DNA of 64,000 nt, from the NCBI RefSeq assembly GCF_016863295.1, contig NZ_BOOP01000046.1, forward strand, positions 1 to 64,000. The letters are read 5' to 3'. Source of the DNA: Planotetraspora phitsanulokensis (GTDB lineage Bacteria; Actinomycetota; Actinomycetes; Streptosporangiales; Streptosporangiaceae). Position numbers and translations under genes: made by a program. This document shows positions 1-64,000 of this stretch, one piece after another. Numbering within the stretch: the stretch's first letter is position 1; each line of letters begins with the position of its first letter. The notes under the pieces were generated by a model. The model saw nothing but the letters and a program-made list of their open reading frames with translations, was not told the origin of the DNA and did not search any database.

Positions 1-123
1 AGACACCCACACACCACCCGCATCTGGCGCCCGCCCCACCGGATCAACGATCTCGAACAACTCCCACCCCCGGAAATACGATTCGAACACCTATACGAAT
101 CATTTCATGAGCACGGATGGTGA
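1..123 (+). CDS. 3' end of an unidentified gene (partial)
   Basis: Frame 1 is open from the left edge to a TGA at 121-123, giving 40 residues rich in His, Pro and Glu and ending in HEHGW. The start lies outside the window. Codons such as ATA, CTA, TCA and TTT make it visibly AT-richer than the genes that follow, which would suit acquired DNA. I do not recognise the family. It could also be a chance open frame, since 40 codons is short. Confidence 0.4.
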   Translation, partial: RHPHTTRIWRPPHRINDLEQLPPPEIRFEHLYESFHEHGW

Positions 124-494
124 GCAAGGTGTACCCGTGAGTAATTAGAGAACTCTCGCCAGGCGCAATTGCCAATTCGGGTAGTTCGCAGCATTTCTCG
201 GCAAATGGTGCGAATTATCTAGTCTCCGTGGGGCGGATCCCGCGAGCGCTGCGCCGGTGCGTGAATGCGCCAGCAGGAGCCATTTAACAGGTGAGGGCTT
301 TGTGACCTGAGGGCTTGTCACCGGCCACTCCCGTCAAGCTCAGGACTGCTTTTCGTGTTTCCGATCGGGCCCCGGACAATCCCGTCGCGAGGGCGTGAGG
401 CCGACCACGGCGTTTTCCACAGGCTGAGCCGCGGCCCGTCATGGCAGGCATCGACCGCTGCTACGGTTTCGGATGGCGAAGGGAGGCGGCAGCG
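124..494. other. Gene-free leader upstream of the SNF2 gene
   Basis: This stretch of 371 bases has no supported gene. Its first half is AT-richer than the window and holds the palindrome GCAATTGC at 165-172. No convincing -35/-10 pair was found. A ribosome binding site GGGAGG at 481-486 belongs to the SNF2 start at 495. Confidence 0.5.
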
Positions 495-3400
495 GTGCTG
501 GTGGTCCACGGAACATGGATCGACGGCAGGCTCGCGCTCTGGGCTGAGGACACATCCAACGGAGACCCGTCAAGCGGGACCTCGGCTGCTTCCTCTCGGG
601 TGACGGCGCGTGCGCATCCCTTCGCGGTCTCCGCGGACGGGCTTCTCAACGAGTTGCCCCTCTGGGGCGACCTCGCAGCGGCAGTCGCCGGCAAGGCGAC
701 CGTCTCCGAGCTGACCATGTTGCTGCCGAGCTCTGCCAGGAGCCCGCTTCCCTCCCCCGAGTCCGGCCTGAACGTGGGCGCCCGCAGTCCCAGGATCAGC
801 TCGTGGCGTGTGCCCGCCCTGCTGGCAGAACCCGCCGCCGCGCTCGAACTGCTCGACGCGGTCGACGAGATCGCCCGGCTTCCCGCCGCCGCGTACGAGC
901 CGGGCGAGTCACTCGACGGCGCGCCGGTTCCCGCCACCTCGCTGCGCTACCTCGCGGTCGTCGCGGCGAATGTTCGCGACATGGTCCGCCGAGGCCGGAT
1001 CCTGCCGCAGCTCGTCGTCGAGAAGGACGGCTACGCGGCACGCTGGCGGCCGGTGCTGACCGGTGCCGACGGGGCGCGTTTTCGAGAACTCGCGGCCGCG
1101 ATGCCCCCCGTCTGCCGGGCGGCGGGCGAGGAGCGGCCCTCCGCCCACGTGCTCGGCGAGGTCGTCGCCGGGCTCGCCGACTCCGCGGTACGGCAGGCTC
1201 TGCCCGAACGTCTCCTCGGGGGGCACCGCCCGGGCGCGCGCAGCCCCCTGGCCGACCGCTGGATCGTCGCGCTCACCGGCGACGACGCCCTTCTTCCCGG
1301 TGTGACCGCGCTTGCGGCCGAGCAGCTGGCCCGGCCGCTCAACGCCTGGCTGAGCCAGGCGCAGCGCGCCGACGGGCCCTTCCGCGTGTGCTTCCGGCTC
1401 GCGGAACCGGCCGAGCCGGAAACGGCCGCACCATCAACGACAGCGCCGTCGACGACCGAGGACGGCGAAGCCTGGCAGGTTGAGTTCGCCCTCCAGGGCT
1501 CGGACGACCCGAGCCTGTACCTTCCCGCCGAGCTCCTGTGGGCGGGCGAGACCGTGCCAGGCCTCCATGGACGCCCGGAGGAGACCCTGCTCGCCGGGCT
1601 CGGCAGGGCCGCCCGCCTCTATCCCAAGATCGACGAGGCGCTCGGCGGAACACGCCCGTCCGGAGTCCGGCTCGACATGGCGGGCGCCTTCTACTTCCTC
1701 CGGCACGCGGCGCCTCTCCTCCAGGCGGCGGGATTCGGAGTCCAGCTGCCCGCCTGGGCCGGAAAGTCGCGGCTGGGCCTCAAGCTGACCACCAGGTCGC
1801 AGCGATCCGGTCCCGGAGCGGCCTCGGATCAGGGCTTCGGTCTGGGGCAGCTCGTGGACTTCCGGGTCGATCTGGCCATCGGCGACGAGACGATCACCGA
1901 GGAGCAGCTCGCCGAGCTCGTCCGGCTGAAGGTCCCGCTGGTCCGCGTGAGAGGGCGCTGGGTCGAGCTGGACGACCGCCAGCTCGGCGCCGCCCTCAGG
2001 GCCGTCGAACGGCGTCGTTCCGGCGAGATGACGGTCGCGGAGGTGATCCAGGAGGTCGTCCACGGCGGCGAGGAGGACCTTCCCCTGGTCGTGGACGCGG
2101 ACGGCCTGCTCGGCGACCTGCTGTCCGGGGAGGCGGACCGCCGCCTGACGCCGGTCGCCACACCCGCGGGCTTCCACGGCAGCCTGCGTCCCTACCAGGA
2201 ACGCGGCCTGTCCTGGCTGGCGTTCATGTCAGGGGTCGGGCTGGGAGCCGTCCTCGCCGATGACATGGGCCTCGGCAAGACCGCCCAGACGTTGTCCCTC
2301 CTGCTGGAGGAGCGGGCGGGCGGCGCCCGGCCGGAGCCGACGCTGCTGGTCTGCCCCATGTCCCTGCTGAGCAACTGGCAGAAGGAGGCCTCGAGGTTCG
2401 CGCCCTCGCTCGACGTCTACCTCCACCATGGCTCGTCCCGCCTGCGCCAGGAGGAGCTCGCCGAGCGCGTCGCCCGGGTCGATCTGGTCCTCACGACGTA
2501 CGGCACGGCGCTGCGCGACCGGGGGGCGCTCGCCGGGCTCACCTGGGGCAGGATCGTGTGCGATGAGGCTCAGGCGATCAAGAACAGCGCCGCCAGGCAG
2601 GCCCAGGCCGTACGGTCCCTGCCGGCCAGGACGCGGCTGGCGCTGACCGGAACGCCGGTCGAGAACCATCTGGCCGAGCTCTGGTCGATCATGGAGTTCT
2701 GCAACCCGGGCCTTCTCGGGTCCGTCAGGACGTTCCGGACCCGTTACCAGGAGCCGATCGAACGCCATGGCGACGAGGCCGCGACGGCCGCGCTCCGGCG
2801 CGCCACCGGCCCGTTCGTTCTGCGCCGCCTCAAGACCGACAAAGCGATCATCTCCGACCTGCCGGACAAGCTGGAGATGAAGATCTGGTGCACGCTCACG
2901 CCCGAGCAGGCGACCCTCTACCAGGCGGTCGTCGAGGACATGATGGGCAAGATCACGAGCTCTGAGGGCATCGAGCGCCGCGGCAACGTCCTGGCCGCCA
3001 TGACCAAGCTCAAGCAGGTCTGCAACCACCCGGCCCATCTCCTCAAGGACGGCTCCCGCCTGGCCGGCCGCTCGGGCAAGCTCGCCCGGCTGGAGGAGCT
3101 GGCCGAGGAGATCGTCGCCGAGGGCGACAAGGCGCTGGTCTTCACCCAGTACGCCGAGTTCGGCACGCTGCTCCAGCCGTATCTGGCCGCGCACCTGGAC
3201 CGGCCCGTGCTCTGGCTGCACGGCGGCCTGCCGAAGGCGCGGCGCGACGAGCTCGTCGAGCGGTTCCAGGAGGACGACGAGCCCATGGTCTTCCTGCTGT
3301 CGCTGAAGGCGGCCGGCACCGGGCTGAACCTGACCGCGGCCAACCACGTCGTCCACGTCGACCGCTGGTGGAACCCCGCGGTGGAGAACCAGGCCACCGA

Positions 3401-3608
3401 CCGGGCGTTCCGCATCGGGCAGACCAAGAACGTCCAGGTCAGGAAGTTCATCTGCGTGGGAACGCTGGAGGAGCGGATCGACGAGATGATCGAGCGGAAG
3501 AAGGCCCTCGCCGAGAGCGTCGTCGGCGCCGGCGAGGACTGGATCGCGAACCTGTCGACCGAGGAACTGCGGGAGCTGTTCCGCCTGTCGCCCGAGGCGG
3601 TGAGCTGA
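495..3608 (+). CDS. SNF2-family DEAD/DEAH-like helicase/ATPase
   Basis: This 1037-residue protein is a bacterial SNF2-type ATPase, a double-stranded DNA translocase family that remodels protein-DNA complexes; the target here is unknown. The N-terminal ~550 residues match the SNF2-associated region seen in actinobacterial members. Then come Walker A DDMGLGKT (~590), a DEAQ box (~690), LTGTPVEN, and the helicase C motifs AAGTGLNL (~940) and QATDRAFRIGQ (~966). I chose GTG 495 because a GGGAGG site lies 8 nt upstream; an in-frame ATG at 441 would add 18 atypical residues. Its TGA overlaps the ATG of the SWIM gene, so the two are translationally coupled. Confidence 0.93.
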   Translation: MLVVHGTWIDGRLALWAEDTSNGDPSSGTSAASSRVTARAHPFAVSADGLLNELPLWGDLAAAVAGKATVSELTMLLPSSARSPLPSPESGLNVGARSPRISSWRVPALLAEPAAALELLDAVDEIARLPAAAYEPGESLDGAPVPATSLRYLAVVAANVRDMVRRGRILPQLVVEKDGYAARWRPVLTGADGARFRELAAAMPPVCRAAGEERPSAHVLGEVVAGLADSAVRQALPERLLGGHRPGARSPLADRWIVALTGDDALLPGVTALAAEQLARPLNAWLSQAQRADGPFRVCFRLAEPAEPETAAPSTTAPSTTEDGEAWQVEFALQGSDDPSLYLPAELLWAGETVPGLHGRPEETLLAGLGRAARLYPKIDEALGGTRPSGVRLDMAGAFYFLRHAAPLLQAAGFGVQLPAWAGKSRLGLKLTTRSQRSGPGAASDQGFGLGQLVDFRVDLAIGDETITEEQLAELVRLKVPLVRVRGRWVELDDRQLGAALRAVERRRSGEMTVAEVIQEVVHGGEEDLPLVVDADGLLGDLLSGEADRRLTPVATPAGFHGSLRPYQERGLSWLAFMSGVGLGAVLADDMGLGKTAQTLSLLLEERAGGARPEPTLLVCPMSLLSNWQKEASRFAPSLDVYLHHGSSRLRQEELAERVARVDLVLTTYGTALRDRGALAGLTWGRIVCDEAQAIKNSAARQAQAVRSLPARTRLALTGTPVENHLAELWSIMEFCNPGLLGSVRTFRTRYQEPIERHGDEAATAALRRATGPFVLRRLKTDKAIISDLPDKLEMKIWCTLTPEQATLYQAVVEDMMGKITSSEGIERRGNVLAAMTKLKQVCNHPAHLLKDGSRLAGRSGKLARLEELAEEIVAEGDKALVFTQYAEFGTLLQPYLAAHLDRPVLWLHGGLPKARRDELVERFQEDDEPMVFLLSLKAAGTGLNLTAANHVVHVDRWWNPAVENQATDRAFRIGQTKNVQVRKFICVGTLEERIDEMIERKKALAESVVGAGEDWIANLSTEELRELFRLSPEAVS

Positions 3609-4429
3609 TGGGCCACCCGCGAGAGCCGCGCGAACCGCACCACCCGTACGAGCCGCACGAACCGCACGAGGGACTGCGGGCGCGCTCCCGGCGCGGGACC
3701 ATGGGCGAGCGATGGTGGTCGCGGCGCTTCATCGACATCCTGGAGACCATCTGCGACAAGGGCCGTCTCAGCCGGGGGCGCACCTACGCCCGCTCCGGCA
3801 GAGTGCTCGAACTCGACATCGCTCCGGGTCACGTCGCGGCGCGCGTCCAGGGTTCGCGGCCCGAGCCGTACGGCGTGGACATCCGGATCGAAGCCTACGG
3901 CGACGGCGACTGGGAGGTCCTGACCGAGGCCCTCGCCGCACGCGCGCTGTACCGGGCCAAGCTGCTCGCAGGGGAGATGCCGCCGGAGATCGAGCTCGTC
4001 TTCGGCGACTGCGGCCTGCCGCTGTTCCCGGACGAGCAGGGCCTGGAGATGGAGTGCTCCTGTCCCGACTGGGGCTTCCCCTGCAAGCATCTGTCGGCGG
4101 TGCTCTATCTGCTCGCCGAGAGGTTCGACGACGACCCGTTCCTGGTGCTGGCGTGGCGCGGCATGCCGAAGCAGTCGTTGCTCGACGATCTCCGGGAGGT
4201 CTCGGACGACGTGCCGTTCGGCGAACGGCTGAGCACCTTCTACGAGGCCGGCACGTCGCTGGCCCGGCTGCGGCACCAGCCGTCGCGGGTGTCGGCGCCC
4301 GCGGACATCCTGCTCCGCACGCTCGACCCGCCCGCGGTCAAGGCCAGGCACATCCCCATCACCGACCTGCTGCGCCCGGCCTACCGGCGGCTCATCGATC
4401 CACGAAATCCTGGGGAACCATCACCCTGA
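3608..4429 (+). CDS. SWIM zinc-finger protein
   Basis: This 273-residue protein carries a SWIM zinc finger at about residues 150-161, CSCPDWGFPCKH, with the CxC...CxH zinc ligands. SWIM fingers bind DNA or protein, and in actinobacteria this family is regularly encoded beside an SNF2 ATPase. The ATG at 3608 shares its A with the preceding TGA, which supports joint function with the SNF2 protein. The first 25 residues are a charged HEP/REP-rich segment of low complexity. The 3' end overlaps the convergent kinase gene by 38 bases. Confidence 0.9.
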   Translation: MGHPREPREPHHPYEPHEPHEGLRARSRRGTMGERWWSRRFIDILETICDKGRLSRGRTYARSGRVLELDIAPGHVAARVQGSRPEPYGVDIRIEAYGDGDWEVLTEALAARALYRAKLLAGEMPPEIELVFGDCGLPLFPDEQGLEMECSCPDWGFPCKHLSAVLYLLAERFDDDPFLVLAWRGMPKQSLLDDLREVSDDVPFGERLSTFYEAGTSLARLRHQPSRVSAPADILLRTLDPPAVKARHIPITDLLRPAYRRLIDPRNPGEPSP

Positions 4430-5321
4430 CGCCGTTCGGGATCGTCTTGATGACCAGGGGTGTGCGCAGCCGGACCTCGCCGTCGATGTCGGCGGCCATC
4501 GGCGGGTCGGTCTCCACCAGGATCTCGCGACCGGTGACGAACGGGCCGCCGGCGAGGCTGCGCCACCGGCCCGTGGTGGCCCGCACGAGAGTCTCGCCGA
4601 TCAGTCGCAGCCGCTTGCCGGACCCGAGCTGGTAGGCGACGAGCGTGCGGTTGTCGATCCCGGCGTCCCTGGCGATCTGCCAGCCGCCGTGAAATCGGCC
4701 GTTGGCGATGTTGAGCTGGTGGGTGAGCAGCTCGTGCCGTCGCCCGTCCGCGGTGATGTACGCGCGGAACGGCTGGTGGCCGGGGAGGATCGTCATCGCG
4801 GTGAGCGGATAGGCGGACCGGCCAAGGAGGCGCTTGAGCCAGGGCCGGACGGTCCCGGCGACCTCGACGGAGACTCCGAAGCTGGCGAGGTTGGCGAACG
4901 GCCGATCGCCGCAGAGGCCGAGGTCGATGTCGGCCACCTTGCCCTCGGTCAGGACGCGGACCGCTCCCTGAAGGTCGAGCGGCAGGCCGAGGCTGCGGGC
5001 GAAGTTGTTGGTGGTGCCGAGCGGGAGGGCGCCGAGGGCGACGTCCTTGCCGGCCACGTGCTTGATCGTGCTGCTCAGCGTGCCGTCGCCGCCGCCGGCG
5101 ATCAGCAGGTCGGGCCCCGCGGACAGCGCGCGCTCGACGATGTCGCGGAGGCGGGAGGGGTCCGTGATCGGATGCACGCCGGTGAGCCGGAAGTTCGCGG
5201 CCTCGACGAGGCGTAAGACCTCGGCATAGTGATGCCGGCCTCTTCTGGATCTGGTGTTCACCACCAGGGCGGCCCGCCGATGCTCCTGGATGGCCGCAGT
5301 GTGGTCCGCCTTGCTCCGCAC
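4392..5321 (-). CDS. Diacylglycerol/lipid kinase family protein (DAGK catalytic domain)
   Basis: This ~309-residue protein belongs to the YegS/DgkB lipid kinase family, which phosphorylates diacylglycerol or related lipids with ATP. The nucleotide-binding motif GGGDGT lies near residues 73-78, followed by ALPLGTTNNFARSLG, the second conserved block of the family. The C-terminal beta-sandwich is present, so length is normal. GTG 5321 is preferred over GTG 5327 because the hexamer TAGCAT (5333-5328) lies 6 nt upstream of it, as expected for a leaderless message. The lipid substrate cannot be told from sequence. Confidence 0.9.
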   Translation of the reverse strand: MRSKADHTAAIQEHRRAALVVNTRSRRGRHHYAEVLRLVEAANFRLTGVHPITDPSRLRDIVERALSAGPDLLIAGGGDGTLSSTIKHVAGKDVALGALPLGTTNNFARSLGLPLDLQGAVRVLTEGKVADIDLGLCGDRPFANLASFGVSVEVAGTVRPWLKRLLGRSAYPLTAMTILPGHQPFRAYITADGRRHELLTHQLNIANGRFHGGWQIARDAGIDNRTLVAYQLGSGKRLRLIGETLVRATTGRWRSLAGGPFVTGREILVETDPPMAADIDGEVRLRTPLVIKTIPNGVRVMVPQDFVDR

Positions 5322-5360
5322 GATCACATGCTAGGCAAATCCACGGTCCACCGCGAAACG

Positions 5361-5394
5361 CCCGTGCCCGGCGACGAAGGCCGCCGGGCACGGG
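5361..5394 (-). terminator. Hairpin terminator after the M6 peptidase gene
   Basis: A perfect 12-bp inverted repeat, CCCGTGCCCGGC and GCCGGGCACGGG, is separated by a 10-nt loop. It begins 21 bases after the peptidase stop codon in its direction of transcription. There is no T-run, which is common for hairpin terminators in GC-rich actinobacteria. Confidence 0.75.
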
Positions 5395-5415
5395 GGTGAC
5401 GCCGTTACCGCCTGA

Positions 5416-8181
5416 CTACTTCTTGGCCGGCTCCGCCTTCGGCGGCGTGACCTGGACGATCACACCGAGGTTGGCGGGCAGGGGGCTGACCAGCTTGATC
5501 TGGACGCCGAGCTGCTTGCCCTCGTCACCGGGGTTGCCGGTGCCGAGGATGCTGCCGATGTCCGCGCCGTAGTAGTCCGTCGCCGGGGAACCGTCGGGGT
5601 TGACGACCCGGGTCGTGTACGGCTGGTTGTCCTTGGACGGCACGACCGTCGAGGCGTCCCGCAACCGGTAGAACAGGTTGCCGTCACGCACCTCGATGCC
5701 GGGGTACCAGCCCTTGGCGTCGGTGAAGGTCTTGACCGCCGGTAGCTTGCCGTACGAGGTGCAGTACTGCGTGAACGGAGCGCCCTCGATGCACTCCTTG
5801 AACGGGTAGGTGCCGTCGAAGTTGAACGCCGCGTTGGAGGACTGGGGCCGCGAGGGCAGGTTCTTCAGCGCGGACGTGTCGATCGTGGCCGCCTCGCCCG
5901 TACGGCGGAGCGGCTCGAAGTGCGAGTCCACCAGGAGCAGCTCGCCCTTCGGGCCCACCGACGGCAGGTCGAAGGAGGAGTCGGCCACGTTGTTGTCGGT
6001 ACGGGACGCGTCGCGGTACCAGACCAGCAGGCCGGGCGCGTTGTACTTGATCTTCTCGACCTTCCAGGCGCCGTCGCGCTGGTAGGTGGTGTCGTAGGCG
6101 TACTGCAGGCCCTTGTCGAAGCCGTCGAGGTTCCGCCACTCCGCCAGGTAGTACTGGGCGGACTGGAGCTGGCCGGAGTGGATCACGAACCCGGCGCCCG
6201 ACGTGTCGGTGAAGGTGCCCGTGGTGGCGGTCCAGCCGTTGGCGCCGCCCTCGACATCGTCGCTCCACACGGTCGCCGCGCCGTTGGTGAGCGAGAAGTC
6301 GTCGTTGAACGAGCCGCGCTCCTCGGCCGCCGCGTCCGTGGCGTAGCGCAGGCGGACCTGCACGTTCTTGCCGGCGAAGGGGGCGAGGTCGGCGTAGAGG
6401 TTCTGCCAGCCGCCGCTCTCACCGGTGAGACCGTACTTCTTGTTGCCGTAGTCGACCATGCGGTGGTTCGGGTCGTCGTAGCCGTCGTCGGTCGACGCGA
6501 GGGTGCCGTCCGCGTGGTAGATCTTCTGCTCCGTCCAGGTCGTGCCACCGTCGGCGGAGACCTCGAAGAAGCCGTAGTCCCAGTCCTGCTCGATGCTGTA
6601 GTCGCTCCACCAGCGGAACTTCACGTCGGTGCCGGCCGGGACGCTGACCGTGCGGGTCAGGCGGGTGTCCGCCCAGCTCTGGTCGCTGTTGGACCACCAC
6701 AGGTTGGATCCGCTGTGCGGGGTGGACATGACGACGTGCTTGTCCGGCAGGTTGATCCGCAGACCGTCCTCGGTGCCCTTCGGCGTCCGGGAGGTCTGGC
6801 CGACCACCTGGAGGCTCGTCCGGTCACCCGGGTTGACGATCTTCGGGTTGGCCCAGCCGAGCACCCACTTGTCCCAGATGCCCATGTGGGTCGGCAGCGA
6901 CTGGAAGATCGGCCCGGAGTGCGAGCCGCTGGACATGAGGTCCCAGAAGTCGATGTCGGAGTCGCCCGTGCCCGAGGTGTCGTAGAGGTCGGGCAGGCCC
7001 AGGTCGTGGCCGTACTCGTGGGCGAACACGCCGACGCCCGCGTCCTCCGGCTGGAGGATGTAGTTGGAGATCTTCACGTTCGTGCCGGGGACGGTGTAGC
7101 CGCCGGTCACGTCGCTGGAGTGCGCCCAGAGGGAGAACGTGCCCTCGGCGCCGCCGCCGCCGGACTTGTCCTCACCGGCGTGGATGAGCACCAGGTGGTC
7201 GATCACGCCGTCGGGCTCGTCGAAGTTGCCGTCGCCGTCGGCGTCGGAGACGTCTTCCTTGTCATAGTCGGCCCAGTTGAACGACGGGTTCTGCGCGGCC
7301 AGCGCGTTCACCGCGTCGATGGGGAGCTGGGCGGCTCCGCGCGGGTTGTCGGGGTGGCCGGACATGTCCTGCGGGAAGGTGCCGCACTTGCCCGCGCCGT
7401 ACCAGGCCTCGGAGTGCGGGACCTTGATCCAGCCGACCGCCTGGCCGGTGACGGTGTAGGCGCCCTTCGACAGCTCCTCGTACATGTTCTTCATCGTGGA
7501 GCCGGAGATGTCGATGCCCTTCTTGCCGTCCCTGGGGTCGGTCAGGTCGGGGCGGACCCGCTTGGTGATCCCCTTGGACGTGTAGAGCATGTCGTTGTAG
7601 TGGGCCGTGTTGAAATCGGAGACCCACATCGAGTTGTTGTCCTTGCCGCCGCCTGCGGCGGTGGCGGGGTTCTCGATCTTGTTGTGCAGCGGCCCGTTGA
7701 GCTTGGTGCCCGGGGGCTCGGTCACACAGTCGTTGACGTCGTCGATCGTCTTCGGGTGCGACCATCCGGAGAAGTCGTCGTTCGCCTGGTCGTTGAACTC
7801 GACGAGCAGCGTGAGGAGTTCGGCCTTCTTGGTGGTCTTCGCCTTCTTGTAGATGAAGTCGAAGGGGTTCTTCCCTGTCCGAAGGGCCTGCTTCTCGTGC
7901 TTGGCCAGCACGCGCGCGGCCACCGGGTTGCCCATGGCGAACTTGTGGTCGATCTCCGTCGCCGTCTGACCGCTGCGCCTGGCGGCCTTGGACGGCACCT
8001 TCTCGTCGACGGTGGTGACATCACCCTGGACGCGCGGGGACGCGTAGTTGATGTAGTGGTCCTTGGCCGACGGCTGGTACGAGGCGGTGGACTCGGCCGC
8101 GCCGGTGGTGGCCAGACCGGCCGCTGCGAGCCCCAGTGCAGGAACAATGGCGGCTAACCGCCGAAATCTCTTTGACAACAA
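5416..8181 (-). CDS. Secreted M6 family metallopeptidase (immune inhibitor A-like)
   Basis: This 921-residue preprotein is an M6 zinc endopeptidase of the immune inhibitor A type. The zinc-binding motif HEYGH lies at about residues 388-392 followed by GLPDLYD. Downstream is a jelly-roll-like segment with Trp/Asp-rich repeats typical of these enzymes. The N-terminus is a Sec signal peptide: KRFRR, then a hydrophobic stretch ending in TTGAAES. I chose TTG 8181 (TTG 8178 is also possible) because GGGAAGGG lies just upstream and the signal peptide begins there; more upstream codons would place Arg-rich sequence before it. It is probably monocistronic, ending in a strong hairpin. Confidence 0.93.
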   Translation of the reverse strand: MLSKRFRRLAAIVPALGLAAAGLATTGAAESTASYQPSAKDHYINYASPRVQGDVTTVDEKVPSKAARRSGQTATEIDHKFAMGNPVAARVLAKHEKQALRTGKNPFDFIYKKAKTTKKAELLTLLVEFNDQANDDFSGWSHPKTIDDVNDCVTEPPGTKLNGPLHNKIENPATAAGGGKDNNSMWVSDFNTAHYNDMLYTSKGITKRVRPDLTDPRDGKKGIDISGSTMKNMYEELSKGAYTVTGQAVGWIKVPHSEAWYGAGKCGTFPQDMSGHPDNPRGAAQLPIDAVNALAAQNPSFNWADYDKEDVSDADGDGNFDEPDGVIDHLVLIHAGEDKSGGGGAEGTFSLWAHSSDVTGGYTVPGTNVKISNYILQPEDAGVGVFAHEYGHDLGLPDLYDTSGTGDSDIDFWDLMSSGSHSGPIFQSLPTHMGIWDKWVLGWANPKIVNPGDRTSLQVVGQTSRTPKGTEDGLRINLPDKHVVMSTPHSGSNLWWSNSDQSWADTRLTRTVSVPAGTDVKFRWWSDYSIEQDWDYGFFEVSADGGTTWTEQKIYHADGTLASTDDGYDDPNHRMVDYGNKKYGLTGESGGWQNLYADLAPFAGKNVQVRLRYATDAAAEERGSFNDDFSLTNGAATVWSDDVEGGANGWTATTGTFTDTSGAGFVIHSGQLQSAQYYLAEWRNLDGFDKGLQYAYDTTYQRDGAWKVEKIKYNAPGLLVWYRDASRTDNNVADSSFDLPSVGPKGELLLVDSHFEPLRRTGEAATIDTSALKNLPSRPQSSNAAFNFDGTYPFKECIEGAPFTQYCTSYGKLPAVKTFTDAKGWYPGIEVRDGNLFYRLRDASTVVPSKDNQPYTTRVVNPDGSPATDYYGADIGSILGTGNPGDEGKQLGVQIKLVSPLPANLGVIVQVTPPKAEPAKK

Positions 8182-8350
8182 GATCCCTTCCCCGCCCGGG
8201 GTTCTCCGGACGCCGTTCAGGGCGCACCGGGATAGGCGCGCTGGACGGACCATAAAGAGAAGGTAAAACAGGGTAAAGAGCCTTCACCGAAGGTTGTCAA
8301 ACCGTGATCTTTCTCCAAAACACGCATTACCGCCTTTTCTGGACCGGCCG

Positions 8351-8356
8351 TACAGT
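8351..8356 (+). promoter_or_regulatory. -10-like hexamer TACAGT of a leaderless start
   Basis: TACAGT ends 6 nt before GTG 8363. A weak -35 match TTACCG lies at 8327-8332 with an 18-nt spacer. No ribosome binding site precedes the GTG, so a leaderless transcript is likely. Confidence 0.55.
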
Positions 8357-8362
8357 CCAGAT

Positions 8363-9715
8363 GTGAAAGACCACAACGCCGACCTCATGACCGGGCTCGT
8401 CGCCGCACTTCCCGAGGGCCGGGTGCTGACCGACCCGGACGTCACCGAGTCGTACGCGAGGGACCGCACGTTCGTGGCGCCGGGCAAGGCGCTCGGCGTC
8501 GTCCTCGCGCAGTCCCGGGACGACGTGGTCGCGACGCTGCGCTGGGCCAGCGGGCACCGTGTGCCCGTCGTGCCGCGCGGGGCGGGCAGCGGCCTCGCCG
8601 GTGGCGCGACCGCCGTCGACGGGTGCGTCATCCTGTCGCTGGCCAGGATGACGGCGATCCGCGAACTGTCCCCGGCGGACGAGATCGCGGTCGCCGAACC
8701 CGGTGTGATCACCGCCGACCTCGACAGGGCCGCCCGCGAGCACGGGCTCATGTACGCGCCCGACCCGTCCTCGTACGAGATCTCCACCATCGGCGGCAAC
8801 CTGGCGACGAACGCGGGCGGCCTGCGCTGCGTGAAGTACGGCGTGACCCGCGACTCGACGCTGGGGCTGGAGGTCGTGCTCGCGGATGGGAGGGTGCTCG
8901 AGACCGGGCGGCGGACGGTGAAGGGGGTCACCGGATACGACCTGACGGGCCTGTTCGTCGGCTCGGAGGGCACGCTCGGCGTGATCACCGCGGCCACCCT
9001 GCGGCTGCGGCGTCTCCCCCGGCAGGTCGCCACCGTCGCCGCCGAGTTCACCTCGTTGCGGGACGCCGCCTCCGCCGTCTCTGCGATCATCGCGGCGGGC
9101 TGTCGGCCCTCGATGCTGGAGCTGATGGACAGGACCACGCTGGAGGCCATCGACTCCTGGAAGAACATCGGCCTGGAGGACGGGACGAGGGCGATGCTCA
9201 TCGCCCAGTCGGAGGGTTCGACGGAGGAGATGGCCGCGCTGTGCGGGGCGGCCTCCTTCGTCGCCGAGGCGTCGACGCCCGAGGAGGCGGCGGAGCTGGT
9301 CGGTCTGCGGCGGCTCGCCTACGAGGCCAAGGAGCGTATCGGCCAGTGCCTCGTCGAGGACGTGTGCGTGCCCCGTTCGCGGCTGCCCGAGATGATGTCG
9401 GCGGTCGAGGACGCCGCGACCCGGCACGGCGTGACCATCGCGACGGTGGCGCACGCGGGGGACGGCAACCTGCACCCCGTGTTCATCTTCGACCGCGGCC
9501 TGGCGGACCCGCCGGCCGAGGTCTGGGCTGCGGCCGACGAGGTCTTCCGCGCGGCGCTCGACCTCGGCGGGACCCTGACGGGCGAGCACGGCGTGGGCGT
9601 GCTGAAGCGCCGGTGGCTCGGCCTGGAGATCGGGCCCGTCTCCGCCGAGCTCCAACTGGGGATCAAGCAGGTGTTCGACCCCCACAACATCCTCAATCCG
9701 GGAAAGGCCCTCTGA
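8363..9715 (+). CDS. FAD-linked oxidase (GlcD / D-lactate dehydrogenase type)
   Basis: This 450-residue flavoenzyme has an N-terminal FAD_binding_4 domain (PRGAGSGLAGGA, then the GGNLATNAGG region) and a C-terminal FAD-oxidase domain ending in HGVGVLKRRW and HNILNPGKAL. The family oxidises 2-hydroxy acids such as glycolate or D-lactate; the substrate is not determined. GTG 8363 is chosen because of the -10-like TACAGT 6 nt upstream; TTG 8294 and ATG 8387 are alternatives. It is followed after 30 nt by the TetR gene, which has its own apparent promoter. Confidence 0.9.
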   Translation: MKDHNADLMTGLVAALPEGRVLTDPDVTESYARDRTFVAPGKALGVVLAQSRDDVVATLRWASGHRVPVVPRGAGSGLAGGATAVDGCVILSLARMTAIRELSPADEIAVAEPGVITADLDRAAREHGLMYAPDPSSYEISTIGGNLATNAGGLRCVKYGVTRDSTLGLEVVLADGRVLETGRRTVKGVTGYDLTGLFVGSEGTLGVITAATLRLRRLPRQVATVAAEFTSLRDAASAVSAIIAAGCRPSMLELMDRTTLEAIDSWKNIGLEDGTRAMLIAQSEGSTEEMAALCGAASFVAEASTPEEAAELVGLRRLAYEAKERIGQCLVEDVCVPRSRLPEMMSAVEDAATRHGVTIATVAHAGDGNLHPVFIFDRGLADPPAEVWAAADEVFRAALDLGGTLTGEHGVGVLKRRWLGLEIGPVSAELQLGIKQVFDPHNILNPGKAL

Positions 9716-9732
9716 ATCGGTCCATTTCCGGG

Positions 9733-9738
9733 TAAGGT
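9733..9738 (+). promoter_or_regulatory. -10-like hexamer TAAGGT of a leaderless start
   Basis: TAAGGT ends 7 nt before GTG 9746. The same hexamer and spacing precede the starts at 27949 and 60123 on the other strand. No clear -35 was found. Confidence 0.5.
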
Positions 9739-9745
9739 ACCTGAC

Positions 9746-10372
9746 GTGATCGTCAAGTCCGAGCCCCCGGCCACGGGGCGCGGACGCCGTACGCGGACGG
9801 CCCTCGTCAGGGCGGGCCGGGAGGCGTTCGAGGAGCATCCGTACGACACCGTGCGGGTGGACGACGTGTGCACGCGGGCGGGCGTCTCGCACGGCACCTT
9901 CTACACCTACTTCGATTCCAAGGAAGCCCTGTTCCGCGAGGTCGCGGAGGCGGTCGTCGGCGAGATGTTCGCGGCGAGCGCCGTCGGGGCGGCCGCCTCC
10001 GGCGATCCGTACGCCAGGGTCGAGGCCGGCAACCGGCTCTACCTGCGAGCGTGGGCGGACAACTCGCGCCTGATGCGCATGCTGGAGCAGGCCGCGATGG
10101 CCGACGAGAGCTTCCGCGGCCTGTTGCTGGAGCTGCGAGAGGTGTTCGTGCGGCGCGGCGCCGAGGGGCTGCGGCGCCTCCAGGAGGAGGGGCTGGCCGA
10201 CCCCTCGCTCGACCCGCGGCTGACGGCCGTCATGCTGGGCGGGATGGTCGAGCACTTCGCCCACGTGTGGCTGGATCTCGGGGAATCGTGCGACGAGGAG
10301 ACGGCGGTGGACATGTTGACGACGTTGTGGGCCAGAGCGATCCGACTCGGGGAGGGGCAGGTGCCCCGATGA
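9746..10372 (+). CDS. TetR family transcriptional regulator
   Basis: This 208-residue repressor has the TetR N-terminal helix-turn-helix, with DDVCTRAGVSHGTFYTYFDSKEALF as the recognition region at about residues 37-60. The C-terminal ligand domain is unspecific. Its TGA overlaps the ATG of the carboxylase beta gene (ATGA at 10369-10372), so the regulator is the first gene of the carboxylase operon and probably autoregulates it. An acyl-CoA ligand is a fair guess from context but unproven. Confidence 0.9.
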   Translation: MIVKSEPPATGRGRRTRTALVRAGREAFEEHPYDTVRVDDVCTRAGVSHGTFYTYFDSKEALFREVAEAVVGEMFAASAVGAAASGDPYARVEAGNRLYLRAWADNSRLMRMLEQAAMADESFRGLLLELREVFVRRGAEGLRRLQEEGLADPSLDPRLTAVMLGGMVEHFAHVWLDLGESCDEETAVDMLTTLWARAIRLGEGQVPR

Positions 10373-11961
10373 CCGTCGTCAGCCGGCTGGACGTCTCCGG
10401 CCCCGAGTACGGCTCCCGCCGCGCGGCCATGCTGGCCAAGCTCGCCGACCTGGACGCCGAGCACGCCAAGGCCGTGGCCGGCGGCGGGCCGAAGTACGTC
10501 GACCGGCACAGGGACCGGGGGAAGCTGCTCGCGCGGGAGCGGATCGAGTTGCTCGTCGACCCCGACTCCCCCTTCCTCGAACTGTCCCCCCTCGCGGCCT
10601 GGGGCAGCGACTTCCCCGTGGGCGCGAGCGTGGTGACCGGGATCGGCGTCATCGAGGGCGTCGAGTGTGTGATCACCGCCAACGACCCGACGGTCCGGGG
10701 CGGCTCCTCCAACCCGTGGACCCTCCGCAAGACCCTGCGGGCCGCGGACATCGCCCTGCAGAACCGCATGCCGTTCGTCAACCTGGTGGAGTCGGGAGGA
10801 GCCGACCTTCCGACGCAGAAGGAGATCTTCATCCCCGGCGGCCGGATATTTCGTGATCTGACCAGGCTGTCGGCGGCCGGGATCCCCACCATCGCACTGG
10901 TCTTCGGCAACTCCACGGCCGGCGGGGCGTACGTCCCCGGCATGAGCGACTACGTCGTGATGGTCAGGGAGCAGGCCAAGGTCTTCCTGGGCGGGCCGCC
11001 CCTGGTGAAGATGGCGACCGGCGAGGAGTCCGACGACGAGTCACTCGGCGGAGCCGAGATGCACGCGCGCACCTCCGGCCTGGCCGACTATCTCGCGGCC
11101 GACGAGCACGACGCCCTCCGCCTGGGCCGCCAGATCGTCCGCCGGCTCGGCCGGCGCAAGGCCGGGCCGCCTCCCGGCACCGCGGCCGTGCCCCTCTTCG
11201 ACGAGGACGAGCTGCTGGGGATCGTCCCCGAGGACCTGAAGATCCCGTTCGACCCGCGCGAGGTCATCGCCCGGGTGGTGGACGGCAGCGACTTCGACGA
11301 GTTCAAGCCGCTCTACGGTGCGAGCCTGGTGACCGGATGGGCGTCGGTGCACGGGCACCCGGTCGGGATCCTCGCCAACGCGCGCGGCGTCCTGTTCGGC
11401 GAGGAGGCGCAGAAGGCGGCGCAGTTCATCCAGCTCGCGAACCAGTCGCGCACTCCCCTGGTGTTCCTGCAGAACACGACGGGCTACATGGTCGGCAGGG
11501 ACTACGAGCAGGGCGGCATCATCAAGCACGGCGCGATGATGATCAACGCGGTGTCCAACTCGACCGTGCCGCACATCACGATCGTCATGGGCGCCTCCTA
11601 CGGCGCGGGCAACTACGGGATGTGCGGGCGGGCCTACGATCCCCGCTTCCTGTTCTCGTGGCCTAGCGCCAAGTCGGCCGTCATGGGCCCGGCGCAGCTG
11701 GCCGGCGTCCTGTCGATCGTGGGGCGGGCCGCCGCGGAGGCGCGCGGCCAGGCCTACGACGAGGAGGCCGACGCGGCGATGCGGCAGATGGTGGAGGCGC
11801 AGATCGAGGCCGAGTCGCTGCCGTTCTTCCTGTCCGGCAGGCTCTACGACGACGGCGTGATCGACCCCCGCGACACCAGGACCGTGCTCGGGATCTGTCT
11901 GTCCGCGGTCGGCAACGCGCCCGCCGCCGAACCCGCCGGCTACGGCGTCTTCCGGATGTGA
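10369..11961 (+). CDS. Acyl-CoA carboxylase carboxyltransferase (beta) subunit
   Basis: This 530-residue protein is the carboxyltransferase of a biotin-dependent acyl-CoA carboxylase of the methylcrotonyl/propionyl/geranyl-CoA group. It transfers the carboxyl group from biotin to acyl-CoA. The two crotonase-fold halves carry [15 protein letters not shown] (~180) and GASYGAGNYGMCGRAY (~407), the oxyanion loops. Length fits MCC beta. A GGGGAGGGG site precedes ATG 10369. The partner biotin carboxylase follows 13 nt later. Acyl specificity cannot be fixed by eye; the AtuA-type neighbour suggests a branched or terpenoid acyl-CoA. Confidence 0.92.
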   Translation: MTVVSRLDVSGPEYGSRRAAMLAKLADLDAEHAKAVAGGGPKYVDRHRDRGKLLARERIELLVDPDSPFLELSPLAAWGSDFPVGASVVTGIGVIEGVECVITANDPTVRGGSSNPWTLRKTLRAADIALQNRMPFVNLVESGGADLPTQKEIFIPGGRIFRDLTRLSAAGIPTIALVFGNSTAGGAYVPGMSDYVVMVREQAKVFLGGPPLVKMATGEESDDESLGGAEMHARTSGLADYLAADEHDALRLGRQIVRRLGRRKAGPPPGTAAVPLFDEDELLGIVPEDLKIPFDPREVIARVVDGSDFDEFKPLYGASLVTGWASVHGHPVGILANARGVLFGEEAQKAAQFIQLANQSRTPLVFLQNTTGYMVGRDYEQGGIIKHGAMMINAVSNSTVPHITIVMGASYGAGNYGMCGRAYDPRFLFSWPSAKSAVMGPAQLAGVLSIVGRAAAEARGQAYDEEADAAMRQMVEAQIEAESLPFFLSGRLYDDGVIDPRDTRTVLGICLSAVGNAPAAEPAGYGVFRM

Positions 11962-11974
11962 AGGGGTGGTGGGG

Positions 11975-14203
11975 ATGATCCGGCGACTGCTGGTGGCCAA
12001 CCGGGGAGAGATCGCTCGCCGGGTCTTCAGGACCTGTCGCGAGCTGGGCGTGGAGACCGTCGCGGTCTACTCCGACGCCGACGCGTCCGCGGCGCACGTG
12101 GCCGAGGCCGACCACGCCGTACGGCTGGGCGACCCGCGGGCGTACCTGGATCCGGAGCGGATCGTCGAGGCCGCCCGGCTGTCGGGGGCCGACGCGGTCC
12201 ACCCCGGCTACGGCTTCCTGTCGGAGAACGCGTCGTTCGCCCGGGCCGTGCTGGACGCGGGCCTGACGTGGGTCGGGCCCGCCCCCGAGGCCATCGCCGC
12301 GATGGGGTCCAAGATCGAGGCCAAGGCGATGATGATCGAGGCCGGGGTCCCGGTGCTCAACGGCGTCGCCGTCACGCCGGACGCGCTTCCCCCGCTCGAC
12401 CTCCCCGTGCTCGTGAAGGCCTCGGCGGGAGGCGGCGGGCGGGGCATGCGCGTCGTCCGTGACGCGGGCGAGCTGGCCGCCGCCGTCGTGTCGGCCCAGC
12501 GGGAGGCGCTGTCGGCATTCGGGGACGGCACCGTGTTCGCCGAGCCGCTCCTCGAGGGCGCCCGGCACATCGAGGTGCAGATCCTCGCCGACTCCCACGG
12601 CACGGTCTGGGCGCTGGGCGAGCGGGAGTGCTCGATCCAGCGCCGCCACCAGAAGGTCGTGGAGGAGGCGCCCTCCCCCGCCGTCTCCCCCGAGCTGCGC
12701 CGGGAGCTGTGCGACGCGGCCGTCCGGGCCGCGAAGGCGATCGGCTATGTGGGAGCGGGAACGGTGGAGTTCCTGCTCGGGGAGAACGGCTTCTTCTTCC
12801 TGGAGATGAACACCCGGCTCCAGGTGGAGCACCCGGTGACCGAGTGCGTGTACGGGGTGGACCTCGTCCGGCTCCAGCTGGAGATCGCGGAGGGCGCCCA
12901 GCTGGCGGGGCTGCCGCCGAGCCCGGTGGGTCACGCCATCGAGGTCCGTCTCTACGCGGAGGACCCGGCGCGCGGCTGGCTCCCGCAGAGCGGCGTGCTG
13001 CACCGGTTCGAGGTCCCGGACGTGGACGCCGAGTTCCGGCTGGGCGGAAGGCTCCGGCTCGACTCGGGCGTTGTGGCCGGCGACGAGGTCGGCGTCCACT
13101 ACGACCCCATGCTCGCCAAGATCATCTCCTACGGAGAGACCCGCGCGGAGGCCGCGCGGAGGCTCGCGTCCACGCTCGCCCGGACGAAGATCCACGGACT
13201 CACGACGAACCGCGACCTGCTCGTCTCGGTGCTCCGGCATCCCGACTTCCTGTCGGGGGCCCTCGACACCGGCTTCCTCGACCGGCACGAGGTGAGCGCT
13301 CCGCTCGCGGGCGCGGAGGCCGTGCGGATCTCGGGACTCGCCGCGGCGCTCGCCCGGTCCTGGGGCAACCGTTCCTCCGCGCGGGTTCTGGGCGGCCTGC
13401 CCAGCGGCTGGCGCAACGTCGTCTCCCAGCCCCAGCGCACCGCCTTCCGGACCGAGGGCGGCGACACGCTCGAGGTCGCCTACCGGCTCACCCGCGACGG
13501 CCTCGCGGCGGAGGGCTTCGACGGCGTCACGCTGGTGTCAGCGGCCCCCGGCCGAGTGGTGTTCGAGACGGGCGGGCTCCGGCAGACGTTCGACGTCGCC
13601 GTCTACCCGGGCCTCGTGCACGTCGACTCCCACCTCGGTCCCGTACGGCTTGAGCCGGTCGAGAGGCTGCCCGAGCCGGTCGAGCGGGTGGTGCCCGGCT
13701 CGCTGCTGGCCCCGATGCCGGGCACGGTGCTGCGGGTGGAGGTCGGCCCGGGCGACACGGTGACCGCCGGGCAGCCGGTGATCGTGCTCGAGGCCATGAA
13801 GATGGAACATCGGATCGTGTCCTCAGCCTCCGGAACGGTCTCCGCCCTGAACGTCACGCCCGGCCGGCAGGTCGAGGCGGGAGCCGTACTCGCCGTGATC
13901 GAGGAGGCGGCGGAACCGGCGAAACCCGCGGACCCGGCAGACCCGACGGCGGACCCGGCGGCAGACCCGGCGCCCGTCGAACCGGCGCCCGTCGAACCAG
14001 CCCCCGCCGAACCGGTGGCCGTCGAACCGGTGGCCGTCGATCCCGGGCCTCCAGACGCCGTGCCCCCGGACGCCGTGTCTCCGGACGCCGCACCCCCGGA
14101 TGCCCTGCCTCCGGACGCCCTGCCTCCGGACGCCGCGACGCCAGGTGCCGCGCCCGCGGCGACGGCGGTGACGGAACTGACGGAACCGACCGGGGAGCAG
14201 TGA
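11975..14203 (+). CDS. Biotin carboxylase / biotin carboxyl carrier (alpha) subunit with an extended C-terminal tail
   Basis: This 742-residue protein carboxylates its own biotin with ATP and bicarbonate. It begins with LLVANRGEIARRV, the ATP-grasp loop KASAGGGGRGM lies near residue 148, and EMNTRLQVEHPVTE near 276. The biotinyl motif EAMKMEH places the biotinylated lysine at residue 609. Unusually, about 98 residues of low-complexity Pro/Ala/Asp/Glu sequence follow the biotinyl domain (PVEPA, then PPDA-type repeats), whereas the lysine normally sits ~35 residues from the end. ATG 11975 is preferred to GTG 11966 because AAGGGG lies upstream. The TGA overlaps the next ATG. Confidence 0.92.
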   Translation: MIRRLLVANRGEIARRVFRTCRELGVETVAVYSDADASAAHVAEADHAVRLGDPRAYLDPERIVEAARLSGADAVHPGYGFLSENASFARAVLDAGLTWVGPAPEAIAAMGSKIEAKAMMIEAGVPVLNGVAVTPDALPPLDLPVLVKASAGGGGRGMRVVRDAGELAAAVVSAQREALSAFGDGTVFAEPLLEGARHIEVQILADSHGTVWALGERECSIQRRHQKVVEEAPSPAVSPELRRELCDAAVRAAKAIGYVGAGTVEFLLGENGFFFLEMNTRLQVEHPVTECVYGVDLVRLQLEIAEGAQLAGLPPSPVGHAIEVRLYAEDPARGWLPQSGVLHRFEVPDVDAEFRLGGRLRLDSGVVAGDEVGVHYDPMLAKIISYGETRAEAARRLASTLARTKIHGLTTNRDLLVSVLRHPDFLSGALDTGFLDRHEVSAPLAGAEAVRISGLAAALARSWGNRSSARVLGGLPSGWRNVVSQPQRTAFRTEGGDTLEVAYRLTRDGLAAEGFDGVTLVSAAPGRVVFETGGLRQTFDVAVYPGLVHVDSHLGPVRLEPVERLPEPVERVVPGSLLAPMPGTVLRVEVGPGDTVTAGQPVIVLEAMKMEHRIVSSASGTVSALNVTPGRQVEAGAVLAVIEEAAEPAKPADPADPTADPAADPAPVEPAPVEPAPAEPVAVEPVAVDPGPPDAVPPDAVSPDAAPPDALPPDALPPDAATPGAAPAATAVTELTEPTGEQ
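13909..14200 (+). repeat. Coding low-complexity repeat in the biotin carboxylase tail
   Basis: This segment encodes short tandem motifs: EPA/DPA units, then PVEPA and VAVEP pairs, then several PPDA(V/L/A) units encoded by near-identical 15-base blocks (for example CCTCCGGACGCCCTG repeated around 14106-14135). It is in frame throughout. It looks like a flexible linker that grew by slippage. Confidence 0.8.
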
Positions 14204-14970
14204 TGGAGGCACTCGTACGCCGTGAGGAGGCGGGCGGCGTGGCCACGATCACGCTCGACTCGCCGCACAACCGCAACGCGCTGTCGTCCCGGCTTCTGGC
14301 GGAACTCGACGACGCGCTGACCTGGGCGATCAGTGAGCCGGGCGTACGCGTCGCGGTCCTCACGGGAGCCGGGCCCGTGTTCTGCTCCGGCGCCGACCTG
14401 AAGGAGCAGCGCGGGAGCGCGCCGGTCACGACGTCGTTCCCCGAGATCATGAGCCTGATCTGGGAGAGCCCCAAGCCGGTCGTCTGCCGCCTCAACGGCA
14501 CGGCCCGCGCGGGCGGGCTCGGCCTCGTGGCCGCGTGCGACTTCGCGATCGCCCCGGAGACGGCGTCGTTCGCGTTCAGCGAGGTGCGGCTGGGCGTGGT
14601 GCCGGCGATGATCTCGGTGACCACCCTGCGCAGGCTCGATCCGCGCGCCGCCGCGGAGTACTTCATGACGGGCGAGGTCTTCACCGCCGCCCGCGCGGCC
14701 GAGATCGGCCTGCTCACGCGCGCCGTGCCGGAGGAGGATCTCGACGTCACGGTGGCGCACTACACGGACATGCTGCTGCGCGGCGCGCCCGAGGCGCTGG
14801 CCATCACCAAGCGGCTCGTCCGGGAGGTGCCGGCGATGCCCGTCGACGAGGGGTTCCGCCGGATGGCCGAGCTGTCGGCGCAGCGGTTCACCTCCGAGGA
14901 GGGGCAGGAGGGCATCCGCGCGTTCATGGAGAAGCGGCCCGCCTCCTGGGTGCCGGACGGCCGGGCGTGA
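14203..14970 (+). CDS. Enoyl-CoA hydratase/isomerase family protein
   Basis: This 255-residue crotonase-fold protein has the oxyanion-hole segments CSGADLKE (~64) and GTARAGGLGLVAACD (~102). The region that usually carries the catalytic Glu reads FSEVRLGVVPAMIS, so one Glu is kept. It would hydrate an unsaturated acyl-CoA made by the preceding carboxylase. It is the only hydratase gene in the window and may also serve the second carboxylase cluster at 36.6-42 kb. Start and stop both overlap neighbours (TGATG at 14201-14205 and GTGA at 14967-14970). Confidence 0.88.
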   Translation: MEALVRREEAGGVATITLDSPHNRNALSSRLLAELDDALTWAISEPGVRVAVLTGAGPVFCSGADLKEQRGSAPVTTSFPEIMSLIWESPKPVVCRLNGTARAGGLGLVAACDFAIAPETASFAFSEVRLGVVPAMISVTTLRRLDPRAAAEYFMTGEVFTAARAAEIGLLTRAVPEEDLDVTVAHYTDMLLRGAPEALAITKRLVREVPAMPVDEGFRRMAELSAQRFTSEEGQEGIRAFMEKRPASWVPDGRA

Positions 14971-16697
14971 CGTTGCGCATCGCCAACTGCAGCGGCTTCT
15001 ACGGCGACCGCTTGTCGGCCGCGCGGGAGATGGTCGAGGGCGGCCCGATCGACGTGCTCACCGGCGACTGGCTGGCCGAGCTGACCATGATGATCCTCGC
15101 GGGCAACCGGCTGAAGGGCCGTCCGGGCTACGCCCGGACCTTCCTCACCCAGATGGAGCAGGTCCTCGGCACCTGCCTCGACCGGGGCATCAAGATCGTC
15201 TCGAACGCGGGCGGCCTCGATCCGCAGGCCTGCGCCGAGGCCGTCTCCGAGCTCGCCGCCCGCCTGGGCCTGACCGCGTCCGTCGCCCATGTGACCGGCG
15301 ACGACCTCATGCCGCTCGGCGGGCCGGTGGTGAACGCCGTCACGGGCGAGACCCTCACGGCCACGCCCATCACGGCCAACGCCTACCTCGGCGGGCGGCC
15401 CGTCGCGGTGGCTCTCGAGCACGGAGCCGACGTCGTCGTCACCGGGCGCGTGACCGACGCCGCCCTGGTGACCGGGCCCGGCATGTGGTGGTACGGCTGG
15501 GGCCCCGGCGACCTCGACGCACTGGCCGGGTCGGTGGTCGCGGGGCACATCATCGAGTGCGGCTGCCAGGCCACCGGCGGCAACTACGCGTTCTTCGGCG
15601 AGGTGCCCGACCTGGCGCACTGCGGCTTCCCGATCGCCGAGTTGCGGGCCGACGGATCCAGCGTGATCACCAAGCATCCCGGCACGGGCGGCCTGGTGTC
15701 GGTGGGGACCGTGACCGCCCAGCTGCTCTACGAGATCGGCTCGCCGCGGTACCTCGGGCCGGACGCGACGGCCCGGTTCGACACGATCCGGCTGGAGCAG
15801 GAGGGCCCCGACCGCGTGCTCGTTTCGGGCGTGCGCGGAGAGGCCCCGCCCGCCACGCTGAAGGTCGCGGTCAACCACCTCGGCGGCTACCGCAACACGA
15901 TGACGCTCGTGCTCACCGGGCTCGACATCGAGGAGAAGGCGCGCGTCGCGCAGGAGGCCGTCTGGGCCCGCGTGCCCAAGGAGTCGTTCGACGAGGTCCA
16001 CGTCGAGCTGACCCCGATGCTCCCACCGGCCGGCGGCGCGGGCACCGCCCTGCTGCGCCTTACCGTGATGGACGCCGACAAGGCGAAGGCCGGGCGGGCG
16101 TTCTCCTCCGCTGTCGTCGAGACCGGGCTGGCGGGCTATCCGGGCTTCTACGGCCTCACTCCCCCCGGCGACGCCTCGCCGTACGGCGTCTTCACGCCGT
16201 CGTCGGTCGACGCGCGGGCCGTGCGCGCGGTGGTGACCGTGGGCGGCACCCGGATCGAGGTGCCCCACGTGGCGCCGCCGGAGGGCGCCCCCGAACCAGA
16301 GCCCGCGACGCACGGTCCGGACGGCGCGGGGGGCTCGCCCGCGGGCGGCCCGGTCCGGCCGCTCGGGACGGTGGCCGGGGCCCGCTCCGGCGACAAGGGC
16401 GGCGACGCCAACCTCGGCGTCTGGGTGCGTACGGCGGAGCAGTACGCGTGGCTGAGCGCCTTCCTCACGGCGGACAGGCTGAGGGAGCTGCTGCCGGAGA
16501 CCGAGGGCCTGGCGATCGAGCGGTTCGCGCTGCCGAACCTGTTCGCGCTCAACTTCGTGGTGCGGGGTCTGCTGGGACGCGGCGTCGCGGCCAGCCCCCT
16601 GCTCGACGCCCAGGCGAAGGCGCTGGGTGAACGGCTGCGAGCCGTCCCCGTCCCCATTCCCCTGTTTGCCGACGCCCTCGAAAACGACATTTCCTGA
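14967..16697 (+). CDS. AtuA-family (DUF1446) acyclic terpene utilisation-like protein
   Basis: This 576-residue protein starts at GTG 14967 inside the hydratase stop. It opens with LRIANCSGFYGDRLSAA, continues with the Gly-rich DUF1446 core (LDPQACAEAV, GDDLMP, GRVTDAALVTGP, IECGCQATGGNYAFF) and ends with a separate domain beginning ARSGDKGGDANLGVWV, the AtuA C-terminal module. In Pseudomonas, AtuA is needed for citronellol/geraniol catabolism, but its reaction is not established. Here it closes a TetR-carboxylase-hydratase operon, suggesting breakdown of a branched acyl-CoA. Confidence 0.88.
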   Translation: MTLRIANCSGFYGDRLSAAREMVEGGPIDVLTGDWLAELTMMILAGNRLKGRPGYARTFLTQMEQVLGTCLDRGIKIVSNAGGLDPQACAEAVSELAARLGLTASVAHVTGDDLMPLGGPVVNAVTGETLTATPITANAYLGGRPVAVALEHGADVVVTGRVTDAALVTGPGMWWYGWGPGDLDALAGSVVAGHIIECGCQATGGNYAFFGEVPDLAHCGFPIAELRADGSSVITKHPGTGGLVSVGTVTAQLLYEIGSPRYLGPDATARFDTIRLEQEGPDRVLVSGVRGEAPPATLKVAVNHLGGYRNTMTLVLTGLDIEEKARVAQEAVWARVPKESFDEVHVELTPMLPPAGGAGTALLRLTVMDADKAKAGRAFSSAVVETGLAGYPGFYGLTPPGDASPYGVFTPSSVDARAVRAVVTVGGTRIEVPHVAPPEGAPEPEPATHGPDGAGGSPAGGPVRPLGTVAGARSGDKGGDANLGVWVRTAEQYAWLSAFLTADRLRELLPETEGLAIERFALPNLFALNFVVRGLLGRGVAASPLLDAQAKALGERLRAVPVPIPLFADALENDIS

Positions 16698-16732
16698 AAT
16701 AGCGGAGCAGGAAGATCGGGACTCGTCCTACT

Positions 16733-16747
16733 ATTGCGCGCAATTGC
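16733..16747. promoter_or_regulatory. Overlapping palindromes upstream of the XRE module
   Basis: ATTGCGCGCAAT (16733-16744) overlaps GCAATTGC (16740-16747). The GCAATTGC core recurs at 17993-18000 upstream of the third gene of this module and inside the regulator's own 5' region (around 17159-17166). This suggests a shared operator, not proven. Confidence 0.4.
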
Positions 16748-16779
16748 ACTTCTTGGCGCTCACATGCGGGGGTACTGCC

Positions 16780-16986
16780 ATGCGACTGCGGTTTCTCGGT
16801 TCCACCTCGGAGTCCGGGGCGTGCCCGTCGCTGTACGAGACCGACCGGGGCACGATCGTCGTCCAGGGCCTGGAGCTGGTCGACCACGACGCCCGGGGCG
16901 ACCTGCTCCACGTGCTCGACGGCGAGACGGCCGTCGAGGTCCCGCGCGAGCTCCTGGTCGAGATCGCCCGGCGCGTGCTCGGCTGA
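16780..16986 (+). CDS. Small hypothetical protein of the XRE regulatory module
   Basis: This 68-residue acidic protein starts MRLRFLGSTSESGACPSLY and contains ETDRGTIVVQGLELVD. I recall similar short proteins encoded next to XRE regulators in streptomycetes, in the same manner as DUF397 proteins, but I do not know a function. ATG 16780 is taken because the conserved-looking part begins there; no good ribosome binding site is visible. Its stop codon lies inside the first unit of the 12-bp tandem repeat. Confidence 0.7.
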   Translation: MRLRFLGSTSESGACPSLYETDRGTIVVQGLELVDHDARGDLLHVLDGETAVEVPRELLVEIARRVLG

Positions 16987-17041
16987 TCACGAGGCCGATC
17001 ACGAGGCCGGTCACAAGGCCGATCACAACGCTGATCACGAA
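16982..17041 (+). repeat. Five tandem 12-bp repeats (consensus GCCGATCACGAG)
   Basis: Units start at 16982, 16994, 17006, 17018 and 17030: GCTGATCACGAG, GCCGATCACGAG, GCCGGTCACAAG, GCCGATCACAAC and GCTGATCACGAA. The spacing is exact, about one helical turn each. The array fills most of the gap between a small gene and the XRE regulator gene, so it could be an iterated operator. Confidence 0.85.
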
Positions 17042-17111
17042 TAGGGACTTCCCTATGGCTTGATTCTCCGGACCGGGTCTACTTTTGAGCGCACCACGGC
17101 CGGAGGTAGGA

Positions 17112-17987
17112 GTGAGCGGTTTCCAGCAAGCCCGCATCGACCTGGGGGTCCGGCTGCGGCAATTGCGCGAGGCCGCCCACCTGTCGGGGAAGGATCTGGC
17201 CGAGCGCCTGGGGTGGCAGCCGTCCAAGGTCTCCCGCATCGAGAACGCCCGGCAGACCGCCACGGAGGACGACGTGGTCGTCTGGGCCCAGGCCGTCCAG
17301 GCCGGGCACGAGACGTTCGACGGCCTGATCGAGCAGGCCGTGGGGCTGCAGGCCCGCCACGACACCTGGCGGCAGCGGCACAGGTCCGGACTCGCCGCCC
17401 TCCAGGAGGACGTCCGGGACCTGGAGTCCCGCACCCGGCTGTTGCGCGCGTTCGAGCCCGGCCTGGTGATCGGGCTCCTGCAGACGGCCGAGTACGCCAG
17501 GCACATCTTCAGCAAGGTCCGCCGTCTCCACGACTCGACCGACGACATCGACGCCGCCATCCGGGTCAGGATGCAGCGGCAGGAGATCCTCTACGACCCC
17601 GACCGCCGCTTCCGCTTCGTCATGCCGGAGTCGGTGCTGCGCTACCGCCTGGCGCCACGCGACGTGATGCGCGGCCAGCTCGACCGGCTGCTCGCGGTCA
17701 CGACCCTGCCGAACGTCGAGTTCGGGATCATCCCGTTCGAGGCGGACCTGCCGTCCGCGCTCGTCAACTCGTTCTACATCTACAACGACGGCCCCGTAGG
17801 CGTGCCGACGCGGACCAAGGACCTGCTCCTGCGCGACCCGGACGACGTCGCGTTCTACGCCGAGGCGTTCGAGGAGCTCTGCGCGGCGGCGTCCTACCAC
17901 GAGGCGGCCAGGGCGATCATCGTCGGCGTCGTCGACGAAGGGCTGGCGCGGGCCCCGGAGCGGGTGCGGGAACAATCACCGGGCTGA
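17112..17987 (+). CDS. XRE-family regulator with DUF5753-like C-terminal domain
   Basis: This 291-residue protein has an N-terminal helix-turn-helix (LRQLREAAHLSGKDLAERLGWQPSKVSRIEN) and a long C-terminal domain with FEPGLVIGLLQTAEYAR and VEFGIIPFEADL, hallmarks of DUF5753. Such regulators are numerous in actinomycetes and usually pair with a small acidic protein gene. GTG 17112 has GGAGGTAGGA immediately upstream; TTG 17085 would add 9 residues. The upstream 12-bp repeats and the flanking small genes suggest a self-contained regulatory module. Confidence 0.92.
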   Translation: MSGFQQARIDLGVRLRQLREAAHLSGKDLAERLGWQPSKVSRIENARQTATEDDVVVWAQAVQAGHETFDGLIEQAVGLQARHDTWRQRHRSGLAALQEDVRDLESRTRLLRAFEPGLVIGLLQTAEYARHIFSKVRRLHDSTDDIDAAIRVRMQRQEILYDPDRRFRFVMPESVLRYRLAPRDVMRGQLDRLLAVTTLPNVEFGIIPFEADLPSALVNSFYIYNDGPVGVPTRTKDLLLRDPDDVAFYAEAFEELCAAASYHEAARAIIVGVVDEGLARAPERVREQSPG

Positions 17988-18057
17988 TCGTGGCAATTGC
18001 TTGATGGCCGCTCTCGGGCCGTGCAATCCTGTCTCCCTGAACGGGAGGTGACGGGCG

Positions 18058-18315
18058 ATGGTCGACACGATGTCCGGCATTCAGGAGTTCGCCGTCGCCG
18101 CTCGCCGGCACATCGACCTGTCGGTCCGCGTCATGGTCGGCACGCCTCCCCGGGTCGAGGTCCGCAACCGCTTCAGCGACACTCTGCGCGAGACGGTGAC
18201 CTGCTCCGAAGAGGGCGCCTTCGTCACCTCGTGGGGGTACCGGCTGGGGACCGTGGACGACGTCCCGGACGCCGCCGCCCGGCTGGCCTACCTCATGGCC
18301 GCCCTGCCCGCCTAG
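18058..18315 (+). CDS. Small hypothetical protein downstream of the XRE regulator
   Basis: This 85-residue protein has no motif I recognise. It reads as a compact beta-rich fold (VRVMVGTPPRVEVRNRF, VTCSEEGAFVTSWGYRLG) with an alpha-helical end. A GGGAGGTGA ribosome binding site lies about 10 nt upstream of ATG 18058. It has its own upstream region with the GCAATTGC palindrome and a possible promoter, so it may be a third member of the XRE module. Confidence 0.75.
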   Translation: MVDTMSGIQEFAVAARRHIDLSVRVMVGTPPRVEVRNRFSDTLRETVTCSEEGAFVTSWGYRLGTVDDVPDAAARLAYLMAALPA

Positions 18316-18323
18316 CCGTCACC

Positions 18324-20237
18324 TCATCCGAGCCGGTAGAGCGTGCCCCCGCCCGCGCCGCCGTACTCCGAGGGGTCCACCCGCGTCCCGCTGCCGGTGA
18401 CCCAGTCGGTGAGGTCGGCGCTCATCCCGCCGCCCCTGCCCCGTCCCGAGAGCCGCGGGGTGAGCCTGTCGCCGACCAGGACGTACTTGAGGAGTCCGGC
18501 GGAGGCGTACTCCTTCAGCCTGCCGAGGGTCATCGCCGGATCGCGGCCGCTGAACCCGCCCATCGCCAGGACGGGCCGGCCCGTGGACAGGATGATCGAC
18601 GAGGCGCTGTGCGCCTGACCGACCGCCAGCAGCCAGGTGGCCCCGCCCTGGTTGCGCTCGAGATAGTCGATCATCCCCTCGGCGACGCTCCCGTTCCGTC
18701 CCGTCCATGGGGCGAGCGCACGCGCCAGGACGCCCTGCTGCCGCATCGCGCCCGGCCAGAACGCGCGCCGCTCCCCCGCCGGACCGGCCGTCGGGTCGCC
18801 CCCGCGCACCGTGACGGTCAGCGGAGTCAGGGCGTAGGAGGCCGGCCCGGCGAGACAGGCGAACATGCCGGCGAGCGAGGTCGCCACCAGCAGCCGCCGC
18901 CTGCCGGGCCGTACGAGCAGGATCCGCCGCGTCACCGCGACCAGGCCGATCACCGCGACCGCCGTCGCGGCCACGACCGCCCAGGCGAGCCACGGCACGA
19001 AGTCGGGTGTACGGCGGAGCACCACGAACGACCACCCGCCGGTGACGGCGACCCCGGCGGGCAGCCCCCACCTCCAGACGGGCCACTCGCGCTGCGCCCG
19101 CCAGAGCAGGACGGCCCCGATTCCGGTCAGCGCCGAGACCGCCGGAGCCATCGCGGTCGTGTAGTACGGGTGGAAGGTGCCGTGGGAGAAGCTGAAGACG
19201 GCGAAGTGGACCACGAGCCAGGAACCCCACAGGACCAGCGCCGCCTGGGCGGGCGAGCGGCGGGAGGCCAGCATCAGGCCCGCCACCAGCGCCAAAGCCG
19301 CGAACGGCAGCAGCCAGGAGATCTGCCCGGCCATGGAGTCGTTGAAGAGCCGCCCGGCGCCGGACTGCCCGCCGAACCCGCCCCATCCTCCCGTTTCACC
19401 GGGGATCGCGCCCAGGCCCCTCCCGGCCTCGCCGCCGCGGCCGACGATCCGGCCGATGCCGTTGTATCCGACGACGAGGTCCAGGACGCTGTTGTCCGTG
19501 CTGCCCCCGATGTAGGGCCGGGAGGAGGCGGGCCACAGGTCGACCACGACCATCCACCAGACGCTGGAGACCATCAGGACGGCCCCTGCCGCGAGCAGGC
19601 GCCGTACCCGCCGGGCCAGGTCTCCCCCGGCCACGCACAGGTACGCGAGGCCGAGCGCGGGGACGGCGAGGTACGCCTGCAGCATCTTGGCGTTGAACGC
19701 CAGGCCCGCGAAGGCGGCCGCCAGCAGAAGAGGCCTCAGGCGGCCCGTGCGCACGGCCTCGAGGCAGAACCACGCCGCCGTGACGAGCAGCAGCACGAGG
19801 ATCGTGTCGGGGTTGTTGTCCCGGGTGATGGCCACGGTGATCGGCGTCAGCGTCATCACCAGGGCCGCGATCAGCGCCGCCGCCCGGGCCTGGGCGCCGC
19901 TGAGCGAGCGCAGCACCGCCGAGTGGACCACGGCGACCGAGGCGACCCCGGCGACGGCCTGCGGCAGGAGCATGCTCCACGGGCCGAAGCCGAAGATCCG
20001 CGCCGACAGGCCCATCACCCACAGGGCGAGCGGCGGCTTGTCGACGGTGATGAACGATCCGGCGTCGAGCGCGCCGAAGAAGAACGCCTTCCAGCTCCGG
20101 GTCCCGGAGTAGACCGCCGCGGCGTAGTACTCGTTGGCGTAGCCGTTGCGGCCCAGCGCCCAGGTGTAGAGCACCGCCGCGAGGGCGAGGACCCCCCACA
20201 TGGCGGGCCGCGCCCAGCGTGTCGTCCCGGTCGTCAT
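18324..20237 (-). CDS. Glycosyltransferase family 39 (ArnT/PMT-like) membrane protein
   Basis: This 637-residue integral membrane protein has about 11-12 hydrophobic segments. The N-terminal luminal loop holds ANEYYAAAVYSGTRSWKAFF and the motif ITVDKPPL near residue 64, typical of GT39 enzymes that use polyprenyl-phosphate sugars. The C-terminal ~170 residues form a soluble extracytoplasmic domain. The acceptor is unknown. ATG 20237 has GGGGAGGAG upstream. It converges on the small gene ending at 18315, with only 8 bases between them. Confidence 0.88.
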   Translation of the reverse strand: MTTGTTRWARPAMWGVLALAAVLYTWALGRNGYANEYYAAAVYSGTRSWKAFFFGALDAGSFITVDKPPLALWVMGLSARIFGFGPWSMLLPQAVAGVASVAVVHSAVLRSLSGAQARAAALIAALVMTLTPITVAITRDNNPDTILVLLLVTAAWFCLEAVRTGRLRPLLLAAAFAGLAFNAKMLQAYLAVPALGLAYLCVAGGDLARRVRRLLAAGAVLMVSSVWWMVVVDLWPASSRPYIGGSTDNSVLDLVVGYNGIGRIVGRGGEAGRGLGAIPGETGGWGGFGGQSGAGRLFNDSMAGQISWLLPFAALALVAGLMLASRRSPAQAALVLWGSWLVVHFAVFSFSHGTFHPYYTTAMAPAVSALTGIGAVLLWRAQREWPVWRWGLPAGVAVTGGWSFVVLRRTPDFVPWLAWAVVAATAVAVIGLVAVTRRILLVRPGRRRLLVATSLAGMFACLAGPASYALTPLTVTVRGGDPTAGPAGERRAFWPGAMRQQGVLARALAPWTGRNGSVAEGMIDYLERNQGGATWLLAVGQAHSASSIILSTGRPVLAMGGFSGRDPAMTLGRLKEYASAGLLKYVLVGDRLTPRLSGRGRGGGMSADLTDWVTGSGTRVDPSEYGGAGGGTLYRLG

Positions 20238-20421
20238 CGCGTTCTCCTCCCCGATGGGCCTGCGGGCGGCCCAGCGGCAAGTGTCACGGCGACCGGCGCG
20301 CGGGAGCGGAAGGCGACGCCGCCGGCAGGAGGACTCCTTACGGGGATATGGCGTGCCAATCAGGTGGGAAAAGGAAACGGGACGGGGAAACAGGACAGAG
20401 AAATACGAGAACGCGCAGCGA

Positions 20422-21969
20422 TCAGCCGAGAACGGCCATCGCCGCGTTGTGCCCGGGGATTCCGCTGACGCCGCCGCCCCTGCGGGCCCCGGCGGCGCAC
20501 AGCAGGACGCGCGGGTGCCGGGTCTCGACGCCCCAGGGGCCGTCGTCGCCGGATTCGGCGAACGGCCAGGACAGGTCCCGGTGGAAGATGTGGCCCCCGG
20601 GCAGTCCCGCGTCCCTCTCCAGGTCCGCGGGCGTCTTCGCCTCGAGGCACGGCTCGCCGGAGGGAGCGCGGAGCAGGCAGTCCTCAATGGGCTCCGCGAG
20701 CACCGCGTCGACGGACGCGATGGTCCTGCGCAAGGCCTCGTCCCGCGCCCGCGGGTCCTGGAAGAGCCGGGCGGGCATGTGGAGCCCGAACAACGTCATC
20801 GTCTGCGCGCCGGACTCCCTCAGCGACTCGCCGAGGATCGACGCGTCGGTGAGCGAATGGCAGTAGACCTCGACCGGCGGCAGGTCGGGGATGCGGCCCG
20901 CGGCCGCCTGCGCGTAGGCCGCGGCGAGCTGGTCGCGGCTCTCGTTGATGTGGAAGGTGCCGCTGAACGCCTCCTCCGGGCGTACGGCGGGGTCCTTCAG
21001 GCGGGGCAGCCGCGACAGCACCATGTTGACCTTGAGCTGGGCGCCCTCGGGCGTCCTGGCCTCCTCCCCGAGGAGTCGGGCGAGCACGGCGGGCGGCAGC
21101 GCGGCCAGCACGCGCTCGCCCGTGACCACGTGCTCGGACCCGTCGGATCCCTCGGATCCCTCGGGGCTCTCGGTGAAGGTGACCTCGCCGGTGTCCGGGT
21201 CGATCGCCAGCACCTCGGCGCCGGTGCGGATCTCCGCGCCCGCGCGGACGGCGATCTCGGCGAGGGAGGCGGTGACGGCGCCCATCCCGCCGACGGGGAC
21301 GTTCCAGTCGCCGGTCCCGTCGCCGATGACGTGGTAGAGGAAGCAGCGGTTGGCCAGCAGGTCGGTGGCGGGGTCGGCGAAGGTGCCGATGAGGGCGTCG
21401 GTGAGGACCACCCCGCGAACGGTGTCGTCGGCGAAGCGTTCGTCGACGACCGCGCCGATCGGCCGCTCGAACAGGTCGCGCCACGCCTCGTCGTCGCCGA
21501 CGAGGTCGCGCAGCGCCGCACGGTCCCGGAGCGGCTCCAGGAGGGTCGGGGCGACGCGGGCGGCCACGTGGGCCGTCATCCGGTAGAAGCGGCGCCAGGC
21601 GTCGAGGTCCGCGGTGCCGCCCGTGACCGCCGCGAAGGAGCCGGCGGTGCGCCCGGCGTCGCCGTTGTCGACGAGCAGTCCGGTGTCGCCGACGGGCGTG
21701 TAGGAGGCGAAGCGCCGGTGACGCAGCTCCACCCCGAGCCCGAGATCCTTGACGATCTTCGTGGGCAGCAGGCTGACCAGGTACGAGTACCGCGACAACC
21801 GCGCGTCGACGCCGGGGAAGGCCCGCGCGGAGACGGCGAGGCCGCCCACGTGGCCGAGCCGTTCGAGCACGAGCACCCGCCGGCCGGCTCCGGCCAGGTA
21901 GGCGGCGGCGACCAGGCCGTTGTGCCCTGCGCCGGCGATGACGACGTCGTAGCGCGAGCTAGGCGACAT
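20422..21969 (-). CDS. Phytoene desaturase-like FAD/NAD(P)-dependent oxidoreductase
   Basis: This 515-residue protein begins YDVVIAGAGHNGLVAAAYLAGAG, the Rossmann FAD site, and ends GHNAAMAVLG, the FAD-contacting tail of the phytoene dehydrogenase/carotenoid isomerase group. No carotenoid genes lie nearby, so the substrate is open. ATG 21969 is preceded by the -10-like TATTGT (21982-21977) with a 7-nt gap and no ribosome binding site, so a leaderless start is likely. It is divergent from psuG with 55 bases between the starts. Confidence 0.88.
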   Translation of the reverse strand: MSPSSRYDVVIAGAGHNGLVAAAYLAGAGRRVLVLERLGHVGGLAVSARAFPGVDARLSRYSYLVSLLPTKIVKDLGLGVELRHRRFASYTPVGDTGLLVDNGDAGRTAGSFAAVTGGTADLDAWRRFYRMTAHVAARVAPTLLEPLRDRAALRDLVGDDEAWRDLFERPIGAVVDERFADDTVRGVVLTDALIGTFADPATDLLANRCFLYHVIGDGTGDWNVPVGGMGAVTASLAEIAVRAGAEIRTGAEVLAIDPDTGEVTFTESPEGSEGSDGSEHVVTGERVLAALPPAVLARLLGEEARTPEGAQLKVNMVLSRLPRLKDPAVRPEEAFSGTFHINESRDQLAAAYAQAAAGRIPDLPPVEVYCHSLTDASILGESLRESGAQTMTLFGLHMPARLFQDPRARDEALRRTIASVDAVLAEPIEDCLLRAPSGEPCLEAKTPADLERDAGLPGGHIFHRDLSWPFAESGDDGPWGVETRHPRVLLCAAGARRGGGVSGIPGHNAAMAVLG

Positions 21970-21976
21970 GGCGGGC

Positions 21977-21982
21977 ACAATA
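21977..21982 (-). promoter_or_regulatory. -10-like hexamer TATTGT of a leaderless start
   Basis: TATTGT ends 7 nt before ATG 21969 on the minus strand. It lies in the 55-bp divergent region shared with psuG. Confidence 0.5.
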
Positions 21983-22024
21983 TCCCGAAGCGGACATATT
22001 CCGCCAACCCCAAACAGGAGAGTC

Positions 22025-22930
22025 ATGCGCATTACCGATGAGGTCGCCGAGGCCATCGCCGAGGGCAGGCCTGTCGTGGCCCTGGAGTCCACCATCATCT
22101 CCCACGGGCTGCCCCAGCCGCGGAACCTGCAGGTCGCCGTCGAACTGGAGAAGACCGTCCGCGAGGCGGGAGCCGTACCGGCCACGATCGCGGTCCTCGA
22201 CGGCGTCCCGCGGATCGGCCTCGACAAGGAGGGCCTGGAGCGGATCGCCACCGAGCCCGGACTGCGCAAGCTCGGTTTCCGCGACCTCGCGCCGGCCGCC
22301 GCGCTTCGGCTCAGCGGAGCCACCACGGTGTCGGGGACGTCGTTCCTGGCGGCCCGCGCCGGCATCCGGGTCTTCGCCACCGGAGGTCTGGGCGGCGTGC
22401 ACCGGGGCTGGACCACCGTTCAGGACGAGTCCGCCGACCTCGACACGCTGAGCCGTACCCGGATCACGGTCGTCTGCGCGGGCGTGAAGTCGATCCTCGA
22501 CGTGCCCGCCACCCTGCAGCGGCTGGAGACCCGGCAGGTCGGCGTCGTCGGCTATCGCACCGACGAGTTCCCCGGCTTCTATCTGCACACCTCGGGCGAG
22601 CCCGTCGACTGGCGGATCGAGACGCCGGAGGACGCCGCCGGGATCATGCGGGCGCAGGACGCCCTCGGCGGCCCGGAGACGGCGCTGATCGTCGCCAACC
22701 CGGTTCCCGTGGCCGACCAGCTCGACCCGGCCCTGCACGACCGCGTGCTCGCCGAGGCCCTGGCCGCGGCCGACGCCCAGGGGGTGACCGGCCAGGCGAT
22801 CACGCCGTTCCTGCTGGAGTACCTCGTGAACGGCACGGGCGGCGCGTCCCTGGAGGCCAACCTGGCGGCCGTCCGCGGCAACGCCGCGCTCGCGGGGCGG
22901 ATCGCGGCCGCCTTCAGCCGGGAGGGCTAG
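22025..22930 (+). CDS. psuG: Pseudouridine-5'-phosphate glycosidase
   Basis: This 301-residue enzyme cleaves the C-C glycosidic bond of pseudouridine 5'-phosphate to uracil and ribose 5-phosphate. Family motifs are clear: VVALESTIISHGLPQP near the N-terminus, FATGGLGGVHRG, and CAGVKSILDVPATLQRLET with the catalytic lysine region. CAGGAGAG precedes ATG 22025. The kinase gene that makes its substrate follows directly with a one-base overlap (TAGTG), giving the standard pseudouridine catabolic pair. Confidence 0.94.
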   Translation: MRITDEVAEAIAEGRPVVALESTIISHGLPQPRNLQVAVELEKTVREAGAVPATIAVLDGVPRIGLDKEGLERIATEPGLRKLGFRDLAPAAALRLSGATTVSGTSFLAARAGIRVFATGGLGGVHRGWTTVQDESADLDTLSRTRITVVCAGVKSILDVPATLQRLETRQVGVVGYRTDEFPGFYLHTSGEPVDWRIETPEDAAGIMRAQDALGGPETALIVANPVPVADQLDPALHDRVLAEALAAADAQGVTGQAITPFLLEYLVNGTGGASLEANLAAVRGNAALAGRIAAAFSREG

Positions 22931-23868
22931 TGGGCGGCCTGCTCGTGATCGGCGACGTCGTCACCGATGTCGTGGCGCTGCACGAGCAGCCGCTCGCCAC
23001 CGGCACGGACACGGCCGCCGACATCGTGCTGCGCCCGGGCGGCTCGGGGGCGAACACCGCCTCCTGGGCCGCCCGCCTCGGTGCGGACACGCACTTCCTG
23101 GGGCGGGCCGGCTACGACACCGGCGACTGGCACACCGCGGAACTGGTCAAGGCGGGGGTCCGCCCGCACGTGCGGGTGGACCCCGACCGGCCGACCGCGA
23201 TCGTGATCGCGATGGTGGACGTGACCGGCGAGCGGTCGATGCTCACCAACCGGGGCGCGGGCGGGCACATCTCGGTCGCCGACTGGTCGCCCACGCTGCT
23301 CGACGGAGTGCGGCACCTGCACCTGTCGGGGTACACGCTGTTCGCCGAACCCGGCCTGGATCTCGCGCGGGTCGCCATGCGCGAGGCGGCAGGGCGCGGT
23401 GTCACCGTGAGCGTGGACCCCGCGTCGACGGGTCCGCTGCGTGCGTTCGGCGTCGAGCGGTTCCTCGGCGAGACCTCACCCGCGGGGATCGTGATCCCCA
23501 ACCTGGAGGAGGCGCTGGTGCTCTCCGGGGAGAGTGAGCCCGAGGCCGCGGCGCGGACCCTCAGCGCCCGGTACGGCACGGCGGCCGTGAAGCTGGGACC
23601 CGGCGGCGCGGTCCTCGGGGTGGACGGCCGGGTGGTCGCCAGGGAGCCCGCCGCCCCGGCGGAGCCGGTCGACTCGACCGGGGCCGGCGACGCGTTCGCG
23701 GCCGGGTTCCTGGCCGCGCTGCTCGCCGGATTCTCCCCCGCGGAGGCTCTGAAAAAAGGTTGTGAGGCAGGTGCGGCGGCAGTCTCCGAGGTGGGAGGCC
23801 GACCGAGCGCTGGGAACTTTACCCGATTGACACCAAATGCTCTCTTCCAGCGTAAGCTGCCTCAGTAG
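22930..23868 (+). CDS. psuK: PfkB-family sugar kinase, probably pseudouridine kinase
   Basis: This 312-residue ribokinase-fold enzyme has the substrate region GGSGANTASWAARLG and the ATP-binding/catalytic motif DSTGAGDAFAAGFL. Paired with psuG it is expected to phosphorylate pseudouridine. GTG 22930 overlaps the psuG stop by one base. The last ~25 residues (after EVGGRPSAG) are encoded by AT-richer sequence that also holds a perfect TTGACA, so the coding tail may double as the promoter of the next gene. Confidence 0.9.
   Translation: MGGLLVIGDVVTDVVALHEQPLATGTDTAADIVLRPGGSGANTASWAARLGADTHFLGRAGYDTGDWHTAELVKAGVRPHVRVDPDRPTAIVIAMVDVTGERSMLTNRGAGGHISVADWSPTLLDGVRHLHLSGYTLFAEPGLDLARVAMREAAGRGVTVSVDPASTGPLRAFGVERFLGETSPAGIVIPNLEEALVLSGESEPEAAARTLSARYGTAAVKLGPGGAVLGVDGRVVAREPAAPAEPVDSTGAGDAFAAGFLAALLAGFSPAEALKKGCEAGAAAVSEVGGRPSAGNFTRLTPNALFQRKLPQ
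23827..23858 (+). promoter_or_regulatory. Possible promoter inside the psuK 3' end
   Basis: TTGACA at 23827-23832 and TAAGCT at 23853-23858 lie 48 nt upstream of the ATG at 23906. The spacer is 20 nt, longer than the usual 17-18, so this is a weak call despite the perfect -35. Confidence 0.35.
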
Positions 23869-23905
23869 CAACACGCGTCACTCTCGGGAGGGTGCGGTCT
23901 AACAG

Positions 23906-25807
23906 ATGGACGCCGAGTCAACGATCTGCCTGAGCGACATGGTTCCTGCACTGCGCTGGAGCCGTCCTCAGCAGGTGGCCGAAATTCTGGCCGATCCACG
24001 CCTGCCTGGCGGCTGGTGGGCCTCCGTCGCGTTGAAGCGCGCTCTGGAGGCGACCGGTGTTGACTGGCTGTGCGAGCGGCTCGCCCGGCTGGCCGTGAGC
24101 CGCTGGGATCATCTGACCCTCACCGATCTGCTTCCGGCGCTCCAGGTCCATCCCCTGGACCCGGCGCTGCCGGGCTGGCCGGAGCCGGTCCAGGCGGCCG
24201 TCAAGGGAGCGGGCGGCTGGTTCAGGCTGCGGCGGCTGACCCCGCACGACCTCCAGTCGGCGTCGGCCGCGCCCGAGGCGGTGCTGGCGACGCTCTTCCG
24301 CGAGATCTTCACCCATCCGCTCATCCACCCGGCTCCCCAGGCCGTGGCACAGGCGGCGGTACAGGTTTCAGGACAACCGCCACTGCAGCCGCAGGCGCAG
24401 CCTCGGGGAGCGGCATCGACCGGACCTCTGGTGCCGGGCCCGCGCGCCCCGCAGGCACCCGTCCAGCAACCACCCGTCCCGCAGGCGCCGGTTCTTCAGG
24501 CACCGGTCCCGCAGGCACCCGTACAGCAGTCGCCGGCTCAGCAGGGGCTCGCGCCGCAGGCCCCGGCACAGCAGGCGCCGATCCCGCAGACGCCCGCCCA
24601 GCAGGCACCCGGCCAGCAGCCGCCAGTCCAGGCACCCGCCGCTCAGACGCCTCCCATGCAGGCGTCTCCCGCACAAGCGCAACCGCCGGCGCAGGCGGCG
24701 CCCGCCGACGAGACGCCCGCCGCCCTCGCCCCGCCGCCGCCCCTGCCTCCGGCGCTGGCGAGCGAGCACCCGATGGTGGGCGTCGTCGACGGGCTCTTCC
24801 GCTCGTGGGATCCGCTGGCCAGGGCCGTCGCGGCCCAGCGGCTGTTCGCCGCCGAGCCCGTCAGCCTCCGCACGCTCGCCCACGAGCTGAACGTCGACCG
24901 CGAGACGTTGTCGCACGCCCAACGGGCCGCCGAGGAGCGGGTGCTGCACTGGCTGCGGTCCCCCGACTCGACGGCGCTGACCGGCCATCTCTTCGGGCTC
25001 ACCGAATGGCTGGGTGCGGCCGCCACCCAGGACCAGCTGATCGCCGCCGATCCCTCCCACCCGATCGAGGTGCCCGTCCTGGGCACGCCGCTCTGGCGGG
25101 TCCTCGTCACCCTCATGCCCGACCGCCGGCTGCAGGACGGCTGGCTGGTGGTCGGCGACCTCGCCGGCCTGCGCGACAAGTCGCGGCAGATCCTGGCGGG
25201 CAGCCCCCCGGACGCCGATGTCGTGCAGGTTCTCGGCCAGCTGGGCATCCGGGCCCACTCCGCCCGCGCATGGCTGGAGTCGATTCCGCCCGCCTCCGAC
25301 CCGCGCGCGTTCGCGCCGCCCGCGCCCATGGACAACAATCAGCCGCTGCCCCGCCGTACGCCGGGTGCGAACGGCCACCAGCTCCAGCGGGGCGGCGTCC
25401 CCATACCGTCGCAGGCCAACAACGGGCCCGACGCGGCGACCGCCCTGGCGGCGCTCAACGCGCTGACGGCCCAGGCGCCGCGGCCCCACCTCGTCCCCGG
25501 TCCGCGGGCGACCCCGGGCCCGGCCTCGGACCCGCGCCGCTGGCAGCGCATCGATGTGACGAGCGGCCACCTCCGGGGTGAGCCGGTCGCCGTCCCCGAG
25601 GGGTACGCCGCCCAGCTGGGGATGCGGCCGGGCACCCTGCTGTCGGTCACCGGACCAGGGGACAACGCGGTTGTCCTGGTCTGGCGGGACAGGCAGCCGA
25701 TGTTCGACTCGCTCCAGCCGGTGCTGATGCGGCTCAACGCCCGGCCGGGCGACGCCGTCTACGTCACCGTGGACGGCTACCGCCTGGACGCCCAGCTCAC
25801 TTCGTGA
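23906..25807 (+). CDS. Large Pro/Gln-repeat protein with a sigma-region-4-like helix-turn-helix
   Basis: This 633-residue protein is not one I can assign to a family. Residues 1-145 are a Trp/Leu-rich alpha domain. Residues ~150-275 are a Pro/Gln/Ala repeat of PQAPVQQ-type units. Residues ~293-350 (AAEPVSLRTLAHELNVDRETLSHAQRAAEERV) resemble the helix-turn-helix of sigma factor region 4. A second Pro-rich linker and a small beta domain (~545-633) follow. It has no signal peptide or membrane segment. GGGAGGG precedes ATG 23906 at some distance. It overlaps the convergent GNAT gene by 11 bases. DNA binding is inference. Confidence 0.85.
   Translation: MDAESTICLSDMVPALRWSRPQQVAEILADPRLPGGWWASVALKRALEATGVDWLCERLARLAVSRWDHLTLTDLLPALQVHPLDPALPGWPEPVQAAVKGAGGWFRLRRLTPHDLQSASAAPEAVLATLFREIFTHPLIHPAPQAVAQAAVQVSGQPPLQPQAQPRGAASTGPLVPGPRAPQAPVQQPPVPQAPVLQAPVPQAPVQQSPAQQGLAPQAPAQQAPIPQTPAQQAPGQQPPVQAPAAQTPPMQASPAQAQPPAQAAPADETPAALAPPPPLPPALASEHPMVGVVDGLFRSWDPLARAVAAQRLFAAEPVSLRTLAHELNVDRETLSHAQRAAEERVLHWLRSPDSTALTGHLFGLTEWLGAAATQDQLIAADPSHPIEVPVLGTPLWRVLVTLMPDRRLQDGWLVVGDLAGLRDKSRQILAGSPPDADVVQVLGQLGIRAHSARAWLESIPPASDPRAFAPPAPMDNNQPLPRRTPGANGHQLQRGGVPIPSQANNGPDAATALAALNALTAQAPRPHLVPGPRATPGPASDPRRWQRIDVTSGHLRGEPVAVPEGYAAQLGMRPGTLLSVTGPGDNAVVLVWRDRQPMFDSLQPVLMRLNARPGDAVYVTVDGYRLDAQLTS
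24361..24720 (+). repeat. Coding Pro/Gln/Ala tandem repeat
   Basis: This in-frame block consists of degenerate units such as CAGGCACCCGTCCAGCAA, encoding QAPVQQ, PQAPVLQ, PQAPAQQ and similar, for about 120 residues. It separates the N-terminal domain from the helix-turn-helix region of the host protein. Confidence 0.8.
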
Positions 25808-26240
25808 CCGTCAGCATCTTCCGGTAGTAGGTCGCCGACACCTCGAACCCGAGCGCGCCGTAGAACTCCGCGGCGCGCCGGGTCGCGAGGGCGACATATC
25901 CGGCGTCGCGGGAGCGGGCCCAGGTCTCGAACTCCTCCAGCAGCATGCGGCCGATGCCGTGCCGCCGGTAGGCGCTCTCGATCATCGCCTCCTCGACCCA
26001 GGCGATCCTTCCGTTGGCGAAGAGCGTCAGATGGGTGAACCCCAGCAGGTAGCCCCGTACCGTCCCCTCGACGGTGGCCACCAGCAGCAGGGCGTCCTCG
26101 TTCTCGAGCAGTTGCGGGAACGCGTCGTCGAACGCCTGCCGCTCCGGGCGGAACGTCAGCGCGAACTCACGAGCCAGCGCGAATATCTGGTCGGCATCGG
26201 TCTTCTCGGCCTGCCGGAGCTTGAGATCACCAGATGTCAT
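25797..26240 (-). CDS. GNAT family N-acetyltransferase
   Basis: This 147-residue protein has the GNAT fold, with the acetyl-CoA loop YRRHGIGRMLLEEFETWA near residues 91-108 and AAEFYGALGFEVSATYYRKML at the end. The acceptor is unknown. ATG 26240 is preceded by TAGAGT (26253-26248) at 7 nt with no ribosome binding site, matching the leaderless pattern. It is divergent from the AlkC-like gene, sharing a ~58-bp promoter region. Confidence 0.9.
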   Translation of the reverse strand: MTSGDLKLRQAEKTDADQIFALAREFALTFRPERQAFDDAFPQLLENEDALLLVATVEGTVRGYLLGFTHLTLFANGRIAWVEEAMIESAYRRHGIGRMLLEEFETWARSRDAGYVALATRRAAEFYGALGFEVSATYYRKMLTVTK

Positions 26241-26247
26241 GACAAGG

Positions 26248-26291
26248 ACTCTAAGCCACCGGTGAAAAATGTCGGCACCGCCTGGCACCCT
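26248..26291. promoter_or_regulatory. Divergent -10-like hexamers for two leaderless genes
   Basis: On the minus strand TAGAGT (26253-26248) lies 7 nt before ATG 26240. On the plus strand CACCCT (26286-26291) lies 7 nt before GTG 26299. The two may share the intervening ~30 bp. Confidence 0.4.
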
Positions 26292-26298
26292 GTCGGCT

Positions 26299-27369
26299 GT
26301 GGCCGAGCCTTTGAAAGAAATGATCAATGTGGCGTCCGTGGGCCTGCTCGCCGACGGGGTGCGGGCGGCGTGGGCGCCGTTCCGCCGTGACGACTTCGTG
26401 GCCGCCGCCACGACCGGCCTCGGCGGCCTGGAGCTGAAGGACCGGGTCCGGCACGTCGCGGGGGCACTCCACGGCGCCCTTCCGCTGCCGTTCCCCGAGG
26501 CGGCGGCCGCGCTCCGGGAGGCGGCGGCGCACGTCCGGCTGGACATGTGGAGCGGCTGGCCGGCCACCGAATACGTCGGCACGCGCGGGATCGAGCACCT
26601 GGACGAGGCGATGGCCACGCTGGCGGTCCTCACCCCGTTCGCCACCGGCGAGTTCGCGGTCCGTCCCTACCTCGACCACTACCGCGACGACGCCCTGAAG
26701 ATCATGCACGGCTGGGCCGGGTCCGCGGACGAGCACCTGCGGCGCCTCGCCTCCGAGGGGTCGCGCCCCAGGCTGCCGTGGGGGTCACGCGTCCGCTGGC
26801 TGATGTCGCCGGGGCCGACCCTGCCCATCCTCGACCTGCTCCGCGACGACCCGAGCGAATACGTCCGCCGTTCGGTGGCCAACCATGTCAACGACCTCGC
26901 GAAGGATCACCCGGAGGTCGCGGTCGGCCTGCTCGGCCGCTGGCGGACCGAGGGCGGCTCGCATGTCGAGCGGGTCGTCCGCCATGCCGTACGCGGACTG
27001 ATCCGCGCCGGCCATCCTGAGGCCCTGTCGCTGATGGGCGCCGTCCCCGGCAGCGGGGCGGTCGAGTCGCTGGCCCTCGACGGGCCCGAGGTGGCGGTGG
27101 GCGGGCGACTGCCGTTCACGGTCACGGTCCGCGCCGACGCCCCCGGGCCCGTGGTGCTCAAGTACGCCGTACGCCGGGACGGCTCACGGAGGGTCTTCCA
27201 CCTCGGTGAGCGCGTCGCCACCGATCCCGGGCAGCGCTTCACGATTACCAAGTCGCATTCGTTCCGGCCGGTCACGACCAGGACCGAGCCTCCCGGCCCG
27301 CGCGTGCTGGAGATCGTCGTCAACGGCGCCGTCCGGGCGAGCGCCGGCTTCACCCTCGTCGAGGGCTGA
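26299..27369 (+). CDS. AlkC-like DNA alkylation repair protein (HEAT-like repeats)
   Basis: This ~356-residue protein resembles AlkC, a non-base-flipping glycosylase that excises 3-methyladenine-type lesions. The N-terminal part is all-helical with HEAT-like repeats (SGWPATEYVGTRGIEHLDEA, YVRRSVANHVNDLAKDHPE). The C-terminal ~100 residues form a beta-rich Ig-like domain (PEVAVGGRLPFTVTVRADAP), as described for many AlkC proteins. GTG 26299 gives the family-like MAEPLKEMINV start and has CACCCT 7 nt upstream; ATG 26269 would add ten residues. Assignment is by motif and layout. Confidence 0.82.
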   Translation: MAEPLKEMINVASVGLLADGVRAAWAPFRRDDFVAAATTGLGGLELKDRVRHVAGALHGALPLPFPEAAAALREAAAHVRLDMWSGWPATEYVGTRGIEHLDEAMATLAVLTPFATGEFAVRPYLDHYRDDALKIMHGWAGSADEHLRRLASEGSRPRLPWGSRVRWLMSPGPTLPILDLLRDDPSEYVRRSVANHVNDLAKDHPEVAVGLLGRWRTEGGSHVERVVRHAVRGLIRAGHPEALSLMGAVPGSGAVESLALDGPEVAVGGRLPFTVTVRADAPGPVVLKYAVRRDGSRRVFHLGERVATDPGQRFTITKSHSFRPVTTRTEPPGPRVLEIVVNGAVRASAGFTLVEG

Positions 27370-27376
27370 AGAGTGT

Positions 27377-27949
27377 CTAGTCGAAGTCGGTGCAGGTCGC
27401 GTACCAGTCGCCCGTCAGGTGGTCGGCGGTGGTGACCGGGAGGCCCTTCGCGTCGACGCCCGGTGCGTAGGTGAATCCGCACTGCTCCAGCAGGCCGCCG
27501 ACGCCGTCCACCCCGAAGATCAGAGCACCTTCGGACCGCTGGACGTCGCTGATGGGGAACACTCCGACGAACCGGTCCACCGAAACGTAATCCTCACCGG
27601 CGGGAAGCGACTCGGCGTAGTGGAGCAGCGCCGGTTCGGAAGCGAGGAAGGCGACACGCGTCGGAAGTCCGGTTACCACGAGAGCGGCGGTCACGACGCC
27701 GATGATGGGCGGCCAGGCATTCAACGTGCTCCGCCTGGTCCCGGGCCCCACGAGCAGGATCAGCCACCACACACCGGCGAGCAGCCAGGCCCCGAGCGCG
27801 GCCAGGACGCCGAGGAAATGACCGCCGGGAAGGGCGAAAGCGATCAATGTCAGTGCCGCCGCGAAAGCCGCCGGGCCGATGAACCACAGCCGTCGCCGTC
27901 GGCCTGATCCCGCGTCCGGCCGGGCGCCGGGCGCCTCATTGATCATCAC
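27377..27949 (-). CDS. Small membrane protein of unknown function
   Basis: This 190-residue protein has a charged N-terminus (GRRRR) and three predicted membrane segments: FIGPAAFAAALTLIAFALP, FLGVLAALGAWLLAGVWWLI and a weaker WPPIIGVVTAALVVTGLP. A ~90-residue extracytoplasmic C-terminal domain with two Cys follows. I do not recognise the family. GTG 27949 is preferred to ATG 27946 because TAAGGT (27962-27957) lies exactly 7 nt upstream. It converges on the AlkC-like gene with 7 bases between them. Confidence 0.8.
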   Translation of the reverse strand: MMINEAPGARPDAGSGRRRRLWFIGPAAFAAALTLIAFALPGGHFLGVLAALGAWLLAGVWWLILLVGPGTRRSTLNAWPPIIGVVTAALVVTGLPTRVAFLASEPALLHYAESLPAGEDYVSVDRFVGVFPISDVQRSEGALIFGVDGVGGLLEQCGFTYAPGVDAKGLPVTTADHLTGDWYATCTDFD

Positions 27950-27956
27950 GGACCCG

Positions 27957-27962
27957 ACCTTA
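27957..27962 (-). promoter_or_regulatory. -10-like hexamer TAAGGT of a leaderless start
   Basis: TAAGGT ends 7 nt before GTG 27949 on the minus strand, identical in sequence and spacing to the elements at 9733 and 60136. Confidence 0.5.
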
Positions 27963-28111
27963 GACCACCTCGGAACCCGTGCCATGACGAATTCGCAGGG
28001 CTTCCGTGGCCGCACTCGTCATCGGTGCGATCATCACCACGTAGGAAGAATGGAGTCCCGCGTGCGCCATCCGGGACGATGTGAACGGGAACGAGGACGA
28101 AGGAAGCGGGC

Positions 28112-28939
28112 ATGCGCATCGACCTGAATGGCGTCGGCATCAACGTGACCGACACCGGGCAGGGCCCGGCGGTCCTGCTGCTGCACGGCTGGCCGGACGA
28201 CCATCACCTGTGGCGACACCAGGTGGCCGCCCTCACCGCGGCCGGATACCGGACGATCGTCCCCGACCTTCGCGGGCTGGGCGACTCCGACAAGCCCGGC
28301 GACGTCGAGGCTTACCGGATGACGCGGCTGGTCGGCGACCAGGCGGCGCTGCTCGACCATCTTCAGGTGCCCGAGGCTCACCTCGTCGCGCACGACTGGG
28401 GGGCGGCGATCGCGTGGGTGATGGCGGCGCGGACGCCCGAGCGTGTCGCCAGCCTCACCTGCCTGTCGGTCGGTCATCCCCGCGCGTTCGCGACCGCGGG
28501 GTGGGCGCAGCGGCAGAAGTCGTGGTACATGCTGCTGTTCCAGTTCCCCGGGATCGCCGAGCGCTGGCTCGCCCACGATGATTTCCGCAACCTTCGCGAA
28601 TGGGCACACCATCCCGACCACGACGCGGTGGTGGCCCGGCTTCGTGTTCCCGGGGCGTTGAGCGCGAGCCTCGGTCTGTACCGCGCGAACGTGTCCCCCG
28701 AATCGCTGCTCTCCCCGCCGCCCGACCTGCCACCGATCCAGGCGCCGACCATGGGTGTCTGGAGTACCGAGGACATGGCGCTGGTCGAGGACGGCATGAC
28801 CGGCTCGGCGGCGTACGTGGCCGGTCCATGGCGCTATGAACGGGTCGAAGGGGCCGGACACTGGATGCAACTGGAGGCACCCGACCGGGTCAACGGCCTC
28901 CTGCTCGACTTCCTGAACACGATCACCGCCAGATCCTGA
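28112..28939 (+). CDS. Alpha/beta hydrolase, epoxide hydrolase-like
   Basis: This 275-residue hydrolase has the oxyanion motif HGWPDD, the nucleophile elbow HDWGAAIAW with Asp as nucleophile, and GAGHWM with the catalytic His. Asp in the elbow points to the epoxide hydrolase / haloalkane dehalogenase branch; the substrate is unknown. GAAGGAAG precedes ATG 28112. It is probably monocistronic, ending near a pair of short hairpins. Confidence 0.9.
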   Translation: MRIDLNGVGINVTDTGQGPAVLLLHGWPDDHHLWRHQVAALTAAGYRTIVPDLRGLGDSDKPGDVEAYRMTRLVGDQAALLDHLQVPEAHLVAHDWGAAIAWVMAARTPERVASLTCLSVGHPRAFATAGWAQRQKSWYMLLFQFPGIAERWLAHDDFRNLREWAHHPDHDAVVARLRVPGALSASLGLYRANVSPESLLSPPPDLPPIQAPTMGVWSTEDMALVEDGMTGSAAYVAGPWRYERVEGAGHWMQLEAPDRVNGLLLDFLNTITARS

Positions 28940-28940
28940 T

Positions 28941-28978
28941 CATCCCTATGGGATGAATGGTGGTTCGGCAATGCCGAA
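28941..28978 (+). terminator. Two short hairpins after the hydrolase gene
   Basis: CATCCC-TAT-GGGATG (28941-28955) and TTCGGC-AAT-GCCGAA (28964-28978) are perfect 6-bp inverted repeats with 3-nt loops just after the stop at 28939. They could end transcription or bind a protein. There is no T-run. Confidence 0.45.
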
Positions 28979-29051
28979 TGACACGTCGGCGCGCAGGGGA
29001 TCCCGGTCGTAGCAGAGTTCGACTCTCGCCCATCCACCCCCTGCCGCCGCC

Positions 29052-29525
29052 CTACGGCCCGGCGGCGGGGCGAAGATGGCGGCTCACGTCGCCGACGAGA
29101 TCGATACGCACGTTCCGCTCAACGAAGCGCCAGTGCCCGTCACGACATTCGAAGCGATCGTGGTACCGGCCGGCGGCGATGGGTTGCAGGGCGAAGTCCG
29201 GCAACGCCTGCAGCACCGTGACATAGGAATGCGAGCCCGCGGTGCCCGCCACCTCGTCGACCTCGATGGCGATGTTGCTGGTGACGTGTTTGGTCCGTGG
29301 CGTGCCGTCCTCATAGACGATCAACGTGTCGCGGAACATCTTCTCGACGGCGTGGCGGCCGCTCGCCGATGTGCTGCCGGCGAAGGTCGCGTCGGCGAAC
29401 AGGGCACCGAGTCCCGCGAAATCGCCCTCGTCCACCAGCGCGGCATACGTCGCGATCAGGTTCTCGATGGCCCGATGGCTCGACAGCGGATCATCGGCTG
29501 GACGGGCCGACGAGGATCCTGACAT
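29052..29525 (-). CDS. SnoaL-like (nuclear transport factor 2 fold) protein
   Basis: This 157-residue protein fits the SnoaL-like polyketide cyclase/NTF2 family: AIENLIATYAALVDEGDFAGLGALFADATF at the N-terminus and GRYHDRFECRDGHWRFVERNVRIDLVG at the C-terminus. The fold hosts cyclases, isomerases and dehydratases, so the reaction is not predictable. ATG 29525 has GGAGGCGGTG upstream. It stands alone, convergent with the epoxide hydrolase-like gene. Confidence 0.88.
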   Translation of the reverse strand: MSGSSSARPADDPLSSHRAIENLIATYAALVDEGDFAGLGALFADATFAGSTSASGRHAVEKMFRDTLIVYEDGTPRTKHVTSNIAIEVDEVAGTAGSHSYVTVLQALPDFALQPIAAGRYHDRFECRDGHWRFVERNVRIDLVGDVSRHLRPAAGP

Positions 29526-29697
29526 GGTTCACCGCCTCCAGCGGAACGTGGTCGCCTCCGTTCCGACCATAGGACACGGCTACAGCGTGATCTTCGACGC
29601 GGCGGGCCCAGGGCGGGAAAACGATGGCGGCGCACCCGTCCACCACGCACTGCCCGGATCACCACGAGCACGGCTGCAGGGCTCGAAACACCACGGG

Positions 29698-29703
29698 CAT
29701 AAT
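29698..29703 (+). promoter_or_regulatory. -10-like hexamer CATAAT of a leaderless start
   Basis: CATAAT ends 6 nt before ATG 29710. No clear -35 was found. Confidence 0.45.
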
Positions 29704-29709
29704 GTGCCG

Positions 29710-30159
29710 ATGCTCCAGATCGATCCTGGCTACACGATCCATGATTCAACGTGCGACTGCTGTGGCGATCAACGCCGCCAGTCCCGCGGCTTCGTGCACA
29801 AGCAGGAAGTCGGCAAGCACGCGATCTTCTTCGCCACCTGCTACCACCATCAAGGCATCCATGAAGCATGGATCGACGTGATCTTCGATGATCAGTGGGG
29901 AGCCGAGCACCTGGAAGCCCCGTGTGATCGGCGGATCACCTTCGGCTGCAGAGTCGGGCCCGTCGAGAACAGCCCACTCCCAGCCTGCACCCTCGTCGAC
30001 GCGGCCTCCGTGGCTCCCGACAAGCCCTTGTACGGGCGCAAGCTGTCGCGCGAAGAAGCTCTTTCACACCCGATGTTGAAGGAGTACTGGGAGGTGGTCG
30101 ACCATCTCCTGGAGTCCGAGCAAATGCTCAACGGCCACATTTACGGCCGGCAACACTGA
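29710..30159 (+). CDS. Hypothetical Cys/His-rich protein
   Basis: This 149-residue protein begins MLQIDPGYTIHDSTCDCCGD; the CxCC cluster and a later CYHHQ could bind a metal. The rest (HAIFFATCYHHQGIHEAWIDVIFDDQWG) looks like a single mixed alpha/beta domain. I do not recognise it. Codon use is less GC-rich than in core genes. ATG 29710 was taken because of CATAAT 6 nt upstream; GTG 29704 is possible. The gap upstream (29526-29697) shows nothing else. Confidence 0.7.
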   Translation: MLQIDPGYTIHDSTCDCCGDQRRQSRGFVHKQEVGKHAIFFATCYHHQGIHEAWIDVIFDDQWGAEHLEAPCDRRITFGCRVGPVENSPLPACTLVDAASVAPDKPLYGRKLSREEALSHPMLKEYWEVVDHLLESEQMLNGHIYGRQH

Positions 30160-30258
30160 TGCACTGACCACAGGCGCGGTGAACGAAGGAGAGCGGGTCT
30201 CGAACTAGTCGCCATCGTCAGGGGCAGATGGCCGGCCCAGGGCCTGTATCAAAGTCGA

Positions 30259-31095
30259 TCAGACGGATGGGTGGGGCGAGCCGATGGCGGAGAGCAGGGT
30301 CAGTTTCTCCGCAGTGGGCGTGCCAGGGGTGGGCGTGAAGAGGGCGAGGACCTGCGAGCGGTCGTCATCGAGGAGGGCCTGGCAGTCCAGCTCCAGCAGG
30401 CCGACCTCGGGGTGGGCGACACGTTTGCGTCGGCTGCGGAGGACGGCGACTTCATGGTCGTCCCACAGGGCCGCGAACTCCGGGCTTTCCGCGCGCAGGC
30501 GTCCTACCAGGTCGCGGGCTTTGGCGTCGTTGCGGCGGGCGTGGGCGGCGCGCAGGTCGGCGACCAGTATCCGGGACTCCTCTACTTGCAACTGCGGCGG
30601 GTACGCCGTGCGTGCCCGTGGTGTGGTGAACCACTGGTAGACGACGTTGCGGGCCATGCCGGTGAGTTCGCGGTGGTCGCCGAAGACGGAGCGCGCCAGC
30701 TGGTTCTGCGCGATCGTTTCCCCGAGATCGGTCATGACCTGGGCCGGTATGTCGTGCAGCCGGTCCACGACGCTCAGCAGGATCGGGGAGACGTGGTCGT
30801 CACTGCGGGTGCGGTCGGGGACGTTGTGCCCGGCCAGACGGTAGAGGTGGTCCCGCTCGTCGAGGGTGAGCCTCAGCGCGCGGGTCAGCGATTTCAAGAC
30901 GGCGAGCGACGGCTGCGGCGCACGGCGTTGTTCGAGCCGGGTGTAGTAGTCCGTGGAGATGCCCGCCATCTGGGCCACTTCCTCGCGGCGAAGCCCGGGC
31001 GTACGGCGCCGGAGCGTCGGTGACATCCAGGTCTCGGAGGGAGTGAGCCTCTCCCTCCGCGTCCGCAGAAAGTGGGCCAGATTATGGGCATCCAT
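30259..31095 (-). CDS. XRE/MmyB-type transcriptional regulator
   Basis: This 278-residue regulator has an N-terminal helix-turn-helix (RREEVAQMAGISTDYYTRLEQRR) and a C-terminal MmyB-like ligand domain (MARNVVYQWFTTP, LVADLRAAHARR). Members of this group commonly sit divergent from a short-chain dehydrogenase and control it, exactly as here. ATG 31095 gives the typical MDAHNLAHFLRTRRERLTP start. The ligand may be a fatty acid-like molecule, as suggested for other MmyB domains; this is inference. Confidence 0.92.
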   Translation of the reverse strand: MDAHNLAHFLRTRRERLTPSETWMSPTLRRRTPGLRREEVAQMAGISTDYYTRLEQRRAPQPSLAVLKSLTRALRLTLDERDHLYRLAGHNVPDRTRSDDHVSPILLSVVDRLHDIPAQVMTDLGETIAQNQLARSVFGDHRELTGMARNVVYQWFTTPRARTAYPPQLQVEESRILVADLRAAHARRNDAKARDLVGRLRAESPEFAALWDDHEVAVLRSRRKRVAHPEVGLLELDCQALLDDDRSQVLALFTPTPGTPTAEKLTLLSAIGSPHPSV

Positions 31096-31244
31096 ATCTG
31101 CAGTATTCGCCTTTCAGAAAAGCCGTGCCAGGGACTGCGAATCCGTGGATGGGCGAACTCTGCCCGCAGCTCGGATCGGGTTACACACTGACTCCGCGGC
31201 CGAAACCGGCTGCGGACGATGCGATGTGGAAAGCGAGAGCGATC

Positions 31245-32117
31245 ATGGATACCCCCATCACCTCGAGTGGCTCGGCTTCGGCTCGGCCGCGTACGTGGAT
31301 GATCACTGGCGCATCCCGGGGCCTGGGCCGGCAGTGGGCGCAGACCGTGCTGGAACACGGTGACCGCGTCGTGGCGACGGCACGCGACGCGGCATCTCTG
31401 GAGCCTTTGGCAGAGCGCTACGGCGGCGACGTCCTGACGCTGGGCTTCGATGTCACCGATCCCGAGGCCGTCCGTGAAGCGGTTCGCACAGCCGAAGCCC
31501 GTTTCGGAGGGATCGACGTCCTCGTCAACAACGCCGGCCACATGCTGATCGCTGCTGCCGAGGAGGTCACCGAGGATCAGGCCAAGGCGCAGATGGACAC
31601 CAACTTCTTCGGCGCGTTGTGGATGACCAGGGCGGTCCTGCCGGGGATGCGTGAGCGTCGCGGGGGCCGAATCCTTCAGGTGTCGTCGATCGGTGGCGTG
31701 GTGGCCTATCCGGCACTGGGTCTGTACCACGCGTCGAAGTGGGCCCTGGAGGCTTTCAGCCAGTCGCTGGCGGCCGAGGTCGCCGCGTACGGCATCCATG
31801 TCACGCTCATTGAGCCGATCATGTTCCCCACCGGACTGTTCGCGACCTCTCCCCAGGTCGAGCCGACACCCGCCTACGAGCACGCCAGGAAAGCACTGTT
31901 CGAGCGTGACACCGAACTGAGGCCCGGCGATACCGCCGCCACCGGACGTGCCCTCCTCGAACTGGCCGACGCGCCCGAACCGCCGCTGCGCGCCCTTTTC
32001 GGCGCAGGCGGCCTCGACGAACTGCGCCAGGAGTACGGGAAGCGGCTCGAGGAGTGGCAGCGGTGGGAGGGCCTGTCCCGCACAGCGCAGGGGACCGCGA
32101 CCGCGACCGGTGTGTGA
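31245..32117 (+). CDS. Short-chain dehydrogenase/reductase (SDR)
   Basis: This 290-residue oxidoreductase has the cofactor motif TGASRGLG, NNAG, the catalytic Ser in VSSIGG and the active-site YHASK. It lacks an obvious specificity clue. It is transcribed away from the MmyB-type regulator through a ~150-bp gap and is probably its target. ATG 31245 is preferred because the Rossmann strand follows shortly; upstream in-frame starts (31224, 31125) have no better ribosome site. Confidence 0.92.
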   Translation: MDTPITSSGSASARPRTWMITGASRGLGRQWAQTVLEHGDRVVATARDAASLEPLAERYGGDVLTLGFDVTDPEAVREAVRTAEARFGGIDVLVNNAGHMLIAAAEEVTEDQAKAQMDTNFFGALWMTRAVLPGMRERRGGRILQVSSIGGVVAYPALGLYHASKWALEAFSQSLAAEVAAYGIHVTLIEPIMFPTGLFATSPQVEPTPAYEHARKALFERDTELRPGDTAATGRALLELADAPEPPLRALFGAGGLDELRQEYGKRLEEWQRWEGLSRTAQGTATATGV

Positions 32118-32306
32118 CCCCTGGACCGGGCCGACTCCTCGGCCGTTCCCGGCCCGGCGGCGGCTCACAACACTTGTCGCGTGGCTTCCACCTCCCTCAC
32201 CCGCCTCGTCGGCGCGCGCCCGTTCCTGGTCGGGATGTTCGTCGACGCGCTGTGAAGCCCGCCTGCCCAGCCGTACTGGAGGGACCGCCTCGCGATTGCT
32301 ACGGCA

Positions 32307-33140
32307 TCAGCGGAAGGCCGCGGCGTTGCGCTGGGCCCAGTCGGTGAACGTGCCGGGGGCGCGGCCGAGGATCCTTCCGGCATCGGGGCTGACGGTCTGT
32401 TCGCGGCCGGTCGGGGTGCCGAGGATGTCGAGGGTGGTGTCGGCCACCGGGGCCGGCATGAAGGTGAGCATCTGGGCCCGGGCCTCCTCCCGAGTCTGGT
32501 CGATGAAGGTGACGGGCTCCCCAATGGCGTCAGCGATGGCGGCGGCGCGCTGGCGTGGGGTGGTCAGGTCGGGGCCGGTCAGTTCGTAGATCGCTTTCGT
32601 GTGGCCGGGCTGAGTGAGCGTGATGGCGGCCACGGCGGCGATGTCGTCAGGGTCGATGACAGGGAGGCCGACCTCGCCGAAGGGGGCGGCCGCCGTGCGG
32701 GTGGCCTTGATGGAAGGCGCCCAGGCGTAGGAGTTGGAGGCGAAGCCGCCGGAACGCAGGACGGTCCACTCGGTGCCGGACTCCATGACGGCTTGTTCGA
32801 AGGCGGCGAAGGCCCGGCCATGTGACACGGAGTCCGCGCGGGTGACCACGCCTTGGGAGGAGAGCAGGACGATCTTGCCTGCGTCGGCGAACGGGGCGAC
32901 GACCTGAGCGGGGTCGCCGGCCATCATCAGGTCCCCGCCGACCAGCAGGAAAACCGCGTCGGCCGCGGCGGGCAGGCCCGTGGCCGGCTGCGCGAGATCT
33001 GCGATGACCGTGCGGACGCCGTGCGGGACGACGGGCGGGGCGATGCGGCGGGACACCGCGGTCACCTCATGGCCCTGCTCGGTGAGACTGCGGACCAAGG
33101 TACGGCCGACGTTTCCGGTTGCACCGGTAACGATGATCAC
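32307..33140 (-). CDS. NmrA-like NAD(P)-binding protein
   Basis: This 277-residue Rossmann protein begins IIVTGATGNVGRTLVRSL and has the atypical-SDR layout of NmrA/azoreductase-like redox sensors or quinone oxidoreductases. The SDR catalytic Tyr-Lys pair is not in its usual place, as is normal for this branch. GTG 33140 has GGAGGATG upstream. It is divergent from a TetR gene with two operator-like dyads between them, so it is probably repressed by that regulator. Confidence 0.88.
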   Translation of the reverse strand: MIIVTGATGNVGRTLVRSLTEQGHEVTAVSRRIAPPVVPHGVRTVIADLAQPATGLPAAADAVFLLVGGDLMMAGDPAQVVAPFADAGKIVLLSSQGVVTRADSVSHGRAFAAFEQAVMESGTEWTVLRSGGFASNSYAWAPSIKATRTAAAPFGEVGLPVIDPDDIAAVAAITLTQPGHTKAIYELTGPDLTTPRQRAAAIADAIGEPVTFIDQTREEARAQMLTFMPAPVADTTLDILGTPTGREQTVSPDAGRILGRAPGTFTDWAQRNAAAFR

Positions 33141-33160
33141 GAGGACATCCTCCGAGTGAG

Positions 33161-33176
33161 TTAGTTGACTGACTAA
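33161..33176. promoter_or_regulatory. TetR operator-like dyad 1
   Basis: TTAGT-TGACTG-ACTAA has perfect 5-bp arms and lies 20 bp upstream of the NmrA-like start. It shares the core TGACTGACT with dyad 2. Confidence 0.6.
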
Positions 33177-33207
33177 GTCGAGGAGGACTGTAGCACGAAG
33201 CGGGTTC

Positions 33208-33230
33208 TATAGTTAGTCAGGTGACTGACT
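33208..33230. promoter_or_regulatory. TetR operator-like dyad 2 overlapping -10 and start codon
   Basis: The dyad AGTTAGTCA-gg-TGACTGACT (33211-33230) has one arm mismatch. It overlaps the -10 TATAGT (33208-33213) and the GTG at 33221, which lies 7 nt from the -10, so a bound repressor would cover promoter and start codon. Confidence 0.65.
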
Positions 33231-33817
33231 TGAAAACGTCCGCCCGGGTCCAGGCGGCCGGCGCAAAACGGCAGCGGCTCATGGCGGCCGCCGCCGAGGT
33301 CGTGCACAGGCAAGGAGTCGAGCGCACCACCATCGCCGACATCGCGCGAGCGGCCGATGTCCCGGTGGGCAACGTGTACTACTACTACAAATCCAAGGAC
33401 GAGCTCGTCGCCGCCGCGCTGTCGGAGCACGCTCGGCAGCTGGAGCTGCTCACCGGTCGCCTGAACCAGCTCCCCGACCCCCGCGAACGGCTCAAGGGCC
33501 TGATCGAGGCCTGGGTGAGCCAGCGCGACCTCGCCGCTCGCTACGGTTGCCCGACCGGCACGCTCGCCGCCGAGCTCGACAAACGCGACGAGGGCGGCCT
33601 GGACGTCGAGGCAGGCAGGGTCATCCGGCTGCTGCTCAAGTGGGTTGAGCACCAGTTCCGTGAGCTGGGCCAGCCGGAACCCGGCGGCCTCGCCCTGACG
33701 CTGGTGGGTGCCTACCAGGGCATGTCACTGCTGGCCAACGCCCTGCGCGATCCGCGGATCATGGACCGCGAGGGCGCCCGCCTGCTCGCCTGGATCGACT
33801 CCCTCGTAGCCGCCTGA
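33221..33817 (+). CDS. TetR family transcriptional regulator
   Basis: This 198-residue regulator has a standard TetR helix-turn-helix (TIADIARAADVPVGNVYYYYKSKDELV) and a C-terminal domain of the type found beside NmrA-like genes. GTG 33221 follows TATAGT by 7 nt, so the transcript is probably leaderless. The start codon lies inside an operator-like dyad, which predicts tight autorepression together with control of the NmrA-like gene. Confidence 0.92.
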   Translation: MTDLKTSARVQAAGAKRQRLMAAAAEVVHRQGVERTTIADIARAADVPVGNVYYYYKSKDELVAAALSEHARQLELLTGRLNQLPDPRERLKGLIEAWVSQRDLAARYGCPTGTLAAELDKRDEGGLDVEAGRVIRLLLKWVEHQFRELGQPEPGGLALTLVGAYQGMSLLANALRDPRIMDREGARLLAWIDSLVAA

Positions 33818-34178
33818 GCCCGGCGTCGCGCCGCCCTGGGAGGACATCCTCACGACGCCGACTCCGTCTGAATCACCAGCACACCTGCAGGATGTGACCG
33901 CGTCCCGTCTTTGTGGTCAAGACCACACGCCGTCTCCTGAAAATCCAGTCCAGGGGCGATGGTGAGCCGCCCTTGGCCGTCCCTCAAAAGCGTGCTGCCG
34001 AGTTGGAGCCGGGCGGCTGAAGGGATGGAATCAAAGGGTTGACGGTGTCTCTTCAGCGACTTCTCCGCCGCTGCCGCAGGGGTGGCAGAAAAACTTCTGA
34101 CCAGCGCTGATATATCACAGACCACATAAAATCAAACGGTCCCGGACAGGCTATCGACCATCCTTTGAGGGAGCCTCA
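33818..34178. other. Gene-poor stretch before the methyltransferase
   Basis: These 361 bases hold no supported gene. A 91-codon minus-strand open frame (34125-33850) lacks a ribosome site and family resemblance. The stretch contains the dyad at 33912-33927, a TGATATATCA palindrome at 34108-34117, a lone GACCACA half-site at 34120-34126, and the GAGGGA ribosome site for the gene at 34179. Confidence 0.5.
33912..33927. promoter_or_regulatory. Perfect dyad TGTGGTC-aa-GACCACA
   Basis: A 16-bp inverted repeat with 7-bp arms. The half-site GACCACA recurs at 34120-34126, about 55 bp upstream of the methyltransferase start, suggesting a regulator with a strong and a weak site. No cognate regulator gene is adjacent. 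Confidence 0.45.
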
Positions 34179-34955
34179 GTGAACCGAACCATCCGTACGA
34201 TGGACGACGTCATGGACCTGCTCGATGGACTGTTCACATCGGACGCCGACCGATGGACGGGGAACGCCTCGGCATGGTGGGACCGGTTTTATTCCGACCG
34301 CGCAAAACCGATCCCCTTCTTTGCGAGCAAGCCGGACGAAAATCTGACGTCCTACATTGAGCGGGGGCTGGTCAATCCGGGACGGGCTCTGGATCTTGGT
34401 TGCGGACCCGGCCGCAATGCCGTCCACCTCGCCTCGCTCGGCTTCGAGGTCGACGCCATCGATCTGTCTCCGCGGGCTGTGGCCTGGGCCGAGGAGCGCG
34501 CCCGGGAGGCGGGGGTCGATGTCCGTTTCCACTGCGGGGACGCCTTCACCGCCGACCTCGAACCCGGCCGATATGACCTGGTCTATGACTCCGGCTGCTT
34601 GCACCATCTGCCGCCGCACCGCAGGGTGAGCTACCTGAACCTGCTGGACCGGCTGCTGGTTCCTGGCGGTCACTTCGCGCTGAGCTGCTTCGCCGCCAGC
34701 GCCATGGGCTCCGAATTGCCCGATGAGGACTTCTATCGCGAAGGCGGCCTCCAGGGCGGCCTGGCGTACACCTTCGACGAACTACGTTGGATCTTCTCCG
34801 ACTACATCGAGGTGGAAATGCGCCATATGGAAGCGCAAGCGCCCGACGCGTCAGCCTTTGGTGTGCCCTTCCTCCTGGTTGCCCTGTTCCGCCGCCCAGC
34901 AGCTGGTGAAAACACCCGCCGAGGTTCAGGCCCGCGCAGTTCTGCGCTGTCCTGA
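34179..34955 (+). CDS. Class I SAM-dependent methyltransferase
   Basis: This 258-residue protein has motif I ALDLGCGPGRNAVHLA (~70-85), VDAIDLS for motif II and a DLVYDSGCLHHLPP segment typical of thiopurine-methyltransferase/UbiE-like small-molecule enzymes. The acceptor is unknown. GTG 34179 follows a GAGGGA site. Codon use is less GC-biased than neighbours such as the carboxylases. It stands alone. Confidence 0.9.
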   Translation: MNRTIRTMDDVMDLLDGLFTSDADRWTGNASAWWDRFYSDRAKPIPFFASKPDENLTSYIERGLVNPGRALDLGCGPGRNAVHLASLGFEVDAIDLSPRAVAWAEERAREAGVDVRFHCGDAFTADLEPGRYDLVYDSGCLHHLPPHRRVSYLNLLDRLLVPGGHFALSCFAASAMGSELPDEDFYREGGLQGGLAYTFDELRWIFSDYIEVEMRHMEAQAPDASAFGVPFLLVALFRRPAAGENTRRGSGPRSSALS

Positions 34956-35017
34956 TTCTCGCCTGCTGGGCTCTGCCTGGGTTGATGGCAGGCAAGCGAC
35001 AGGATGATGCCGCCCAG

Positions 35018-35062
35018 GGCATCTCGGAGATCACCGTCCAGCCAGTCGATCTCTGAGATGCC
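35018..35062. repeat. Imperfect 14-bp inverted repeat
   Basis: GGCATCTCGGAGAT (35018-35031) and ATCTCTGAGATGCC (35049-35062) pair with one mismatch across a 17-nt loop; each arm is itself nearly palindromic. It lies between the methyltransferase stop and the end of the minus-strand repeat protein, so it may end transcription from either side. Confidence 0.5.
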
Positions 35063-35139
35063 GCGGGCACATGGCAGAGCGCCCGATCGAAGGTCTCCTG
35101 GAGGACCTTGATCGGCGAGGCTCCGGCGATCTTCGTCGA

Positions 35140-35484
35140 CTACGGGACGGCGCCCGGACGGGGACCGGTGTTAGGAGCACCGGGAACCAGCCCGAACGCC
35201 GGGAAGCCGTTCGCCGAGGTAGTCCGCCGCGGACCGGTATTGGCAGTTCCGGGAACCGGCCCGAACGCCGGGAAGCCGTTCGCCGAGGTAGTCGGCCGCG
35301 GACCGGTATTGGTAGTTCCGGGAACCGGCCCGGGCGGCGGGAAGCCCTCCTGCGCCGCGGCGGCGGGCACGGCGGCCAGCGACATCAAGCCGGCCGCGAC
35401 GGCTGCGACGGCTGCGGACGACCGGTCACAGATCTTCCTGCGTCGGCTTTTCTCCGCGCTTGCGATCCAACGCGCGAGCAGCAT
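35140..35484 (-). CDS. Small secreted protein made of three 23-residue repeats
   Basis: This 114-residue protein starts at ATG 35484, 6 nt after a perfect AGGAGG. Residues 1-45 form a Sec signal peptide: KSRRRK, then a hydrophobic Ala/Val/Leu core ending AVPAAAAQ. The mature part, residues 46-114, is exactly three 23-residue units of the pattern GFP..G.VPG..NTGPR..TSA. It is rich in Gly, Pro and Thr and has no Cys. I do not recognise it; a wall-associated or surface role is a guess. Plus-strand frames over the same DNA lack a signal peptide and ribosome site. Confidence 0.75.
   Translation of the reverse strand: MLLARWIASAEKSRRRKICDRSSAAVAAVAAGLMSLAAVPAAAAQEGFPPPGPVPGTTNTGPRPTTSANGFPAFGPVPGTANTGPRRTTSANGFPAFGLVPGAPNTGPRPGAVP
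35143..35349 (-). repeat. Three tandem 69-bp coding repeats
   Basis: Units are 35349-35281, 35280-35212 and 35211-35143 on the minus strand. The second and third are nearly identical over their first ~30 bases (GCCGGGAAGCCGTTC block on the plus strand). Length is conserved at 69 bp, so the reading frame is kept. Confidence 0.85.
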
Positions 35485-35919
35485 ACAGACCTCCTATCGA
35501 GACGACGATCCTGTTTCTACATGCGCATTCACGCGATGAAGCGCCGCCGCCGCGCCGATATGGCCGCACCCGACCGATAGCTTGATTCGTTCGTGGCGTA
35601 TATCGCAATCGGCTCGGCCAATCCTGGACGTATCCGGCCGGCGCTCATTCGTGCCGTCTTGCTCGCGAAACCCCGCGTCCCAAGAACCCGCGACCAGGGG
35701 ATCCGTCCCGGAGCCTTTAGCGCTAAAAGGTCAAAATGGGCACGGGATCGAGAATATCGGCATCAAGTGGACGACTTTGAACTAGGCGTAACTTATGTTT
35801 GCCACCCGCCAATAGGCACCTCAGCGCCTACGTTCTCGCGGAGAGGTAATTTCGGGGTCGCATCGCACGAAAACGCGGTGACACGGAAAGTCCAAATCTC
35901 ATCACTGGGAGGGAAATCA
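35485..35919. other. AT-richer intergenic region between two divergent secreted-protein genes
   Basis: These 435 bases hold no supported gene. They include the AGGAGG site for the minus-strand repeat protein, a perfect TTTAGCGCTAAA palindrome at 35716-35727, and GGGAGGG for the plus-strand gene. No convincing -35/-10 pair was found. An upstream in-frame extension of the plus-strand gene crosses it but reads like non-coding sequence. Confidence 0.55.
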
Positions 35920-36453
35920 TTGATTTCTCTTTGGAGCAACTCGGTTTCGGGTACGCGCACCGCCGGGCGCCTTCTCGCCTGGGTCGCCGCGACGACGGCG
36001 GCCTGCGCGGTCGCGGCACTCTCGGGCTCGGCGGCGGCCGACGCCGCGACGTCGAGGCATGCCTTGGGCAACCCCGGCGGCGGGGACAAGCCGAAGTATG
36101 TTGTGGCGCCACCGTCCCGGTGGCTCGACGCCACGATCGTGCGGGCTTTCCCGCCTGCGACCGGCCCGGTCAACTTCGCCGTTTCGGCCAACAACGGCGT
36201 CCCGTTCGTCTGGGACCCGGACAGCGCCCCGCTTCACTGGCAGAACCTGCGTAGGGTGCCGGGCAGCATGGGCGGTTATGTGACCAACATCACCGCGAGC
36301 GAGGACGCCAGCTCGGTACTCGGCAAGCCCATTCTCGCGATTCTCGTGCGGACCTCCGACAGCAACATCTTCTTCACGCTCTGCAATGTGCAGAGCCCAT
36401 TCCCGCAGGCGGGGCCCCTGCCGTGCACCGCTTGGGCGCGGCTCCCCGCGTGA
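35920..36453 (+). CDS. Secreted protein of unknown function
   Basis: This 177-residue preprotein starts at TTG 35920, 6 nt after GGGAGGG. The N-terminus is a signal peptide: RTAGR, then LLAWVAATTAACAVAALSG and cleavage near AAADAA. The mature domain is beta-rich with two Cys near the end (SNIFFTLCNVQ and LPCTAWARL), which could form a disulfide. I do not recognise it. It is divergent from the repeat protein gene; both encode exported proteins. Confidence 0.75.
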   Translation: MISLWSNSVSGTRTAGRLLAWVAATTAACAVAALSGSAAADAATSRHALGNPGGGDKPKYVVAPPSRWLDATIVRAFPPATGPVNFAVSANNGVPFVWDPDSAPLHWQNLRRVPGSMGGYVTNITASEDASSVLGKPILAILVRTSDSNIFFTLCNVQSPFPQAGPLPCTAWARLPA

Positions 36454-36477
36454 CGGCGGGTCGGACGAGCTCGCGCC

Positions 36478-36498
36478 ACTGGGCCCTCCAGGCCCAGT
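36478..36498 (+). terminator. Hairpin after the secreted protein gene
   Basis: ACTGGGCC (36478-36485) and GGCCCAGT (36491-36498) are perfect 8-bp arms with a 5-nt loop, 24 bases after the stop. There is no T-run. Confidence 0.55.
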
Positions 36499-36614
36499 AG
36501 CCGGGTCGTGGCGTTGACCATGCCCGCGGCGCTTCTTTTGTGATCTTCCTGATTCGACGACAGAAACGATCAACGAAGGCCGCGGGCACCTACGCCCGAA
36601 TGTTCCCCGACGAC

Positions 36615-37760
36615 TCAGGCGCCCAGGCCGAGTTCGCGGGCGATGAGCATCCGCTGGACCTCGCTGGTCCCCTCCCCGATCTCGAGGATCTTGGCATCAC
36701 GATAGAAGCGCCCCACCGGGAACTCGTTCATGAAGCCGTAGCCGCCGAAGATCTGGGTGGCGTCCCGCGCGTTGTCCATCGCCGCGTTCGACGAGACGAG
36801 CTTGGCGATCGCGGCCTCCTTCTTGAACGGCAGGCCGGCCAGCATCCGCTCGGCGGCGTGATAGTAGGCGAGCCTGGCCGTGTGGACCCGCGCCTCCATA
36901 TCCGCGATCTTGAACTGGATGGCCTGGTAGCGGCCGATCGCCTGGCCGAAGGCCGTGCGCTCCCCCACGTACCTGACCGACTCGTCCACGCAGCCCTGAG
37001 CGAGTCCCACGGACAGCGCCGCGATGGCGACACGGCCCTCGTCCAAGGTCTGCAGGAACTGGGCGTACCCCCGGCCGCGCTCGCCGAGCAGGTTCTCCGC
37101 GGGCACCCGGCAGCCCGAGAAGGACAGCTCCCGGGTGTCGGACGCCGACCAGCCGACCTTGGAGTACTTCTTGGACACGGTGAAGCCCGGCGTTCCGGAG
37201 GGCACGAGGATGGTCGAGATCTCCGGCTTGGCGCCGTTCCTGCCGGTGATCGCGGCCACGGCCACCACCCCGGTGATGTCCGTCCCCGAGTTGGTGATGA
37301 ACGCCTTGGTCCCGTCGATGACCCATTCGTTCCCGTCGAGCACGGCGGTGGTCCGCATGCCCCCGGGGACGTCCGATCCGCCGCCGGGCTCGGTCAGGCC
37401 GAAGGCCCCCAGCATCTCCCCCGAGGCCAACTTGGGCAGCCAGCGTTCCTTCTGCTCGGCCGTGCCGAACCGCAGGATGGGCATCGTGCCCAGCGACACC
37501 GCCGCCTCCAGGGTGATCGCCACCGAGGAGTCGACCCTGGCCAGTTCCTCGAGGGCCAGGCAGAGGGCGAAGTAGTCCCCGCCCATCCCGCCGTACTCCT
37601 CGGGGACGGGCAGGCCGAACAGGCCCATCGCGCCCATCTTGCGGACGATCTCGTAGGGGAACTCGCACCGCTCGTAGTAGTCGCCGATGACGGGGGCCAC
37701 CACCTCGCGGGCGAAGGCCTCGACCGTCTTGCGCAACTCGTTGTACTCGTCGCCCAGCAT
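36615..37760 (-). CDS. Acyl-CoA dehydrogenase, probably isovaleryl-CoA type
   Basis: This 381-residue flavoenzyme has the full acyl-CoA dehydrogenase layout: GLFGLPVPEEYGG, AFGLTEPGGGSD for FAD/substrate contact, RTAFGQAIGRYQAIQF and the C-terminal QIFGGYGFMNEFPVGRFYRDAKILEIGEGTSEVQR. It is the last gene of an operon with HMG-CoA lyase and a methylcrotonyl-CoA carboxylase-like pair, which points to isovaleryl-CoA as substrate (leucine breakdown). ATG 37760 abuts the lyase stop with no gap. Specificity is from context. Confidence 0.9.
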   Translation of the reverse strand: MLGDEYNELRKTVEAFAREVVAPVIGDYYERCEFPYEIVRKMGAMGLFGLPVPEEYGGMGGDYFALCLALEELARVDSSVAITLEAAVSLGTMPILRFGTAEQKERWLPKLASGEMLGAFGLTEPGGGSDVPGGMRTTAVLDGNEWVIDGTKAFITNSGTDITGVVAVAAITGRNGAKPEISTILVPSGTPGFTVSKKYSKVGWSASDTRELSFSGCRVPAENLLGERGRGYAQFLQTLDEGRVAIAALSVGLAQGCVDESVRYVGERTAFGQAIGRYQAIQFKIADMEARVHTARLAYYHAAERMLAGLPFKKEAAIAKLVSSNAAMDNARDATQIFGGYGFMNEFPVGRFYRDAKILEIGEGTSEVQRMLIARELGLGA

Positions 37761-38644
37761 CTAGATCTCCTTCGCGAGCGCCTGCACGACCCGGGAGGGG
37801 CTCGGACGGCCGAGCCTCCCGGCGAGCCACAGGCTGGTGGCGGTCAGTGATCGCACGTCGACCCCGGTCTCGATGCCGAGACCGTCGAGCATCCAGACCA
37901 GGTCCTCGGTCGCGAGGTTGCCTGTGGCGCTCTTGGCGTAGGGGCAGCCCCCGATGCCGCCCGTCGAGGCGTCCACCGTGGTCACCCCCATCCGCAGCGC
38001 GGTGAGCGTGTTGGCCAGCGCCTGGCCGTAGGTGTCGTGGAAGTGGACCGCGAGCCGTTCGGGGCCGACCCCCTCGCTCTGGAACGCCTCCAGCAGCGCG
38101 GTGACGTGGGCGGGCGTGCCGATGCCGATCGTGTCGCCCAGCGACAGCTCGTAACAGCCGAGATCGAGCAGCCTGCGCCCCACCCTGACCACCTGAGCGG
38201 GCGCGACCGGGCCCTCCCACGGGTCGGCGAAGCACATGGAGACGTACGCCCTGACGCGCAGGCCGTGCTCCAGGGCCCGTCCCACCACCGGCTCGAACAT
38301 CTCGAACTGGGAGTCCAGCGACCTGTTGAGGTTGCGCCGCGCGAAGGTCTCCGTCGCGCTGCCGAAGATCGCGATCTCGGTGACCCCGTGCTCCAGCGCG
38401 CGGTCCAGGCCGCGTTCGTTGGGCACCAGGACCGGATAGCGCACGCCGGGGACCCGGGGCAGCCCGTCCAGCAGTTCGGCCGCGTCGGCCAGCTGGGGGA
38501 CCCACTTGGGATGGACGAAGCTGGTGGCCTCGATCGTGGTCAGGCCCGCGGCGGCCAGCCGGCCGATGAACTCCCGCTTCACCTCGACCGGGACGACGAC
38601 GTCCTCGTTCTGGAGGCCGTCTCTCGGCCCGACCTCGTAGATCG

Positions 38645-38654
<10 letters not shown>
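37761..38654 (-). CDS. Hydroxymethylglutaryl-CoA lyase
   Basis: This 297-residue enzyme splits HMG-CoA into acetoacetate and acetyl-CoA, the last step of leucine degradation. Motifs include YEVGPRDGLQNE at the N-terminus, SLGDTIGIGTP, AVHFHDTYGQALANT with metal-ligand His residues, and GIGGCPYAKSATGN with the catalytic Cys of the G-loop. ATG 38654 overlaps the end of the biotin carboxylase gene by 10 bases. Confidence 0.93.
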
Positions 38655-40564
<1,910 letters not shown>

Positions 40565-40571
40565 CATGCGC

Positions 40572-42146
40572 TCACATCCGGAAGACGCCGTAGCCGACGG
40601 GTTCGAGCGGCGCGTTGGCCGCGGCGCCGAGTGCCAGGCCGAGGACCGTCCGGGTGTCGGCGGGGTCGATCACGCCGTCGTCCCAGATCCTGGCCGTCGA
40701 GTAGTAGGGGTTGCCCTGGTGCTCGTACTGCGCGCGGATCTCCTCCGCGTCGGCGTTCCCCACGGTGGACAGGACGGTGGCCGCCTGCTCGCCGCCCATG
40801 ACGGAGATCCGGGCGTTGGGCCACATCCACAGGAACCTCGGCGAGTACGCCCGGCCCGCCATCGCGTAGTTGCCGGCTCCGAACGAGCCGCCGATGATCA
40901 CGGTGAGCTTCGGCACCCGCGCGCAGGCGACGGCCGTGACCATCTTCGCGCCGTGCTTGGCGATCCCCCCGGCCTCGTAGGCCTTGCCGACCATGAACCC
41001 GCTGATGTTCTGCAGGAAGACCAGTGGGATGCCGCGGCGGTCGCACAGCTCGATGAAGTGCGCGCCCTTCAGCGCGGACTCGCTGAACAGGATGCCGTTG
41101 TTGGCGACGATCCCCACCGGGTGGCCGTGGATCCGGGCGAAGCCGGTGACCAGGGTGGGACCGTACTCGGCCTTGAACTCCAGGAAGCGACTGCCGTCGA
41201 CGATCCGGGCGATGACGTCGCGCACGTCGTAGGGCGTCCGGGTGTCCTGGGGGACGATTCCGTACAGCTCGCGCGGGTCGTGAGCCGGGGGCTCCCCCGG
41301 GACGACCTCCCACGGCGGTGCCGGGCGCGGCCCGAGCGTGGCGACGATGTCCCTGACGATCTTGAGGGCGTGGGGGTCGTCCTCGGCGAGGTGGTCGGTG
41401 ACGCCACTGATACGCGCGTGGACCTCGCCGCCGCCCAGTTCCTCGGCCGTGACGGTCTCCCCTGTGGCGGCCTTCACCAGCGGCGGGCCACCGAGGAAGA
41501 TCGTGCCCTGGCCGCGGACGATCACGGCCTCGTCGCTCATCGCGGGGACGTAGGCGCCACCCGCCGTGCACGAACCGAGGACGGCGGCGATCTGGGCGAT
41601 GCCCCGCGCCGACATCGTCGCCTGGTTGTAGAAGATCCGCCCGAAGTGCTCGCGGTCGGGGAAGACCTCGTCCTGCCTGGGCAGGAACGCGCCGCCCGAG
41701 TCGACCAGGTAAACGCACGGCAGGTTGTTGTGCAGGGCCACCTCCTGAGCGCGGAGGTGCTTCTTGACCGTGACCGGGTAGTACGTCCCGCCCTTGACGG
41801 TGGCGTCGTTGGCGACGACCACGCACTCGCGGCCGGAGATCCGCCCGACTCCCGTGATGATGCCCGCGGCGGGCGCCTGACCGTCGTAGAGGCCGGTGGC
41901 GGCGAGCGGGGACAGCTCCAGGAACCTCGCCCCGGGGTCGAGCAGCGTGTCCACCCGATCCCTCGGCAGCAGCTTGCCCCGCTGGACATGCCGCTCACGG
42001 GACCGTTCGGGACCGCCCAGGGCGGCGGCCGCCAGCCGGTCGCGCAGATCGGCGACGAGGCCCTCGTTCGCCTCCGCGTTCCGCTTGTACGGCTCGGCGC
42101 CCGGATCGCACGTGCTCTCCAGCACCGGCCAGGCACTCATGCTCAT
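40572..42146 (-). CDS. Carboxyltransferase (beta) subunit, methylcrotonyl-CoA carboxylase-like
   Basis: This 524-residue protein has the MCC-beta signature regions [36 protein letters not shown] and [18 protein letters not shown], and ends GYGVFRM like its paralogue at 10369. ATG 42146 is chosen because TAACAT (42159-42154) lies 7 nt upstream; ATG 42140 is possible. It is the first gene of the leucine-type operon and is divergent from a TetR gene across a dyad operator. Confidence 0.92.
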
Positions 42147-42153
42147 GGCTCGG

Positions 42154-42187
42154 ATGTTAGTCATCATTAACTGGCTTCGTCTACCAT
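42154..42187. promoter_or_regulatory. Divergent promoters and TetR operator-like dyad
   Basis: The dyad GTTAGT-CATC-ATTAAC (42156-42171, one arm mismatch) overlaps the minus-strand -10 TAACAT (42159-42154), 7 nt before ATG 42146. On the plus strand TACCAT (42182-42187) lies 8 nt before GTG 42196. One repressor could close both promoters. Confidence 0.6.
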
Positions 42188-42195
42188 TGGGTGTC

Positions 42196-42774
42196 GTGAC
42201 CACCGCACGAACCCCTACCCGCAATCGCCGCGCCGAGATCCTGGACGCGGCGGCCACCCTGTTCGCGGCGCGGGGCTACCACGGGGTGTCCATCGAGGAC
42301 ATCGGCTCGGCCGTGGGGATCTCGGGGCCGGCGCTCTACCGCCACTTCAGCGGCAAGGAGGCGCTGCTGCGCGAGATGTTGCTCGACATCAGCGAGCGGC
42401 TGCACGAACAGGGCGCCCGGCTCGCGACCGCGCCCCCGACGGCGGAGGCCGCGCTCGACGCGCTGCTCGACGGTCACATCTCGTTCGCGCTCGGCGATCC
42501 CGCGCTCATCCGGGTCCACGAGCGGGAGCTCGACAACGTGCCCGAGCCGGCCCGCCGCGCGATCCGGCGGCTCCAGCGCCTCTACGTCGAGGAGTGGGTG
42601 ACGGTCCTCAGCGAGCTGCACCCCTCGTGCGAACCGGCGCGTCTGCGCGCCGCGACCCACGCGGTCTTCGGCCTGCTCAACTCGACGCCCAGGAGCGCCG
42701 GCGAGCTGGCGCCGGGGGCGATGGCCGCCCTCCTGCACGAGATGGCGCGCGCCGCCTTCGCCGCGCTGCCCTGA
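42196..42774 (+). CDS. TetR family regulator of the leucine/isovalerate-type operon
   Basis: This 192-residue regulator has the TetR helix-turn-helix ([27 protein letters not shown]). Similar TetR proteins sit divergent from acyl-CoA dehydrogenase/MCC operons in actinobacteria and respond to acyl-CoA; that role is inferred here. GTG 42196 is placed by the -10-like TACCAT 8 nt upstream. It converges on the E1 dehydrogenase gene, with 6 bases between the stops. Confidence 0.9.
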
Positions 42775-42780
42775 AAGCCG

Positions 42781-44994
42781 TCAGGCGAGCAGTTTTCTGG
42801 CCGCGTCCTCGATGTCGGCCTCCGAGAGCAGGACGGTGCCGGAGGCGTCGCCCAGCGGGATGAAGCTGTCGCGTGAGGTCACCCGGGCGATCTTCCCGGT
42901 GAACCCGTTGTCGATCAGCGCGGCGATCACGCTCTCGGAGACCCCGCCGCTGCGCCGGGTCTCGTCGGCGATCAGGACCTTGCCGGTGAGCTCCGCCGAC
43001 TGGATCAGGTCCTCGACGGGCAGGGGGGACAGCCACCGCAGGTCGAGCACCCGGCAGCCCTTGTCCTCCGCCGTGAGCTTCACGGCCGCGCGCAGGCTCA
43101 TCCGCACGCCGTTGCCGAACGTCACGATCGTGAGGTCGCGGCCGTCGCCGTACGAGCGCGCGCGGCCGACGGGCACATGGGTCTCCGCCCACCTGGTGGG
43201 CGGCGCGTAGGACGCGAGCCATCCGCCGTCGCCCTCGTCGAAGAGATCACGGGTGTGGTAGAGCGCGATCGGCTCCAGGAAGACGCAGACGCTTCCGTCG
43301 GTGCGGGCGGCGGTGAGGCAGGTGCGCAACATGGCCGCCGCGTCGTCGGGCCGGGCCGGGGACGCGACGACGACTCCGGGGATGTCGCGGAGCGCGGCGA
43401 TCGAGTTGTCGTTGTGGAAGTGACCGCCGAAGCCCTTCTGGTAGGCGTACGCGGCCACGCGGAGGACCATCGGGTTGCGGAACGCCCCCTGCGAGAAGAA
43501 CTGCAGCGTGGCGGCCTCCCCCCGGATCTGGTCGAGCGCGTTGTGCAGGTAGGCCAGGTACTGGACCTCGGGGACGGGCAGCATGCCCGACAGCCCGGCG
43601 CCGAGCGCGAGGCCGAGGATCGCCTGCTCGTCGAGCAGCGTGTCGAAGACCCGCTCGGAGCCGAACTTCCGCAGCAGGCCGCGGGTCACGCCGTACACGC
43701 CGCCCTTTCTGGCGACGTCCTCGCCGAACACCATGACGCCCGGATCCAGCGCCATCATGTCCGCGAGGGTCCTGTTGACGGCCTGGGCGAGCGTGAGCTT
43801 GCCCTCCAGCTCGGGAAGCGTGCCGAACGTCCGCTCCCGCACCTCGCCGAGCGCCGCCCTCGCGATCTCGGCGGAGACGGCCTCGGGGTCGCGCGGGGCG
43901 AGCGGCGCCATCACCTCCTCCGCGGTGGTGAGGCGCGGCCGGCGGGTGCACTCCATCGCCAGCTTGACGATGTGCTCGCGTTCGGCCTCGTAGCGGGCCA
44001 GCAACTCGTCGGGTACGGCGAGGCCGCCCTCGACGAGCAGCCGCGCGGTGGCCACGAGGGGGTCGCGCTCCAGGTCGAGGGCGATCTCCTTGCGGGTCCG
44101 GTAGGCGATCTCCACGTCGGAGCCGGCGTGGCCCATCAGCCGGACCGTCCGCATGCGCAGGAACGCGGGCGAACGGGTCGACCGCACGTGCTCGGCGGCC
44201 CGGAGGGCCGTGTCGTAGACGTCGGGCAGGTCGCAGCCGTCCGCGTCGAAGTACTCGAGCAGTGGGTGCCGCGCCTGCTCGACCCAGCCCGGGGGCGTCT
44301 TCACGCTGATCCCGAGGCCGTTGTCCTCGCAGACGAACAGGACGGGGAGCTGGAGCCCGCGGAATTGGCTGTAGGCGGCGGTGTTGAACCCGCTCAGGGC
44401 GGAGGCGTGGTTGAGGGAGGCGTCGCCGAAGCTGCAGACGGCGATGGCGTCGTGCGGCCACCCCGACGGCACGCCGAGGCTCCTGGCGCGTTCGATGGCG
44501 AAGCCGACGCCGACCGCACGCGGGAGGTGGCTCGCGATCGTGGACGTCTGCGGGATCACCGCGAGGTCGTGGTGGCCGAACACCTTGTGCCGGCCGCCCG
44601 CGATCGGCTCCTCGGACGACGCGGCGAGGCCGAGGAGGACGTCACGCAGCCCTTCCTCGGCCAGTCGTCCGGCCTGTGCGGACCGGGTCAGGTAGAACGC
44701 GCCTGACCGGTAGTGCAGGAGAGCGGGGTCGGACACGCGGAGGGCGGCGGCGACCGCCGCGTTGCCCTCGTGCCCGGCCGACCCGATCGTGTAGAAGCCC
44801 TCGCCCCGCTCCCGCAGGACCCGGGCGGCGACGTCGAGGAGCCGGCTGGCCAGCTGCACCTCGAACAGCTCGCGGCACCGCGTGCCTGTGAGGGCCGTCC
44901 CCGATCGCACCGGCAGGCTCGGATCCCTAGGGGGTCCCGGTGTCAGAGCACCGACGGCCTCGGCGAAATGAATCTCCACAGCGTCCCGCACCAC
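42781..44994 (-). CDS. Fused alpha-beta E1 component of a 2-oxoacid dehydrogenase
   Basis: This 737-residue protein joins E1 alpha (residues ~1-385; YTIGSAGHEGN, thiamine diphosphate region SFGDASLNHASALSGFN ... EDNG) to E1 beta (~395-737; FGEDVARKGGVYGVTRGLLRKFG, FNDNSIAALRD-like core, IADETRRSGGVSE). Branched-chain E1 enzymes are usually two chains. The E1 decarboxylates a 2-oxoacid; branched-chain type is suggested by the adjacent leucine-type operon. No E2 or E3 gene lies nearby. GTG 44994 follows CATAAT (45007-45002) by 7 nt. Confidence 0.88.
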   Translation of the reverse strand: MVRDAVEIHFAEAVGALTPGPPRDPSLPVRSGTALTGTRCRELFEVQLASRLLDVAARVLRERGEGFYTIGSAGHEGNAAVAAALRVSDPALLHYRSGAFYLTRSAQAGRLAEEGLRDVLLGLAASSEEPIAGGRHKVFGHHDLAVIPQTSTIASHLPRAVGVGFAIERARSLGVPSGWPHDAIAVCSFGDASLNHASALSGFNTAAYSQFRGLQLPVLFVCEDNGLGISVKTPPGWVEQARHPLLEYFDADGCDLPDVYDTALRAAEHVRSTRSPAFLRMRTVRLMGHAGSDVEIAYRTRKEIALDLERDPLVATARLLVEGGLAVPDELLARYEAEREHIVKLAMECTRRPRLTTAEEVMAPLAPRDPEAVSAEIARAALGEVRERTFGTLPELEGKLTLAQAVNRTLADMMALDPGVMVFGEDVARKGGVYGVTRGLLRKFGSERVFDTLLDEQAILGLALGAGLSGMLPVPEVQYLAYLHNALDQIRGEAATLQFFSQGAFRNPMVLRVAAYAYQKGFGGHFHNDNSIAALRDIPGVVVASPARPDDAAAMLRTCLTAARTDGSVCVFLEPIALYHTRDLFDEGDGGWLASYAPPTRWAETHVPVGRARSYGDGRDLTIVTFGNGVRMSLRAAVKLTAEDKGCRVLDLRWLSPLPVEDLIQSAELTGKVLIADETRRSGGVSESVIAALIDNGFTGKIARVTSRDSFIPLGDASGTVLLSEADIEDAARKLLA

Positions 44995-45001
44995 AAGCCC
45001 G

Positions 45002-45007
45002 ATTATG
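45002..45007 (-). promoter_or_regulatory. -10-like hexamer CATAAT of a leaderless start
   Basis: CATAAT ends 7 nt before GTG 44994 on the minus strand; no ribosome site is present. Confidence 0.5.
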
Positions 45008-45059
45008 TCGCAGGATGCACGCTCCGTCCCGCACAGTGATGAGTCCGTTCAGATCTTCT

Positions 45060-45914
45060 TCACTCCGCACGCCTGAACTGGGTGATCGCCACCCCGAGCA
45101 GGAGGGCGCCGATGGCGGCGACCAGGCCGATCTCCAGGATGACCGGCAGCCGCCAGCCGAACCAGGTCACTCCCGGATTGAGCAGCGCGTCGACCTGTGC
45201 GGGCACGTCGAGCCGGCCGAACACCGCCTGCCGCATCGGGTCGACGGCGTAGGTCAGGGGGTTGACCGTGGTCAGGACGTGCAGCCACGAGGGCAGGTTG
45301 GCCAGCGGGAACATGGCGCCCGACAGGAACATCATCGGCATGATCGCCATCTGCATGACCCCGAAGAACGACTGCATGTTCCGCATCCGGGCGGCGAGCA
45401 GCACGCCGAACGCCGTGATCGTGAAAGCAGCGAGGAACATCTCCCCCAGCAGGGTGACGAGCAGGGTCGGCGAGTACGGCACGCCGACGAGACCGGCCAT
45501 GGCGAGGATGATCACGCCCTGCGCGGTCGCGACGACGGCGCCGCCCAAGCACTTTCCGACCACGATCGCGCCCCGGCTCACGGGGGCGACGAGCATCTCG
45601 CGCAGGAAGCCGAACTCGCGGTCCCAGACGATCGAGCCGGCGGAGAACATCGCCGTCATGATCACGGTCATCGAGATCATGCCCGGGTACATGAACGTGC
45701 GGTAGTCGATGCCCGGGATCACCCCGCGCACCAGCGTGCCCAGCCCCGTCCCCATGACGAACAGCCACAGGATCGGCTGGATGAGCATCGTGATCATGCG
45801 GGTGCGGTCGTTCACGAACCGCAGCAGCTCCCGGTGGAGCACCACCTTGATCGCACGAAGGTCGTGCGAGCCGGTCATCGGGGGCACGCGCACCCCGGCC
45901 ACTTCGGCGGTCAT
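45060..45914 (-). CDS. ABC-2 type transporter permease (DrrB-like)
   Basis: This 284-residue membrane protein has six hydrophobic segments of the ABC-2 permease type, starting with IQPILWLFVMGTGLG. AGGAAGG lies upstream of ATG 45914, 4 nt after the ATPase stop. It forms an exporter with the preceding ATPase under PadR control. Substrate unknown; DrrAB relatives export antibiotics or lipids. Confidence 0.9.
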   Translation of the reverse strand: MTAEVAGVRVPPMTGSHDLRAIKVVLHRELLRFVNDRTRMITMLIQPILWLFVMGTGLGTLVRGVIPGIDYRTFMYPGMISMTVIMTAMFSAGSIVWDREFGFLREMLVAPVSRGAIVVGKCLGGAVVATAQGVIILAMAGLVGVPYSPTLLVTLLGEMFLAAFTITAFGVLLAARMRNMQSFFGVMQMAIMPMMFLSGAMFPLANLPSWLHVLTTVNPLTYAVDPMRQAVFGRLDVPAQVDALLNPGVTWFGWRLPVILEIGLVAAIGALLLGVAITQFRRAE

Positions 45915-45918
45915 CGGT

Positions 45919-46890
45919 TCACCTTCCTCGGGCCATGGCACGCATCCACGCGTTGCCGTCGCCGGCCTCGGCGTCGCGGATCGTGGAGCCGGTGTAGGAC
46001 ATGAAGACGTCGTCGAGCGACGGGCGGGACACGCTGACCGACCGGATCGGCAGCCCGAGATCGGCGAACAGCCGCGGCACGAACGACTCGCCGTCCACGA
46101 CGGCGAAGGTCACCTGGCCGTCGTGGACGGCGGCCTCGATGTCGAAGCGGTCCCTCAGCAGGGCGATCGTCTTCTCGTCGTCACCCGTCTGCAGCTGGAC
46201 CCGGTCCTTGCCGATGCTCGCCTTGAGCGCCTCCGGGGAGTCGATCACCACGATCTCGCCGTGGTCGATGATCGCGATCCGGTCGCAGAACTCGGCTTCC
46301 TCCATGTAGTGCGTCGTCATGAAGATCGTGATGTCCTCAGTCAGACGTAATTTGTTGATATATCCCCATATGGCGGACCGGGTCTGGGGGTCGAGCCCCA
46401 CGGTGGGCTCGTCGAGGAACAACACCCGCGGCGAGTGCAGCAGGCCGCGGGCGATCTCCAGCCGCCGTTTCATGCCGCCGGAGAAGGTCATGACCTTGCT
46501 GTCCTTGCGGTCCCAGAGGGCGACCATCTCCATGACCTGCCTGAGCCGGTCGTCGACCACCGACCTGGGCACGCCGTACAGCTCCGCGTGGAAGCGCAGG
46601 TTCTGCTCGGCGGTGAGGTATCCGTCCAGCGTCGGGTCCTGGAAGACCAGGCCGATGTTCTGGCGGACCCGGTCGCGCTGGGACACGACGTCGTGCCCGG
46701 CCACCGTCGCGGTGCCGCCCGTGGGGTTGATCAGCGTGCAGAGCATGCTGATCGTCGTGGTCTTGCCGGCGCCGTTCGGCCCGAGGAAGCCGAACACCTC
46801 ACCGGGGGCGACCTCGAAGTCGACCCCCTTCACCGCCTCGACCTTTCCGTACGTCTTCTTCAGGCCTTTCACGGCCACCGCGGCATCCAT
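45919..46890 (-). CDS. ABC transporter ATP-binding protein (DrrA-like)
   Basis: This 323-residue ATPase has Walker A GPNGAGKTTT, the Q-loop FQDPTLDGYLTAEQNL, signature FSGGMKRRLEIARGL, Walker B VLFLDEPTVGLDP and the H-loop MTTHYMEEAEF. The C-terminal ~80 residues form the DrrA-type extra domain ending SVSRPSLDDVFMSYTG. ATG 46890 shares bases with the PadR stop (TGATG), so the three genes form one operon. Confidence 0.93.
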   Translation of the reverse strand: MDAAVAVKGLKKTYGKVEAVKGVDFEVAPGEVFGFLGPNGAGKTTTISMLCTLINPTGGTATVAGHDVVSQRDRVRQNIGLVFQDPTLDGYLTAEQNLRFHAELYGVPRSVVDDRLRQVMEMVALWDRKDSKVMTFSGGMKRRLEIARGLLHSPRVLFLDEPTVGLDPQTRSAIWGYINKLRLTEDITIFMTTHYMEEAEFCDRIAIIDHGEIVVIDSPEALKASIGKDRVQLQTGDDEKTIALLRDRFDIEAAVHDGQVTFAVVDGESFVPRLFADLGLPIRSVSVSRPSLDDVFMSYTGSTIRDAEAGDGNAWMRAMARGR

Positions 46891-47438
46891 CACTCGCCCT
46901 CCGAGAGAATCCTGAACATCGCCTGGCGGGTGCTCCGGAGGAGCTTCTTCGTCTCGGCGACCTGGCGGTCGTCCGCCACATGCGTGAGGTGTATGAACGC
47001 CTCGCCGAGCTGGCCCCACAGCAGCCGCAGCTCGTGCCGGTCCTCGGGGAGGCTGCGGACCACGTCGGCCCACGGCTCGGCGCTCTCGTCCGCGTTTTCA
47101 CGGCCCTTGTCGGTCAGCCGATAGGTACGGCTGCCGCCCGACTCCTCGCCCCGGACGAGCCCCTCGTCCTCCAGCTGCTGAAGGGCGGGGTAGACGGACC
47201 CGGGGCTCGGCCGCCACACGCCGCCGCTGCGCCGGGAGATCTCCTCGATCATCTGGTAGCCGTTGCGCGGCTCTTCGGTGAGCAGCCGGAGCAGGGCGAT
47301 CCTGACGTCGCCGCGCCGTACACGGGGTGCGAAGTGCGGTGGCACGGGGGGTGGCGGAGGCATCGGCGGCAGCGGGGGGAGCCCTGGGTGGGGCGGCGGG
47401 AGGGCGGCCGTCCAGTGCGCGTGCTCGTCTTCGTACAT
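46890..47438 (-). CDS. PadR family transcriptional regulator
   Basis: This 182-residue regulator has a Pro-rich N-terminus (HPGLPPLPPMPPPPPVPP) and a PadR winged helix (RIALLRLLTEEPRNGYQMIEEI, VYPALQQLEDEGLVRGEE). PadR proteins of this type repress the multidrug exporter encoded beside them. It is the first gene of the padR-ATPase-permease operon. ATG 47438 follows GAGGAGAAGGAG. A compound dyad lies just upstream and probably is its operator. Confidence 0.92.
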   Translation of the reverse strand: MYEDEHAHWTAALPPPHPGLPPLPPMPPPPPVPPHFAPRVRRGDVRIALLRLLTEEPRNGYQMIEEISRRSGGVWRPSPGSVYPALQQLEDEGLVRGEESGGSRTYRLTDKGRENADESAEPWADVVRSLPEDRHELRLLWGQLGEAFIHLTHVADDRQVAETKKLLRSTRQAMFRILSEGE

Positions 47439-47450
47439 CTCCTTCTCCTC

Positions 47451-47487
47451 AACTATCGAGATAGCGTAAAGATATATCTAGATAGTT
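47451..47487. promoter_or_regulatory. PadR operator-like compound dyad
   Basis: AACTATC (47451-47457) and GATAGTT (47481-47487) are perfect outer arms. Inside are CTATC-GA-GATAG (47453-47464) and TATCTAGATA (47475-47484). On the minus strand TTGCTC and TATCTT with a 17-nt spacer form a possible promoter overlapping the dyad. Confidence 0.65.
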
Positions 47488-47494
47488 GACAGAG

Positions 47495-47518
47495 CAAGGC
47501 ACTTTTTACGGTGCCTTG
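47495..47518 (-). terminator. Hairpin terminator after corA
   Basis: CAAGGCAC (47495-47502) and GTGCCTTG (47511-47518) are perfect 8-bp arms with an 8-nt loop, starting 6 bases past the corA stop on the minus strand. Confidence 0.7.
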
Positions 47519-47523
47519 GGAGA

Positions 47524-48651
47524 TCAGAGCCAGTCGCGGCGCTTGAAGACGAGGTAGAGCGTCATGCAGACCACGCCCATGAGCACGACGGCGAACGGGT
47601 AGCCGAGGAACCAGTGCAGCTCGGGCATGTGGTCGAAGTTCATGCCGTAGATGGTGCCGACCAGCGTCGGCGCGAACAGGATGGCCGCCCACGCCGAGAT
47701 CTTCTTGACCTCGTCGCCCTGGGCGATGCTGGCGGCGGTGAGCTTGGTCATCTCCTCGTTCTGGGCCTGGCTGACCAGGGTCGAGTTGACGATCAGGATG
47801 TCCTGGAGCATCTGCCGGAACACCGCCACCCGCTCGGTCACGGTGATGGCGTGGTCCGAGACGTCACGAAGGTAGCTCTGCAGTTCCTCGTCCACGCCGT
47901 ACTTGGGCGAGGCGGCGATGAACCCGTCGAGCATGCCCACCAGGGGGCTGGTCGCGCGCTGGAACTCGATGACCTCGCGGGACAGCGCGTAGATGCGCCG
48001 GGGCGCGGCCGGGTCGCCGCCGAAGACCTGGACCTCGATCTCGTCGATGTCGTTCTGCAGGCCGGCGACCACGGGCGCGTAGCCGTCCACCACCGCGTCG
48101 AGGATCGCGTACAGCACCGCCTGCGGGCCCTGGCGCAGGAGGTCGGGGTTCGACTCCATCCGGCGGCGCACCCGCGACAGGTCCGGCGCCTCACTGTGCC
48201 GCACGGTGAGCACGAAGTCGGGCCCGATGAAGACGTGCAGCTCGCCGAACTCGACCTTCTCCTCCTGGTCGAGGTACCGCGCCGCCCGGAGGACCACGAA
48301 GAGCGTCTGGCCGTAGCGGTCGGCCTTCGGCCGTTGATGGGCGACGATCGCGTCCTCGATCGCGAGTTCGTGCAGATCGAACTCCTCGGACGCCTTCGCC
48401 AGCTCCGTGTCCTCCGGCCGGTAGAGGCCGATCCACGCCATGGCTCCGGGACGGGACCGCAACGACGTGATCGCGGCGGCCATCGACGGCGGCGAGTCCA
48501 CCCGTCTGCCGGCGAGATAAATCGCGTTGTCGACCACGCTCTCCCGGGCCGGCTCCTCGTCGGCCGACCGGGGATCCATCGAATGCTCGGGGGCGTGTTC
48601 CGCCTTCAACCGCATCAAGCCACGTAATCCACGTATTCCACGCTCAGCCAC
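47524..48651 (-). CDS. corA: CorA family magnesium transporter
   Basis: This 375-residue divalent-cation channel has the soluble N-terminal funnel, long helices, and two C-terminal membrane segments. The signature YGMNF follows the first (WAAILFAPTLVGTIYGMNF), with MPELHW in the periplasmic loop. GTG 48651 is placed by TACCGT (48663-48658) 6 nt upstream; ATG 48615 is possible. The N-terminus contains RGIRGLRGL, encoded by three 9-bp repeats. It is divergent from the M50B-like gene. Confidence 0.9.
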   Translation of the reverse strand: MAERGIRGLRGLMRLKAEHAPEHSMDPRSADEEPARESVVDNAIYLAGRRVDSPPSMAAAITSLRSRPGAMAWIGLYRPEDTELAKASEEFDLHELAIEDAIVAHQRPKADRYGQTLFVVLRAARYLDQEEKVEFGELHVFIGPDFVLTVRHSEAPDLSRVRRRMESNPDLLRQGPQAVLYAILDAVVDGYAPVVAGLQNDIDEIEVQVFGGDPAAPRRIYALSREVIEFQRATSPLVGMLDGFIAASPKYGVDEELQSYLRDVSDHAITVTERVAVFRQMLQDILIVNSTLVSQAQNEEMTKLTAASIAQGDEVKKISAWAAILFAPTLVGTIYGMNFDHMPELHWFLGYPFAVVLMGVVCMTLYLVFKRRDWL

Positions 48652-48657
48652 ACATAG

Positions 48658-48663
48658 ACGGTA
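48658..48663 (-). promoter_or_regulatory. -10-like hexamer TACCGT of a leaderless start
   Basis: TACCGT ends 6 nt before GTG 48651 on the minus strand, in the 61-bp divergent region. Confidence 0.45.
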
Positions 48664-48712
48664 GAGCCTCGGCACCACGAAGCGCCCGGAGGCCGTACGA
48701 TTCCCCGCGGAG

Positions 48713-49435
48713 GTGGCCCACCTGAACGCCCTCTGGAACGAGCTGACCGCGACACAGGTCGCGCCCCCGCTCTGGCTGATCGTCCTGTCCGGCTGCGTCG
48801 CGCTCGCGGTCATCGTCTACCGGCCGTCGTGGCACGTCTCCCGCGGGCTGATCACGATCGCGCACGAGGGAGGCCACGCGCTGGTGGCCGTCCTGACCCG
48901 GCGCAAGCTGCAGGGCATCCGGCTGCATTCGGACACCTCGGGCGTGACGCTCACGCGGGGCAACCCGAGAGGCATCGGGATGGTGGCCACCGCGGCCGCG
49001 GGATACGTCGCCCCGTCGCTGATCGGGTTCGGCGCCGCCTGGCTCGTCGCCGACGGCTACATCACGTTGCTCCTGTGGGCCGTGCTCCTGCTGCTCGCGT
49101 GCATGCTCTTCAAGATCCGGAACCTCTACGGCGCCGTGGCCCTGCTCGCCGTGGGCGGCGCCGTCTTCAGCCTGTCCTGGTTCGCGCCCCCGACCGCCCA
49201 GGCCGTGTCCGCGTACGGAGCGGTCTGGTTCCTGCTGCTGGGCGGCATGCGGCCGATCCTCGAACTGCAGAGCAAGCGGCGCAGGGGCCGGGCGCCCGAC
49301 TCCGACGCCGACCAGCTCGCCCGCCTCACCCGGGTGCCCGGAACCTTCTGGGTGCTGCTGTTCCTCCTCGTCTCCGCGGTCTCCCTCGTCAGCGGCACCT
49401 ACCTGCTCGCGGTCCGGTGGATCCCCGGCCTCTGA
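48713..49435 (+). CDS. M50B-like membrane metallopeptidase
   Basis: This 240-residue membrane protein carries the zinc motif HEGGH near residue 58 within ITIAHEGGHALVAVLTRRKLQGIRL, as in the peptidase M50B family of intramembrane proteases. About six hydrophobic segments surround it. The substrate is unknown. GTG 48713 has GGAGG overlapping just upstream. It is divergent from corA and convergent with sbcC. Confidence 0.85.
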   Translation: MAHLNALWNELTATQVAPPLWLIVLSGCVALAVIVYRPSWHVSRGLITIAHEGGHALVAVLTRRKLQGIRLHSDTSGVTLTRGNPRGIGMVATAAAGYVAPSLIGFGAAWLVADGYITLLLWAVLLLLACMLFKIRNLYGAVALLAVGGAVFSLSWFAPPTAQAVSAYGAVWFLLLGGMRPILELQSKRRRGRAPDSDADQLARLTRVPGTFWVLLFLLVSAVSLVSGTYLLAVRWIPGL

Positions 49436-49445
49436 CGCCTCCCCC

Positions 49446-52400
49446 TCACGCCAGGGTCGAGCCCGCCCGGCCCTTGACGATCCGCAGCTGAACGGGCACG
49501 CGGACGCGCAACTCGGCGACATGGCTGACGATGCCGACCGCCCGGCCGCCCTCGCGCAGGCCGTCGAGGATGTCGAGCACGTCGTCGAGCGTCTCCTCGT
49601 CGAGCGTGCCGAAGCCCTCGTCCACGAAGAGGGTGCCGATCTCGGCGCCGCCGGCCTCGGCCGTCACGACGTCGGCCAGTCCGAGCGCGAGGGCGAGCGA
49701 GGTGATGAAGCTCTCCCCGCCGGACAGCGTGGCCGGGTCCCGGTCGACGCCGGTCCACGCGTCGAGGACGCGCAGGCCCAGCCCGCCGCCCGATCGGCCC
49801 CGGTCGCCCGCGGCCCGGCGCAGGTCGTGCTGGAGCAGGTAGCGCCCTGACGACATGTGCCCGAGCCGCTCGTTGGCGGCCTCGACCACCTGCCTGAGCC
49901 GCTCACCGAGCACGAACGACGACAGCCGCATGTGCCACTGGTTGTCGGCTGAGGTGCCGCCCGCGAGCTCGGCGAGCCTCCGGGCGAGCCGGTGCCGCTC
50001 GGCGGCGGGGCGATAGCGGGCGAGGGCGTCGCGCAGCTCCGCCGCCAGGGCCGTGAGCCGGGTGGCCGTCTCCCCCGCGAGATCCCTGGCCGAGGTGCGG
50101 GCGCCGTGCTCCCGGTCGGCCTGGTCGTGCTCGCGCGCCAGAGTCACGAGGTCCGGCGCGGGTTCGGCCGCCGCGGCGACGAGCTCGGGGTCGGCGAGCA
50201 GCCGCCCGACCGCCACCTCCTCGCCGTCGAGGAACCTGAGGCGCTCGGCCATCGCCTCCAGGTCGGCCGGCGCGCGAACCGCCGCCCCCGCGTGCTCGAT
50301 CCCGGCGAAGCCCGCACCGGTCGCGGCCTCGACGGCCCGGGTGAGCGCGGCCCGCCGTTCTCCCTCCGCCGTGACGGCGGCGCGCGTCGCCTCACCCGCG
50401 TCCCTGAGGAGCGCGGCCTCGTCGGTGAGCCGGTCGAGCCGGGCCGCCAGGGACGCGTCGTCGCTTCTGGCGGCGTCCACCAGCGCGGCGAGCCTGCCCG
50501 CGTCGGCGGTCAGCTGCTCGTCCCGCGCCCGGGTGTCCGCCGCCTCGATCGCGACCTTCTGAGCCAGCACCGACAGCTCGTCGAGCTCGGCGGCCAGCCG
50601 GGCCGCGCGGTCCGCCAGCTCGGGCACCCGGGCCGCCGCCTGCTCGGCGTGCCGCAGATTCCGTTCCGCCTCATCGAGGTCTCCGGCGTCGCCGGCGAGG
50701 TGCTCCGTCTCCTCCCGCAACGCGGCGAGCGCCGTCGTGGTCTCGGCCACGCGTCGGCCGGCCAGGGCCACCTGGTCGCGCAGCTCGCCGGCGAGTCGCG
50801 ACGACCACTCGGCGCAGCGCGCCTCCGCCCTCTCGCGGGCCAGGCGGGCACGCTCGAAGGCGTCCTGTGCCGCCTGCTCGTCGTCGCCGCTCAACGCCCG
50901 GCCGGCGGGCGCGGCAGGCGCGGGATGGTCGGCCGACCCGCACACCGCGCACGGCTCACCCTCGACGAGGGATGCCGCCAGCTCGGCGGCCATGCCCTCG
51001 ATCCGGGCGCGGCGCACCTCCTGCAGCCGATCGCGCGCCGCCTGCGCCTCGTCGACCGCGGCGTGCCTGGCGCGCTCGGCCGCCTCGAGCTCCCGGGCCA
51101 GCCGCGCGGCGGCCTCCAGCGCCGGAATCCCGGCGGTCGCCGGCCCCGGCTGGGGGGCCCGAGCGGTGGCGAGGATCGCCTGCTCGTTTTCCGTGAGCGC
51201 CTCGAGCTCCGTCTCCAGCACGCCGATCCGCCGCGTCACCTCGGCGGCCCGCGCCGCACCGTCCCGCGCGGCCACCAGCCCGGGGACGCCCGCCGCCGCC
51301 AGGCGCGCCTCGTCGAGCAGCCTCTCGGCCTCACGCCGGCCGTCGGGCAACGCGGCGAGGCGTCCGGTGAGGGCGGCGCCGCGCTCCTCGAGAGCGACGA
51401 GCCTGCGCCGGCCGGCGTCGAGGTCGGCGCGGACCTGCCGCAGGCGGGTCTCCTCGGGAAGGAGTTGCCGCACGCGGGCGATCTCGTCGAGGCGCTCACG
51501 CTCCATGGCGGCCAGGAGCTCCTCGCCGGGCGGCTCCTCCCCCGGCAACGCGCGGCTCACGGCATCGGCGGCCAGCCGCTGCGCCTTGGCCGCGGCCTCG
51601 GACCGCTGTTCCGCCTGGCGGATCAGCGGCAGCACCTGTGCGGCCCTGGCCGCGTCGTCGAGGATGGCCTGGATGTCCGCCCGTTCCTCGGCGGCGCCGT
51701 CCAGTGCCTCGCGCCTGGCGAGCGCGTCCGCGTGCCTGCGCCGGCGCTCGGCCAGCGCCCGGCCTTCCTGAAGCCGGTCCCGGGCGGTGCGCAGCCGGGC
51801 CTCGCTCCCCGTCCATGCCGCGGTCTCGCGCTCGAAGGCGGCGGCGGCGAGACCGACGACCGCCTCGGGCTCGTCGTCCGGCACGGGGAGATGCGCGCCC
51901 GCGGCCCCGCGCATGCGGTCGACGACGGAGTCGGCCCGCTGGCGGAGCTCCTGCTGCTCGCGCCCGGTGCGCGTGCGGTGGTCGGCCAGCCACGTCTCGA
52001 CGTCGGTGTAGATCTTGACGGAGAACAGCTTCTCGAGAAGCCTGCGGCGGTCGTCGCCGTCCGCCTGGAGGAAAGAGGCGAAGTCTCCCTGCGGCAACAT
52101 GGCGACCTGCCAGAACTGCTCGGCGTTCATCCCGAGCAGCTCGCCGATCAGGTGACCGGCCTCGTCGGCGCGGGTGGTCCGCCCGATCCACGTGCCGGTG
52201 AACTCCTCCACGACGACCTTGGCCTTCTCCTCGACCAGGCCCTCTCCCCTCTGCTTGGGCCGCATCCAGGCGGGTGACCGGGTGACGCGCAACCGCCGCC
52301 CCCGGATCGTCGCCTCCAGCGTGACGACCGGCCCCCGCTCGGGCGGGGCATGGTCGCAGCGCAGACTGCGGGCGCTGTCCCGCCGGCCGGGCACCCGCCC

Positions 52401-52559
52401 GTACAGCGCGTAGCAGACCGCGTCGAGCACGGTCGTCTTGCCGGCACCCGTCGCGCCGTGGATCAGGAAGAGCCCCGCCTCGCCGAGCGCGTCGAAGTCG
52501 ACCTCCTCGCTTCCCGGGAAGGACCCGAAAGCCTCCAGCCGCAACCGGTGCAGTCTCAC
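49446..52559 (-). CDS. sbcC: Exonuclease subunit SbcC (SMC-like ATPase)
   Basis: This 1037-residue ATPase works with SbcD to cut DNA ends and hairpins. Walker A GATGAGKTT lies near residue 38. Two long coiled coils flank the zinc hook CAVC near residue 536. The signature LSGGES and Walker B LFVDEGFGTLDEE lie near 950-985. The GTG at 52559 overlaps the sbcD stop (GTGA), so the pair is co-translated; sequence upstream in the same frame belongs to sbcD read in another frame. Confidence 0.94.
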   Translation of the reverse strand: MRLHRLRLEAFGSFPGSEEVDFDALGEAGLFLIHGATGAGKTTVLDAVCYALYGRVPGRRDSARSLRCDHAPPERGPVVTLEATIRGRRLRVTRSPAWMRPKQRGEGLVEEKAKVVVEEFTGTWIGRTTRADEAGHLIGELLGMNAEQFWQVAMLPQGDFASFLQADGDDRRRLLEKLFSVKIYTDVETWLADHRTRTGREQQELRQRADSVVDRMRGAAGAHLPVPDDEPEAVVGLAAAAFERETAAWTGSEARLRTARDRLQEGRALAERRRRHADALARREALDGAAEERADIQAILDDAARAAQVLPLIRQAEQRSEAAAKAQRLAADAVSRALPGEEPPGEELLAAMERERLDEIARVRQLLPEETRLRQVRADLDAGRRRLVALEERGAALTGRLAALPDGRREAERLLDEARLAAAGVPGLVAARDGAARAAEVTRRIGVLETELEALTENEQAILATARAPQPGPATAGIPALEAAARLARELEAAERARHAAVDEAQAARDRLQEVRRARIEGMAAELAASLVEGEPCAVCGSADHPAPAAPAGRALSGDDEQAAQDAFERARLARERAEARCAEWSSRLAGELRDQVALAGRRVAETTTALAALREETEHLAGDAGDLDEAERNLRHAEQAAARVPELADRAARLAAELDELSVLAQKVAIEAADTRARDEQLTADAGRLAALVDAARSDDASLAARLDRLTDEAALLRDAGEATRAAVTAEGERRAALTRAVEAATGAGFAGIEHAGAAVRAPADLEAMAERLRFLDGEEVAVGRLLADPELVAAAAEPAPDLVTLAREHDQADREHGARTSARDLAGETATRLTALAAELRDALARYRPAAERHRLARRLAELAGGTSADNQWHMRLSSFVLGERLRQVVEAANERLGHMSSGRYLLQHDLRRAAGDRGRSGGGLGLRVLDAWTGVDRDPATLSGGESFITSLALALGLADVVTAEAGGAEIGTLFVDEGFGTLDEETLDDVLDILDGLREGGRAVGIVSHVAELRVRVPVQLRIVKGRAGSTLA

Positions 52560-53659
52560 AGGCTCTCCTTGATCCGGGAGGCCTGGACGGCCTCCCCGAG
52601 CAGGCGGATCTCCTCGTCGTCGGCCGGTTCGCCGCGGACCTCGCGGACGAAGTCGGCGGCCACGTCGATCTCGGCCCGTCCCGCTGCGGCGGGCGGCCGG
52701 GCGGGCGCGGACACCGGGCCGTCGGGCCTGAAGGCCAGCGCCAGCGTGTGCGGGAACCTGCGCCGCAGGCGCTCCATGGCCTCGCGCGGACGGGCCGGGT
52801 CGGTGAGGGTCACCTGGAGCCAGTGATCCTCGCGGTCCGCGTAACGGGCGTCGGTCAGCAGGTCGTCGAGACGGCCGCTCAACGTGCCGACGGGCCGGGG
52901 AACGGGGGCGGGGACGAATTCGGTCCGGGCGGCGTCGAGATCCACCAGCCACGACCCCTTACGCCGGCCCGCCTCGGAGAAGGAGTAGGCGATCGGCGAT
53001 CCCGAGTAGCGCACGGTCTCGCTCATCACCTGACGCCCGTGCAGATGGCCGAGCGCCACGTAGTCGGCGCCCGCGAAGGCGGCCAGCGGCACGTGGGACA
53101 CCCCGCCGACGCTGATGTCCCGCTCGCTGTCGCTCGCCTCGCCGCCGGTGACGAACGCGTGGGCGAGCACGACCTTCCGCCGCCCGTGGCGGTCGGCGCG
53201 GATGCGCTCCATGGCATGGGTGATCGCGGCCGTGTGGGTGCGCTCGGCCAGCTCCCAGGGGCCCCTGACCAGCTCGGGCTCCAGGTAGGGGATGCCGTAG
53301 AAGGCCACGTCGCCGATGACGACCGGCTCCCAGGCCCGCGCCGGGTCGGTCCGCAGGTGCACCCGCTCCATGAGGCCGGCGCCGAAGCCGAGCCGTACGG
53401 ACGAGTCGTGGTTTCCGCTGATCAGAACCGTGTGCACGCCCTCCGCCTTCAGCCGGCCGAGCGCCTCGTCGCACAGGGCGACCGCGTCGACCGGCGGCAG
53501 CGCCCGATCGTAGACGTCGCCGGAGACCACCACGACGTCGACCCGCTCGGCCCTGACGGTCTCGACGAGGTGCTCCACGAAGGCGGCCTGGGCGCTCAGC
53601 AGGCTCTCCCGGTGGAACGACCGGCCGAGATGCCAGTCGGAAGTGTGCAGGACACGCAT
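52556..53659 (-). CDS. sbcD: Exonuclease subunit SbcD (Mre11-type nuclease)
   Basis: This 367-residue metallophosphoesterase nuclease has all phosphoesterase motifs: SDWHLGRSFH, SGDVYDR, ISGNHDS and GHLHG, followed by the capping domain. ATG 53659 gives the standard MRVLHTSDWHLG start; TAGCTT (53673-53668) lies 8 nt upstream, suggesting a leaderless transcript for sbcDC. Confidence 0.94.
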   Translation of the reverse strand: MRVLHTSDWHLGRSFHRESLLSAQAAFVEHLVETVRAERVDVVVVSGDVYDRALPPVDAVALCDEALGRLKAEGVHTVLISGNHDSSVRLGFGAGLMERVHLRTDPARAWEPVVIGDVAFYGIPYLEPELVRGPWELAERTHTAAITHAMERIRADRHGRRKVVLAHAFVTGGEASDSERDISVGGVSHVPLAAFAGADYVALGHLHGRQVMSETVRYSGSPIAYSFSEAGRRKGSWLVDLDAARTEFVPAPVPRPVGTLSGRLDDLLTDARYADREDHWLQVTLTDPARPREAMERLRRRFPHTLALAFRPDGPVSAPARPPAAAGRAEIDVAADFVREVRGEPADDEEIRLLGEAVQASRIKESL

Positions 53660-53784
53660 GTCGCAGGAAGCTAACAGGTCCCTCCGACAAACGTGGTCCC
53701 ACTGATCCCAAATCCATCCGGGCCATGAAACGAGTAATGACTTAGCCTGGACTCGGTAGAGGATGATCAACCGGGGAGCGGCCC

Positions 53785-55278
53785 ATGAACGTCGGCCGGA
53801 GCACGCTGGGTCTCGCGGCGGGTGTGCTGTTGGTCGTACTGGCGGCGATCGGCTACGTGCTGTCCCCTCCGGCGTTCGATCCCCCGCTCCTGGCCGCGTC
53901 TCCCGAGTTCAGCGACCTGCCCGCCCAGCCGGCGTCGGAGACGAGGCCGGTGGACACCTCGACGCCGGTCAGGACCGAGCACGTCGAGGTGGCCGCCGAG
54001 GACGAGACGCTGACGGCCACGATCAGGTCGCCCGTGTCTCCCGGCAGGCACCCGGCGATGGTGTTCGTCCAGGGCTCGGGATCGGGCAGCGGCTCGGAGT
54101 TCGCCAGCCAGTCGGAGTGGCTCGCCAGGGCGGGCATCGTGACCCTCTCCTATGACAAGCGCACGGTGGGCTACAACTTCCGGCAGCGCGACTTCTCCCT
54201 GCTCGCCGACGACGCGCTGCGCATGTTGCGCACGCTCCTGCAACGGCCCGACGTCGATCCCGCCAGGGCGGGGTTGTGGGGCGTCAGCGAGGGCGGCTGG
54301 GTGGTCCCGATCGCCGCCGCCTCCAGTGACGTGGCGTACGTCGTCCTGGTGTCGTCGCCGAACGTCTCCCCCCTGCGGCAGGTCGCCTGGGCGCTGAACG
54401 AGCAGTTGCTGCGCCTGCACGCCCCGTCCGGGGTGCGTGATCTGCTGACCCGCGCGATGGGCGGCGTGGGGTTCGACTTCCTGCGTCACGACGGCGTGCC
54501 CGCGCTCCAGGGCATGAAGCAGCCCGTCCTCGCCCTGTACGGCACGACCGACCCCTCCATCCCCTTCGTGGAGAGCACGGAGACGCTGACCGGCGCGCTA
54601 CAGAAGGCCGGGAACCCCGACTACACGATCCGCTTCCTCGCGGGCGCGGACCACGCCATGAGGATGTCGGGCGGCCCGTTCGTCCCCGACTACCTGCCCA
54701 CCCTGGCCAACTGGATCAAGGACCTTCCCCGTACGGCCAAGCCCGCGGTCCCGATCGCGGGCGCGACTCCCGTGCAGCGGTTCGAGGCGAGCGACGTGCC
54801 GGCCGCCCCGTGGTACGGCGGCGGCACGATCCTGTGGCTGACCATCTTCCTGGCCGCCGTCGGCTACGTGGCGGCGCCGGTCACCGAGATGGTCGTCCGG
54901 ATCCGGGGACGCGACACGCACCTGCAGGCTCCGGTGGTCGACATCTGGCCGGCCGTGCGGCGCCGGCTGCGCCGGATGGCGTGGACCGGCGCCGGAGAGT
55001 TGGCGGCCGTCGTCGCGTTCATCACATTGATCGTGCTGTTCTCGGTCAATCAGGCGGGGGCGTGGCCCGCCGTACAGGCCGGGTGGCTCGTCGTGCGGTT
55101 GCTTGCGGTCGTGATGCTCCTGCAGGAGGTGGCCGTGGCCGCGGCGGTGCTCAGCGGCCTGCGGGACGGCTGGAAGCCGAGCCGCTGGCAGAAGAACGTC
55201 CTGATCGGCGTCCTCGGCGGCACGGGCCTGTTGTTGCTGACCGCCGCCTACTTCGGGCTGTACGCCTTCCCCTGGTAG
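53785..55278 (+). CDS. Membrane-anchored alpha/beta hydrolase
   Basis: This 497-residue protein has an N-terminal membrane segment (LGLAAGVLLVVLAAIGYVL), an extracytoplasmic alpha/beta hydrolase domain (~70-320) with nucleophile elbow GVSEGGW and a GADHAM His motif, and a C-terminal region with four further membrane segments. The fusion to a polytopic tail is unusual for the family. The substrate is unknown. GGGGAGCGG precedes ATG 53785. It overlaps the convergent hydrolase gene by 31 bases. Confidence 0.85.
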   Translation: MNVGRSTLGLAAGVLLVVLAAIGYVLSPPAFDPPLLAASPEFSDLPAQPASETRPVDTSTPVRTEHVEVAAEDETLTATIRSPVSPGRHPAMVFVQGSGSGSGSEFASQSEWLARAGIVTLSYDKRTVGYNFRQRDFSLLADDALRMLRTLLQRPDVDPARAGLWGVSEGGWVVPIAAASSDVAYVVLVSSPNVSPLRQVAWALNEQLLRLHAPSGVRDLLTRAMGGVGFDFLRHDGVPALQGMKQPVLALYGTTDPSIPFVESTETLTGALQKAGNPDYTIRFLAGADHAMRMSGGPFVPDYLPTLANWIKDLPRTAKPAVPIAGATPVQRFEASDVPAAPWYGGGTILWLTIFLAAVGYVAAPVTEMVVRIRGRDTHLQAPVVDIWPAVRRRLRRMAWTGAGELAAVVAFITLIVLFSVNQAGAWPAVQAGWLVVRLLAVVMLLQEVAVAAAVLSGLRDGWKPSRWQKNVLIGVLGGTGLLLLTAAYFGLYAFPW

Positions 55279-56201
55279 GCGTAGGCCGTCCAGCGGTCGA
55301 TCTCGGCGAGCACCCGCTTGCGCACCGGCTCCGCCGACAGGACGAGGTCGTGCATGCCCCCGGGCACGCGGACGCAGGTCACGTGCGGGCCGATCCGGGT
55401 GGACCAGCGGGCGATCTGCTCGGCGTCGAGGACGACGTCGGCGCCGTGCGCCCCCGGGACGAAGTCACGGGCCCTCAGGCTCTGCTCGGCCGCCAGCACG
55501 AGCACCGGCACGTCCACCTGCAGCCCCGCGTGGAGGCGCCGGTGCGCCCGCCGGATCGCCGCCAGCCAGACGGCGTGGACGGAGAAGCCCTCGAGCGGCT
55601 TCCACTCGAGGTCGTAGTCCCACTCCCCCCGGTGGTCGCGGTGGAGGCTCGTGCCGTACGCGGTGGCGACGCCGAGAGGGAGCACGGTCTTCGGCGGCAG
55701 CTTGGCCAGCAGGCCGCCGAGCGCGTCGGCGGCGCCCCTGAGGACGGCGGGCACGTTGAGGTCGAGGAACGGGCTGTTGAGGACGAGGGCGTCGACCAGG
55801 CCGCGGCCCCGCATCCGGTCGGCCCACAGGACGGCGATCAGCCCGCCGGTCGAGTGCGCCATGATCGTCAGCTCGTCGCAGTCCTCCCTGACGATGCGGA
55901 CGGCCTCGTCGATCTCGGGGAAGTACTCGGTGACGCTGCCGACGAGGCCCCTGGTCTGGTGCGGCAGCAGCGAACGTCCGTACTTCCGCAGGTCGAGGGC
56001 GTAGAAGCCGATCCCCTGGGAGACGAAGTGGTCGGCGAGGTGCGTCTGGAAGAAGTAGTCGGTGAACCCGTGGAGGTAGAGGACGGCCTGGCGGGATCCC
56101 GGCGCCGGCCGCCGCACGAGCGTCGCGACGACCTCGCCCTCGGCGTCGCGGCCCATGGGCAGGGTGATGGCCTCATAGTCGGGGCCGAGGATGTCGTCCA
56201 C
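55248..56201 (-). CDS. Alpha/beta hydrolase, monoacylglycerol lipase-like
   Basis: This 317-residue hydrolase has YLHGFTDYFF, nucleophile elbow AHSTGGL, and the catalytic His in GGMHDLVLS, matching the serine aminopeptidase S33/lysophospholipase group. GTG 56201 is preferred to ATG 56210 because TACGAT (56214-56209) ends 7 nt before it and would overlap the ATG. It is convergent with the membrane-anchored hydrolase and divergent from the LCP gene. Confidence 0.88.
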   Translation of the reverse strand: MDDILGPDYEAITLPMGRDAEGEVVATLVRRPAPGSRQAVLYLHGFTDYFFQTHLADHFVSQGIGFYALDLRKYGRSLLPHQTRGLVGSVTEYFPEIDEAVRIVREDCDELTIMAHSTGGLIAVLWADRMRGRGLVDALVLNSPFLDLNVPAVLRGAADALGGLLAKLPPKTVLPLGVATAYGTSLHRDHRGEWDYDLEWKPLEGFSVHAVWLAAIRRAHRRLHAGLQVDVPVLVLAAEQSLRARDFVPGAHGADVVLDAEQIARWSTRIGPHVTCVRVPGGMHDLVLSAEPVRKRVLAEIDRWTAYAYQGKAYSPK

Positions 56202-56208
56202 GGCGCAC

Positions 56209-56214
56209 ATCGTA
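56209..56214 (-). promoter_or_regulatory. -10-like hexamer TACGAT of a leaderless start
   Basis: TACGAT ends 7 nt before GTG 56201 on the minus strand. Confidence 0.5.
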
Positions 56215-56338
56215 AACGGCGTCGGTTAACGGACAAGAAGTGGTCAAGCGCCCAGGGTCCCGGCAAACCGCGGGTCGCGACTCGCTAGGCGTCATTCGCA
56301 CCTCAGTACATCCGGGGGCAGACCGCTTCAATGTGAAA

Positions 56339-57724
56339 ATGCGTTCCTGGGGTGTTTCGTCGAGAAGAGCCGCCGCGCTGATCGGCTGGGTCGCACTGTC
56401 GGCCCTCGTGCCGGGCGCCGCCCACCTCCGGGCCGGCTGGAGGCGCACGGGGTTCGCCCTGCTCGGCGGATACGCGACCCTCGTGGCCTGCCTCTGCGTG
56501 GTGACCGCGGTCGCCGACGCCGGCCTGGCGGGACGGGCGCTGGCCTGGCTGACGCAGATCACCGTGGCCGCCCTCGTCGGCGGCGTCGCCTGGCTCTGCC
56601 TGGTCGTGCACTCGTTCGTGGTGCTTCGCCCGGGGCGCCTGCCGCAGGGCGCGCAGGTGGTGGCGGGCCTGGCGACCGGCACGCTCGCCGTCCTGGTCGC
56701 CGTGCCGTTCACCGTCGTCGCCGAGTACGCGGCGATCTCGGAACGGACGATCGACACGGTCTTCACCGAGCCGAAGATCCCCGGCGAGCCCGTCAGGCCG
56801 GAGGACCCGTGGGCCGGCCGGAGCCGCATAAACGTGCTGCTGCTCGGCGGGGACGGGGACATCAGCCGCGTCGGGATCAGGACCGACAGCATCAACGTGG
56901 CCAGCGTCGACGTCCGCACGGGGAGGACCGTGCTGCTGGGGCTGCCGCGCAACCTCGAGCACGTGCGGTTCCCGCCGGGCAGCCCGATGGCGGCGCGGTT
57001 CCCGTCCGGGTTCCTCCTGCCGGAGTCCCGGCCCGGCTGGCGCGAGGACCTGCTCTACTCGGTGTGGCAGTACGCCGACGACCATCCCGAACTGTTCGGC
57101 GGGCGCACGGACATGGGCGCCCAGGTGCTGAAGGAGACCGTCGGCCACATCCTCGGCCTCCGGATCGACTGGTACGCGATGGTCAACATCTGGGGCTTCG
57201 CCAAGATCGTCGACGCGCTCGGCGGGCTGGTCATCAGCGTCGACAGGGACATCACGTACGGCACGTACGGCGAGGGGACGGTCGCCGCGGGGACCCGCAG
57301 GCTGAACGGCACCGACACGCTCTGGTACGCCCGGTCGCGCACCGGCAGCGACGACTACGACCGCATGCGCCGCCAGCGCTGCGTGTTCGGCGCGCTGCTC
57401 CAGCAGGCGGACCCGGCGGCCGTGCTCAGGCACTACGGCCAGATGGCCGAGGCGACCGAGGAGATCATCCGGACCGACGTGCCCCGGCCCATGCTGGAGC
57501 ACCTGGTGCCGCTCGCCTGGAAGGTCAAGCAGGCCGGCGTGACGAGCCTGCAGTTCATGCCGCCGCTGATCAGCACGGTCGCCCCCGACTGGGCCCGGAT
57601 CCGGTCGCTCACCGCCCAGGCTCTCAGCGAGTCCGCGGCTCCCGACGCCGCGCCCCACCGGCCCGTCGTCGCCGAGCCCGCGCCGACCTTCGCCGCCATA
57701 GGCGAGGGCTGCAGCGCCGTGTGA
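56339..57724 (+). CDS. LytR-CpsA-Psr (LCP) family protein
   Basis: This ~461-residue protein has four N-terminal hydrophobic segments and an extracytoplasmic LCP domain: INVLLLGGDGD, RTDSINVASVD, LLGLPRNLE, and SDDYDRMRRQRCVF. LCP enzymes attach undecaprenyl-linked glycopolymers to peptidoglycan. The multi-span N-terminus is longer than the single anchor of most LCP proteins. ATG 56339 is chosen; GTG 56333 is equally possible. Its stop codon forms part of a shared hairpin with the next gene. Confidence 0.9.
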   Translation: MRSWGVSSRRAAALIGWVALSALVPGAAHLRAGWRRTGFALLGGYATLVACLCVVTAVADAGLAGRALAWLTQITVAALVGGVAWLCLVVHSFVVLRPGRLPQGAQVVAGLATGTLAVLVAVPFTVVAEYAAISERTIDTVFTEPKIPGEPVRPEDPWAGRSRINVLLLGGDGDISRVGIRTDSINVASVDVRTGRTVLLGLPRNLEHVRFPPGSPMAARFPSGFLLPESRPGWREDLLYSVWQYADDHPELFGGRTDMGAQVLKETVGHILGLRIDWYAMVNIWGFAKIVDALGGLVISVDRDITYGTYGEGTVAAGTRRLNGTDTLWYARSRTGSDDYDRMRRQRCVFGALLQQADPAAVLRHYGQMAEATEEIIRTDVPRPMLEHLVPLAWKVKQAGVTSLQFMPPLISTVAPDWARIRSLTAQALSESAAPDAAPHRPVVAEPAPTFAAIGEGCSAV

Positions 57725-57745
57725 CGGCCCCCTCCGAGGCCGTCA
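57722..57745. terminator. Bidirectional hairpin containing both stop codons
   Basis: TGACGGCC (57722-57729) and GGCCGTCA (57738-57745) are perfect 8-bp arms with an 8-nt loop. The left arm starts with the LCP stop TGA, and the right arm ends with the TGA (TCA on this strand) of the convergent MenC-like gene. Confidence 0.65.
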
Positions 57746-58738
57746 GACCCGGAAGGACTCCCGGGCCAGGCGGCGCACCCGCGCCTCGTCGACGGTGTGG
57801 CCGAGGCCCGGCTGAGTGAGCGGGATCGCGACGACGCCGCCCGAGGCGCCGACCGGGGGCACGACGACCTGGGCGCTCTGCGGCGGCTCGGCCACTGCGC
57901 TCGGGAGCGTGCATCCCGGCAGGCTGGCCACGGCCACGGTCGCCGCTCGGGCCAGCCCCGCGCCGAGGCCGCCCATGCAGACGATGTCCCATCCCGCCTC
58001 GACCGCCCGGTCGTGCGCGGCGCGCACGGCGCCGAGCGAGCCGAACCGCGACGGCCGCAGCAGCAGCGCGCGACCGGCGTGCACCCCGACCGCCTCGTCC
58101 AGCTCGGCCACCGAGTGGACCTCCACCGCGACCGGCGCGTTCACCCGGTCCTGCAGCTCCGCGCTGGTCAGCAGATCCGCGAACGGACGCTGGATCGCGG
58201 CCAGGTCATAGGAGTCCAGCGCCTCGAGCTGGGCGATGTCGGTGTAGGCGCCGCGGCCGTCCACCGCGATGGCCAGCCCCGGGTACGCGGCCCGGACCGC
58301 GCGGACCGGCTCCACGTCCCAGCCCGGGTGGATGTCGATCGTGACGTGGGCGTAGCCCCCGCCGACGTGGCGGTTCACCCGGGCGACCATGCTCTCCAGC
58401 GAGCGGTCGGCGGGCACCCGGACGGTGGCGATCAGGGAGGTGCGGGTCCCGCCGAGAGCGTGGGAGAGCGGGACTCCGCTCATCCGCCCCCACAGGTCCC
58501 AGCACGCCATGTCGCCAGCCGCCCCTCCGGGGATCTGCCCCAGCTCGGACGGGTGCTCCCAGTCGACGCCGATCAGCGCGGGCAGCGACTTCTCGAGCAG
58601 GTTCTCGGGTGACGGCTGGACGATCTCCCCCCAGCCGGTCATGCCGCCGTAGTCGGTGAACTTGACCAGAGCGCTCTCAGGGCGCCTGCCGTACGGCAGG
58701 GTCATCCTGAAGATCTCGAGCTCCCGAACGCGCGGCAA
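57743..58738 (-). CDS. MenC-like enolase-superfamily protein lacking catalytic residues
   Basis: This 331-residue protein aligns well with o-succinylbenzoate synthase / N-acylamino acid racemase: DMACWDLWGRMSGVPLSHALGG, IHPGWDVEPVRAV and LARAATVAVASLPG are family-like. The KxK catalytic pair is replaced by T133-x-D135. Of the metal ligands, D160 remains, the Glu of the IEQP motif is Q183 and the Asp of LDES is E206. The second catalytic Lys is R228. It is therefore probably inactive as an enolase-type enzyme, with a binding role or new chemistry. TTG 58738 follows AAGGGGG. It lies 38 bases after the MFS gene, so they may share a transcript. Confidence 0.85.
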   Translation of the reverse strand: MPRVRELEIFRMTLPYGRRPESALVKFTDYGGMTGWGEIVQPSPENLLEKSLPALIGVDWEHPSELGQIPGGAAGDMACWDLWGRMSGVPLSHALGGTRTSLIATVRVPADRSLESMVARVNRHVGGGYAHVTIDIHPGWDVEPVRAVRAAYPGLAIAVDGRGAYTDIAQLEALDSYDLAAIQRPFADLLTSAELQDRVNAPVAVEVHSVAELDEAVGVHAGRALLLRPSRFGSLGAVRAAHDRAVEAGWDIVCMGGLGAGLARAATVAVASLPGCTLPSAVAEPPQSAQVVVPPVGASGGVVAIPLTQPGLGHTVDEARVRRLARESFRV

Positions 58739-58776
58739 TGGAAATCCCCCTTGTTTCAGATCTCCATGGTGCCCGC

Positions 58777-60123
58777 TCAGCGAGTGTGGTCAAAACGCCC
58801 GGCGATGGCGGCGCCCGTCCCGGCCATCGCGGCGAGCAGCGCGAAGCACGCCAGATAGACGGCCACAGTGCCGCCGAAGCCCGCGAAGATCGCGCCCGTG
58901 GCGGCGACCGCGACGATCGAGAACGCGGACTCCCCGATGGACAGGGACGCGGAGTTGCGGCCCTCCTCGCCGGGCGCGGACAACTCCAGGACGAGGACGG
59001 ACAGCGTCGGGTAGACGAGGCCGACGCCGAACCCGGCGAGGACCCATCCCATGAACGCGGCGAACACGGGGACGCCGTCGAAGACGGCCAGAGCGGTGAC
59101 CGCGATGCCGGCCGCGATCAGCGCCGTGCCCACGCGGAGCACGACCGCCCTGCCGAACTTCCCGCGCCCCTGGATCCACGAGCCGAGCGACCACGCGAGC
59201 GCGCCCCCGGTGAGCGCGACGCCCGCCTGTGCCGGGCTGAGCCCGCGCTCGGTCGTCAGGCTGAGCGGGACGAAGACCTCGGTGGCGAAGAAGGCCCCGG
59301 CCGCGAGCCCGCGCAGCGCGACGACGGTCGGCAGGCCACGTGCCGCCCGCAGCGTCCCCGAGGGGAGCAGCCGGGGCAGCGCGACGACGAGGAGCACCAG
59401 CCCCACGATCGCCAGCGACGACACCGGCCACGCGGCACCGCTGCCGTACTGGAGCAGGGCTGCTCCCAAGGCGGCCACCGCGCCCCACGCGAGGGCCGGC
59501 GCGAAGTCCCGGTTCGCGTCCGTTTCCGCGGGCGGCGCGGTCTGCCTCGGGAGGCCGCGCCACAGGACCAGCACCGCCGGCGCCGCCAGCATCGGCACGC
59601 CCAGGAACACCCAGCGCCAGCTCAGCTGCTCGGCGACGACGCCGGTGATCGCGGGCCCGACCACCGAGGGCAGCACCCAGGCGGCGGCCAGCAGTGAGAA
59701 GACCTTGGGGTGCGCCTGCGCCGGATACACCTGGGCGACCAGGACGTAGAGGGCGACGTTGAACAGGCCGCCGCCGAGCCCCTGGACGAACCGCCCCGCG
59801 AGGAAGACCTCCATGGTGGGAGCCGTCCCGGCGACGACGAGCCCGGCCATGAACGCGGCGATCCCGGTCCACAGGGGCGCGCGGGGTCCCTTCACGTCGC
59901 TCCAGCGCCCGCCGGCGACCGTCGCGATCACTCCCGCGGCCAGGCCGCCGCTGAAGGCGAGCCCGTACAGGTGGTAGCCGTCGAGCTCGCGCCCGACGAC
60001 GGGCATCGCCGTCGCCACCGCCAGATACTCGAACGCCACCAGCGTGCTCAGCGCGACCATTCCGGCGCTGAGGGCGCGCAGTCGCGGGGAGAAGACGGCG
60101 GGCTCGGTCAAGGTCGCGGTCAT
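58777..60123 (-). CDS. Major facilitator superfamily transporter
   Basis: This 448-residue protein has 14 or fewer predicted membrane helices in the drug-efflux style: an N-terminal half with FEYLAVATAMPVVGREL and the loop motif GGRWSDVKGPR, and a C-terminal half beginning near RGLAAGAFFATEVFVPL. The substrate is unknown. ATG 60123 follows TAAGGT (60136-60131) by exactly 7 nt; GTG 60132 is an alternative. The -10 overlaps the stop codon of the VWA gene. Confidence 0.9.
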   Translation of the reverse strand: MTATLTEPAVFSPRLRALSAGMVALSTLVAFEYLAVATAMPVVGRELDGYHLYGLAFSGGLAAGVIATVAGGRWSDVKGPRAPLWTGIAAFMAGLVVAGTAPTMEVFLAGRFVQGLGGGLFNVALYVLVAQVYPAQAHPKVFSLLAAAWVLPSVVGPAITGVVAEQLSWRWVFLGVPMLAAPAVLVLWRGLPRQTAPPAETDANRDFAPALAWGAVAALGAALLQYGSGAAWPVSSLAIVGLVLLVVALPRLLPSGTLRAARGLPTVVALRGLAAGAFFATEVFVPLSLTTERGLSPAQAGVALTGGALAWSLGSWIQGRGKFGRAVVLRVGTALIAAGIAVTALAVFDGVPVFAAFMGWVLAGFGVGLVYPTLSVLVLELSAPGEEGRNSASLSIGESAFSIVAVAATGAIFAGFGGTVAVYLACFALLAAMAGTGAAIAGRFDHTR

Positions 60124-60130
60124 GTCATGC

Positions 60131-60147
60131 ACCTTACGAACGTCCGT
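60131..60147 (-). promoter_or_regulatory. -10-like TAAGGT and overlapping near-palindrome
   Basis: TAAGGT (60136-60131) ends 7 nt before ATG 60123. ACGAACGTCCGT (60136-60147) is a 12-bp near-palindrome next to it, a possible operator. Both lie at the 3' end of the VWA gene. Confidence 0.45.
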
Positions 60148-61264
60148 CCGCGGGTGCCATCAGACGTTGGTCGTAGGACCTCCGCTCGATCGCCGCGGCC
60201 ATGAGCTCGGGGAACGCGTCGGGCGTGCAGGCGAAAGCCGGCACCCCCATCTGGGCGAGGGCCGCCGCGTTGTCGTGGTCGTACTGTGGCGTCCCCTCGT
60301 CGGACAGGGCGAGCAGCACGATGACCTGGACGCCGGCGGTGGTCATCGCGGCCACCCGCCGTAACATCTCCTCGCGCACTCCGCCCTCGTAGAGGTCGCT
60401 GATCAGCAGGAAGATGGTGTCGGCGGGGCGGGTGATCAGGCCCTGGCAGTAGGCGACGGCGCGGTTGATGTCGGTGCCGCCGCCGAGCTGGGTGCCGAAG
60501 AGCACCTCGACCGGGTCGTGCAACTGGTCGGTGAGGTCGACGACCGCGGTGTCGAACACGACGAGCGAGGTCCGCAGCGACCGCATCGAGGCGAGCACGG
60601 CGGCGAAGACGCTCGCGTAGACCACCGAGGCCGCCATCGACCCGCTCTGGTCGACGCACACCACGACCTCCCGCTGGACGGCCTGCTGCCTGCGGCCGTA
60701 GCCCACCAGCCGGGACGGCACCACGGTGTTCCGCTCGGGCAGGTAGTTCTTCAGGTTGGCCGCGATGGTGCGGTTCCAGTCGATGTCGGCCACCCGTCTC
60801 GGCCGGTGGGTCCTGGCCGAGCGGTCGAGGGCGCCGGTGACGGCGGCTCGGGTCCGCCGCTCGAGCCTGGCCTCAAGCTCCCTCACCACCTTCCTGACGA
60901 CCGCCCGAGCCGACTCCCGCGCCTTGTCCGGCATCACCCGGTTGAGCGACAGCAGCGTCCCGACGAGATGCACGTCGGGCTCGACGGCCTCCAGCATCTC
61001 CGGCTCCAGCAGGAGCCTGGTCAGGTTGAGACGCTCGATCGCGTCCTTCTGCATGATGTGGACGACGGTCGACGGGAAGTACTCCCTGATGTCCCCCAGC
61101 CACCTCGCCACGCGGGGCGCGGAGGCGCCGAGACCGGCGTCCCGTTCGTAGAGCGCCGACAACGCGGCGTCCATCCCGGCGTCCGGGCCCTGCAGCGTGC
61201 TCTGGAGCGCGCCCTCCGACGCGCCGCCGAGCACCAGCCTCCACCGGCGTGCCCGCTCGTCCAT
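60134..61264 (-). CDS. VWA domain protein of a MoxR-associated cassette
   Basis: This 376-residue protein has a helical N-terminal half and a C-terminal von Willebrand A domain with a complete MIDAS: DQSGSM near residue 205, GGGTDI and SDLYEGG. VWA partners of MoxR ATPases bind metal-dependent ligands and act in complex assembly or conflict systems. ATG 61264 overlaps the preceding stop (TGATG), coupling it to the DUF5682-type gene. Confidence 0.9.
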   Translation of the reverse strand: MDERARRWRLVLGGASEGALQSTLQGPDAGMDAALSALYERDAGLGASAPRVARWLGDIREYFPSTVVHIMQKDAIERLNLTRLLLEPEMLEAVEPDVHLVGTLLSLNRVMPDKARESARAVVRKVVRELEARLERRTRAAVTGALDRSARTHRPRRVADIDWNRTIAANLKNYLPERNTVVPSRLVGYGRRQQAVQREVVVCVDQSGSMAASVVYASVFAAVLASMRSLRTSLVVFDTAVVDLTDQLHDPVEVLFGTQLGGGTDINRAVAYCQGLITRPADTIFLLISDLYEGGVREEMLRRVAAMTTAGVQVIVLLALSDEGTPQYDHDNAAALAQMGVPAFACTPDAFPELMAAAIERRSYDQRLMAPADGRS

Positions 61265-63414
61265 CACGCCCTCCCCAGGATTTCCAGAACGGTCCGTACG
61301 GCTCCCGCGGCCTGCTCCTCGTCGGCGTCGGACGCCTCGCGGGCGGGAACGGGAGCGCCGGAGCGAACGCGATCGCCGATCATGCGGCGCTCGGGCGGGG
61401 CGAAGGCCCCGAAGGTGCGCCGGAGCAGCGGCAGCACGTCGACGAACGCCACCGGCGGCAGTCCTGTGAGCCAGCCGTCCACGATCGCGAGCAGCCTCGG
61501 GTCGTGGACCAGCAGCAGTCCGCCGCCCGACAGGAAGCCCTCCATCCACGCGGCGGCCCGCTCGGGCGGATTGCCGGACGACATCGCCCGCGCCATGCGG
61601 ACGGACACGTCGTCCACGCTCGCGTCGGCGTCGAAGAGGATGCGCACGATCCGGCCCTCGATGATGCCCGGCAGCCCGGTGCGGCGGGCCAGGTTCGCGA
61701 GCGTCGCCTGCCACAGGTCGCTCCCGAGTAGTCCCACCGCGCTGTGGACTCCGTCGATCAGGCCGGTCATCTGCCGCGCCGAGTCGTCGTCGAGCCCGGT
61801 CAGCGCGGGCGCCAGGCCGGCGCAGATCCGCGCGAGCAGCGAGTCGGTTATCGCGGCGAGACCGCCGGTCCCGCGCACGTCTCCGTAGCGCTGTGCCCGG
61901 ACGAGCGCGGGCAGGGCCGCCATGAGGTGCGAAACCTGCCCGTCGAGCGCGGCCTTGTCCTTGATCGCCTGCAGGATGCCGGGCAGGGCGGCGGTCAGGT
62001 CGGCGAGCAGGCACCGCTCGACGAGCGAGGTCAGGTCGGCCAGCGACGCGTCCTCCCGCGCCGCGAGCTCCCCGGCCCGGGCGGCCGCCGCGTCGTCGAC
62101 GGTGACCCCCCAGGGGGCCGCCTCGATGAGCGCCACGTCGAACTCCGGGCGCCACTCCAGCGTCCACGACTCCCTGAAGGTGCCCTTCCCGCGGGTCTGC
62201 CGCGTCGTCCCCCACGGCACGCCGATCATGTTCAGCCGGTGCAGGAGGCGGCTTCGCCCGAGGTCGAGCGGCTTGCGCAGGTCGAGGTCGTGCTCGCGGG
62301 CGAGCGCCTCGGGCTTGAGGCGCAACCGCCGTTGCTCCTCCCGTAGGTGCCGTTGCAGCGGGACCATCGGGGTGGAGCCCGGCACACCGCCGAGCCGCTC
62401 CCCCACGACCATGCGGCGCTGAATCAGCTCCACGGGCAGGTCGTCGCCTTCGCACAACACCGCCCTGGCGGCCTCCGTCACCTCCGAAAGCCCCGCGAGG
62501 GGCCGGCCACGGAGCCCGGCCAGGCCCTGCGCGAGCCGTACGGACTCGATCACGTGGGCGGAGGAGACCGGCAGTCCCTCTTCGCGCAGTACCGCGGCGG
62601 CCCCGGCCAGCCAGCGCTCGACGGGACGGTCGGGAGCGGAGAACAGGTGGTCGTACCAGCCCGGCGAGGCGACGCCCGCGCCGTATCCGCTGCGGGCGGC
62701 CAGCCGTCCGTGCGTCCACGGCACCCAGGTCATGTCGACCTTGACCTTGGGGATGCCCCGCAGCAGTCGCTCGTCCTGCGCCGCGGGAGGCAGGTGGGTC
62801 AGCGCGGGGACGTGCCACGCGCCGCAGACGACGGCGACGGAGCCGAACCCGTCCTTGAGCGCGTTGCGTAACGCCCGGCGCATGGCGGCCTCGCGCAGCG
62901 CCTCGGTGCCGGTCGGCTCGTGTCCCTCTCTGAGGGCGGCCATCGCCTCGGCGACCGCGTGGAGGGTCCCTGTCTCTCCGCGATGCTCGACGACGTCGTC
63001 CCACCAGCGCTCGGGATCGTCGTACCCGGCGGCCCGCGCGAGCTCTCCGATCGGGTCGAGCCGCGCGTGCTCCTCCCCCTCCTCCTCGGGCAGGGCGAGG
63101 CTGTGGGCGGCGGGCAGGTCGCAGAAGCGCACCTCGACGCCCGCCTCCCGTGCGTAGGCGATGGCCTGCCATTCGGGCGAGAACACCGCGAACGGCCAGA
63201 AGGCGGCGCGTCCCTGCGCGTGCGCCAGGAGCGCGACGGGGGGTTCCATCTCGGGATCTCCCGCCAGCGCCACGAGGGGGTCGGCCTCCGGCGGCCCCTC
63301 GATGAGGACGACGTCCGGCCGCAGCCGTTCGAGTTCGGCGCGAACGGCCTTCGCCGAGCCTGGACCGTGGTGCCGGACGCCCAGGATCGACGGCGCGGCG
63401 ACCTCAGCCCGCAT
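61264..63414 (-). CDS. DUF5682-type protein of a MoxR-VWA cassette
   Basis: This 716-residue protein begins ILGVRHHGPGSAKAVRAEL and continues RPDVVLIEGPPEADPL, with VVCGAWHVPAL near residue 200. The paired His, the EGP motif and the later GxWHxP recall the TraB/ChaN/erythromycin-esterase-like fold, which is inference. The rest is a large helical region. Such proteins are encoded between a MoxR AAA+ ATPase and a VWA gene, as here. ATG 63414 overlaps the ATPase stop by 11 bases. Confidence 0.85.
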   Translation of the reverse strand: MRAEVAAPSILGVRHHGPGSAKAVRAELERLRPDVVLIEGPPEADPLVALAGDPEMEPPVALLAHAQGRAAFWPFAVFSPEWQAIAYAREAGVEVRFCDLPAAHSLALPEEEGEEHARLDPIGELARAAGYDDPERWWDDVVEHRGETGTLHAVAEAMAALREGHEPTGTEALREAAMRRALRNALKDGFGSVAVVCGAWHVPALTHLPPAAQDERLLRGIPKVKVDMTWVPWTHGRLAARSGYGAGVASPGWYDHLFSAPDRPVERWLAGAAAVLREEGLPVSSAHVIESVRLAQGLAGLRGRPLAGLSEVTEAARAVLCEGDDLPVELIQRRMVVGERLGGVPGSTPMVPLQRHLREEQRRLRLKPEALAREHDLDLRKPLDLGRSRLLHRLNMIGVPWGTTRQTRGKGTFRESWTLEWRPEFDVALIEAAPWGVTVDDAAAARAGELAAREDASLADLTSLVERCLLADLTAALPGILQAIKDKAALDGQVSHLMAALPALVRAQRYGDVRGTGGLAAITDSLLARICAGLAPALTGLDDDSARQMTGLIDGVHSAVGLLGSDLWQATLANLARRTGLPGIIEGRIVRILFDADASVDDVSVRMARAMSSGNPPERAAAWMEGFLSGGGLLLVHDPRLLAIVDGWLTGLPPVAFVDVLPLLRRTFGAFAPPERRMIGDRVRSGAPVPAREASDADEEQAAGAVRTVLEILGRA

Positions 63415-64000
63415 CGCGGCAGGCCCGGTAGAAGTCGCGCCAGTCGTCGCGGTCGCGGACCACGGCCTCGAGGTACTCCTGCCAGACCACCCGGTCGGCC
63501 ACCGGATCCTGGATGACCGCGCCGACGATCCCGCCCGCGATGTCGGCGGGGCGGAGCACCCCGTCGCCGAAGTGGGCCGCGAGGGCGATCCCACTGGTCA
63601 CCACCGAGATCGCCTCGGCGGTGCTCAGCGTGCCGCTCGGCGACTTGACCTTGGTCCGCCCGTCCGACGTCACTCCGGAGCGGAGCTCGCGGAAGACCGT
63701 GACCACGCGGCGGATCTCCTCCATGCCTGCCGGGGTCTCGGGCAGCTCCAGCGAGCGGCCCAGCTGGGCGACCCGCCGGGACACGATCTCCACCTCTTCC
63801 TCGGCGCTCGCGGGAACGGGCAGCACGACGGTGTTGAAGCGCCTGCGCAGCGCGCTCGACAGGTCGTTGACGCCCCGGTCCCTGTCGTTGGCCGTGGCGA
63901 TGACGTTGAAGCCCTTGGCCGCCTGGACCTCCTCGTTGAGCTCGGGGATGGGCAGCGTCTTCTCGGACAGGACCGTGATCAGCGCGTCCTGGACGTCGGA
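63404..64000 (-). CDS. MoxR-type AAA+ ATPase (C-terminal part; continues past the window)
   Basis: The frame is open to position 64000, giving 198 residues of the C-terminal part. It contains the sensor-1 and arginine-finger region GFNVIATANDRDRGVNDLSSALRRRF and a helical lid domain. Walker A and B lie outside the window. MoxR ATPases act as chaperones with VWA partners; the two downstream genes overlap in sequence (stop/start overlaps), so the three are one operon. A further gene pair (SWIM, DUF5691-type) often lies upstream in related loci and would be past the edge. Confidence 0.88.
   Translation of the reverse strand, partial: SDVQDALITVLSEKTLPIPELNEEVQAAKGFNVIATANDRDRGVNDLSSALRRRFNTVVLPVPASAEEEVEIVSRRVAQLGRSLELPETPAGMEEIRRVVTVFRELRSGVTSDGRTKVKSPSGTLSTAEAISVVTSGIALAAHFGDGVLRPADIAGGIVGAVIQDPVADRVVWQEYLEAVVRDRDDWRDFYRACRDAG

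Follow-up and report, generated by a model that had tools for sequence, protein, structure and literature searches.

Two questions are raised by one gene in the window, the 64,000-nucleotide stretch of Planotetraspora phitsanulokensis DNA analysed here: is its product still an enzyme, and if it is not, what is it kept for? The open reading frame itself is genuine and preceded by a good ribosome-binding site (Table 1). Pfam recognises the enolase C-terminal barrel, MR_MLE_C, in the window protein (E = 1.8e-18) and in all 59 rows of an alignment of its orthologues. The N-terminal capping domain, MR_MLE_N, reaches 16.6 bits in the window protein, under the 22-bit cut-off; 55 of the 59 rows match it at E <= 0.01, with shortened loops. 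The top NCBIfam match is an o-succinylbenzoate synthase (OSBS) model, menC_lowGC_arch, at 98 bits far below its cut-off of 200.65. The nearest named proteins come from Planotetraspora (98% and 95% identity), and the gene is also present in four more genomes of that genus.

Table 1 Features of the locus. Residue frequencies refer to the 128 altered family sequences.
Feature	Coordinates	Strand	Description
Putative pseudo-NSAR gene	57743..58738	minus	331 aa; TTG start at 58738, stop at 57743; open reading frame and translation; Pfam MR_MLE_C and PDB NSAR matches
Shine-Dalgarno-like AAGGGGG	58746..58752	minus	7 bases before TTG; read from the sequence
T133 codon	58340..58342	minus	catalytic Lys of KxK in NSAR; T in 105/128, R in 23/128
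D135 codon	58334..58336	minus	second Lys of KxK in NSAR; from alignments
D160 codon	58259..58261	minus	metal ligand, retained; D in 122/128
Q183 codon	58190..58192	minus	metal-ligand Glu in NSAR; E in 122/128
E206 codon	58121..58123	minus	metal-ligand Asp in NSAR; E or D in 107/128
R228 codon	58055..58057	minus	catalytic Lys in NSAR; R in 117/128
MFS transporter	58777..60132	minus	Pfam MFS_1; 38 bases upstream, same strand
LytR-CpsA-Psr (LCP) family protein	56240..57724	plus	Pfam LytR_cpsA_psr; convergent neighbour, start uncertain

Solved structures place the protein among N-succinylamino acid racemases (NSARs). The best match is the Deinococcus NSAR (E = 1.7e-39, query residues 51-319); Deinococcus and Thermus NSARs head the list, with the Amycolatopsis NSAR/OSBS lower down. 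A sequence-only reading of this locus had aligned the protein with OSBS and N-acylamino acid racemase along its whole length, which is too strong given the shortened capping domain. An AlphaFold model, for which close orthologues were the only input, matches the same NSAR structures, its barrel with Z of about 24 to NSAR/OSBS; the mean pLDDT is 68, falling below 50 at residues 69-103 and 284-314. With the NSAR/OSBS enzymes of Deinococcus radiodurans (1r0m) and Amycolatopsis (1sjb), the window protein has the fold and several sequence blocks in common, at about 28-33% identity. Unlike them, it has neither the KxK pair nor the second catalytic Lys, the 20s and 50s loops, which cap and close the site, are shorter, the DES motif is reduced to E, and no GNAT or M20 partner accompanies the gene. 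By these comparisons, it is a member of the NSAR/OSBS family.

At the six active-site positions, the window protein reads T133/D135/D160/Q183/E206/R228, against K/K/D/E/D/K in its intact relatives. In the model, these sites lie at or just past the ends of successive strands (E131-135, E156-160, E181-183, E203-206 and E224-227). We read the columns in the alignment with the Deinococcus NSAR and in a MAFFT alignment with intact paralogues of the same genome (L002, L003), and the two agree with the assignments of the sequence-only reading: T133 and D135 for KxK, R228 for the second Lys, Q183 and E206 at two metal ligands, and D160 left. A lysine pair provides the bases in NSAR and related enzymes (PMC8142540), and OSBS enzymes are believed to possess the same catalytic residues (PMC1431709). 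A shifted alignment is ruled out as an explanation: the only lysines of the protein are K26 and K50, both outside the barrel, so that no shift could restore a catalytic Lys. The blocks flanking the active-site columns are in register, and the place of E206 in the Asp-ligand column is backed by altered relatives with VCLD or VAPD there. Some orthologues carry a Lys231 (LRPAKFG in Microbispora) where intact NSARs have Arg; it is not conserved.

The loss extends well beyond this strain. Within the GTDB family that holds the Streptosporangiaceae, 255 of 297 genomes contain a match at E <= 1e-40 (245 of the 263 of good quality), a count that includes intact copies, such as that of genome G026, whose only strong match is intact. 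Class-wide, 57 of 394 genomes match at E <= 1e-38: 41 belong to the window's family and 16 to three others, one of them, at a guess, Micromonosporaceae. The ten copies read from those 16 (L195-L204) are all intact. Once identical or contained sequences had been merged, residues could be read in 180 distinct sequences, 51 of them intact (KKDEDK) and 129 altered; one altered sequence, L235 (RKDEQK), was set apart as a more distant paralogue, which leaves 128 in the family.

All three lysines are absent from 127 of these 128, L070 alone retaining the one on strand 6, and position 133 is always T or R. What is uniformly lost is thus the lysine bases and not the metal ligands, since D160 and E183 are each retained in 122 sequences. 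As a description of the family, the earlier claim that almost all catalytic residues had gone is right for the lysines and too strong for the ligands, position 206 being acidic in 107. Likewise, the two changed metal ligands are a true description of the window protein, whose strand 3/4/5 acidic set is incomplete, and not of most orthologues, which read D/E/E or D/E/D. Four distinct sequences have Q183, namely P. kaengkrachanensis, Acrocarpospora pleiomorpha, L115 and the window strain. Judged from the alignment, it is a local change, orthologues as a rule having E183. Most members could plausibly bind metal through D160-E183-E206; binding would be weaker in the window strain.

Changes also reach the wider shell. 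Among 20 intact NSARs, 99 columns are near-invariant, and 64 of these have been lost from one or more of three altered groups; N162, C204, M257, the Tyr and Glu of the 50s loop and the ES of the DES motif are examples. The remaining 35, GWGE, PGWD, D243 and C254 among them, are retained in all three.

A quick tree of 85 rows, made without bootstrap, unites the 65 altered rows in a single clade (SH-aLRT 99) that nests among the 20 intact NSARs. Next to it stands L127, from G026 (support 81), followed by L170/L171 (97). Support for the altered clade is 98 after removal of nine active-site columns. On this topology, the altered proteins and the NSARs share common descent. The best trees give a single altered clade and so speak against independent losses; an alternative that joins the intact L127 to the R-type clade is unrejected (AU p = 0.249), hence either one or two losses are possible. 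The nearest intact NSARs come from other actinobacterial families (L195-L204) and from the same one (L127/L154, L168-L171), with about 36-47% identity over the best segment: they adjoin the altered clade in the tree, but have the KKDEDK site and GNAT/M20 neighbours.

The gene is selectively maintained across the family, in which it occurs widely and evolves under constraint. Its pairwise dN/dS ranges from 0.08 to 0.23 (Nei-Gojobori, eight comparisons, dS 0.17-0.60). The LCP gene (0.21-0.52) and the MFS gene (0.21-0.40) both lie above it, a hydrolase gene at 53785-55278 mostly so (0.17-0.27), and the VWA gene is similar (0.10-0.19). Mean column identity is 75% over 59 sequences. The sequence-only reading had proposed a maintained pseudoenzyme whose well-kept fold argued against decay, with orthologues expected to have the same replacements under purifying selection. 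Family-wide loss of the lysines, low dN/dS and the nesting among intact NSARs all point the same way. As an alternative it had offered an enolase-fold protein that has gained a new function, which would also be possible.

Gene neighbourhoods separate the intact and altered copies. At intact loci, a GNAT partner gene is present in 22 of 22 and an M20 hydrolase in 20 of 22, with Pfam assignments for three example genes; L177 and L178 are the two without M20, the sequence of L177 ending about 1 kb downstream. At altered loci, no GNAT or M20 gene was found (E <= 1e-10) in 34 with context, nor in 81 more, namely 80 named loci and the whole window. The two sets overlap by one locus (L208 = L094), and the flank is shorter than 3 kb on one side in 3 of the 34 and 7 of the 80. 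The GNAT partner is an acyltransferase and the M20 partner a hydrolase. Their place beside the intact copies fits a D-to-L conversion through an NSAR pathway, reportedly the subject of Sakai et al. (2006).

In G026 an allantoinase-like gene and an alanine dehydrogenase gene lie upstream of the intact NSAR, GNAT and M20 genes on the same strand, the distance from alanine dehydrogenase being about 10 kb. The same pair is found near altered relatives without GNAT or M20: in 18 of the 19 loci of a clade that we call Nocardiopsis-like, a name that is itself inferred, alanine dehydrogenase lies 1.3-2.8 kb away from the altered gene. The G026 arrangement (L154) is thus possibly the ancestral neighbourhood.

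An MFS transporter adjoins the altered gene in the window, as noted earlier from the sequence, and likewise in 65 of the 77 named loci open to this test. The association fails in the other 12, and the more distant altered clades adjoin other genes. The transporter and the putative pseudo-NSAR gene may form an operon here. Of 79 named loci that could be tested for it, 44 have a LytR-CpsA-Psr gene in convergent orientation no more than 1 kb away. MFS, LCP, alanine dehydrogenase and allantoinase are each restricted to particular clades, and none qualifies as a universal partner; with no neighbour common to all altered clades, no partner is indicated. As a separate observation, VWA/CoxE-like and DUF5682 genes stand side by side at 60134-63594 on the minus strand of the window, and near the altered gene in most of the 80 named loci.

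We now propose, with moderate confidence, that the protein is a pseudo-NSAR: a pseudoenzyme whose most likely role is to bind a small molecule or a partner. It would descend from a working N-succinylamino acid racemase in a GNAT/NSAR/M20 pathway. The lineage would have shed GNAT, M20 and all three catalytic lysines early in the history of the family, after which purifying selection would have kept the gene. In an inner clade, the pocket would then have been fixed as T-x-D / D / E / E / R. What is left is a barrel, which in most members keeps three carboxylates at the metal site; position 133 is T or R, and position 228 is usually R. Racemisation and dehydration would no longer be performed, as the lysine bases are gone; with the capping loops shortened as well, proton transfer is very unlikely. 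Binding of a ligand or partner without turnover fits best: the barrel would accommodate a small carboxylate or a partner protein and might serve as a sensor, regulator or scaffold. The altered protein probably does a new job.

How enzymes gain new reactions is classically illustrated by the enolase superfamily. Here we would have the opposite trend on the scale of a family: catalysis lost and the protein kept, across a family of soil actinobacteria. The alignments read as a retained fold with conserved loss of essential catalytic residues, as in a pseudoenzyme. A literature search, limited for subscription papers, found no described pseudoenzyme family within NSAR/OSBS or the enolase superfamily. 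Pseudoenzymes are known in many other superfamilies, where the fold is likewise kept, the catalytic residues are lost and the protein is retained (PMC10415035). An intact relative in the same neighbourhood, together with clades that fixed different replacements, makes the purpose of a fold deprived of its chemistry testable. To annotate such proteins as 'o-succinylbenzoate synthase' on the strength of homology would be a mistake.

The main rival is a lysine-free enzyme, with a new active site on the enolase fold and a different reaction; we consider it rather unlikely for the family, and its case is strongest for the inner clade. This clade spans Planotetraspora to Nonomuraea, and its 30 rows are nearly fixed at the six sites: T133 in 100%, D135 in 93%, D160 in 100%, E183 in 93%, E206 in 97% and R228 in 97%. 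Their mean entropy is 0.20, compared with 0.76 for random columns (resampling P = 0.027), and the metal-ligand carboxylates are mostly kept in the family at large. The fixed set of this clade might just as well be a new active site. The Nocardiopsis-like clade could have a site of its own, with R133 and mostly E135 and R228. Against a common chemistry, the replacements are not the same from one altered clade to the next, and two of these clades show wide variation at positions 135 and 206, so that no family-wide catalytic set emerges; in the window protein, the shortened capping loops also weigh against it. For the binding role that we favour, a point against is that the remaining two altered groups conserve the six sites no better than an average column (P = 0.74 and 0.68), which gives no signal of a ligand pocket there. 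The inner-clade pocket thus appears to have been fixed anew, and that of the other groups to have relaxed. A bolder version, in our view unlikely, would have the inner-clade site rebuilt as a lysine-free TxD / D / E / E / R centre that binds metal and a new ligand, for chemistry or sensing new to the enolase superfamily; the intact G026 gene in its ancestral neighbourhood would represent the step before.

Returning to a pseudoenzyme without turnover, it might act through an active relative: as a regulatory subunit that forms mixed oligomers with the cell's own intact NSAR/OSBS paralogue. The window genome (G000) does have two intact paralogues, G000:C13 and G000:C34, and regulation of active subunits by pseudoenzymes is a known theme (PMC10415035). 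As a general role it is improbable. An intact-NSAR profile was run against 31 genomes, and in 21 of them nothing besides the altered protein scores above 165 bits, where the intact copies read there reach at least 361 bits; an obligate partnership with an intact NSAR is thereby rejected. Eight of the remaining ten genomes carry an intact copy too, G026 has only an intact one, and the second copy of G020 is altered (RKDEQK).

More improbable still is that the altered protein is the MenC of the menaquinone pathway, working poorly or by a modified mechanism. The idea has some appeal in the window genome, where MenB scores above its curated cut-off, menD- and menF-like genes lie near it (by eye), no MqnA/MqnD-family match was found, and a dedicated actinobacterial-type MenC is absent, as it is in all five genomes of the genus considered (G000 and four others). 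That MenC is another protein of the same superfamily, exemplified by L251 727-1686, which we take to be of the Thermobifida fusca OSBS type; its motifs (KVK / DAN / EQP / DES / LKV) appear intact by eye. All 12 non-Planotetraspora genomes compared encode it separately from the altered gene, which they all keep too. Among 50 further genomes, mostly of the inner clade, a dedicated MenC is present in 21 and absent in 29, and all 29 carry an intact-scoring NSAR/OSBS besides the altered protein (at least 392 bits, against at most 270 for altered copies). Thirty such loci were read (L218-L222, L260-L284), which cover 18 of the 29, and all are KKDEDK.

This co-occurrence of the altered protein with a dedicated MenC or an intact NSAR/OSBS rejects the MenC role, and the lysines that the OSBS reaction employs are gone. 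G015 and G025 have MenC and no intact-scoring NSAR. MenC matches flagged with an in-frame stop (G015, G033 and G135) are open throughout the aligned core, from 13 to 314/315, in all three; G015 is the most important of them, being without an intact-scoring NSAR. In the window genome, the one in which MenB was tested, an intact NSAR/OSBS (G000:C13 or C34) probably doubles as MenC.

Finally, a pseudogene or drifting relic, which could explain the shortened capping loops and the variable base and metal-ligand columns of two altered groups, is scarcely credible given the low dN/dS, the column identity, the family-wide presence and the lack of any internal stop among the matches listed at E <= 1e-40 in the GTDB family. 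A second altered NSAR-type paralogue does exist: L235 (G020:C149:1148-2101), with the RKDEQK site, is about 35% identical to the window protein and, by identity, falls outside the main altered clade.
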